DNA of 34,417 bases, from assembly GCA_900314125.1 (NCBI GenBank), contig OMUD01000227.1, positions 1 through 34,417 on the forward strand. The letters run 5' to 3'. Below are positions 1 through 34,417 of this stretch, in pieces (the stretch's first letter is position 1; each line of letters begins with the position of its first letter). The notes beneath the pieces are model-generated. The model worked only from the letters and a program-made list of their open reading frames with translations. It had not been told where the DNA came from and made no database searches. This DNA is from an uncultured Prevotellaceae bacterium (lineage in GTDB: Bacteria; Bacteroidota; Bacteroidia; Bacteroidales; Bacteroidaceae). A program made the translations under genes and the position numbers.

Positions 1-97
1 TTTCCACCTTGTTTTTTGCAGATAAATGCATGTATAACTTCCTTTTCTTACTTTAATAAATAAATCTGATATGATCTGACTAACGATATATGTATAA

Positions 98-139
98 GTT
101 CCCCACTTATCCAAAATTTATTCTGGATAAGTGGGGAAA
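98..139. terminator. Inverted repeat downstream of tyrA
   Basis: A near-perfect inverted repeat lies 38 bases past the tyrA stop. The left arm is at 99-113 and the right arm at 124-138, giving a 15 bp stem with a 10-base loop. No clear T-run follows on either strand, so it is only a tentative terminator for the aromatic operon. Each arm includes a TTATCCA word resembling part of a DnaA box, which is probably chance. The rest of 1-176 shows no gene. Confidence 0.4.
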
Positions 140-176
140 CAAAATGTCCATGCTGGAAACAGCAACGGATGAGTGG

Positions 177-953
177 TTATTTGATGTTCTTTCTGATTTT
201 TGTCAGATAGCGCTGCATGCGCTCCTCGTCTTTCGTGTCGATGATGGCGATGAGCTCTTTCATCTCCGTGCGGATTTGTTCCACCTGGTCTTTGGTGTAG
301 GGGTTGAACAGGATTTCGCGCAGCAGGGTGTCGTCCTCGCTCAGCACACCCTTGGCGATCTTCATGTGCCGCTTGAAGGTGGTGCCAGGAGCATCCTGGT
401 GTTTCATCACGGCAGCAAAGGCGAAGGTGGAGATGAACGGGATGGACAGCGAGTATGCCACCGTCTGGTCGTGCTCATCAAACGTGTATTCAAAGATGTT
501 CAGACCCAGGCGTGAGTAGAGATCCTTGAAAAAGCATCGTCCCATGTAGTCGCCTTCGTTGATGATGATGGCGTTCTCGTCCGACAGCTTGCCGAGGTTG
601 GCGAAGGTGGGACCGAACATGGGGTGGGTGCTCACATAATGGAATCCGCTTTCTTCATAAAACTCCTTGAATCCGGTCTTCACGGAACTGATGTCGCTCA
701 GGATGCAATGCTCTTTCGGAAGATGCGGAATGACCTGGCGGAACACATCGAGCGTGTATTTCAGACTTACGGCGTTGATGACGAGGTCAGGACGGAACTC
801 CTCAATCTCCTCCATCGTGGTGAAACGCTGGGTGTTGTAGAGGAAGCGCATGCGCTTCGGGTCGATGTCATAAACGGCCACCTCATGGTCGAAACTCAAT
901 AGGTCGGTGAAGAAAGAGCCCATTTTTCCAGCTCCCAATATCAATATCTTCAT
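177..953 (-). CDS. tyrA: Prephenate dehydrogenase
   Basis: This 258-residue NAD(P)-dependent enzyme makes 4-hydroxyphenylpyruvate from prephenate, the committed step to tyrosine, in the cytoplasm. The N-terminus shows a Rossmann glycine motif (G7-A-G-K-M-G12), followed by DISSVK at 87-92 and HPMFGPT starting at H110, both typical of the TyrA family. There is no fused chorismate mutase or ACT domain; the mutase is supplied by the DAHP synthase fusion upstream. It is the last gene of the aromatic operon, 21 bases after the small membrane protein, and so should be under the attenuator near 4.5-4.7 kb. The family call is firm; the cofactor preference cannot be read. Confidence 0.93.
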   Translation of the reverse strand: MKILILGAGKMGSFFTDLLSFDHEVAVYDIDPKRMRFLYNTQRFTTMEEIEEFRPDLVINAVSLKYTLDVFRQVIPHLPKEHCILSDISSVKTGFKEFYEESGFHYVSTHPMFGPTFANLGKLSDENAIIINEGDYMGRCFFKDLYSRLGLNIFEYTFDEHDQTVAYSLSIPFISTFAFAAVMKHQDAPGTTFKRHMKIAKGVLSEDDTLLREILFNPYTKDQVEQIRTEMKELIAIIDTKDEERMQRYLTKIRKNIK

Positions 954-974
954 AATGACGTGATTTTGAAATTG

Positions 975-1145
975 CTATTTGTTTTCCCACCAATGCTCCG
1001 GTTTTTCAATGCGCTGGCTCTCGTCCATCTGCTTCGGAGGAAGCAGAAGCACCAGTACGGTCACCACTGCCAACCCAAGGACCAGCAGCAACACCAACAC
1101 CTTGCGGTCAGACTTTATGAAGTGAAAAAAACTGTTGCGTCGCAT
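975..1145 (-). CDS. Small single-pass membrane protein in the aromatic operon
   Basis: A 56-residue protein that I cannot assign to a family. It starts MRRNSFFHFIKSDRK, has one strongly hydrophobic segment (about residues 17-35, rich in L and V), then a short polar tail ending in PEHWWENK. The positive N-terminus suggests the tail faces the periplasm. The ATG at 1145 is preferred to an upstream in-frame ATG at 1214 that would overlap the DAHP synthase gene. It lies 13 bases after that gene and 21 before tyrA, so it is very likely translated from the operon. The N-terminus resembles the membrane anchor of some Bacteroidetes helix-hairpin-helix proteins, so it could be a remnant of one. Confidence 0.6.
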   Translation of the reverse strand: MRRNSFFHFIKSDRKVLVLLLVLGLAVVTVLVLLLPPKQMDESQRIEKPEHWWENK

Positions 1146-1158
1146 GGCGGGTGGTTTG

Positions 1159-2226
1159 TCAATTGTTGAGGATTTCCATCTGCTGACGCACGCTCTCCTC
1201 GTGAATGGCTTCAAAGATGGTGTTCATGCAAGATGGCGAAATGCCGCAGAGGGTTCCCTGGGCACCGCGCTTGTCGATGATTTCAGAATAGCGTTTTGAC
1301 TGAAGCACGGTCATCTTGTGCTCTTTCTTGTATTGTCCGATTTCGCGGCAGACGCGCATCCGCTTGGCCAACAGTTCGATAAACTCGTTGTCGATGCTGT
1401 CAATTTGTTTGCGGAGTTCCAGGATGTTCTCAGTCGTGACCGTCTCATCACGGATGACAAGCAGGTTCAGGATGTAGCTGAGAATGTCTGGCGTCACCTG
1501 CTGCTTGGCGTCGCTCCATGCACTGTCGGGATCGATGTGGCTTTCCACGATCAGTCCCTCCATGCCCAGGTCCATGGCTTGCTGGCAGAGTGGGGCGATG
1601 AGGTCGCGGCGCCCTCCGATGTGGCTTGGGTCACAGATGATGGGCAGCTGTGGAATGCGCCGGTTGAGCTCGATCGGAATCTGCCACATCGGCAGGTTGC
1701 GGTAAATCTTGCGGTCATAGCTGGAGAAACCGCGGTGGATGGCGCCCAGACGTTTGATGCCACTGCCGTTGATGCGCTCCAACGCACCAATCCAGAGCTC
1801 GATGTCGGGGTTCACGGGGTTCTTCACCAACACGGGCACGTCAACTCCCTTCAAGGAGTCGGCCAATTCCTGAACGGCGAATGGATTGGCGGTGGTGCGG
1901 GCACCAACCCACAGAATGTCAACACCGGCTTCAAGGGCCTGCTCCACATGAACAGGCGTGGCCACTTCCGTTGCGACGAGCATGCCTGTCTCTTTTTTCA
2001 CGCGTTGCAGCCATGGTAACGCTTTCTGGCCATTACCCTCGAATCCTCCTGGTTTGGTGCGGGGTTTCCACACTCCTGCACGGAAAATCTTGATTCCGTT
2101 ATTCGACAGCTGACGGGCTGTCTCCATCACTTGCTCTTCTGTCTCAGCACTGCACGGACCGGCAATTACCATAGGGCGCTCGGTACTTACGCCTGGCAGA
2201 TTCAAAGGTTTTAATTCTAATTCCAT
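1159..2226 (-). CDS. aroF: Bifunctional DAHP synthase / chorismate mutase
   Basis: This 355-residue fusion acts at two steps of aromatic synthesis. Residues about 1-255 are a type I-beta DAHP synthase (PEP plus erythrose-4-phosphate to DAHP), with GPCSAE at 23-28, KPRT at 54-57, GARTTANP near 108-115 and CDPSH at 198-202, residues that bind PEP and the metal. Residues about 262-350 are an AroQ-type chorismate mutase (ELRKQIDSIDNEFIELLAKR and following helices), making prephenate for PheA and TyrA. No ACT domain is visible, so feedback may act through the mutase domain as in other such fusions. It sits between the aminotransferase and tyrA. The symbol for this fusion varies between genomes (aroF, aroA, aroH). 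Confidence 0.92.
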   Translation of the reverse strand: MELELKPLNLPGVSTERPMVIAGPCSAETEEQVMETARQLSNNGIKIFRAGVWKPRTKPGGFEGNGQKALPWLQRVKKETGMLVATEVATPVHVEQALEAGVDILWVGARTTANPFAVQELADSLKGVDVPVLVKNPVNPDIELWIGALERINGSGIKRLGAIHRGFSSYDRKIYRNLPMWQIPIELNRRIPQLPIICDPSHIGGRRDLIAPLCQQAMDLGMEGLIVESHIDPDSAWSDAKQQVTPDILSYILNLLVIRDETVTTENILELRKQIDSIDNEFIELLAKRMRVCREIGQYKKEHKMTVLQSKRYSEIIDKRGAQGTLCGISPSCMNTIFEAIHEESVRQQMEILNN

Positions 2227-2320
2227 ATCGTTGTTTTTTTATTTGCTGATTGATGTTTGTTATTTTTCTGATTTACGACTTATAGACTGGTTTTGATTGC
2301 TGTTGGATTTCAAAACAGGC

Positions 2321-3511
2321 TTAACCAAACACTTGCTTGATGCGTTTCAGCGCTTCTTCCATCTGCTCGTTCTTGGCGCAGAGGGAGATGCGGATGTAGC
2401 GCTTGCCGTTGCTGCCGAAGATGAATCCTGGTGTGATGAACACGCGGGCTTCGTGGAGCACGCGTTCTGTCAGTTCTTCCACGTCGGCATAGCTCTCAGG
2501 AATCTTTCCCCAAAGGAACATACCCTGCTGCTGGCTGTCGAAGGTGCAACCCAAGGTGGTCATGATTTCCTCTGCGATCTTTCTGCGGCTTTTATAAAGT
2601 CGCACATTTGATTCCGTATGCCATTCATCACTGTTGGAATAAGCCTGTGCGGCGGCGAGTTGGAGTGGGCGGAAAGTTCCGCTGTCGATATTGCTCTTGA
2701 TGCGCAGTATCCATTTCACGAAAGTGGCGTTTGTGGCAAGCAGGCCCACGCGCCATCCTGGCATGTTGTGGCTTTTCGACATGGAGTTGAACTCAATGCA
2801 GCATTCCTTGGCGCCTGGAACCTGAAGGATGCTCAGGTGTTCTCCCTCATTGAGAATGAAGCTGTAGGGGTTGTCATTCACGATGACGATGTCGTGGCGG
2901 CGGGCAAAATCCACAAGTTGCTCATAGAGCTTACGGGTGGCACGACCGCCGGTCGGCATGTTGGGATAGTTTGTCCACATGATTTTCACACCGTCCAGAT
3001 TCATCGCCTCCAACTGTTCGAAGTCGGGCTGCCATCCTTTCTCTTCCAGCAGGTCGTAATTCAGAATTTGGGTGCCGAGGATGCGGTTGAGTGAGGTGTA
3101 GGTGGGGTAGCCGGGATTTGGCACCAGCACTTTGTCGCCCACATTGCACAAAGCCAGCGTCACATGCAGGATGCCTTCTTTTGAGCCGATGAGCGGTTGG
3201 ATTTCAGTGTCGGGGTTCAGATCCACTCCATACCAGCGTTTGTAGAATCCCGCCATAGCCTTGCGAAGCTCGGGAATTCCCACTGTGGGTTGATAACCAT
3301 GTGCGTTGTCAAGTTTTGCATTCTCACAAAGCACGTCGATGGTCTCTTTCGATGGTGGCATGTCGGGACTTCCGATAGCTAGGCTGATCACGTTCTTCCC
3401 TTCGGCATTCATGCGCGCCACTTCCTTCCCTTTGGTGCTGAAATAGTATTCCTGCACCGTTGCGATGCGGTCGGCAGGGCGTATGTGCTCATTGTAGTTC
3501 TTTGTCTCCAT
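2321..3511 (-). CDS. PLP-dependent class I aminotransferase, probably aromatic
   Basis: This 396-residue fold-type I aminotransferase has the PLP lysine K246 in SMSKSHNMPGWR, the NYPNMPTGG segment near 181-189 and the DNPYS segment near 213-217. Its closest named relatives are LL-diaminopimelate and aspartate/tyrosine aminotransferases. Placement between pheA and the DAHP synthase-chorismate mutase gene suggests it transaminates phenylpyruvate and 4-hydroxyphenylpyruvate in the last step of phenylalanine and tyrosine synthesis. That is inference from context, and diaminopimelate or aspartate activity remains possible. About 84 bases separate it from pheA, with no terminator seen between them. 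Confidence 0.88.
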   Translation of the reverse strand: METKNYNEHIRPADRIATVQEYYFSTKGKEVARMNAEGKNVISLAIGSPDMPPSKETIDVLCENAKLDNAHGYQPTVGIPELRKAMAGFYKRWYGVDLNPDTEIQPLIGSKEGILHVTLALCNVGDKVLVPNPGYPTYTSLNRILGTQILNYDLLEEKGWQPDFEQLEAMNLDGVKIMWTNYPNMPTGGRATRKLYEQLVDFARRHDIVIVNDNPYSFILNEGEHLSILQVPGAKECCIEFNSMSKSHNMPGWRVGLLATNATFVKWILRIKSNIDSGTFRPLQLAAAQAYSNSDEWHTESNVRLYKSRRKIAEEIMTTLGCTFDSQQQGMFLWGKIPESYADVEELTERVLHEARVFITPGFIFGSNGKRYIRISLCAKNEQMEEALKRIKQVFG

Positions 3512-3595
3512 ATTTTTTAGATTTTTGTTTCTTCAATACGACGGCGATTGTTGCGTTTTTTTCTTTTCTGATAGCAAGGCAACTTTTCATTCCCG

Positions 3596-4441
3596 TCAGA
3601 TGGTTGATTTACCGTTTTTATATTCACCCAGAATCTTCAGTTTGCTGATTAAAGGACGGATGGCGTCGATGGACTGGCGGTATCGGGTGTAATCGTCGTA
3701 GGTGAGGTCGATGTAGAACATGTATTCCCATTCCTGTCCGATGATGGGCAGCGATTGGATTTTTGTGAGGTTGATCCGGTAGAACGACAGGATGGACAAC
3801 ACCTGAGACAGGCTTCCCTCGCTGTGGGGAAGGGTGAAGACAATGCTCGACTTGTCGGACTTGTGGGGGTCGATGTAGAGTTTTGATTTTTCTGGCTTCG
3901 ACACCACCAAAAAACGGGTGAAGTTATGTTTGTTGGTCTCAATTCCTTCTTCCAGAATCTTCATCCCATAGAGTGGGGCGGCGAATTTGGAGCAGATGGC
4001 GGCATGACCTCTCATGTTTTGTTCGCTGATGTCTTTGGCAGACCCTGCGGTGTCGGCGGTCTCCACAATCTTGAAATCAGGATGGTGGTGCAGGAAGTCG
4101 CGGCACTGCATCAAAGCCACTGGGTGGGAGTTCACTTCCGTGATGTCGTCCCAGTCTTCGTCGGGCAGACACATGAGGCTGTGACTGATTCTCAGTTTGT
4201 GCTCTCCGATAATCTGTGTGCCGCTGTCACGCAGCAACTCATAGTTGTGGAGCAGGCTGCCGGCAATCGTATTCTCTATGGCCACCAGTCCCAGCGTGTC
4301 GGTGTCGTCGTCCATACATTCAAACACCTGTTCAAAGGTGTCGCAACACACAATGTCGAGTTCCTCACCTGCGAAATACTTGTGGGCTGCGATGTCGTGG
4401 AAACTCCCGACCACTCCCTGGATGGCAATCTTTTTGATCAT
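3596..4441 (-). CDS. pheA: Prephenate dehydratase
   Basis: This 281-residue enzyme converts prephenate to phenylpyruvate. Residues about 4-180 are the catalytic domain, ending in the conserved T175-R176-F177 motif; residues about 197-275 are an ACT domain that normally binds phenylalanine. The usual ESRP motif of that domain reads QSLP here (229-232). The start at 4441 (MIKKIAIQG) matches the family start; the reading frame is open upstream but would run through the attenuator terminator hairpin, so that extension is not protein. It is first in the aromatic operon and lies directly behind the leader peptide and attenuator. Confidence 0.93.
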   Translation of the reverse strand: MIKKIAIQGVVGSFHDIAAHKYFAGEELDIVCCDTFEQVFECMDDDTDTLGLVAIENTIAGSLLHNYELLRDSGTQIIGEHKLRISHSLMCLPDEDWDDITEVNSHPVALMQCRDFLHHHPDFKIVETADTAGSAKDISEQNMRGHAAICSKFAAPLYGMKILEEGIETNKHNFTRFLVVSKPEKSKLYIDPHKSDKSSIVFTLPHSEGSLSQVLSILSFYRINLTKIQSLPIIGQEWEYMFYIDLTYDDYTRYRQSIDAIRPLISKLKILGEYKNGKSTI

Positions 4442-4501
4442 TTGTTTTTGTTTTGAAAGTTGATGTCGCTTTGTCTGGAGAAGGGACTGACCCAGATGTG
4501 C

Positions 4502-4531
4502 AAAAAAAAAGCCCCGCTCATCGAGCGGGGC
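4502..4531 (-). terminator. Attenuator terminator upstream of pheA
   Basis: On the minus strand a perfect 9 bp GC-rich stem (GCCCCGCTC pairing with GAGCGGGGC, 3-base loop; arms 4523-4531 and 4511-4519) is followed by nine Ts. It lies between the leader peptide and pheA, so it must be read through for the operon to be expressed. Its first arm can instead pair with 4584-4590, giving an antiterminator. Confidence 0.85.
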
Positions 4532-4583
4532 CTTTATGCTGTGGTTTTTATGATTCTTCATCTAATTGGTATGCATACGACTT

Positions 4584-4590
4584 CCCGCTC
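4584..4590 (-). promoter_or_regulatory. Predicted antiterminator arm
   Basis: The minus-strand word GAGCGGG directly follows the leader peptide stop codon and is identical to the start of the terminator's second arm. It can pair with the terminator's first arm. A ribosome resting at the leader stop would cover it and allow termination; a ribosome stalled earlier at the Tyr/Phe codons would leave it free. The pairing is read from the sequence; the mechanism is inferred from classical amino-acid attenuators. Confidence 0.7.
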
Positions 4591-4647
4591 TTACTTGTTG
4601 TTAAAGTAAAAGTAAAAAAAGTAATATGCGTTCCAAGATAATCTCAT
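4591..4647 (-). CDS. pheL: Aromatic-operon leader peptide
   Basis: An 18-codon reading frame on the minus strand encodes MRLSWNAYYFFYFYFNNK and ends in TAA. Eight consecutive residues are tyrosine or phenylalanine (four each), the end products of the operon. It starts roughly 15 bases after the predicted transcription start and is followed at once by the antiterminator arm and then the attenuator terminator. This is the arrangement of a pheA-type leader peptide whose translation senses charged tRNA-Phe and tRNA-Tyr. The gene symbol is by analogy only. The peptide itself need have no function. Confidence 0.8.
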   Translation of the reverse strand: MRLSWNAYYFFYFYFNNK

Positions 4648-4667
4648 TGTCTCTTTCTTTCTTTGTG

Positions 4668-4698
4668 CAAAATTAGTGAAAAATGGATTTACGACCAA
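4668..4698 (-). promoter_or_regulatory. Promoter of the aromatic operon
   Basis: The minus strand reads TTG (4696-4698), a 20-base spacer, then TAATTTTG (4668-4675), matching the Bacteroidetes primary sigma factor consensus. Transcription would start near 4660, just ahead of the leader peptide ATG at 4647. Confidence 0.65.
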
Positions 4699-4874
4699 GG
4701 CTTTTTTGAAAAAAGTTTGACTTTATTTGAATTTTTTGTCAAAAAGATGGCGAACTGTGGTATTTTCTACCAAAAAGATAGTGTTATTGACTCTTTTTGT
4801 CTGATGTCCGCTTGTTTGCCTATGGATAGCAAAACGGTCTTCTGTGCCCTTTTTCCAGATTGAGCCCGCGTTTT

Positions 4875-5843
4875 TTATCCGAATGGATTCACGGAATTGT
4901 AGCGTTCGCGCATTTCCTGCTCGATATCCACTTGTTTGCCCATGGCTTGCTCTTGCTCCGCTTTCAGCTCATCCGCGCGATTCTGGTCAGTGAGTGCTCC
5001 TTGCTCATCTCCTTGGCGGCGTCGCAGTTCAGAGCGAAGTCTGAGGAGCGACTCCTGTTCTCCAATCTGCTCAATGGCGTCGTCGATGGTCTGTGCGGCT
5101 TCGGCAAGTTGACCATCGTTGAGCTGGATACCAGCTATCTTTGCGTATGCTTCGGGAATGAAAGGATTTTCTTCCAACACATTATTATATAGCGTGAGTG
5201 CTTCTTCTACATTGCCCATGGCTTCCAGAATCATGCCTTTCTGCATCAGCACCTCGTCGTCACCACTGTCGTTTCCAATCAGCTGTTCCACGTCGGCAAG
5301 GGCTTGCTCATAGTTCTCTTTTTTCTGGAGAATCTCTGCCCTGAGCAGCAAAGCGTCGTGTGGGTTCTCACTCTTCTCAATGGCCAGGGTGGCATTTTCC
5401 TCTGCGTGGTCATAGTCTCCTATGGTCAGCTGTTTGCGAGCCAGATGATAGTATGGCCCTGCCAGGTCTGGGTCGATGTTGATGGCTTGTTGGCAGATAT
5501 CATCCATCTCGTCGTAGCGTTCCAACTGATAAAGGAGGTCGGCGAGGGTCACGGGATAACGGGCGTCGTTGGGATAAAGGCCGCACATTTCCTCCAGTTC
5601 GTCGGCGGCACTCTCAATGTCACCTTTGCGCAGGTAAGCATTGACGAGATAGGTCTGAGCCTCGGCGTCGGCCTTGATGTCGAGCGCATGGGTGAGGCAG
5701 GCAATGGCGTAGTCGGCTCGCCCAATCCGCAGGGCTTGGATGCCGTCGAATTTCAACACGTCGAAATTATTTTCCTGACGCTTGGCGTCTTTCTCTTCCT
5801 CGGACTCTTCCTTACCCGAGAATAATGTCTTGAAAAATCCCAT
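4875..5843 (-). CDS. Tetratricopeptide repeat protein
   Basis: A 322-residue protein built largely of TPR helices from about residue 27 to 265 (repeats around DVLKFDGIQALRIGRADYA, AQTYLVNAYLRKGDIESA, and AGPYYHLARKQLTIGDYDHA). The N-terminus is short and charged (EESEEEKDAKRQ) with no signal peptide, so it is probably cytoplasmic. The C-terminal 60 residues are rich in Glu, Gln and Arg and likely form a coiled coil, ending in NSVNPFG. TPR proteins usually act as scaffolds; the partner is not apparent. It lies 41 bases after recQ and is probably in the recJ-recQ operon, which does not by itself show a role in repair. Confidence 0.8.
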   Translation of the reverse strand: MGFFKTLFSGKEESEEEKDAKRQENNFDVLKFDGIQALRIGRADYAIACLTHALDIKADAEAQTYLVNAYLRKGDIESAADELEEMCGLYPNDARYPVTLADLLYQLERYDEMDDICQQAINIDPDLAGPYYHLARKQLTIGDYDHAEENATLAIEKSENPHDALLLRAEILQKKENYEQALADVEQLIGNDSGDDEVLMQKGMILEAMGNVEEALTLYNNVLEENPFIPEAYAKIAGIQLNDGQLAEAAQTIDDAIEQIGEQESLLRLRSELRRRQGDEQGALTDQNRADELKAEQEQAMGKQVDIEQEMRERYNSVNPFG

Positions 5844-5884
5844 TTGATGTCGTTTTGTTTGGTTGGGTATGTGATGATTTTAAA

Positions 5885-7813
5885 CTATTCTTGAGTTCGC
5901 TTTATTCTCATCTTGCTTCCGCAGACCTCCACTTCTTCCTCTTCCAGCATGGCTTGGAACGTGTGGTCGATTTTTGTCCGGTTGGCGGAGAGCCCGTTCA
6001 GTTCCTTGATGCCGTGCCATGCACCGTCGGCAAGCAGACTACGTATCTGCTCTTCAATGGATGTCTCACTTTCCGCTGATTTTCCACTGTGCTTTCTCCT
6101 CACGCACACATCGCAGTGTCCACAGTCTTCAGCATCGGTCTGCCCAAAATATTCAAGCAGGAGCCGGCTGCGGCATTTTGTGGTGGACGATGCATACTTG
6201 AGCATCTCGTCAATGCGCATCTGATAGTCGGTCTTGCGGTCAGCATACACGTTGTCGGGCAAGAATACCATGTCGGTGTCCACCCGCTCCCTAAGGAAGG
6301 TTATGGTGGGCAGGTTGCTGCGGGGGATGTAGTCGATGATGCGGTATTGTGCCAAGCTTTTCAGTTCCTCATATATGACTTCCACGCTGATACCCGTAAG
6401 GTGTGACAGATGGAGCTCGTCGATATAGGTGTAGTCGGCGAAGAGCCCTGTGTAGTTGCGCAGCATAGCGTTGAGCAGCGTCTCACGCGTCTTGCTGCCT
6501 TCATGGAGCCGGTAGAGGTCTTCCTTGTTGAGGGCGAATCTCACTCTCGACTTAAACTCGGGGTCGGTGCAGTAGTCGATGTAACCTGCATTGCTCAGCA
6601 GATGGAGCGCACTCTCGGTCTGTACGGCAAACTGTTTGAATGCCCGGCAGAATTTGTCGATGCTGAATTGGAAGGTGCGGTTGAGCGCTTCTCCCACGCC
6701 TATCTGGAAGAAATAGCAGATGTTCTCGTAGGTGGTCTTGATATAGTCGATGTCGGGATAAGTCTCAGGAATACGTCGATGTAGTTTCCCTTTGTCCTGC
6801 GGGTTGTAGAGCAGTACGGCGTACGACCGCTTTCCGTCGCGTCCGGCTCTTCCAGCTTCCTGGAAGTAGGCTTCAATGGAGTCGGGAATGTTGTAGTGGA
6901 TGACGAGGCGCACATCGGGTTTGTCAATCCCCATGCCGAAGGCGTTGGTTGCCACCATCACCCTGCAGCGTCCTTTCGTCCAGTTGGCTTGGCGCAGGTC
7001 GCGTTCTGCTTCAGTCAGTCCTGCATGGTAGTTCTCGGAGAGAATCCCTTCTGACTCAAGGTATCGGGCAATCTCGCTCGTCAGCCTGCGGGAGCGGGTA
7101 TAGACGATGGCGCTTCCTTCCTTCACGCTGTTGAGAATGTGGATGAGCTCATCGTTTTTGTTTTCTGTCTGCCGCACCACATAAACCAGGTTCTTGCGCT
7201 CAAAACTCATGGAGAACACGTTCTTCTCCTTAAAGCAGAGACGGTCCTGGATGTCGTCCACCACCTTTGGAGTGGCGGTGGCGGTGAGGGCGAGCACGGG
7301 GACGGGGTAGGGTATCAGTCGCCGGAGGTTGGCAATCTCAAGGTAGGATGGCCTGAAGTCATATCCCCACTGCGAGATGCAGTGCGCTTCGTCCACGCAA
7401 ATCATGCAGATGTTGCGCATGAAGCGTAGTTTGGCTTGAAACAGCTCGGTGGTAAGTCGCTCGGGAGAGACATACAGGAACTTGAAATTGCCGAACACAC
7501 AGTTCTCCAACACCCGCTCAATGTCATTCCGCATCATGCCGGAATAGACTGCCTCGGCTTTGATTTCTCTCATCCTGAGTTGCGATACTTGGTCCTTCAT
7601 CAGGGCGATGAGTGGAGTCACCACTATGCACATGCCATCCATGGCGATGGTGGGCACCTGAAAACACACTGATTTCCCTCCGCCGGTGGGCATCAGTCCC
7701 AAGGTGTCTTTGCCGCTGCCGATGGATTCGATAATCTCACGTTGGATTCCACGGAAATCATCGTGTCCCCAGTATTCCTTAAGTATCTTTCTATAGTCTT
7801 CTATGGTCCGCAT
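5885..7813 (-). CDS. recQ: RecQ-family ATP-dependent DNA helicase
   Basis: A 642-residue superfamily 2 helicase that unwinds DNA 3' to 5' during recombination and repair. Walker A is MPTGGGKS (41-48), the Walker B box is DEAH (141-144) followed by CISQWGYDFRP typical of RecQ, and the second RecA-like lobe carries AFGMGIDKPDVR and QEAGRAGRDG. A zinc-binding cluster follows (KCRSRLLLEYFG, then CGHCDVC). A recognisable HRDC domain is not seen at the C-terminus, which instead ends in a short winged-helix-like segment. It lies 60 bases downstream of recJ; RecQ and RecJ cooperate in end resection in other bacteria, so the pairing makes functional sense. Confidence 0.92.
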   Translation of the reverse strand: MRTIEDYRKILKEYWGHDDFRGIQREIIESIGSGKDTLGLMPTGGGKSVCFQVPTIAMDGMCIVVTPLIALMKDQVSQLRMREIKAEAVYSGMMRNDIERVLENCVFGNFKFLYVSPERLTTELFQAKLRFMRNICMICVDEAHCISQWGYDFRPSYLEIANLRRLIPYPVPVLALTATATPKVVDDIQDRLCFKEKNVFSMSFERKNLVYVVRQTENKNDELIHILNSVKEGSAIVYTRSRRLTSEIARYLESEGILSENYHAGLTEAERDLRQANWTKGRCRVMVATNAFGMGIDKPDVRLVIHYNIPDSIEAYFQEAGRAGRDGKRSYAVLLYNPQDKGKLHRRIPETYPDIDYIKTTYENICYFFQIGVGEALNRTFQFSIDKFCRAFKQFAVQTESALHLLSNAGYIDYCTDPEFKSRVRFALNKEDLYRLHEGSKTRETLLNAMLRNYTGLFADYTYIDELHLSHLTGISVEVIYEELKSLAQYRIIDYIPRSNLPTITFLRERVDTDMVFLPDNVYADRKTDYQMRIDEMLKYASSTTKCRSRLLLEYFGQTDAEDCGHCDVCVRRKHSGKSAESETSIEEQIRSLLADGAWHGIKELNGLSANRTKIDHTFQAMLEEEEVEVCGSKMRIKRTQE

Positions 7814-7873
7814 CGTCCGTGGTGGTGTCCTGAATGGGTGGGGGTGGATTAGGGCCTGAGGGGATTTTAGGAT

Positions 7874-9613
7874 TTACTCACCCTTTTGCCCCTCCTGCTC
7901 TTTGGTCCTGATGTCCACAATCTGAAGCTGTATCTCGCCTTTCTTGTGGGTGTTGTCTTCTATGGTGTAGGCAATGTCGAAAGCATGCTTCGTCTTGATG
8001 TAGCGCGCCTGAGAGCTCTGGCCGAAGGCGATGCCGTTCATGATGTGGCTGGAATGGGTGTCCACCAACTCCAGTTTGATGTGTTCCTGCTCACGGCCCA
8101 CCACTTTGCTCGTGCCGTAGTCATAGACCTGACAGGTGCAGAAAGTGGGCTTTGGATTGTCGGGACCAAACGGACGCATCCTTTTCAAGTCGTTGAAAAA
8201 CTTGTGGTTGATTTCCACAAAGCTGATTTCGGCATCGATGTCAAGGTTCGCCCGGGTCTGGGTGGGGGAGATGTGGGTGCTCACATAGTCCTCAAACATC
8301 TCGCAGAATTTTTCCACGTTCTCCACCTTCAGCGAAAGACCGGCTGCGTAAGGATGACCGCCGAAATTCTCAAGCAGGCTGGAACAGTGCTGGATGGCTT
8401 TATAAACATCAAAGCCGCTCACGCTGCGGGCGGATCCGGTGGCGATTTCTCCTGTACGACACAATACTACGGCCGGCCGGTAGTAGAGCTCAGTGAGTCT
8501 TGATGCCACGATGCCGATCACACCCTTGTGCCAGTCTTCCTCGTATATCACCATGGAACTCCTGTCGGCCATCTCTGGCATCAAGTCCACCAGAATGTTG
8601 GCCTCTTCGGTCATACGCTTGTCCAGCTCCTTGCGTTCCTCGTTGTACTCGTTGATTTGTTTGGCTTGCTCGAGAGCTTTGTCGTAGTCGCGTTCAATCA
8701 GCAGGCGTACTGACTCCTTGCCGTTTTGTATGCGCCCTGAAGCGTTGATGCGTGGACCGATTTTGAAGATGATGTCGCTCATGGTCACCTCGCGTCCGCT
8801 CATGCCACAAGTGTCGATGATGGCTTGCAGACCGACGCACGGATTGCTGCTCAGCTGGCGAAGGCCGTGATAGGCCAACACCCGGTTCTCACCCAGGATT
8901 GGGACGATGTCGGATGCGATGCTCACCGCCACCAAATCGAGTAGCGGGATGAGCGTGCTGAATGCCATGCCGTTGCTGATGGCGAATGCCTGCATGAACT
9001 TGAAACCCACTCCGCATCCCGACAACTCGTTGTAAGGATAGGTGGAGTCCGACCGTTTCGCATTCAGGATGGCGACGGCGGGGGGCAATTCTGCGTCAGG
9101 AACGTGGTGGTCGCAGATGATGAAGTCGATGCCCAGACTTTTGGCGTACGCAATCTCTTCAACAGCCTTGATGCCACAGTCGAGAATAATGACGAGCGAC
9201 ACTCCGGTGGAGTAGGCGTAGTCTATTCCTTGCTTCGACACGCCATAGCCCTCGTCGTTGCGGTCGGGAATGTAGTAGTCAATGTTGGAATAGTACTGTT
9301 GCAGGTAACGGTACACCAATGCTACGGCAGTGCATCCATCCACGTCATAGTCACCATAAATCAGGATGCGCTCTTTCCTTCCCATTGCCAAATTCAAGCG
9401 TTCCACGGCCTTGTCCATGTCGTTCATCAGGAACGGGTCGTGGAGGGAATGAAGCTGAGGACGGAAAAAACTGCGCGCCTGCTGCACCGTGGTGATGCCT
9501 CGGCGGATGAGCAGCAGGCAAATCACCGGACTGACATTAAGTTCCAGTGAGAGGCTTGCCGCAGCCGATTTCTCTTCGGGTGTCGGTGGTTCGTAATTCC
9601 ATTGGTAATTCAT
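7874..9613 (-). CDS. recJ: Single-stranded-DNA-specific exonuclease RecJ
   Basis: A 579-residue DHH-family 5'-3' exonuclease on single-stranded DNA, acting in recombination and mismatch or base-excision repair in the cytoplasm. The metal-binding motifs are present: DYDVDG (88-93), DCG near 145-147 and DHH (168-170), followed by the DHHA1 region with GGHPYAAGLS near 410-420 and a C-terminal OB-like domain. The length is normal for the family. It is the first gene of a three-gene minus-strand cluster (recJ, recQ, TPR). Confidence 0.93.
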   Translation of the reverse strand: MNYQWNYEPPTPEEKSAAASLSLELNVSPVICLLLIRRGITTVQQARSFFRPQLHSLHDPFLMNDMDKAVERLNLAMGRKERILIYGDYDVDGCTAVALVYRYLQQYYSNIDYYIPDRNDEGYGVSKQGIDYAYSTGVSLVIILDCGIKAVEEIAYAKSLGIDFIICDHHVPDAELPPAVAILNAKRSDSTYPYNELSGCGVGFKFMQAFAISNGMAFSTLIPLLDLVAVSIASDIVPILGENRVLAYHGLRQLSSNPCVGLQAIIDTCGMSGREVTMSDIIFKIGPRINASGRIQNGKESVRLLIERDYDKALEQAKQINEYNEERKELDKRMTEEANILVDLMPEMADRSSMVIYEEDWHKGVIGIVASRLTELYYRPAVVLCRTGEIATGSARSVSGFDVYKAIQHCSSLLENFGGHPYAAGLSLKVENVEKFCEMFEDYVSTHISPTQTRANLDIDAEISFVEINHKFFNDLKRMRPFGPDNPKPTFCTCQVYDYGTSKVVGREQEHIKLELVDTHSSHIMNGIAFGQSSQARYIKTKHAFDIAYTIEDNTHKKGEIQLQIVDIRTKEQEGQKGE

Positions 9614-9731
9614 TATATATGTTTTTTTATTTTATCGCTCTCTGATGCGGAATGGACTGAATGATAAACAATATCAAGGTGTTATCTCGTATGACAAGAT
9701 GGTGAACGTCGCTTTTCCACATATTATGTTC

Positions 9732-9739
9732 CAAAATTA
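9732..9739 (-). promoter_or_regulatory. Possible -7 box upstream of recJ
   Basis: The minus strand reads TAATTTTG about 120 bases before the recJ ATG. No good -33 TTG is found at the right spacing, so it is only a candidate. Confidence 0.35.
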
Positions 9740-9896
9740 CGAAAAAAAACCGATAATCCCTAATTTTCTCATGTTAATAATGTGAAAAAATGTTTCGGCG
9801 TGTTTGGATCCCTCCAAGGAATGAGTGGTATGAGCGGGCTTTATGCTTAAGGGATGTTCTGGGAGAGTGATGTTGAAATAAAGGAAAAAAGGTCTG

Positions 9897-9940
9897 AAAA
9901 AATTTATACCCATGGGCAACTTCATTGCACATGGGTATAA
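9897..9940 (-). terminator. Second of two tandem terminators
   Basis: A strong hairpin (outer 11 bp TTATACCCATG with CATGGGTATAA, a 1x1 internal loop, then 4 bp GCAA/TTGC around a 5-base loop) is followed on the minus strand by six Ts. It lies just after another terminator at 9939-9963, and no gene lies between them. Confidence 0.6.
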
Positions 9941-10000
9941 AAAAAGGGGAAACGCCTTTCCCCAATCTTGTTAACCTTAAATCTAATACTATGAAAAACA
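9938..10000 (-). ncRNA. Candidate short RNA between recJ and the FMN-binding gene
   Basis: A good promoter (10006-10035) is followed within about 60 bases by an intrinsic terminator (GGGGAAA, 4-base loop, TTTCCCC, then seven Ts; 9939-9963) and a second one. No start codon with a usable frame lies between, so the product should be a short RNA of roughly 60 bases or, with read-through, a leader reaching recJ. I recall similar promoter-proximal sequence recurring between genes in Bacteroidales genomes, but cannot check that here. The ends are estimates. Confidence 0.5.
9939..9963 (-). terminator. First tandem terminator
   Basis: A 7 bp GGGGAAA/TTTCCCC stem with loop GGCG on the minus strand is followed by seven Ts. 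It lies only about 40 bases downstream of a predicted transcription start. Confidence 0.65.
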
Positions 10001-10005
10001 CGTTG

Positions 10006-10035
10006 CAAAGTTACGGCTTTTTGGGCTACTTGCAA
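10006..10035 (-). promoter_or_regulatory. Promoter of the intergenic short RNA
   Basis: The minus strand reads TTG (10033-10035), a 19-base spacer, then TAACTTTG (10006-10013), a close match to the Bacteroidetes promoter consensus. The nearest downstream gene is recJ, almost 400 bases away behind two terminators. Confidence 0.65.
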
Positions 10036-10142
10036 GTGTTTGGATAGAAAAATAATGAATTATTATGATTTTCTTGATAATTGTCAATAATTGTGTGCGA
10101 AAACACACAAATTTATACAAGTCGTGCTGAATAATATGCAAA

Positions 10143-10184
10143 GCAGCGAACATGCTTGTTTTGGCATGTCCGCTGCATTTTTTT
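10143..10184. terminator. Terminator hairpin downstream of the FMN-binding gene
   Basis: A 6+6 bp stem with one mismatch (GCAGCG-A-ACATGC pairing with GCATGT-C-CGCTGC) and an 8-base loop. Seven Ts follow on the plus strand, while on the minus strand only a short T stretch follows. No plus-strand gene feeds into it, so it most likely ends the minus-strand FMN-binding gene. Confidence 0.5.
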
Positions 10185-10200
10185 ATGTTTTGAAGGGTTT

Positions 10201-10599
10201 CTACTTCTTGTTCTTTTGGTAATACTCCAGTCCGAGTTTCACGTTTTCTTTCACTGCATTGCTGGAGAGGGTGGCACCGGTCACGGCGTCAACTTTCATC
10301 TTCAGGGCGGCCTTCACGGACTTACCATTCCATTTCGGAAGAATGGCGGTGTCCACTTTCTTGAAGAAATTAGGCGTTTCTTTGTTTGGCAGCGCCTCAA
10401 TCTTCTGGATTTTGTCTTTCTTGATGTAAATCTTCAGTGGGGTGGCGCTTTTGTAACCTTTCACGCCTTTACCCAGCGTGGTGGTGTTCACAACGAAAGT
10501 GCCGTCGGCCTCTTTAGTCAGTGGGCCGTTGCTCTGACCGAAAGCCGTCGTGCTCAGCATGAAGGCGCAGGCGGCCATGGTGGCGATCATCTTTCTCAT
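10201..10599 (-). CDS. Exported FMN-binding domain protein
   Basis: A 132-residue protein with a signal peptide (MRKMIATMAACAFMLSTTAFGQ) followed by an FMN-binding domain of the NqrC/RnfG type. The motif DAVTGATLSS at 104-113 matches the flavinylation site in which FMN is linked covalently to a threonine, so the mature protein is probably a periplasmic flavoprotein modified by an ApbE enzyme. No ApbE gene or partner reductase is next to it. The start at 10599 is chosen because the signal peptide begins there; an upstream in-frame ATG at 10692 would add a poor N-terminus and lie above the likely promoter. Confidence 0.82.
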   Translation of the reverse strand: MRKMIATMAACAFMLSTTAFGQSNGPLTKEADGTFVVNTTTLGKGVKGYKSATPLKIYIKKDKIQKIEALPNKETPNFFKKVDTAILPKWNGKSVKAALKMKVDAVTGATLSSNAVKENVKLGLEYYQKNKK

Positions 10600-10640
10600 G
10601 AATGTTTTTTTGTTTAGGTTGATAAATAAGATTCTCACGG

Positions 10641-10648
10641 CAAAGATA
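10641..10648 (-). promoter_or_regulatory. Possible -7 box of the FMN-binding gene
   Basis: The minus strand reads TATCTTTG about 40 bases before the ATG at 10599. The -33 region is not a good match. Confidence 0.4.
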
Positions 10649-10773
10649 CAAAGTTTTTCGATAACTCTCGCATAACCAACATTTTTTAACATGAAAAGAA
10701 TGTCTTAGATTCTTTATTTCTATCCTTGTTCATAGTTTTCCTTTTTTTTCTTTCACCTCTGACTTTTTTTCCT

Positions 10774-10781
10774 TATTTTTG
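10774..10781 (+). promoter_or_regulatory. Possible -7 box of the SGNH hydrolase gene
   Basis: TATTTTTG lies 25 bases before the ATG at 10807. Only a weak T-rich -33 element is present. Confidence 0.4.
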
Positions 10782-10806
10782 TGAACATAAATCAAATTTC
10801 TATTAT

Positions 10807-11622
10807 ATGACGAAATTCAGAATCATTTTTTCTCTTCTGCTCTGCATCGCTTCGCTGCAGACCATGAATGCGCAGACTTCTTTCACCCATCCTTGGCAAG
10901 GAAAAAAGGTGGCTTATTTCGGCGATTCCATCACCGACCCACGCAACCGTGCAGCCGGAACGAAATTCTGGGCTTTTCTCCAGCAATGGCTTGACATCAC
11001 TCCATACGTTTATGGAGTGAGCGGTCGCCAATGGAACGATATTCCCCGGCAGACGGCTCAGTTACTTAAGGAACATGGTGACGATGTGGATGCCATCATC
11101 ATCTTCTGCGGCACCAATGACTACAATAACGGGGTGCCGGTGGGCCAGTGGTGGAACGAGCGGGAGACGGAGGTGATGTATGGTCATGGACAGCCTAAAC
11201 GGATGGTTACGAGAAAGCAACGCACTCCCGACATGAACTCTGACACTTATCGGGGACGGATCAATATTGCACTCGATTCACTTAAACGCACTTACCCAAC
11301 CAAGCAGATAGTGTTGCTCACCCCAATCCACCGCTCCAATTTCTTTGCCAACGAGAAGAATTGGCAGTGCGACGAGTCCTACACCAATCAGTGTGGGGAA
11401 TACATCGACCCTTATATCGAGGCTGTGAAAGAGGCGGGCAATATCTGGAGTGTGCCTGTCATTGACTGGAACGCGTCCATCGGACTTTTCCCTATGATTG
11501 CAGAGCACGGACAGTATTTCAATAATGCGCAGACCGACCTCCTTCATCCTAATGATAAAGGGCATCAGCGGATGGCACGCACCCTTTTTTATCAGTTGCT
11601 CACTCTTCCTTGCACTTTCTGA
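10807..11622 (+). CDS. Secreted SGNH/GDSL-family hydrolase
   Basis: A 271-residue protein with a signal peptide (cleavage near NAQ, residue 23). The SGNH blocks are present: GDSIT at 39-43 with nucleophile Ser41, a GTND block near residue 100, and the C-terminal Asp244 / His247 pair in DLLHP. Such enzymes remove acetyl or other ester groups, often from plant polysaccharides. It sits 51 bases before a GH43 gene on the same strand, so a role as a carbohydrate esterase preparing a galactan-type substrate is plausible but not shown. An in-frame ATG at 10726 would lie upstream of the -7 box and is not favoured. Confidence 0.85.
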   Translation: MTKFRIIFSLLLCIASLQTMNAQTSFTHPWQGKKVAYFGDSITDPRNRAAGTKFWAFLQQWLDITPYVYGVSGRQWNDIPRQTAQLLKEHGDDVDAIIIFCGTNDYNNGVPVGQWWNERETEVMYGHGQPKRMVTRKQRTPDMNSDTYRGRINIALDSLKRTYPTKQIVLLTPIHRSNFFANEKNWQCDESYTNQCGEYIDPYIEAVKEAGNIWSVPVIDWNASIGLFPMIAEHGQYFNNAQTDLLHPNDKGHQRMARTLFYQLLTLPCTF

Positions 11623-11673
11623 CGGAGTGAATATATAAGTCAGCCGTGACTAAGTTTCAATTTATAAATCAAT

Positions 11674-12681
11674 ATGACACAATTATCATTTATGGGAAGA
11701 ATTTTTATGTTAGCCATGCTTACCCTCATTCCCACTGTTGGGATGTGGGCACAACAGGAGAAGTGGACCACCATCAAGAACGGCATTGAGTGGACCGACA
11801 CTGAAGGATATGTGGTTCAGGCACATGGAGGCAATTTCCTCCAAGTGGGCAAGCGGTGGTATCTCATAGGAGAGGACCGCGCTCGTTCGTGGAATCCGGA
11901 CGTCAACCTCTACAGCACCGAGGATTTTGTCACATGGAAATTTGAGGGCAAGATTATCCAGAACCGCGTCACTCATGAGCAACTCGGCGTGTCGCGTATG
12001 ATAGAGCGCCCAAAATTGATGTACAACGCTCAGACTCGGAAATTTGTGGTGTGGTGCCATTGGGAGGCACGAAACTACAGTGCCAGTGAGGCCGCCGTGT
12101 TTGAGAGTGACAGTGTGGCGGGGCCTTACAAATGTGTGTGGACTGGACGTCCGCTCGGGACGAAATCGCGCGACTGCAATGTTTTTGTTGATAACGACGG
12201 GAAAGCCTACTTCATTTCCACCACAGATGAAAACACAAACCTTGGCCTTTTTGAACTTTCGGACGATTACCGTGAGCCAGTCAGCAAGACTGTACTTTGC
12301 GAGGGTCAACGGAGGGAAGCACCGGCTATCGTGCACATTGGCGACACTTACTATATGATTTCATCCGCATGCACGGGATGGGCTCCCAACCAGGCAAAAA
12401 TAGCCACGTCCCACAACATTAAGACAGGATGGTCCGAATTGGAGAATATCGGTGACAACATTGCGTTCGACACACAAGCCAGTTCCATCTTGACTATCAA
12501 AGGAACGGAAGGCACGGTGTACGTCTATGTAGGCGACCGCTGGATGGACCCCGACCTGCCACAGTCGAAAATCATCATGCTCCCCATCACATTCGAAGAC
12601 GGAAAGATGCAACTTCGCTACTATGATTCCTGGCAGATTGACTTCAACCGTGGGGTGTTCAGGCTGAAAGATGAGAAATAA
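11674..12681 (+). CDS. Secreted glycoside hydrolase family 43 protein
   Basis: A 335-residue protein with a signal peptide (cleavage near WAQ, residue 27) and a five-bladed propeller typical of GH43. Recognisable pieces are QAHGG at 49-53, ERPK at 111-114, SRDCNVF at 165-171 (Asp167, the usual pKa modulator) and REAPA with Glu215, the likely catalytic acid. The first blade has QAHGG where classical GH43 enzymes carry a catalytic Asp; that pattern is shared with the exo-beta-1,3-galactanase-like subfamilies. The nearby GH53 gene supports a galactan or arabinogalactan substrate. Exact specificity cannot be read. Confidence 0.85.
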   Translation: MTQLSFMGRIFMLAMLTLIPTVGMWAQQEKWTTIKNGIEWTDTEGYVVQAHGGNFLQVGKRWYLIGEDRARSWNPDVNLYSTEDFVTWKFEGKIIQNRVTHEQLGVSRMIERPKLMYNAQTRKFVVWCHWEARNYSASEAAVFESDSVAGPYKCVWTGRPLGTKSRDCNVFVDNDGKAYFISTTDENTNLGLFELSDDYREPVSKTVLCEGQRREAPAIVHIGDTYYMISSACTGWAPNQAKIATSHNIKTGWSELENIGDNIAFDTQASSILTIKGTEGTVYVYVGDRWMDPDLPQSKIIMLPITFEDGKMQLRYYDSWQIDFNRGVFRLKDEK

Positions 12682-12698
12682 ACATTTCTGAGAAAATG

Positions 12699-12734
12699 AA
12701 AAAAGGTGTCAACCCAAAAGTTGATGCCTTTTTT
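12699..12734. terminator. Bidirectional terminator between GH43 and MATE genes
   Basis: A6-GG and a GTCAAC stem pair with GTTGATGCC-T6 (15 bp with two wobbles, 6-base loop). The A and T tracts let it serve both the plus-strand GH43 gene and the convergent MATE gene. Confidence 0.8.
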
Positions 12735-12768
12735 ATTATACTTTGAGTTTTTGCAAGTGGCAGAAGCC

Positions 12769-14157
12769 TTATTCCTCAAACACCTGCTGACCGGGTTCGG
12801 CAGGCTCGGATGGTGGGTTCATCTGGCTGCGCATCTGCCCGAACTCATAAGACACGACTGGCACTGTCAGCAGGAACGACAGCACGTCAGCAACAGCTTG
12901 GCTGGCTTCCAAGCCTGCGAGACCGAAAAAGTGGGGGAGGATGAGCAATGCGGGGATGTAGAACAAGCCTCGGCGGCTTGCGGCGAGCAGATTGGCGGAG
13001 AGTGGTTTGTTGATGGTTTGCATCATCATGTTGCTCAGCATGATGAATGGGGAGAGGCAGAGAGTGAGAAACTGCCAACGCAAGGTGGCGGAGCCGATTT
13101 CCACAACCTCTGGATCGCTTCTGAACAAGGTAATCACCTCTTCAGAGAAAGCGAATCCGCCAATCGTTATGACAAGCAGAAACAGGGTTCCTGCTTTCAC
13201 AGTGAACCAGAAGCCTCGGATCACACGGTCGTAGAGCTTGGCACCGTAGCAGAAACCGCAGAGCGGTTGGTAGCCATGTCCCAGTCCGATGACGGCTGCG
13301 TTGATGATGAAGGTGATGCGGATAACAATCGACAAGCCAGCTATGGCTGCGTCGCCGAATCCGCGTGCCACCAGGTTCATCGTCAGAGAGGCGATGCTGC
13401 CGATACCTTGACGGGTGAGCGATGGCGTGCCGCCAGAGAATATGGCTTTCAGGTAGATGGATGAGAAACTGAATTTGCGCAGGATGATGCGCTGGTTGTC
13501 GCGGCGACCTGTCATCCAAAGCAGCACAAAGAAACTCACCATCTGACTCACCACGGTGGCGATGGCTGCACCGCGGATGCCCATGCCAAGTGCGAAAATC
13601 AACAAAGGGTCGAGTGCCAGATTCAGCACAGCGCCAGTCATGATGCCGTACATGGAATAGGCGGCATTACCTTGAAACCGCATCTGAAGGTTCAACGTCA
13701 GCGAGCCGATGATAAAAGGGGCACCAAGCAGGATGATGCCGAGATACTGCTCTGTATAAGGAAGGATGGTGGGAGTGCTTCCCAACCAACGGCTTAGGGG
13801 GGTGAGCAACGTCAATCCAATGACTGTCAACAAGATACCAAAACCCAGCGCATACACGAAGCCGGTGGCGGCCATCACGGCTGGACTCTCTTTCTCTTTT
13901 GCTCCCAAGGCACGGGAAATAAAGTTTCCAGAGCCGTGACCAAAGAAGAAACCGAAGGCTTGGAAAAAACTCATGATGGTGAACACCACACCTACTGCAG
14001 CTGTGGACTGGGTGTTGATCTGACTCACGAAATAGGTGTCGGCAAGGTTATAGAAACTGGTCACCATCATGCTGATGATAGTGGGTACCGCCATTGTGGG
14101 AATCACACGGCTGATTGGACCTTGGGTCAGGAATTCAAAGTTGTTTCTATGTGCCAT
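12769..14157 (-). CDS. MATE-family efflux transporter
   Basis: A 462-residue integral membrane protein with about 12 hydrophobic segments and the repeated two-bundle pattern of MATE multidrug exporters (IPTMAVPTIISMMVTSFYNLADTYFV at the first helix and a related ISRALG segment after helix two). These proteins export cationic drugs or metabolites in exchange for Na+ or H+ across the inner membrane. The start at 14157 (MAHRNNFEFLTQGPI) fits the usual family N-terminus; an upstream ATG at 14190 would add 11 residues. It separates the GH43 and GH53 genes but has its own promoter and is not obviously tied to polysaccharide use. Confidence 0.9.
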   Translation of the reverse strand: MAHRNNFEFLTQGPISRVIPTMAVPTIISMMVTSFYNLADTYFVSQINTQSTAAVGVVFTIMSFFQAFGFFFGHGSGNFISRALGAKEKESPAVMAATGFVYALGFGILLTVIGLTLLTPLSRWLGSTPTILPYTEQYLGIILLGAPFIIGSLTLNLQMRFQGNAAYSMYGIMTGAVLNLALDPLLIFALGMGIRGAAIATVVSQMVSFFVLLWMTGRRDNQRIILRKFSFSSIYLKAIFSGGTPSLTRQGIGSIASLTMNLVARGFGDAAIAGLSIVIRITFIINAAVIGLGHGYQPLCGFCYGAKLYDRVIRGFWFTVKAGTLFLLVITIGGFAFSEEVITLFRSDPEVVEIGSATLRWQFLTLCLSPFIMLSNMMMQTINKPLSANLLAASRRGLFYIPALLILPHFFGLAGLEASQAVADVLSFLLTVPVVSYEFGQMRSQMNPPSEPAEPGQQVFEE

Positions 14158-14246
14158 TCGGTTGTCTTTCTCTGTTAGGGGATGCTGCAAAAAGCTTTAT
14201 CCTCATCGGTGTAGCCGGCCTCAGGTGGATTGACCCTGACAAAAAC

Positions 14247-14291
14247 AAAATGATTAAATTTGCTGCAAAAACATGCAAATTTAATCATTTT
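14247..14291. terminator. Terminator of the GH53 gene
   Basis: A perfect 17 bp AT-rich stem (arms 14247-14263 and 14275-14291, loop 11) lies about 65 bases past the GH53 stop. On the minus strand it runs into TTTTGTTTTTG; the plus strand has eight Ts. Its right arm also holds the predicted -7 box of the MATE gene. Confidence 0.7.
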
Positions 14292-14306
14292 TTTTCAGAT
14301 GGACAA
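14276..14306 (-). promoter_or_regulatory. Promoter of the MATE gene
   Basis: The minus strand reads TTG (14304-14306), a 20-base spacer, then TAAATTTG (14276-14283). The -7 box falls inside the GH53 terminator hairpin. The leader to the ATG at 14157 would be about 110 bases. Confidence 0.5.
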
Positions 14307-14357
14307 TTCTAATGATTGTGTTATTCTCAGGAGACTGTTAAGAGTGTGCTGAGTCCG

Positions 14358-15389
14358 TCATTCTTTCTCCACAAATCCTTCCATGATGGCAGTGGGGGAG
14401 GCTTTGCTGTCGAAAGCTCCCAGCTTATAGCCGCCGGGCATGCATTGCGGTTCCCAGTAGAACACACCGCGGCAATGTCCGTCGGTTTGTGTGCGTGCTT
14501 CACGAATCACACGGGTCAGCTGGCGGCGACCTTCGTCCATCACCTCAGGATGCTGCTCGTCCACTTCATAGCCGGTCTCCACAATCATCACGTCGCAACC
14601 GTATTTTTCGCTCACATGACGGATGTTGGCGATGCAGTCGGTGATGATGTCGTCGGCTTTCAGTTCAGGATGGTCTTTCCTGGCCCAATAGGGGTAGAGC
14701 GACATGCCGACCATGTCGAACTTGCCACCATACTTCCGCACGATGTCGAGGTTCCAGTCGTAGAGCGACTGCTTGTGCCCACGGTCGAGGTGAATAATGA
14801 CGATGGCGTTGGGGAAAACTTCCTTCACTGCATCATAGCCGGCACGGATGAAACCGGCGTATTGCTCAGGATTCTTCTCGATGTGCCCCATCGGCCATAG
14901 CAGACCGTTGGCAGTCTCATTGCCAACCTGCACCCATCGCGGCTCCACACCGTTGTTTTTCAGCAGGCTGAGCACATCGACAGTGTGGTCATGGACGTCT
15001 TTTAGCATCTGTTCGTAGCTGTGCTCTCTCCATGCGGCGGGTATAGGCTGCTTGGCTGGGTCTGCCCAGGAGTCTGCATAGTGGAAATCGACCATAAAGT
15101 CCATCCCCAACGCCTTAGCGCGCTTGCCCATCGCCAATAATTCGTGCTTGTCGCAGTTTCCGCCGCGAGGATTCACCCACACACGCATCCTGATGGCACT
15201 CATCTGATAATCGGTTTTCAACAGTTCCAGGCACTCACGATCACGTCCCTCACGGTCGTGAAACACCACACCCCGGCGCTCCTGGCCCGTAAGGAAGCCC
15301 ACATCGGCTCCTTTCACAAAATCATTCTGCTGCTGACCGAATGCCAACAGCGGAAGCAGTAATAATAATGTCATTAGTTTAGTCCTCAT
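14358..15389 (-). CDS. Secreted GH53 endo-beta-1,4-galactanase
   Basis: A 343-residue TIM-barrel enzyme (start MRTKLMTLLLLL, signal peptide ending near FGQ) that cuts beta-1,4-galactan side chains of pectin outside the cytoplasm. It has FVKGADVGFL near the N-terminus, HYADSWADPAKQ, the acid/base glutamate in VGNETANGLLWP (E158) and the nucleophile in MIVETGY (E271), all diagnostic of GH53. An in-frame ATG 12 bases upstream (15401) is an alternative start. It follows the lipoprotein gene at 15434-15916 by 32-44 bases and is probably co-transcribed with it. No SusC/SusD pair is present in the window, so this is not a full polysaccharide utilization locus. Confidence 0.9.
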   Translation of the reverse strand: MRTKLMTLLLLLPLLAFGQQQNDFVKGADVGFLTGQERRGVVFHDREGRDRECLELLKTDYQMSAIRMRVWVNPRGGNCDKHELLAMGKRAKALGMDFMVDFHYADSWADPAKQPIPAAWREHSYEQMLKDVHDHTVDVLSLLKNNGVEPRWVQVGNETANGLLWPMGHIEKNPEQYAGFIRAGYDAVKEVFPNAIVIIHLDRGHKQSLYDWNLDIVRKYGGKFDMVGMSLYPYWARKDHPELKADDIITDCIANIRHVSEKYGCDVMIVETGYEVDEQHPEVMDEGRRQLTRVIREARTQTDGHCRGVFYWEPQCMPGGYKLGAFDSKASPTAIMEGFVEKE

Positions 15390-15433
15390 TTCTCTATTCA
15401 TTTTTTTTTGTTAAATCGCGGAAATCTATCTCG

Positions 15434-15916
15434 TTATTCTTTTTTCTTGAAAACCCGCTGGTCGGAAAGGGAAGACGTTGCGGGAATCATCAGGTTGCCG
15501 TCAATGGTGTATTCTTCTGTCTTTCCGTCGATGGTGATGTAAACACGGTAGAGCTTATTGCCGTTCACTTTTACCTTTTTCATCGTGTAAGTGCCTTTGA
15601 AGTCTTTCTTCGTCATTTTCGACGTGCGGTGTTTCTCACCTTTGATGATGGTGCTCTTCCCGGTCGCAGGGTCTATCAACTCACGAGGGGTGCCTTCCAT
15701 GATTGTGGGTATCCACTCCTCTTTCAGAATTGTTACCTCGGTCTTGCTGGAGAAGATGATGGACTCTTTTTCCCCCACGTATCCCACATCGTTCATCATT
15801 ACAACGCGGTCGTATTCCCACACAGTGCCACTAAGTTTCGGTTTCTTCGCACATGAAGTCAAGGGAATGGCTATGAGAAATGCCATGAATGCTAAAAACA
15901 GATTTTTTCTTTTCAT
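15434..15916 (-). CDS. Small lipoprotein of unknown function
   Basis: A 160-residue protein I do not recognise. Its N-terminus is a lipoprotein signal (MKRKNLFLAFMAFLIAIPLTSC, lipidated Cys22). The mature part begins CAKKPKLSGTVWEYD, has beta-strand-like alternation, many lysines and a DGKTEEYTIDGNLMI segment, suggesting a small beta-barrel of the lipocalin-like type common in Bacteroidetes lipoproteins. It lies upstream of the GH53 gene behind its own promoter, so the two may be expressed together. The start is set by the signal sequence. Confidence 0.7.
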   Translation of the reverse strand: MKRKNLFLAFMAFLIAIPLTSCAKKPKLSGTVWEYDRVVMMNDVGYVGEKESIIFSSKTEVTILKEEWIPTIMEGTPRELIDPATGKSTIIKGEKHRTSKMTKKDFKGTYTMKKVKVNGNKLYRVYITIDGKTEEYTIDGNLMIPATSSLSDQRVFKKKE

Positions 15917-15952
15917 AGTCGAAATTATTAAAGGGTTTGCAATTTCCACCAA

Positions 15953-15984
15953 CAAAAATAACGGATTGATTTTAAAACACCAAA
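15953..15984 (-). promoter_or_regulatory. Promoter of the lipoprotein-GH53 pair
   Basis: The minus strand reads TTTG (15981-15984), a 20-base spacer, then TATTTTTG (15953-15960), about 37 bases before the ATG at 15916. Confidence 0.6.
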
Positions 15985-16043
15985 TAAAAGTTGCATAATG
16001 ATGAGAAAACTGAATAATATATTCATTTTTCTTTTTATTTCCT

Positions 16044-16051
16044 TATATTTG
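16044..16051 (+). promoter_or_regulatory. Possible -7 box of the NhaC-type gene
   Basis: TATATTTG lies 85 bases before the ATG at 16136. The -33 element is weak. Confidence 0.4.
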
Positions 16052-16135
16052 CAATTCTGAGTGGGAAAGTCCTTTGGCAAGACGAATGCGGAGAACTTTC
16101 CTGAACTTATATAATATACTATAAATAGTTTTTCA

Positions 16136-17575
16136 ATGCCGAACAAGACTCCTCATCCACTCATAGCCGTCATCCCCATTGTGGCACTGATTGCCATGCT
16201 GGCTGTCGTGCTCACCATTTTCAACAGCGATGCCATCAGCGGAGGCAGTCAGGTGGCGCTGATTTTCGCTTCTGCAGTGTGCATCACCATCGCCATGGCG
16301 AAATACAAGGTGAAATGGAAAGATTTTGAACACCAGTTCCAGAAAACCTTCGGTGAGATTTCCGTCACCCTCGTCATCCTTCTCTGCGTGGGAATGCTGG
16401 CTGGCTCATGGATGATCAGTGGGGTGGTGCCCACACTAATCTACTATGGAATACAAATCCTCTCACCATCTTTCTTCCTGGTGTCGGCGTGTGTCATCTC
16501 TGCGTTTGTATCACTCCTCTCAGGCAGCTCCTGGACCACCATCGCCACTATTGGTGTGGCACTGCTCGGAATAGGGCAGGCACTGGGTATATCTGAAGCA
16601 TGGACTGCAGGAGCTATCATTTCAGGTGCTTATTTTGGGGATAAGATGTCGCCACTCAGCGATACCACCATTCTGGCTTCATCTACTGTCAGGGTTGACC
16701 TTTTCACACACATCCGCTACATGATGTACACAACCTTCCCCTCGTTCGGTCTCACGCTGGTCATTTTCCTCGTTGCAGGATTCTGTTTTGATTCAGCCGC
16801 TGAAATCAATGTGGACCATTTCGTGAACGGATTGGAGGCGAAATTCAATATCTCGCTCTGGACATTGCTTGTTCCACTCCTCACAGGCATCCTCATTGCT
16901 CGCCGGGTTCCCTCGCTCATCACACTTTTCGCCTCTTCGGTGGCGGCAGGCGTGATGGCACTGATTTTTCAGCCTGATATCCTGCATGAGATTGCTGGCC
17001 AGGAATCGAAAGATGTGTTGTCCACCATTCAGGGGCTGATGGTCATGCTTTTTGGGCAGACCCACATCGACATGGGCGACGCTTCGCTCAACGACCTGGT
17101 GGCGACACGTGGAATGGCTGGTATGCTCAACACCATCTGGCTCATCATCTGCGCCATGCTTTTCGGCAGCGTTATGATTGCCAGCCGCATGGTGCAGAGC
17201 ATCACGAAGGTGATCATTCGGATGGCTAAGTCCCGCACCAGCCTTGTGGGAGCCACGGCTTCTTCAGGCGTGTTCCTCAATGCCGTCACTGGAGACCAGT
17301 TCCTCTCTATCGTGCTCACAGCCGACCTGTTCAAGCATGCTTACGAGAAGAACGGCTATGAGCCTCGGCTGCTCAGCCGAACAGCGGAGGACTCAGCCAC
17401 TGTCACTTCCGTACTTATTCCATGGAACACCTGCGGTATGACCCAGGCAGCGGTGCTCGGCGTGCCGACGCTGGTATATCTGCCTTTCTGCTTCTTCAAC
17501 ATTCTGAGTCCTCTCATGTCGGTCATCGTGGCGGCATCGGGATGGAAAATCAAAAAAAACGTGCAACCGGAATAG
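16136..17575 (+). CDS. nhaC: NhaC-family Na+/H+ antiporter
   Basis: A 479-residue polytopic membrane protein with roughly 11-12 hydrophobic segments. GAYFGDKMSPLSDTTILASS near residues 162-181 and SGSSWTTIATIGVALLGIG near 129-147 are characteristic of the NhaC family, and VTGDQFLSIVL, RTAEDSATVTSVLIPWNTCG are conserved C-terminal motifs. It exchanges protons for sodium (or, in relatives, malate/lactate) at the inner membrane. The substrate cannot be settled from sequence. Its stop codon lies in the loop of its own terminator hairpin. Confidence 0.9.
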   Translation: MPNKTPHPLIAVIPIVALIAMLAVVLTIFNSDAISGGSQVALIFASAVCITIAMAKYKVKWKDFEHQFQKTFGEISVTLVILLCVGMLAGSWMISGVVPTLIYYGIQILSPSFFLVSACVISAFVSLLSGSSWTTIATIGVALLGIGQALGISEAWTAGAIISGAYFGDKMSPLSDTTILASSTVRVDLFTHIRYMMYTTFPSFGLTLVIFLVAGFCFDSAAEINVDHFVNGLEAKFNISLWTLLVPLLTGILIARRVPSLITLFASSVAAGVMALIFQPDILHEIAGQESKDVLSTIQGLMVMLFGQTHIDMGDASLNDLVATRGMAGMLNTIWLIICAMLFGSVMIASRMVQSITKVIIRMAKSRTSLVGATASSGVFLNAVTGDQFLSIVLTADLFKHAYEKNGYEPRLLSRTAEDSATVTSVLIPWNTCGMTQAAVLGVPTLVYLPFCFFNILSPLMSVIVAASGWKIKKNVQPE

Positions 17576-17588
17576 TTGCACGTTTTTT
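17554..17588. terminator. Terminator containing the nhaC stop codon
   Basis: A perfect 14 bp stem (AAAAAACGTGCAAC with GTTGCACGTTTTTT) encloses a 7-base loop. The nhaC stop codon TAG at 17573-17575 spans loop and stem. The A and T tracts make it usable from both strands, so it can also end the convergent zinc-ribbon gene. Confidence 0.8.
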
Positions 17589-17646
17589 TAGAACTGAAAA
17601 AAGGAGGAATGCTGCAAGCCTCATTGATGGAGCTTGAGAACCATCT

Positions 17647-18492
17647 TTATTCTGGCTTGTCTTCGCCTTCTGTGGCTTTCTTTCTGCTTGTGGCCCGACG
17701 GCGACGGGTTTTCTCCTCCTTCGGTGCGTCAGGAGTAACTCCGGCCAGTTCTGGGTCGATGAGGATGCGCCCGCAATATTCGCAGACAATCACTTTCTTG
17801 CGCATACGCACGTCAAGCTGGCGCTGTGGCGGAATCTTGGCGAAGCAACCACCGCAGGCGTCACGCTGAACATAGACGATGCCAAGTCCGTTGCGGCTGT
17901 TCTTGCGGATACGTTTGAATGCCTGAAGGATACGTGGCTCGATGGTGAGCTCCAATGTCTTGGCTTTCTCGCGGAGCTTGTCTTCCTCAGCTTTCGTCTC
18001 GATTACAATCTCGTCGAGTTCGTTTTTCTTCACCTCGAGATCTTGGGTGCGGTTTTCAAGTTCTTCCTGACTCTTGGCAATGAGTTCCTGATTCCTTTTC
18101 TCTGCCTGCTTGGCCTCGTTGATGCGCTTCTCTGCCAACTGAATCTCCAGGTTCTGATATTCAATCTCCTTGTTGATCATGTCGTACTCGCGGTTGTTGC
18201 GCACGTTGTCGAGCTGTTGCTTGTATTTCTCCAGCTTCTGCTGTGCCACCTGAATCTCTCCTTGCCAGCTGGCCAGTCCCTTGCGGATCTCTTCTGCCTC
18301 GGCTGTGGTTTTCTCGATGCGGGTGCGCAGACCTTCTACCTCGTCTTCAAGGTCCTGAACCTCGAGAGGCAACTCACCGCGGATGGTGCGGATGTTGTCA
18401 ATCTGGGAGAGGTAAGTCTGAAGCTGATACAGGTTTTTCAACCTTTCTTCAATCGACATCTCGGAAGATGTCTTCTCTAATTTCTTTGCCAT
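17647..18492 (-). CDS. Coiled-coil protein with C4 zinc ribbon
   Basis: A 281-residue cytoplasmic protein. Residues about 15-185 form a long charged coiled coil, followed by a C4 zinc ribbon (C213-x2-C216 and C237-x2-C240) and a basic tail (KTRRRRATSRKK) that could bind nucleic acid. This matches the widespread zf-RING_7 / CT398-like family, whose molecular role is not established; links to flagellar or secretion partners are known only for some relatives. It lies 81 bases downstream of the NIF3-like gene on the same strand, an arrangement that is common in Bacteroidetes, so the two are likely co-transcribed. Confidence 0.88.
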   Translation of the reverse strand: MAKKLEKTSSEMSIEERLKNLYQLQTYLSQIDNIRTIRGELPLEVQDLEDEVEGLRTRIEKTTAEAEEIRKGLASWQGEIQVAQQKLEKYKQQLDNVRNNREYDMINKEIEYQNLEIQLAEKRINEAKQAEKRNQELIAKSQEELENRTQDLEVKKNELDEIVIETKAEEDKLREKAKTLELTIEPRILQAFKRIRKNSRNGLGIVYVQRDACGGCFAKIPPQRQLDVRMRKKVIVCEYCGRILIDPELAGVTPDAPKEEKTRRRRATSRKKATEGEDKPE

Positions 18493-18573
18493 AAATAAAT
18501 ATTGATATTGTTTTGGTTTTTGATGTCGGTGTCCTGTTACCCGTTGTTGCCCATGAGTGGAGCAGGGGAGCGG

Positions 18574-19359
18574 TTACAGGTAATTGATGGGATTGGTCTC
18601 AATTTCGGTTTCGAGTAATCTCACGTCGGGACATGCTTTGCGGATAATCTGCCCAAGCAAGTTGATGGTGTATTGCTCACTTTCGAAATGGCCGATTTCC
18701 ATCAGCTGGATGAGTTGGTCATAACCAAAGAAACGGTGATAGCCGATTTCGCCGGTGATGAACACATCGGCATGCTGAGCAATGGCGTCGGGAATTAGAA
18801 ATGCACCGGCACCGCCGCATACCGCCACAGTCTGCACTTGCTCACCGCACCAGCTGTTGTAGCGGACACTGCCTGCGTCGAAACGCTCTTTCACCATTAC
18901 CACGAAATCCTCACGTTCCATCGGCTCCTTCAGCCGGCCAATCACTCCGCTGCCTGCGCCTTCTATCTCTGGCTTGGCTGCCAGCGGACGCACCTCAGTC
19001 AGACCAAGCGTGTCGGCAATCTTCCAGTTCACCCCGCCAGGGGCGTTGTCTAAGTTCGTGTGGCTGGCATACACGTTGATGCCTTTCTGAATGGCTTTGA
19101 TAATGGTGCGCTGCACGTAATCCTCTCCCGTGAGGCGTTTCGGTGCATGGAAGATGAGTGGATGGTGGCTAACAATCAAGTCACATCCTTTTTCGCTGGC
19201 TTCTTCCACCACTTCCTCCGTCACGTCAAGGCACAATAATACCCCTGACGATTCAGCATCCACCGTTAATCCAATCTGCATTCCAGCATTGTCGAAGCCG
19301 TCCTGCAGGGACAGTGGAGCAAATTGTTCAAGGGCTCCAATGATTTCCCGTATTTTCAT
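18574..19359 (-). CDS. NIF3-like dinuclear metal centre protein
   Basis: A 261-residue member of the NIF3/YbgI (DUF34) family, which forms hexameric rings with a two-metal site. The metal ligands are visible in LIVSHHPLIFH (His pair near residues 65-66), ASHTNLDNAPGG near 99-110 and the C-terminal TGEIGYH and GHFESEQY segments. Relatives are annotated as GTP cyclohydrolase 1 type 2 homologues, but the cellular reaction is uncertain. The length is that of the short form without the inserted CutA-like domain. It is divergent from the glycosyltransferase and precedes the zinc-ribbon gene. Confidence 0.9.
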   Translation of the reverse strand: MKIREIIGALEQFAPLSLQDGFDNAGMQIGLTVDAESSGVLLCLDVTEEVVEEASEKGCDLIVSHHPLIFHAPKRLTGEDYVQRTIIKAIQKGINVYASHTNLDNAPGGVNWKIADTLGLTEVRPLAAKPEIEGAGSGVIGRLKEPMEREDFVVMVKERFDAGSVRYNSWCGEQVQTVAVCGGAGAFLIPDAIAQHADVFITGEIGYHRFFGYDQLIQLMEIGHFESEQYTINLLGQIIRKACPDVRLLETEIETNPINYL

Positions 19360-19393
19360 CTTGAATCCGTTTGGGATTTCGTATTTTCAGATG

Positions 19394-19424
19394 CAAAGTT
19401 ACGAATATTTTGTCAAAATGCAAA
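19394..19424 (-). promoter_or_regulatory. Promoter of the NIF3-like gene
   Basis: The minus strand reads TTTG (19421-19424), a 19-base spacer, then TAACTTTG (19394-19401), 35 bases before the ATG at 19359. It is back to back with the glycosyltransferase promoter. Confidence 0.75.
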
Positions 19425-19432
19425 ATAAAGCG

Positions 19433-19463
19433 TTTGTTTTCTCTCAGATTTGTAGTATCTTTG
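19433..19463 (+). promoter_or_regulatory. Promoter of the glycosyltransferase gene
   Basis: TTTG (19433-19436), a 19-base spacer and TATCTTTG (19456-19463) form a full consensus promoter. The -33 boxes of the two divergent promoters are only 8 bases apart. Confidence 0.75.
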
Positions 19464-19531
19464 CCCGTGTGTTTCTCGGCATGCCCATCAGGGGCAGATG
19501 CCTGTCATATTCATTCAATACTGTTTGTTCA

Positions 19532-20449
19532 GTGAAAATAACTGTCGTCATACCTATATATAATGTGCAGGACACGCTCGATCGATGTGTGGGGAGTGTG
19601 CTTGCTCAGGGTGTGGACGACATGCAGGTGATTCTTGTGGACGACGGCTCCACGGATAATTCATCTCGCCTTTGTGACCAATGGGCTGAGAAAGACAACC
19701 GCGTGGAGGTGATGCATCAGCCGAACGGTGGATTGAGCCATGCACGCAACATGGGGATAGAAAAATCTGAAGGGGATTTTATCACCTTCGTGGATTCCGA
19801 TGATTTTCTCGAAAAGAACACCTACGCCCTATTGCTCCCCATTCTGAACACTCATCCTGAATATGATGTGCTGGAGTTTCCGGTGTGTGTGCAGTATGGC
19901 GGACCCGACGAGCGGATGCTCAACTTTCGGGAAGATGAATATCGCTCGCTCAGCGATTATTGGCTGAGGGGTGGGGGATATCGCCACACTTACGCATGGA
20001 ACAAAATCTACAGGCGCGGCATTTTCAAAGAGGTGCGCTATCCTGAGGGAGTGCTTTTTGAGGATGTGCATACTTTGCCCGATGTGTTTGCCCATTGCCG
20101 CTGCCTCGCCACCGCTTCCGTTGGACGCTATTATTATTGTGCCAACAAACAGGGCATAACAGCCACGGCGAGTGGAACGCAAATCCGAATGCTGCTTGAG
20201 GGCTATTTGAAAGTGGTGGCCCAATGTCCGGAGGTGCTCGAAGACGATAACTTCTACATGGAGCTGGTCAACAAACAGATTGATGTGTGCCGCCTCACTG
20301 GCGATTCCGTTTCCATTCCCCGCCGCAGGATCCGTCAGATCAGCTCGCTCTCTTCGTCTGCCCTCCGTTGGAAGGCACGTTTTATCAATCTTTTCGGACT
20401 TTCCTTGCTCTGCCGGTTCATGAAACTTTTCAAAAGCATAAAAGCGTGA
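19532..20449 (+). CDS. Family 2 glycosyltransferase
   Basis: A 305-residue GT-A enzyme that moves a sugar from a nucleotide-sugar donor to an unknown acceptor, probably for surface polysaccharide or glycolipid. It opens with VVIPIYN, then VDDGSTDNS near residues 37-45, GGLSHARN and the metal-binding FVDSDDF near 88-94. The start is set at a GTG at 19532 because family members begin with KITVVIPIYN; an in-frame ATG at 19481 would add 17 residues with a very short untranslated leader. No other polysaccharide genes are adjacent, so the acceptor cannot be inferred. Confidence 0.85.
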   Translation: MKITVVIPIYNVQDTLDRCVGSVLAQGVDDMQVILVDDGSTDNSSRLCDQWAEKDNRVEVMHQPNGGLSHARNMGIEKSEGDFITFVDSDDFLEKNTYALLLPILNTHPEYDVLEFPVCVQYGGPDERMLNFREDEYRSLSDYWLRGGGYRHTYAWNKIYRRGIFKEVRYPEGVLFEDVHTLPDVFAHCRCLATASVGRYYYCANKQGITATASGTQIRMLLEGYLKVVAQCPEVLEDDNFYMELVNKQIDVCRLTGDSVSIPRRRIRQISSLSSSALRWKARFINLFGLSLLCRFMKLFKSIKA

Positions 20450-20524
20450 TGTCCTCTTCTCCTTTTTTTTTGAGGATGTTTTTACAGAACAGTTGTAAGG
20501 GGACTTCTCTGAAATCTGTTGTAT

Positions 20525-20532
20525 TATTTTTG
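20525..20532 (+). promoter_or_regulatory. Possible -7 box of the split-barrel flavoprotein gene
   Basis: TATTTTTG lies 27 bases upstream of the interrupted signal-peptide ORF. No good -33 match is present. It suggests that the message includes the signal-peptide segment. Confidence 0.4.
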
Positions 20533-20558
20533 AATTATCAATACCAAATCAATGTGAT

Positions 20559-20630
20559 ATGAGAACATTTTTATTTGCAGCAGCGGTGCTGATGGCTACA
20601 GCAGCCTACGGACAGCGCCAAGCTCCATAA
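20559..20630 (+). pseudogene. Signal-peptide ORF cut off from the flavoprotein by a stop codon
   Basis: A 23-codon frame encodes MRTFLFAAAVLMATAAYGQ and four more residues, then stops at TAA (20628-20630). The sequence is a textbook signal peptide with cleavage expected after YGQ. The same frame continues without further stops into the PPOX-type flavoprotein at 20634-21098. It looks like a once-exported protein whose signal peptide was separated by a nonsense change; a real independent mini-protein is less likely. Confidence 0.55.
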
Positions 20631-20699
20631 TTTGTGGAGAATCAAGTGAACGACAAAATTGAAACAACTGTGAGTGAGAATCAAACGGCACAAGGCGTG

Positions 20700-21098
20700 A
20701 TGGAAGAAGTGCAGGCCTATCTGAAAGAATGCGGCACGTTCTACATCGCCACGGTTGACGGAGATCAGCCTCGGGTTCGGCCGTTTGGGGTGTCGGAAAT
20801 CATCAATGGACGTCTTTACATCATGACAGGAAAGGTGAAGGACGTGTTCAAGCAGATGGCAAAGAACGGAAAATTTGAAATCTGTGCACTCAAACCTTCA
20901 GGAACGGAATGGATCCGGATCAGCGGCACATTGGTGAACGACGACGATATCAAAGTGAAGGAGGAGTTCCTCAATCGCAATCCAGGTCTCAAATCCATGT
21001 ATAAGGCCGACGACGGGAACATGGCGGTGCTCTACGTCACGGAGGGGACGGCACGTTTCTGCTCCTTCGCAGCTCCTGAACGGAAAGCGACTTTCTGA
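20700..21098 (+). CDS. Pyridoxamine 5'-phosphate oxidase-like split-barrel flavoprotein
   Basis: A 132-residue protein (from ATG 20700, MEEVQAYLKECG) of the FMN-binding split-barrel family: TFYIATVDGDQPRVRPFG, LYIMTGKVKDVFKQM and WIRISGTLV are the usual strands and FMN phosphate contacts. Such small proteins bind FMN or F420-like flavins and reduce unknown substrates; true PdxH activity is not implied. The frame is open further upstream, with a GTG at 20634 and, beyond an in-frame TAA, a complete signal peptide. The ATG at 20700 is chosen because family members begin at about that point. A strong terminator follows. Confidence 0.8.
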   Translation: MEEVQAYLKECGTFYIATVDGDQPRVRPFGVSEIINGRLYIMTGKVKDVFKQMAKNGKFEICALKPSGTEWIRISGTLVNDDDIKVKEEFLNRNPGLKSMYKADDGNMAVLYVTEGTARFCSFAAPERKATF

Positions 21099-21120
21099 AA
21101 AGAGCGTGGCCGATAAGCCA

Positions 21121-21185
21121 CGAACGCCCTGCAAGTGGCCGGTGTCTTCGCCGGTGAATGCTTGCAGGGCGTTCGCTGTTTTTTT
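21121..21185 (+). terminator. Terminator of the split-barrel flavoprotein gene
   Basis: A perfect 15 bp stem (21121-21135 with 21161-21175) with an inner GCCGG/CCGGT pairing is followed within three bases by seven Ts. A smaller hairpin CGTGGC/GCCACG (21105-21110, 21117-21122) overlaps its base. Confidence 0.85.
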
Positions 21186-21196
21186 ATTCGGATGCC

Positions 21197-21667
21197 TCAA
21201 TCGGAGGTCACTTCACTAAAATTCGGAATGTTTTGGATAAAGGTGTAAGTCTGGTGCTCATAGTCCATCTTGCAGCAGTAATGATCCAAGCCGTTACTGA
21301 TGATGAGGTAGTCCACCTGCATCACGATGTTGTAGCGGCTGATCTGGTCAAACACCTTCTGGGTGATGCGGACAGTGGGGCGTTTGTATTCCACGATTAC
21401 ACGAGGTCTGACATGACGGTCATAGACAACTGTGTCGCAGCGGCGTGAGAGTCCGTTGAGATTCAGGCTCACCTCATTTGCCATCAAACCGGATGGGTAA
21501 TCCCTCTGCTCAATCAGGAAATTGACAAAATGCTGACGTACCCATTCTTCAGGTGTCAGTGCCACATACTTTCGGCGAAGCGGGTCAAACACATCGTATT
21601 TGCCAGCTACTTCACGGAGCCGGATATTATACGTGGGCAGGTTTAAGCGGGGGAGAATTATTTCCAT
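21197..21667 (-). CDS. HsdR N-terminal-like nuclease-fold protein
   Basis: A 156-residue protein matching the stand-alone type I restriction enzyme R N-terminal family. It has the PD-(D/E)XK pattern: D78 in RRCDTVVYD and E93-Y-K95 in VIVEYKRPT. A nuclease or DNA-binding role is possible, but there are no hsdM, hsdS or helicase parts nearby, so it is not a restriction system. It is divergent from holA, an arrangement I recall as common in Bacteroidales, suggesting a housekeeping function. The start MEIILPRLN at 21667 is preferred to an upstream ATG at 21700. Confidence 0.82.
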   Translation of the reverse strand: MEIILPRLNLPTYNIRLREVAGKYDVFDPLRRKYVALTPEEWVRQHFVNFLIEQRDYPSGLMANEVSLNLNGLSRRCDTVVYDRHVRPRVIVEYKRPTVRITQKVFDQISRYNIVMQVDYLIISNGLDHYCCKMDYEHQTYTFIQNIPNFSEVTSD

Positions 21668-21749
21668 TCTGATTGTTTTGGTCTGAGGGAATATCGCCAA
21701 ATGGACATGTGTAAATGCTGTTGCACTTAATGCCAGTTTATTTTTATTG

Positions 21750-21757
21750 CAAAATTA
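21750..21757 (-). promoter_or_regulatory. Possible -7 box of the HsdR-N gene
   Basis: The minus strand reads TAATTTTG about 80 bases before the ATG; a TTTC replaces the usual -33 TTTG. Confidence 0.4.
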
Positions 21758-21824
21758 GTGAAAACTCAGAGAATATGAAAATAAACGGCTTTGTTTAATC
21801 ATTACTAAGAAAACGTTCGGTCGT

Positions 21825-21934
21825 AAAAGCCCAAATAAATTTTGGCTCTTCTCTCGTTTCGAATTCACTTTGGCTTCGCCGAAGTTATTCTTCACTCGGA
21901 AAAGCCCAAATAAATTTTGGCTCTTCTCTCGTTT
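21825..21934 (+). repeat. Two 35-base direct repeats upstream of holA
   Basis: An identical 35-base sequence occurs at 21825-21859 and 21900-21934 (start to start 75 bases). It begins AAAAGCCCAAATAAATTTTG and ends in CTCTCGTTT, and includes the TTTTG used as the -33 box of the holA promoter in the second copy. Between them lies a hairpin centred at about 21876 (ACTTTGGC / GCCGAAGT). Confidence 0.85.
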
Positions 21935-21946
21935 TTTGTAACTTTG
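21916..21946 (+). promoter_or_regulatory. Promoter of holA
   Basis: TTTG (21916-21919, inside the second repeat), a 19-base spacer and TAACTTTG (21939-21946). The first repeat copy has the same -33 but TCACTTTG in place of the -7 box with a 20-base spacer, so it is probably weak or inactive. Confidence 0.75.
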
Positions 21947-22000
21947 CAATGACGGGGAAGAACCGTCTTTTTTAATCATTGTAAATATCAACCAATATTC

Positions 22001-23026
22001 ATGGCAAAGACAAGCGGCATTACGCATCGCGACATCATAGCTGAAGTGGGGAAGGGCGAATTTCGGCCTGTTTACCTACTCATGGGAGAAGAGTCGTACT
22101 ACATCGACAAACTCTCCGATTACATCTCATCCAAAGCAGTCAGTGAAGATGAGGCTGCATTCAATCTTATCACAATCTATGCTACGAAGGATATGGATTC
22201 GGGCGCAATCGTGAATGCTGCGAAACGCTATCCGATGATGTCGAAATATCAAGTTGTAATTGTTAAAGAATGTCAAAATGTTAAAAATTTTGATGCCCTC
22301 AATGCTTACCTTGCCAAGCCGATGACGACCACCGTGCTCATCCTCTGTTATAAAAATGGGACGATGGACCGAAGAAAGAAAACGGTGTCGCTCGTGGAGG
22401 CGAGTGGGGTGGTGTTCAATAGTCCGAGGCTGAAGGACGGAATGCTCCCTTCTTTCATTTCCGACTACCTCAGGAGAAAGAAAGTGGAAATCGAAAACCA
22501 GGCCATGATGATGCTTGTGGAGAACATCGGCTCGGACCTCAACCGCCTGGCGGGGGAACTCGACAAGTTGTGCCTCACACTTCCCCAAGGCAGAACCCGG
22601 ATCACGGCCGACGATGTGGAGCGGAATATAGGCATTTCCAAGAATTATAATGTGTGGGAGTTGAAGTCGGCTGTCATTAGCAAAGATGTGATGAAAGCAA
22701 ACCGCATTATCAATTATTTCTGCGACAATCCAAAGCAGGGACAACCCATCATGGTGGTCGCCACACTCTTCAGTTTCTTTGCAGGGGTGATGCAGGCGTG
22801 GTATGCGCCCGACAAGTCGGAGCAGGGCCTGATGGAGCAGCTGGAGGTGCGGTCTTCGTTCGCACTCCGGGATTACAAGGTGGCGATGGGCAACTATTCT
22901 GCGGGAAAGACAATGCGGATTATCGCCAAGCTCAGGGAGACCGACATGAAGCTGAAGGGAGTAGAGAAGGGGAGTCTCTCCGATGCGGATGTCATGCGTG
23001 AGCTGATTTTCTTCATTCTCCATTGA
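22001..23026 (+). CDS. holA: DNA polymerase III subunit delta
   Basis: A 341-residue clamp-loader subunit that opens the beta sliding clamp at replication forks. It shows the delta N-terminal pattern RPVYLLMGEESYYIDKLSDYI, then QVVIVKECQNVKNFDALNAYL, the middle domain IGSDLNRLAGELDKLCL and the C-terminal helical domain with VWELKSAVISKDVMKANRIINYF. The Walker motifs are degenerate, as is normal for delta. It has its own strong promoter and is followed by an intrinsic terminator, so it is transcribed alone. Confidence 0.93.
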   Translation: MAKTSGITHRDIIAEVGKGEFRPVYLLMGEESYYIDKLSDYISSKAVSEDEAAFNLITIYATKDMDSGAIVNAAKRYPMMSKYQVVIVKECQNVKNFDALNAYLAKPMTTTVLILCYKNGTMDRRKKTVSLVEASGVVFNSPRLKDGMLPSFISDYLRRKKVEIENQAMMMLVENIGSDLNRLAGELDKLCLTLPQGRTRITADDVERNIGISKNYNVWELKSAVISKDVMKANRIINYFCDNPKQGQPIMVVATLFSFFAGVMQAWYAPDKSEQGLMEQLEVRSSFALRDYKVAMGNYSAGKTMRIIAKLRETDMKLKGVEKGSLSDADVMRELIFFILH

Positions 23027-23096
23027 ACTGACAAAGCCATTCTTGTATTATTGCCTGAACAGAAACTAACACGTGTCTGCTTTCTGCTATTCTTCT

Positions 23097-23129
23097 CCTG
23101 CCACCTTCTTGCGGTGACAGGATTTTTTT
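23097..23129 (+). terminator. Terminator of holA
   Basis: A stem CCTG-C-CACC with GGTG-A-CAGG (one mismatch, 7-base loop) is followed by A and seven Ts, about 70 bases past the holA stop. Confidence 0.75.
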
Positions 23130-23910
23130 GTCGGAAAAAAATGCCTTAAAAATGTAAAATGACCTTTTTCAACTGCTCTGAGAATCGCAAAAATGAGAGA
23201 AAAAGGGAGGCGGTGGGGATTTCTGACGTTCTCAAAAGCCGTTTTTTTTATTTTTCTGCCTAAAAATCGTGAACAAAAAAATCACCCTTTTCCCATTTGA
23301 TTCATAGTGGGTTATAGCATGTTCTTCCATGCTGAGATTTCCATTTGTCAATCTGTGAAATCCTGCGCCAATGAATGAATTTAAAATGGTGAATTTTGAG
23401 GAAAAGCTGGGAAAAGAATGAACTTTTGTAATTTTTCTTTACTTTTCTATATGTAAAAATAAATATAGATTATTTAAAGGCTTTATTAATCTGTAAGAGG
23501 ATTGACATTGTTAATTTAAAATTATACACTCATGCAAGAATGGAAAATCGCTTGTTTTCTTTTATTTCTAAAAATGTATATGAATATTCATACGTTGTGG
23601 ACGTGTGTATGTTAATATGTTGCTATCCAATTTGTTATAAATATTTACTATAGTACAGATAGCGGTATATGATAAAGTGTGGCGTAAAATTGGCGCACAA
23701 TGGTAAAATATACCTGTATGTACTTTTATAATACATTAAAAACCAATTAAATACAACGACATGCTAAAGTTGTAAAATAATAACAATTCTACTATTTTTA
23801 GCTTTGATGGATGCAGTGGGGTTTTTGATTTGTAAATAGTCTTTACTATTTGGAAAGACAGTGCGTGTTGATGAATTTATAAATTTATTTTAAATTTTTA
23901 TTTGTAAAAT
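23130..23910. other. AT-rich stretch with no gene
   Basis: About 780 bases with no plausible coding frame on either strand. It is very AT-rich with many stop codons. Small structures include a 14-base palindrome at 23579-23592 (TATGAATATTCATA), an AGCATG/CATGCT hairpin near 23317-23334 and AAATAGT/ACTATTT near 23834-23851. No cluster of DnaA boxes was seen, so I do not call it an origin. It could be decayed DNA or a long regulatory region for the regulator downstream. Confidence 0.6.
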
Positions 23911-23941
23911 TTTGTAGGTTTATAAAATTATTGTAACTTTG
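23911..23941 (+). promoter_or_regulatory. Strong promoter ahead of the structured leader
   Basis: TTTG (23911-23914), a 19-base spacer and TAACTTTG (23934-23941) fully match the Bacteroidetes consensus. The expected start is near 23947, some 220 bases before the regulator gene. Confidence 0.75.
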
Positions 23942-23946
23942 TAAAC

Positions 23947-24087
23947 ACAAATACAAACATGAATTGGTGTTTCGATTTGTAAATATAGGTCTTTTAACGT
24001 GTAGGGGGTGATATGGAAGCCTTCAACCTGCAAGCGACATAAGGCCGGTCTGACTGGCCGTTGTCAACCTTCTTCCCTCTCCTTTTT
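23947..24087 (+). ncRNA. Candidate structured small RNA or leader RNA
   Basis: Starting at the predicted transcription start, a hairpin (ACAAAT with ATTTGT, plus AAACA with TGTTT; 23947-23980) is followed by a GC-rich region. That region contains GGCCGGT-CTG-ACTGGCC (7 bp), an enclosing GACA/TGTC, and a possible outer AGGGGG/CCCTCT pairing that ends just before CCTTTTTT at 24081-24087. The GC-rich block stands out from the AT-rich surroundings. I cannot match it to SRP RNA, 6S RNA, tmRNA or a known riboswitch. It could end at the T-run as a roughly 140-base RNA or continue into the regulator gene. Confidence 0.45.
24013..24042 (+). CDS. Possible 9-residue peptide inside the structured leader
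   Basis: The frame MEAFNLQAT ending in TAA follows AGGGGG, an unusually good Shine-Dalgarno site for this genome, 6 bases upstream of its ATG. Its stop is directly followed by the GGCCGGT hairpin. This could be a leader peptide that couples translation to the structure. It has no run of one amino acid, so no signal can be proposed; chance is quite possible. Confidence 0.3.
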   Translation: MEAFNLQAT

Positions 24088-24115
24088 TATGTCATTTAAG
24101 GTTGCGTTTTTTGCC

Positions 24116-24144
24116 CTATATTAAATAATGTGTACGGAATATAG
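24116..24144 (+). repeat. Inverted repeat before the regulator gene
   Basis: CTATATT (24116-24122) and AATATAG (24138-24144) form a 7 bp inverted repeat with a 15-base spacer, 21 bases before the first ATG of the helix-turn-helix gene. It is a possible operator for autoregulation. Confidence 0.35.
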
Positions 24145-24165
24145 AAAAAATATATGTAGAATTGA

Positions 24166-24693
24166 ATGAATGTAATGAATCCCATGACCGACACTGAGCG
24201 CATTTTGGAAATCATCAGAGTGAAGAATCTGAACAATATCCAGTTTTGTTCTATCACCGGTATCTCGCCGGCTTCACTCTCCCACATCACCAGCAACCGG
24301 AGTAAACCGACCCTCACCATTCTCAGGAACGTGATTTCAGGATTTCCTGACATCAACCCAGAATGGATCATGATGGGAACGGGGTCTATGTTCCGACACG
24401 GAGATGGTGAGGTGCCAGCCGAAGAGAATGAAGGTGGAATGGAAAACGCCACCAAGCAGCCTGAAACTATGCCGTCGCTCTTTCCGACCGATGAGACACA
24501 CGCTGCTGCCAGGAGAGTGCAACCGAGGGCTAAGGATGAGATTAGGAATGCGGGGCCATCAACTGCCAATGTGGAGGACGTGGTCAAAACCACGCTGGCG
24601 ATGATGCACCTGCCACAACGAAAAATTGTGGAGGTTCGCATCTTCTTCGATGATGGCACATACGAGTCGTTCGGGGGACGGGCTAAGGCCTGA
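24166..24693 (+). CDS. Helix-turn-helix (XRE-type) regulator
   Basis: A 175-residue protein with an N-terminal helix-turn-helix (residues about 7-65: NLNNIQFCSITGISPASLSHITSNRSKPTLTIL) followed by the FPDINPEWIMMGTGSMF segment typical of Bacteroidetes XRE regulators. The middle is low-complexity and probably disordered. The C-terminus ends in a conserved-looking KIVEVRIFFDDGTYESF strand-rich piece. It is a cytoplasmic DNA-binding protein whose targets are unknown. Three in-frame ATGs (24166, 24175, 24184) are possible starts; the last (MTDTERIL) best matches relatives. The long leader region upstream suggests it is itself regulated. Confidence 0.82.
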   Translation: MNVMNPMTDTERILEIIRVKNLNNIQFCSITGISPASLSHITSNRSKPTLTILRNVISGFPDINPEWIMMGTGSMFRHGDGEVPAEENEGGMENATKQPETMPSLFPTDETHAAARRVQPRAKDEIRNAGPSTANVEDVVKTTLAMMHLPQRKIVEVRIFFDDGTYESFGGRAKA

Positions 24694-24702
24694 ATGAATG
24701 AG

Positions 24703-24740
24703 ACGGTGGTTTTCTGTTGATGGAAAGCCGCCGTTTTTTT
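24703..24740 (+). terminator. Terminator of the regulator gene
   Basis: A 12 bp stem with two G-T wobbles (ACGGTGGTTTTC pairing with GAAAGCCGCCGT) is followed by seven Ts counting the last stem base, 10 bases past the stop codon. Confidence 0.85.
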
Positions 24741-24778
24741 GTTCTTTCTGGAATATTTATGTGTTTAACATATTTGCA

Positions 24779-24815
24779 TAAATTAACAATAATATTAAAT
24801 TAGATTGTTAATTTA
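24779..24815 (+). repeat. 12 bp inverted repeat upstream of the HIT gene
   Basis: TAAATTAACAAT (24779-24790) and ATTGTTAATTTA (24804-24815) are perfect complements with a 13-base spacer. They lie about 70 bases upstream of the predicted HIT promoter. A regulator-binding site is possible; no T-run follows, so it is not a terminator. Confidence 0.5.
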
Positions 24816-24884
24816 ATAATTAAAGAACATTGTGCTTTTTTGACTTTTTTCGGTGTTTTTGCACCCCTATTCATCATTTTTTTC

Positions 24885-24892
24885 TATCTTTG
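24885..24892 (+). promoter_or_regulatory. Possible -7 box of the HIT gene
   Basis: TATCTTTG lies 62 bases before the ATG at 24955. The nearest upstream TTTG is at a 23-base spacing, longer than usual. Confidence 0.45.
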
Positions 24893-24954
24893 CAAAGGCT
24901 TTGGCAAAGTGAGCTGAAGCACATTGATTGATAACCCTAAAGAAAACTTAGAAA

Positions 24955-25380
24955 ATGCACAGCGATCCAAAAGACTGCCTTTACTGCACGAACAACCAGA
25001 CGCTCCACGACCTGATGATTGAGATTGCGCCATTGTCGGTTTCACGCGCATTCCTGTTCAAGGAACAGACATATCATGGGCGGTGTCTCGTGGCTTACAA
25101 CGGTCATGTGAACGACCTGAACGAGCTGTCGGATGAGCAGCGTAATGCTTTCATGAGTGATGTGGCACGTGTCACCCGCGCCATGCAGAAAGTGTTCAAT
25201 CCGGAAAAAATCAACTACGGAGCTTACAGCGACAAGCTCTCCCACCTTCACTTTCACCTCGCTCCGAAATATGTGGACGGACCTGATTATGGAGGCACAT
25301 TCCAGATGAACCCTGGGAAGGTGTATCTTTCTGATGAAGAATATGCCGGGATGGTGGAGAAGCTGAAAGCGGAACTCTGA
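24955..25380 (+). CDS. HIT-family nucleotide-binding protein
   Basis: A 141-residue histidine-triad protein. The triad H97-L-H99-F-H101-L is intact, and C8/C11 near the N-terminus are a likely zinc pair with later histidines. HIT enzymes hydrolyse phosphoramidates or dinucleoside phosphates such as AMP-lysine or Ap4A; the exact substrate cannot be read. It ends at a strong terminator and faces the radical SAM gene convergently, so it is not part of that cassette. Confidence 0.9.
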   Translation: MHSDPKDCLYCTNNQTLHDLMIEIAPLSVSRAFLFKEQTYHGRCLVAYNGHVNDLNELSDEQRNAFMSDVARVTRAMQKVFNPEKINYGAYSDKLSHLHFHLAPKYVDGPDYGGTFQMNPGKVYLSDEEYAGMVEKLKAEL

Positions 25381-25404
25381 TACAGATCGACGAAAGCTAA
25401 AAAA

Positions 25405-25437
25405 GGGGCACACACCATGTGTGCCCCCTCTTTTTTT
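25405..25437 (+). terminator. Terminator of the HIT gene
   Basis: A perfect 10 bp stem GGGGCACACA / TGTGTGCCCC with a 3-base loop is followed by CTC and seven Ts, 25 bases after the stop. Confidence 0.85.
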
Positions 25438-25504
25438 GAACGAAATGGGCGTTGGCACTACTAACCAATTTTGCAGAATCGTGCAGTTCCTGGTGTTGCC
25501 TTTT

Positions 25505-26812
25505 TCAGTGATGATTATCCAGCAGATTTGATGTGTAAAGCGAGAAGATGCCATCGGTGAACGCACGACGCTCATATTCACAGAACGTGCCGCTCGTCAT
25601 GATGTTGCGGCATTCATGGTAGGCACGCGCACGGCATGCCCCACCGCACACATAGCGGAGAAAGCAGTCGCGGCATCCCTCTATGTTGTCCACCACCATC
25701 GCCGCACATTGCTCCACGACAGATGATGCCGACACGATCTCACAGATGTTTTTCTCATGCACATTGCCCATCAGGAACTCTGGGTAGTGCAACAGCTGGC
25801 AAGGATACACATCGCCAGTGGCTGAGATGCTGATTTCCGAACCTCCTACGGCACATTTACAGCGGCGACGTTGCTGTGAGGCATCAAGGGTGGCCTCGCA
25901 ATAGCCCAGTGGATTCACCCCAGTGGCATTTTTTAGTGCCTCATAATATTCAACTCCGCTTATCGAGATGTCTGTTCCATGTTTGGCGTTTCCGGCAGGG
26001 AAGAGAGGCTGGAAATTCATCCTGTCGCCATATTTGTGGGCCATGGATTCCACATCGCCGATGTTCAGTCTGTTCACTGTCATTGATAGGCGGTAAGGTA
26101 CTCGGTGGCTTTCCAAGAGCCGAATTGCATGTTCTGTGCGCTCATGGCTACCATGGCCTCTGAAAGCGTCGTGGAGGGCGGCTGTGCTGCCGTCGAGGCT
26201 GATCGACACCTTGTCGAACGCAGCTTCCACTTCTTCTATATTCTTTTCGGTGATGAGTGTGCCGTTGGTGAGCACGTCCACAGATGCCCCCTTCCTGCGG
26301 ATATAGCGCGCAAGGTTGAACACATCAGGGTTCAGCAGGGGCTCGCCTCCTGTGAGCGTGAATTCCACGTTGCAGCTCATCTCCTGGATGCCGTCCACAA
26401 GGCGTCGGTAGTCGTCCATCTGCAGTTGGGGATAAACGCTCTCTTTCCGGTCTGTGGCATAGCAATAGCGGCAGTTCAGGTTGCACTGGTCAGAGATGGA
26501 GAGTTGTACGCTCGTGAGTTCCTGATATTCTTGCTTCACAGGAACCTCTCCGGGGAGAGGCTCTTCAAACAAATGGCTGGCAATAGCTTCGTTGAAGAAC
26601 CGTCGGGCTTGTGCTGCCGCCTTCTCTCCTGCCGTGTCGCTCAGAGCGGCAACAATGTCGGTCACTGAGGCCTTTCCGTCGCACATCGACAGCAGCAAGG
26701 CACCGTTGGAGTTCGTCACCAGCCATGACGGAACGTCCGGATTGAAAAAGAGAATCTTTCCTTCTTTCTCAATCCGTTTGACATGGGAGGGTAGTTTCAG
26801 TGTGATTGGCAT
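25505..26812 (-). CDS. Radical SAM/SPASM peptide-modifying enzyme with PqqD-like N-terminus
   Basis: A 435-residue enzyme. Residues about 1-90 resemble a PqqD-type RiPP recognition element (LKLPSHVKRIEKEGKILFFNPD). The radical SAM core follows, with the cluster motif C110-x3-C114-x2-C117 and GGEP at 155-158. The C-terminus is a SPASM domain: CKCAVGG, then YPC, then C-x2-C-x5-C-x3-C (GCRDCFLRYVCGGAC) and a further Cys, normally holding two auxiliary 4Fe-4S clusters. This architecture is that of sactipeptide/ranthipeptide-type maturases. The gene lies 20 bases after the repeat-cysteine precursor, with GAGGA before its ATG. The start at 26812 is chosen because upstream sequence overlaps the precursor. 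The reaction catalysed is not known. Confidence 0.88.
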   Translation of the reverse strand: MPITLKLPSHVKRIEKEGKILFFNPDVPSWLVTNSNGALLLSMCDGKASVTDIVAALSDTAGEKAAAQARRFFNEAIASHLFEEPLPGEVPVKQEYQELTSVQLSISDQCNLNCRYCYATDRKESVYPQLQMDDYRRLVDGIQEMSCNVEFTLTGGEPLLNPDVFNLARYIRRKGASVDVLTNGTLITEKNIEEVEAAFDKVSISLDGSTAALHDAFRGHGSHERTEHAIRLLESHRVPYRLSMTVNRLNIGDVESMAHKYGDRMNFQPLFPAGNAKHGTDISISGVEYYEALKNATGVNPLGYCEATLDASQQRRRCKCAVGGSEISISATGDVYPCQLLHYPEFLMGNVHEKNICEIVSASSVVEQCAAMVVDNIEGCRDCFLRYVCGGACRARAYHECRNIMTSGTFCEYERRAFTDGIFSLYTSNLLDNHH

Positions 26813-26832
26813 TTCCTCAATTTTGTAGTGAA

Positions 26833-27498
26833 TCAGGTTCCGGCGCAAGTGTAGCTCGAGCCACATTTGCCACCTCCGCCTCCACATTCGTACGATGAAC
26901 TGCATTTGCCCTGACCACGGCTGCCCTGACCTGCGCAGCTGTAGCTTGAACCGCATTTGCCGCCACCACCCGAGCATTCGTACGATGAGCCACATTTCCC
27001 TTGGCCTAAGCTGCCTTGTCCCGAGCAGCTATAGCTGGAGCCACATTTGCCACCTCCGCCCGAACACTCGTATGATGAGCCGCATTTGCCTTGACCTTGG
27101 CTGCCCTGACCTGCGCAGCTGTAGCTTGAACCACATCTGCCACCGCCACCCGAGCATTCATACGATGAGCCGCAGGCACCGCTGCCACTGCGCTGGCTGC
27201 CCTGGCCTGAGCAACTGTAGCTTGAACCACATTTGCCGCCACCGCCTGAGCATTCGTATGACGAACCACATTTGCCCTGGCCGCCAATGCCCTGACCTGC
27301 GCAGCTGTAGCTTGAGCCGCAATTGCCGCCACCGCCTGCGCATTCGTAAGATGAGCTGCACACGCCGCCGCCAATCCCCATGGCCTGGGCTATGTTTAAT
27401 TTGCTACCGAGAAACAGACCGGCGCCTGCCACGAATGAACCTTGCAGCAGCTCACGCAAAAAGTCGCGTCTTGAATGTTTTTCATTATCGTTCTCCAT
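26833..27498 (-). CDS. Repeat-cysteine RiPP precursor with Tat-like leader
   Basis: A 221-residue protein. Residues 1-46 form a leader with a twin-arginine pattern (S9-R-R-D-F-L-R15) and a hydrophobic stretch to about residue 40. Residues 47-221 contain twelve copies of C-[GS]-S-S-Y-[EST]-C, 24 cysteines in all. The copies alternate strictly: YEC copies are followed by a GGGG spacer, YSC/YTC copies by a GQG..GQGK-type spacer, giving six two-part repeats of about 30 residues. The only other residues are mostly Gly, Ser, Gln and Lys. The adjacent radical SAM/SPASM gene makes it very likely the substrate for thioether or other crosslinks. I know no named family that matches it. A metal-binding or structural protein is the alternative. 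Confidence 0.8.
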   Translation of the reverse strand: MENDNEKHSRRDFLRELLQGSFVAGAGLFLGSKLNIAQAMGIGGGVCSSSYECAGGGGNCGSSYSCAGQGIGGQGKCGSSYECSGGGGKCGSSYSCSGQGSQRSGSGACGSSYECSGGGGRCGSSYSCAGQGSQGQGKCGSSYECSGGGGKCGSSYSCSGQGSLGQGKCGSSYECSGGGGKCGSSYSCAGQGSRGQGKCSSSYECGGGGGKCGSSYTCAGT

Positions 27499-27583
27499 AA
27501 GTCTTTATTTTATATGAAAAATGTGTTTTCTTCAGTAGAGGAAAGGTTTTATGTGTAGGTTTTCCTAAGTTGTGTGCGCAGGC

Positions 27584-28033
27584 TCATTTGAGAATCTGAC
27601 TCGCATGAACCTTCGTCTTGATTTCTTTCGGACCGATAATCCGCTCCACGATGCCATCCTCGTTGATGATGAACGTGGTGCGGTGAATGCCCATATAGGT
27701 GCGTCCCGCCATTTTCTTCTCACCCCACACACCGAAAGTATCCATCAGTGTGTGGCTGGAGTCGCTGATGAGCGGAAATGGCAATTCGTTTTTTGCAGCA
27801 AATCGTTGGTGCGACGCTTGGCTGTCGGCACTCACACCTACCACCTCATAGCCTGCTTTACGAAGCTCTGAGTAGTTGTCGCGCAGACTGCATGCCTCAC
27901 TCGTGCAACCAGGGGTGGAGTCCTTAGGATAGAAATACAACACCAGCTTGCGCCCTTTGTAGTCGCTCAGCTTGATTTCATTCCCTTCTGCATCGATGCC
28001 CAGTATCTCGGGGGCTTTCATTCCTATTTCCAT
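27584..28033 (-). CDS. bcp: Thioredoxin-dependent thiol peroxidase (Bcp-type peroxiredoxin)
   Basis: A 149-residue peroxiredoxin that reduces hydrogen peroxide and organic peroxides in the cytoplasm using thioredoxin. It has the peroxidatic cysteine in DSTPGCTSEAC (C43) and the resolving cysteine five residues later (C48), the Bcp/PrxQ arrangement. The length is standard. Its start overlaps the msrA stop by 10 bases, so the two are translationally coupled. A second in-frame ATG four codons in (MKAPEI) is an alternative start. The repeat-cysteine precursor follows 85 bases downstream on the same strand. Confidence 0.92.
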   Translation of the reverse strand: MEIGMKAPEILGIDAEGNEIKLSDYKGRKLVLYFYPKDSTPGCTSEACSLRDNYSELRKAGYEVVGVSADSQASHQRFAAKNELPFPLISDSSHTLMDTFGVWGEKKMAGRTYMGIHRTTFIINEDGIVERIIGPKEIKTKVHASQILK

Positions 28034-28560
28034 GGTGTTTGGTTTTGGGGTTTATTGCATTTGGCTTTTCTGGCAAATTCAAAGAGTGAGAGTGGGAGAT
28101 GGCAATATCCGTCGGGATTCTTGTCGAGGTAGTCCTGATGATAATCTTCTGCACGGAAGAAATTCTTCAGAGGCTCCACTTCCACCACGAATGTCTGGCC
28201 GGCTTCAAGTTCTTTGGCTTTATAAACATGCTGTATCGTCTCCAGATCTTCGGGAGATGTGTAGTAGATTCCAGTGCGGTAGCGTGTTCCTTCATCTTCC
28301 CCCTGACGGTTCAGGCTCAATGGGTCGATGGCGTGGAAGAACATATCAATCAGAAACTCCAAATCCACAACATCACCGTCATATACCACGCGGACGGTCT
28401 CTGCATAGCCTGTCTGGTCGGTATAAACATCCTTATAGGTGGGAGACGGGGTGTCGCCATTGGCAAACCCCACCTCTGTCTGCCTCACACCTTCAATCTG
28501 CTTGAAGAAATGCTCAGTGCCCCAGAAGCAGCCGCCCGCAAAATAAATCTCTCGTTCCAT
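28024..28560 (-). CDS. msrA: Peptide methionine sulfoxide reductase MsrA
   Basis: A 178-residue enzyme that reduces the S-epimer of methionine sulfoxide in oxidised proteins. The catalytic Cys11 lies in the family motif AGGCFWG, followed by E16; further conserved pieces are SPTYKDVYTDQTGYAE and the C-terminal HQDYLDKNP. No fused MsrB domain is present. The start at 28560 (MEREIYF) is chosen because a -7 box at 28585-28592 lies over the next upstream ATG. It forms an oxidative-stress pair with bcp, overlapping by 10 bases. Confidence 0.93.
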   Translation of the reverse strand: MEREIYFAGGCFWGTEHFFKQIEGVRQTEVGFANGDTPSPTYKDVYTDQTGYAETVRVVYDGDVVDLEFLIDMFFHAIDPLSLNRQGEDEGTRYRTGIYYTSPEDLETIQHVYKAKELEAGQTFVVEVEPLKNFFRAEDYHQDYLDKNPDGYCHLPLSLFEFARKAKCNKPQNQTPWK

Positions 28561-28584
28561 AGTGCTATACTTTACAATATGATG

Positions 28585-28592
28585 CAAATATA
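28585..28592 (-). promoter_or_regulatory. Possible -7 box of msrA-bcp
   Basis: The minus strand reads TATATTTG 25 bases before the msrA ATG. The -33 element is weak. Whether transcription continues into the RiPP cassette cannot be told; no clear terminator lies between bcp and the precursor gene. Confidence 0.4.
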
Positions 28593-28657
28593 AAAACTTT
28601 TTTCTTCTTTTGCTAAATTAGTAATGATAAAAAAATAAGTTGCTTCAGTTTTTTTTT

Positions 28658-28665
28658 TAATTTTG
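28658..28665 (+). promoter_or_regulatory. Possible -7 box of the DUF2461 gene
   Basis: TAATTTTG lies 20 bases before the ATG at 28685; no good -33 is present at 19-20 bases. Confidence 0.4.
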
Positions 28666-28684
28666 CATTTTAAAAACATCATCT

Positions 28685-29368
28685 ATGAAAACAGTGATAC
28701 AATTCCTCCGGAAACTGAAGGAAAACAACAACCGTGAGTGGTTCATGGACCACAAGCAGGAATATCTGGATGCACAAGCCACCTTCAACGCATTTGTGGA
28801 AAAGATTCTCATCGGACTCTCTGAGGCCGACGAGTCGGTCAGGGGGCTGACGGTGAAGGACTGCACTTACCGGATTTACCGTGACGTACGTTTCTCTAAG
28901 GACAAGTCGCCTTATAAGACCCACATGGGCGCATACATCTGTCCTGGTGGAAAGAAGTCGGGATTTGCCGGCTATTATTTCCACGTGGGCATCGGAGGCC
29001 ATGGCTATCCCGACGGCCACATGTTGGCGGTGGGAGACTATATCTGTGAGCCGAAAGTTCTGAAAATCATCCGGGAGGACATACAGGACGACGGTGATGC
29101 TTTTCAGGCTGTCATCGACAAGGCGCATCCTGGATTCGTGCTCGACGACAGCTTCAAGCTGAAAAAGGTGCCGCAAGGATTCGGCAAGGAGTCTCCATGG
29201 GCAGACTATCTGAAATATAAGGTATATTGCCTTTGGCAGGAACCCACCGACAAGCTGTATCTGGCTGATGATGCTGCTCGGAAGGTGATCGACATCTTTC
29301 TATCTGCCAAACCGTTTTTGGAGTTTATCAACCGTGCTGTGGCATACGTGAAGGAAGGCAATGAATAA
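28685..29368 (+). CDS. DUF2461 / TIGR02453 family protein
   Basis: A 227-residue cytoplasmic protein of the widespread DUF2461 family, recognisable by FLRKLKENNNREWFMDHKQEY at the start, YRIYRDVRFSKDKSPYKTHMGAYI near residues 62-85 and YYFHVGIGGHGY near 97-108. The function of the family is unknown; it is described only by sequence. Its end overlaps the start of the Nudix gene by 8 bases, so the two are translationally coupled. Confidence 0.88.
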   Translation: MKTVIQFLRKLKENNNREWFMDHKQEYLDAQATFNAFVEKILIGLSEADESVRGLTVKDCTYRIYRDVRFSKDKSPYKTHMGAYICPGGKKSGFAGYYFHVGIGGHGYPDGHMLAVGDYICEPKVLKIIREDIQDDGDAFQAVIDKAHPGFVLDDSFKLKKVPQGFGKESPWADYLKYKVYCLWQEPTDKLYLADDAARKVIDIFLSAKPFLEFINRAVAYVKEGNE

Positions 29369-29789
29369 GACGGTTGAAGTGGTGGCGGCAGTGATCCGCA
29401 ATGGCTGCCGCATTTTCTGCACGCAGCGGGGATATGGTGAGTTTAAGGACTTTTGGGAGTTTCCCGGTGGGAAGATTGAGCCGGGAGAGACTGCAGAGGA
29501 AGCATTGAGAAGGGAAATTCGGGAAGAGCTCGACACCGATGTCGAGGTTGGACCGCCCCTGTCCACCATCCAATATGACTACCCCCATTTCCATCTCATC
29601 CTCCATTGCTTTGTTTGCCGCGTGGTACGTGGAGCGCTTGTGCTGAAAGAGCATGAGGCGGCGAAGTGGGTGGACAAGGAAGGCGTGGGAAAACTCAGAT
29701 GGCTCCCTGCCGACCTCCAACTCATCCCCACACTCCGCAAACTGCTCGAGGAAATTCCTGAGGACTCTGGCGAAGCAACCCTCAGCTGA
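29361..29789 (+). CDS. MutT-like Nudix hydrolase
   Basis: A 142-residue (deoxy)nucleoside triphosphate pyrophosphohydrolase of the MutT/NudG group, probably removing damaged nucleotides. The Nudix box runs from G37 (GKIEPGE) to E43, then R51-E52 and E55-E56. The box glycine after EEx is Asp58 here, a common change in this subgroup, so activity is still expected. It overlaps the upstream DUF2461 gene by 8 bases. Confidence 0.9.
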   Translation: MNKTVEVVAAVIRNGCRIFCTQRGYGEFKDFWEFPGGKIEPGETAEEALRREIREELDTDVEVGPPLSTIQYDYPHFHLILHCFVCRVVRGALVLKEHEAAKWVDKEGVGKLRWLPADLQLIPTLRKLLEEIPEDSGEATLS

Positions 29790-29881
29790 GCCATGGTATT
29801 GACAGCAGGAATGCTCACACCCACAAAAAGGACATCCTGGGGACCAAATGAAAAACTATTATCTGAAATTTGAGAAACTAT

Positions 29882-32800
29882 ATGACAGACTACCATATCA
29901 AATCAGGCAAAGACCAGCAACTCGTTCTCCGCGACACCAAGTTCGTGGATCTGATGATGAAGCGAGTATTCAACGTGCTCATCGTGGCCAACCCCTACGA
30001 TGCCTTCATGTTGGAAGACGACGGAAGGGTGGACGAGAAGATATTCGACGAGTATTCAAAACTCGGACTGCGCTATCCGCCTCGTTTCTTCCAAGTGTCG
30101 TCACTCGCCGAAGCGGAAGAGGAACTGGAACGCACCACTTTTGAGCTCGTCATCTGCATGCCGGGAACCGGAAGCAGCGACGTGTTCGACATCGCTCGCG
30201 AAATCAAGTCGAAATACGAGAAAATCCCTATTGTGATCCTCACCCCATTCAGCCATGGCATCACAAAGCGGATGCAGAATGAGGACCTATCCATTTTCGA
30301 GTATGTGTTCTGCTGGCTGGGCAACACAGAGCTGCTCCTCTCCATCATCAAACTCATCGAGGACAAGATGAATCTCGACCACGACATCCAGTCGGGAGTG
30401 CAGATGATCATGCTCGTGGAGGACTCCATCCGATTCTATTCGTCCATCTTGCCGAGCCTCTACAATTTCGTGCTCCAGCAGAGTCTCCTGTTTGCCACTG
30501 AGGCGCTCAACTCTCAGCTGGAGACCCTCCGGATGCGTGGACGTCCAAAAATCGTGCTGGCCAGAAGCTATGAGGAGGCATGGCTGCTCTACGACAAATA
30601 CAAGGAGAACGTGCTTGGAGTGATCAGCGACTGCCGTTTTCCGAAAGACGGGGTGAAAGACGACCTGGCGGGATTCCAGCTGCTTTCCGAAATCAGAAAG
30701 GCCGACGAGTATGTGCCGCTCATCATGGAGTCGTCGGAGGCTTCGGGACGTGAATATGCACGTCAGTGCGGAGCATCCTTCATCGACAAAAGCTCGAAGA
30801 ATATGGATGCTGAGCTGAAAGACCTCATCACCCGCTATTTCGGATTCGGCGATTTCATCTTCCGCAATCCGGAAACCATGGAGGTGGTGGCCAGAATCAA
30901 AAACCTGAAGGACCTGCAGGATAATATCTTCACGCTGCCTAAAGAGTCGCTTCTCTACCATATCTCCCACAACAACGTGTCGAGATGGCTCGGCTCACGT
31001 GCCCTCTTTCCAATCGCACATTTCCTCAAGCACATCACCTGGCATTCGCTCCAAGATGTGGATGCTCACCGACAAATCATTTTTGATGCCATCGTCACTT
31101 ACCGAAAGATGAAAAACCAGGGAGTGGTGGCGGTGTTCCATAAAGACCGTTTCGACCAGTATTCCAATTTTGCACGAATCGGTGAGGGGTCGCTCGGAGG
31201 TAAAGGACGTGGCATCGCCTTTATCGACCACATCATCCAGAAACATATCGACCTCAACCAGTTCGACAACGCAAGGGTGATGATACCGAAGACCGTGGTG
31301 CTCTGCACCGATATTTTCGACGAGTTCATGGAACGCAACCAGCTCTACCAGGTGGTGCTCAGCGACGATATCTCTGACAGCGAGGTGCTGCAGTATTTCC
31401 TCAGGGGACACCTGCCAGAACATCTGGCCGACGACCTCGTGGCTTTCCTCGAGGTGGTGAAGCAACCGATTGCCATCCGCTCCTCTTCATTGCTCGAAGA
31501 TGCACATTACCAGCCTTTTGCCGGTATCTATTCCACCTACATGATTCCTTTCTGTGACGACATCTACCAGCGGTTGCGCATGCTCAGCGATGCCATCAAG
31601 GGAGTCTATGCTTCTGTGTTCTACCGTGCCAGCAAAGACTACATGGTGGCCACGTCGAACGTGATTGACAAGGAGAAGATGGCTGTAATCCTCCAGGAGG
31701 TGGTCGGCACACAGTATGGTGACCGCTTCTATCCCAACATTTCCGGAGTGGCACGCAGTGTCAACTATTATCCCATCGGCGATGAGAAGGCGGAGGAGGG
31801 AACGGTGAACCTGGCGCTCGGACTGGGTAAATATATTGTCGATGGAGGGGTGAATCTGCGTGTCTGTCCCGCACATCCCGACAAGGTGCTTCAGATGAGC
31901 GAGATGGACATTGCGCTCAGGGAGACCCAGACTCGATTCTATGCACTCGACCTGAAGAATATGACCGAAGACTTCTCTGTGGACGATGGATTCAACCTGC
32001 TCAAACTCCCTGTGAAAGAAGCCGACAAGGACGGTGCCCTTCAGTTCATCGCATCCACATTCGACCCTTACGACCAGGTCATCCGTGACGGCATCTACGA
32101 GGGCGGGCGGAAAGTCATCTCTTTCTGTGGGGTCCTGCAGTATGACGTTTATCCGCTTCCGCAGCTGCTTTCCATGGTCATGCAGTATGGAAGGGACGAG
32201 ATGAGGCGTGAGGTGGAGATCGAGTTCGCCGTGAAGCTCCGTCCCGACAAGACGGGTGATTTCTTCATGCTGCAGATCCGCCCGATGGTGGACAACAAGA
32301 TGAAACTCGACGAAGACCTCACCGCACTCGACGACAGCAAGGCGCTTATCAGAAGCCATAATGCCATCGGACATGGCATCTTCAATAATGTCTTTGACGT
32401 AGTATATGTCAAGACGCGGAACCCACAGACGGGAGAAGTGGACTATTCGGCCTACAACAATCCTGCAATTGCTGATGAGATTGAGACCATCAACCGACGC
32501 TTTCTCAACGACGACAAGAACTACGTGCTTGTAGGGCCGGGACGATGGGGCTCGAGCGACCCGTGGCTCGGAGTGCCGGTGAAGTGGCCTGCCATATCTG
32601 CTGCGAAGGTCATCGTGGAGGCGGGGCTCACCAACTACAGGGTGGATCCGAGCCAGGGAACCCATTTCTTCCAGAATCTCACCAGTCTGGGCGTGGGCTA
32701 TTTCACCGTCAACGACTACAACGGTGACGGAATCTACCGCATGGATCTCCTTGATGCCATGCCGGCGGTGGAAGAGACGGAACATGTGCGCCATGTGAGA

Positions 32801-32902
32801 TTTTCCTCGCCTGTCGTCATCAAGATTGACGGCATGAAGAAAGAAGGGGTGGTGCTCTTGCCTGAAGAAGCAGACCTGAATGTCCAACCGTCGGAAAACT
32901 GA
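29882..32902 (+). CDS. Receiver-like / PEP-pyruvate-binding domain protein
   Basis: A 1006-residue protein (start MTDYHIKSGKDQQ). Residues about 28-160 form a degenerate response-regulator-like domain and 173-320 a second one with the receiver residues kept: E180-D181, candidate phospho-acceptor D250, S284/S285 and K303. A linker follows. Then comes an ATP-grasp PEP/pyruvate-binding domain of the PpsA/PPDK type, with GSLGGKGRG near 436-444 and QPIAIRSSSLLED near 528-540. The phosphohistidine swivel domain and the PEP-binding TIM barrel of PpsA are missing, so it is not a complete PEP synthase. Similar proteins occur in Bacteroidetes without known function. No histidine kinase is adjacent. The start at 29882 is preferred to one 12 bases upstream. 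Confidence 0.85.
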   Translation: MTDYHIKSGKDQQLVLRDTKFVDLMMKRVFNVLIVANPYDAFMLEDDGRVDEKIFDEYSKLGLRYPPRFFQVSSLAEAEEELERTTFELVICMPGTGSSDVFDIAREIKSKYEKIPIVILTPFSHGITKRMQNEDLSIFEYVFCWLGNTELLLSIIKLIEDKMNLDHDIQSGVQMIMLVEDSIRFYSSILPSLYNFVLQQSLLFATEALNSQLETLRMRGRPKIVLARSYEEAWLLYDKYKENVLGVISDCRFPKDGVKDDLAGFQLLSEIRKADEYVPLIMESSEASGREYARQCGASFIDKSSKNMDAELKDLITRYFGFGDFIFRNPETMEVVARIKNLKDLQDNIFTLPKESLLYHISHNNVSRWLGSRALFPIAHFLKHITWHSLQDVDAHRQIIFDAIVTYRKMKNQGVVAVFHKDRFDQYSNFARIGEGSLGGKGRGIAFIDHIIQKHIDLNQFDNARVMIPKTVVLCTDIFDEFMERNQLYQVVLSDDISDSEVLQYFLRGHLPEHLADDLVAFLEVVKQPIAIRSSSLLEDAHYQPFAGIYSTYMIPFCDDIYQRLRMLSDAIKGVYASVFYRASKDYMVATSNVIDKEKMAVILQEVVGTQYGDRFYPNISGVARSVNYYPIGDEKAEEGTVNLALGLGKYIVDGGVNLRVCPAHPDKVLQMSEMDIALRETQTRFYALDLKNMTEDFSVDDGFNLLKLPVKEADKDGALQFIASTFDPYDQVIRDGIYEGGRKVISFCGVLQYDVYPLPQLLSMVMQYGRDEMRREVEIEFAVKLRPDKTGDFFMLQIRPMVDNKMKLDEDLTALDDSKALIRSHNAIGHGIFNNVFDVVYVKTRNPQTGEVDYSAYNNPAIADEIETINRRFLNDDKNYVLVGPGRWGSSDPWLGVPVKWPAISAAKVIVEAGLTNYRVDPSQGTHFFQNLTSLGVGYFTVNDYNGDGIYRMDLLDAMPAVEETEHVRHVRFSSPVVIKIDGMKKEGVVLLPEEADLNVQPSEN

Positions 32903-32917
32903 CAAAATCATCTGGTC

Positions 32918-33622
32918 ATGCCATCTGCCATCCTCGACTTTTTCTTTCCCAGATACTGCTGCATGTGCGAGCGGCGGCTGATGTCGGCGGAGGTGGAAAT
33001 CTGTGCCGGATGCCTGCGTGAACTCAACCGAATTGGCTATGAGGGAGGGGATGAGCACAGCGTGATTGAACGTCTCTTCTGGGGACGCATTCCTATCGTC
33101 AGGGCTACGAGCATGTTCCAATATGAGGGTGAGAACACCCGACGAATACTCCATGCCATCAAGTATTTCGACCGTCCTGAGGCTGCCACGTTCCTGGCAC
33201 GGGTGGCGGCGGAGGAACTGGATGGCACGGATTTTTTCGATGGCATAGACGGAATCATACCGGTGCCGCTGGCCAAAAAGAAAGAACGGAAGCGAGGATA
33301 CAACCAATGCGACTACATCTGCAGAGGACTCTCGCAGCACACTGGCATTCCTGTGTTGGAGGGAGTGGCGGAGAGAGTGGTCAACAACCCCACGCAGACC
33401 CATCTTGATCCTCAGCAACGGAAAGATAACGTGAAGGACATTTTCAGACTCGTGGATCCAGCACGAATCGAGAATAAGCACGTCCTGCTTGTTGATGATG
33501 TTATCACCACAGGTTCCACGCTCCTCTCTTTCGCAGAGGAAATCGCTAAGGCTAAAGATGTGTCCATCTCCATCTTCTCTCTTGCTTTCGCCGGACAGAT
33601 GATTCGCACCAACCTGCCTTGA
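32918..33622 (+). CDS. comF: ComF-family phosphoribosyltransferase-like protein
   Basis: A 234-residue protein with an N-terminal zinc finger (Cys14/15, Cys17, Cys29, Cys32) and a C-terminal phosphoribosyltransferase fold with the PRPP-binding loop VLLVDDVITTGST at 189-201. ComF proteins support DNA uptake in competent bacteria by acting on the incoming single strand; whether this organism is competent is not shown. It starts 16 bases after the receiver/PEP-binding gene and is probably co-transcribed with it. Confidence 0.9.
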   Translation: MPSAILDFFFPRYCCMCERRLMSAEVEICAGCLRELNRIGYEGGDEHSVIERLFWGRIPIVRATSMFQYEGENTRRILHAIKYFDRPEAATFLARVAAEELDGTDFFDGIDGIIPVPLAKKKERKRGYNQCDYICRGLSQHTGIPVLEGVAERVVNNPTQTHLDPQQRKDNVKDIFRLVDPARIENKHVLLVDDVITTGSTLLSFAEEIAKAKDVSISIFSLAFAGQMIRTNLP

Positions 33623-33683
33623 ACTGTCAGGTGTTTATGTAATCAAATCTTTTTTCCATTCATAATTCATCAATTCCAAATCA

Positions 33684-34286
33684 ATGAAAAAAATAGTTGA
33701 AATCTGCACTTCTTCCATTCTGGCTGGTTTGTGCATATCTATCGGCTGTGTGGTCAACCTCACGGTGGGCGGGGTGGCTGGTGCCGTGTTGTTCACCTTC
33801 GGGCTCATCACGGTTGTCCATTACCAATACAAACTCTATACCGGCACCGCCGGCTTCGTGAAAAGCTGGATGGACATGGGACATCTCCTCCTCATCCTGC
33901 TCTTCAATATCGTGGGATGTCTGCTTACGGCGTTGTGTGTGAGAAATGCCATCCCCAACCTGATTGAGTCGTCGGCGGAACTGCTGGCCAAACGTGAGTC
34001 CGTCACTTCGATGCAGGCTTTCCTGCGCAGTGTGTTCTGTGGCTTTCTCATGACCACTGCAGTGAATTTCGGAAGGAAAGAAAAATGGTTGCCGCTCCTT
34101 TTCGCAGTGCCGGTCTTTATCCTCTCCGGTTTTTACCACTGCATCGCCGACGCGTTCTATCTGTTTCAACGCGACCTCTCCCTCTCCATTGGATATGGCT
34201 ATGCCATAACTGTCCTGGGCAACTTCATCGGGTGCAACCTCTATCGGATTGAATTCAAGGAATCAAAGAAAGAGGAGAAGGAATGA
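33684..34286 (+). CDS. Formate/nitrite transporter-like membrane protein
   Basis: A 200-residue integral membrane protein with about six hydrophobic segments. GFYHCIADAFYL near residues 151-162 and the glycine-rich GNFIGCNLYR near the end match the FNT family pattern (GFEHSIAN, GNxxG), but the protein is shorter than the usual 260-280 residues and diverges at the N-terminus. FNT proteins form pentameric channels for formate, nitrite or related small anions. The assignment is by motif and topology; substrate is unknown. It follows comF by 61 bases. Confidence 0.75.
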   Translation: MKKIVEICTSSILAGLCISIGCVVNLTVGGVAGAVLFTFGLITVVHYQYKLYTGTAGFVKSWMDMGHLLLILLFNIVGCLLTALCVRNAIPNLIESSAELLAKRESVTSMQAFLRSVFCGFLMTTAVNFGRKEKWLPLLFAVPVFILSGFYHCIADAFYLFQRDLSLSIGYGYAITVLGNFIGCNLYRIEFKESKKEEKE

Positions 34287-34379
34287 GTGGCTTTTGAAAG
34301 ATCTAAGAACCCAAAATACTACTTTTAGCCTCTCTCAAAGAAAACAACAATTTTTTTACGCAGTTTCAGTTTTTATATT

Positions 34380-34387
34380 TATCTTTG
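34380..34387 (+). promoter_or_regulatory. Possible -7 box of a gene beyond the window
   Basis: TATCTTTG lies near the right end of the window with a leader continuing past 34417. No good -33 match is present. The gene it serves is outside the window. Confidence 0.4.
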
Positions 34388-34417
34388 TGAATCAACACAA
34401 ACCTAAAACATAAAGTC

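Follow-up and report, generated by a model that had tools for sequence, protein, structure and literature searches.

A candidate two-gene cassette for a crosslinked cysteine-repeat protein with a Tat-type leader in rumen Bacteroidales and green sulfur bacteria

In the 34,417-nucleotide stretch of DNA from an uncultured Prevotellaceae bacterium that was analysed here (contig OMUD01000227.1; the whole stretch is called the window), a gene for a 24-cysteine repeat protein is followed by a gene for a radical SAM (rSAM)/SPASM enzyme. We consider it probable that the two genes form one cassette whose product is a multiply crosslinked, secreted repeat protein; the links would be thioethers, probably of the sactionine type, and export would use the Tat pathway. 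A more far-reaching form of this proposal, which we put forward only tentatively, is that nearly every Cys ends in a backbone C-alpha thioether, which would amount to as many as 24 links in the window protein and 38 in a relative, that the product is a stapled repeat protein instead of a small peptide and is exported folded by Tat, and that an rSAM RiPP class with a Tat exit is common to rumen Bacteroidales and the phototrophic green sulfur bacteria.

The precursor and the enzyme in the window

The features of the cassette are as follows.

26833..27498, minus strand: precursor gene, 221 aa, whose 24 Cys form twelve Cx5C units; relatives at 12 other loci
27382..27498, minus strand: predicted Tat signal/leader, residues 1-39, ending AQA before M40, the putative cleavage site being placed by the AxA rule
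27454..27474, minus strand: twin-arginine motif SRRDFLR, residues 9-15, with S-R-R-[DEK]-F-[LF]-[KR] in 13/13 precursors
26845..27360, minus strand: core of Cys repeats, residues 47-218, with six copies of an approximately 30-residue repeat of the form Cx5C-xGGGGx-Cx5C-xGQGxxGxGK
26836..26844, minus strand: C-terminal tail AGT, exactly three residues past the last Cys, a length shared by 13/13 precursors
25505..26812, minus strand: rSAM/SPASM maturase, 435 aa, assigned from NCBIfam, Pfam and an AlphaFold2 model matching CteB at full length
26576..26803, minus strand: N-terminal PqqD-like/RRE region, about residues 4-79, assigned from a sub-threshold PqqD match, the relatives and the model
26462..26485, minus strand: CxxxCxxC [4Fe-4S]/SAM motif, C110-C117, invariant in 12 enzymes
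25580..25855, minus strand: SPASM domain, C320-C411, PF13186, with the seven conserved Cys of the SPASM pattern

An earlier sequence-only reading of this DNA had described a precursor of twelve units, 24 Cys and six repeats with YEC/YSC-type alternation behind a Tat-like leader, and re-reading of the ORF and its translation bore out every detail. Counted in the translation, the units are CSSSYEC (two), CGSSYEC (four), CGSSYSC (five) and CGSSYTC (one), with E alternating with S or T along the six repeats; the Cys spacing is 5-6-5-10, once 12, and Tandem Repeats Finder reports a 90-bp period over the precursor at 26843-27360. The pairing of Cys is far above chance, as 20,000 shuffles of the mature part gave a mean of 1.5 Cx5C and a maximum of 8 against the 12 observed. 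When the repeats are compared among themselves, dS is 1.39 and dN 0.053; the residues are kept while synonymous sites are strongly diverged between repeats, and a recent DNA-repeat expansion was rejected on this ground. The precursor has zero matches among Pfam and NCBIfam models, in agreement with the earlier placement of it outside any named family. Antisense ORFs run over the gene, such as one of 201 aa at 26895-27500 on the plus strand with similar ORFs at other loci; they are best explained by codon composition and were rejected as genes.

The enzyme starts at MPITLKL (26812), 20 nt past the precursor stop; a longer mechanical ORF reaching 26995 is not needed and would overlap the precursor. 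Its cluster motif is C110-x3-C114-x2-C117 and its SPASM pattern C320-x12-G-x4-C338 ... C380-x2-C383-x5-C389-x3-C393 ... C411, and all ten of these Cys (C110, C114 and C117; C320, C338, C380, C383, C389, C393 and C411) are invariant in the 12 enzymes compared. In Pfam, Radical_SAM (PF04055) matches above threshold with 81.4 bits and SPASM (PF13186) with 30.7 bits versus a cut-off of 21.5, while PqqD reaches 21.7 bits, just under its cut-off of 23.4, and is matched at E<=0.01 by 9/12 of the relatives' enzymes. AlphaFold2 models the N-terminal region as strands then helices (pLDDT about 66-86) within an enzyme model of mean pLDDT 71 and poor SPASM part, which aligns with CteB over residues 8-429 (Z 19.3, 369 residues, rmsd 5.7) and also matches the anSME, SuiB, ChlB and SkfB structures. 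The cluster motif, the seven-Cys SPASM pattern and the RRE/PqqD-like N-terminus thus mark the protein, as predicted from sequence, as an rSAM/SPASM peptide maturase. The PqqD-like domain, CxxxCxxC, full SPASM domain and 20-base gap noted by the earlier reading were all recovered, with PqqD itself sub-threshold in the window enzyme.

Regarding the family of the enzyme, the top NCBIfam model is the sactipeptide maturase StsB (NF045574), which gives the best E-value of any model overall and matches all 12 enzymes, but with 183.7 bits versus a cut-off of 625 the window enzyme is not a member. The ACGX enzyme model TIGR04340 also matches all 12 (best 8.9e-27), below StsB. Generic SPASM families score 100-142 bits on the window enzyme, the PapB model NF047865 92.1 bits versus a cut-off of 340, and the SCIFF maturase model TIGR03974 85.2 bits versus 425. 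With generic models at 100-142 bits and StsB far under its cut-off, sequence alone does not fix the chemistry. No MNIO enzyme appears among the 25 best NCBIfam models or the Pfam matches, the partner being rSAM/SPASM.

Distribution, gene pairing and conservation

The gene pair was found at 13 loci, always as precursor then enzyme, 12 of them with a full enzyme and one (L023) on a contig that retains just the enzyme's first residues. Searches with enzyme and precursor located the cassette in two congeneric genomes, in another genus of the family and at seven further loci of rumen/omasum Prevotellaceae/Bacteroidales metagenome-assembled genomes. The phylum sample contributed two genomes of another class, both carrying FMO protein; this protein is, we take it, diagnostic of green sulfur bacteria, and the two carriers are hence treated as Chlorobia. 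The sequence-only reading had suggested searching for the motif beside rSAM/SPASM genes in other Bacteroidales, and it is indeed found there; the placement in Bacteroidales holds for the rumen Prevotellaceae/Bacteroidales but was too narrow in scope, since the FMO-positive Chlorobia also carry the cassette. Four close pairs (G004/G012, L016/L021, L018/L019 and the two Chlorobia) bring the number of independent lineages down to about nine. Few genomes carry the cassette, 3/13 in the genus, 4/399 in the family and 2/98 in the Chlorobia class, and neighbour genes are unrelated between independent loci; this patchy distribution and the unrelated neighbours suggest a mobile or frequently lost accessory unit.

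The strongest evidence that the two genes are one system is their co-occurrence: when both profiles search one sample of 395 genomes from the phylum, the same three genomes, G000, G950 and G994, are picked out by the precursor and, at E<=1e-128, by the enzyme. The earlier claim of a two-gene RiPP-like cassette is upheld by this co-occurrence, by the fixed pair at 13 loci and by an enzyme of RRE-rSAM-SPASM build, and the conserved, co-occurring precursor-enzyme gene pair that serves as a criterion for a RiPP is present. The same observations bear on the reading of the precursor as nothing more than a secreted structural protein rich in Cys and Gly, with the adjoining rSAM enzyme acting on another substrate. 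The Gly-rich low-complexity composition would suit such a protein, as would the AlphaFold2 model of the precursor, which consists of low-confidence strands only (pLDDT 52) and is too poor to use; but precursor and enzyme co-occur, and across the 13 loci, which span two bacterial classes and have unrelated genes nearby, the pair alone is conserved, which makes this reading highly improbable.

An all-against-all ORF comparison around the loci revealed no third conserved gene, except for a Sel1-like-repeat gene (recognised by eye) in the two Chlorobia, which shares the strand of the precursor and precedes it by 26 nt (L029 3176-3835 and L030 6286-6729, both minus) and whose product is a possible third member of the cassette in Chlorobia. 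At two related loci only, a signal-bearing ORF, prolyl-dipeptidyl-peptidase-like by eye, starts about 25 nt after the enzyme (L018 7327-8841 and L019 7327-9423, plus strand). In the window, genes for a prxQ/bcp-type thiol peroxidase and msrA overlap each other at 27584-28587 (minus strand), 85 nt upstream of the precursor and on its strand; a transcript shared between the cassette and these redox-repair genes is possible, and the arrangement is not conserved at other loci. The window also holds an Rfam match to the Bacteroidetes FopS small RNA family (9936-10001, minus strand, 77.3 bits).

Several candidates were set aside in these searches. The f145 enzymes (G824, G1042; E ~1e-67), weaker matches of the enzyme profile, were rejected as distant members, being without a Cys-repeat precursor and adjoined by an apparent ABC transporter and apparent regulators of the sigma-54 type. 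At L031 6782-8332 and L032 6708-8297 (both minus), a long rSAM/SPASM protein distinct from the maturase of the cassette, with a PqqD-like N-terminus, is encoded beside an apparent ABC transporter and apparent sigma-54-type regulators and has no Cys-repeat precursor; this is another uncharacterised cassette. A viral or plasmid origin was also rejected: a tblastn search of phages and plasmids with the enzyme retrieved nothing closer than distant rSAM proteins, and viral contigs scanned for the unit pattern gave single chance matches only.

The 13 precursors, of 105-341 aa and 8-38 Cys, hold 145 units, and all 290 Cys stand in Cx5C pairs. Within the units, position 2 is G/S, position 3 S/T/I/A, position 4 S/A/G, position 5 Y/F/I/S/A and position 6 S/E/D/N/G/T/A; the second Cys is followed by A/S/T/G, then by Gly in 145/145 units, then mostly by G or Q, and each of the 13 precursors ends exactly three residues past its last Cys. 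The invariant features are thus the Cys, the Gly at +2 of the second Cys and the three-residue tail. The precursor core is under strong purifying selection and its amino-acid pattern is actively kept: dN/dS of the orthologous core is about 0.03 in G004/G012 and L018/L019, with few replacements, and 0.15 in the very close L016/L021. In the longest precursor (L011 6042-7064, minus strand; 341 aa, 38 Cys), a charged linker of 29 residues separates Ile-type units from the Phe-type units that follow, as if two precursors had been fused. The smallest, in the Chlorobia genome G994, has 105 aa with four identical CGIGAGC units and AGGGGQ spacers only; if the chemistry is shared, this makes Tyr, Glu, Ser and the two-spacer alternation all non-essential. 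Two earlier suggestions are not supported by these data. Tyr or Glu beside Cys had been named as possible acceptors, whereas relatives vary at positions 5 and 6 and possess CGIGAGC units; the alternation had been taken to suggest two crosslink types, whereas this Chlorobia precursor has a single kind of unit and a single spacer.

The Tat-type leader and the candidate ring chemistry

In the window, SRRDFLR is followed by a hydrophobic stretch and by AQA-M at residues 37-40, and all 13 leaders have a twin-arginine motif of the S/T-R-R-x-F-L-K kind and a hydrophobic stretch, with an AxA-like site in most. Unmodified, the mature window protein would have a monoisotopic mass of about 16655.4 Da. 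The Tat-like leader proposed earlier is therefore kept in every precursor, and the genome check that went with it returned a TatC gene in the window's own genome and in 12/12 other carrier genomes tested. With a base rate in the family of 101/121 genomes (83%), TatC in every carrier is weak evidence for Tat export. The Tat pathway transports folded proteins. Neither a transporter nor a peptidase is encoded in the cassette, which Tat and signal peptidase I doing the work would account for; a dedicated peptidase near residues 40-46, as once supposed, is not required in our best model, the AxA site being suitable for a signal peptidase I-like cut.

Our model would run as follows. The PqqD-like RRE of the enzyme would recognise the precursor in the cytoplasm, probably by its leader, and the enzyme would work along the core, linking Cys sulfurs to nearby backbone carbons. 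The links would most likely be Cys-S-to-C-alpha (sactionine) and would close small rings that are not nested; the favoured register, i to i+3, would join the first Cys to S/A/G at position 4 and the second Cys to residue 10. The housekeeping Tat pathway would then export the folded, matured protein, whose leader would be cut off at AxA by signal peptidase I. At i+3 the candidate acceptors of the first Cys are confined to S/A/G, those of the second are G/Q/N/S/E/D/T/K, and in CGIGAGC units Gly, Ala and Ile are the only possible acceptors. The constant three-residue tail makes i+3 available to the last Cys and excludes i+4 toward the C terminus. A precedent is streptosactin, the product of GggB, with two un-nested sactionine rings, Cys25-Ser28 and Cys31-Gly34 (PMC8172795). 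Rings of i to i+2 are reported for QmpB (PMC13361665), and the invariant Gly at +2 would suit such rings equally well.

C-alpha thioethers are favoured over two other chemistries for the same exported cassette. One would form C-beta or C-gamma thioethers of the ranthipeptide type, for example from Cys to residue 3 or 5. These positions are never Gly and bear a C-beta in all 145 units, CteB, the top full-length fold match, is a SCIFF maturase, and the CX3D links of PapB have the same spacing as the first Cys to residue 5 (PMC9413430). PapB acceptors are Asp/Glu, however, and the residue types here are too varied: at +4 of the first Cys stands Y/F/I/S/A, never D/E, and a PapB-type CX3D/E motif is absent. 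Moreover, the PapB and SCIFF models give 92 and 85 bits versus 184 for StsB, and the second Cys of the last unit lacks a residue at +4, all of which leaves ranthipeptide-type links unlikely. The other chemistry would be something apart from thioethers, such as epimerisation, a C-C link or oxidation, with the Cys pairs staying thiols or disulfides, for example to bind metal in the manner of bufferins. The chemistry of rSAM/SPASM enzymes is diverse, the window cassette lies behind prxQ and msrA, and paired Cys in an exported protein recall the MNIO-made bufferins with their signal peptides (PMC12452194); but invariance is confined to Cys and Gly, which leaves no further conserved acceptor residue, conservation of the neighbourhood does not extend to prxQ/msrA, and no metal gene is recognised nearby. 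We regard this chemistry as improbable too.

Comparison with known systems and significance

Among known systems, streptosactin/GggB is like the present one in its RRE-rSAM-SPASM enzyme, StsB (probably the same family as GggB, judging from the names) ranking first among NCBIfam models for the window enzyme, and in its Cys-dependent un-nested rings, whose Ser/Gly acceptors at i+3 would suit positions 4 and 10. It differs in that streptosactin is a 14-mer with two rings from Gram-positive streptococci, whereas here a repeat protein of 105-341 aa has a Tat leader. CteB of the SCIFF system shares its fold over the full enzyme length including the N-terminal domain, and PapA of the PapB system has multiple in-line Cys motifs; both systems are set apart by the model scores of 85-92 bits and by cassette precursors without a fixed Asp/Glu/Thr acceptor. 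The ACGX and CXXX-repeat rSAM systems and GrrA/GrrM also have repeat precursors modified by rSAM/SPASM enzymes, but no NCBIfam precursor model matches here, and repeat and leader differ. Bufferins are likewise Cys-rich RiPP precursors of Gram-negatives that use secretion signal peptides as leaders and the general export machinery, but with an MNIO and DUF2063 partner and Sec, in contrast to rSAM and Tat here. RiPP precursors with lipoprotein-type secretion signals are also known (PMC12636315).

We therefore call the precursor family new and its length, presumed link number and export route unusual; the rSAM/SPASM RiPP-like type of enzyme is already known. The PMC papers searched, outside which most subscription papers lie, contain no report joining Tat or 'twin-arginine' with SPASM or rSAM RiPP precursors. 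A survey of RiPPs that carry signal peptides states that few bacterial RiPP precursors have one of the Sec type and that Sec-dependent export in the native producer had been demonstrated for bufferins alone; it adds that export ahead of modification has to be prevented in some way (PMC12452194). A Tat leader would naturally answer the latter question by exporting the protein folded. Candidate biological roles are periplasmic metal or thiol functions, a structural one and an antagonistic one.

Known sactipeptides generally have 1 to 4 links (PMC8326336). If the thioether model is true, the product of this cassette would have far more links than they do, and a ring-forming chemistry would be combined with an export route for folded proteins. 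The cassette is compact with its two genes, and the Chlorobia version, with 105 aa and four identical units, offers a simple substrate for reading the chemistry.
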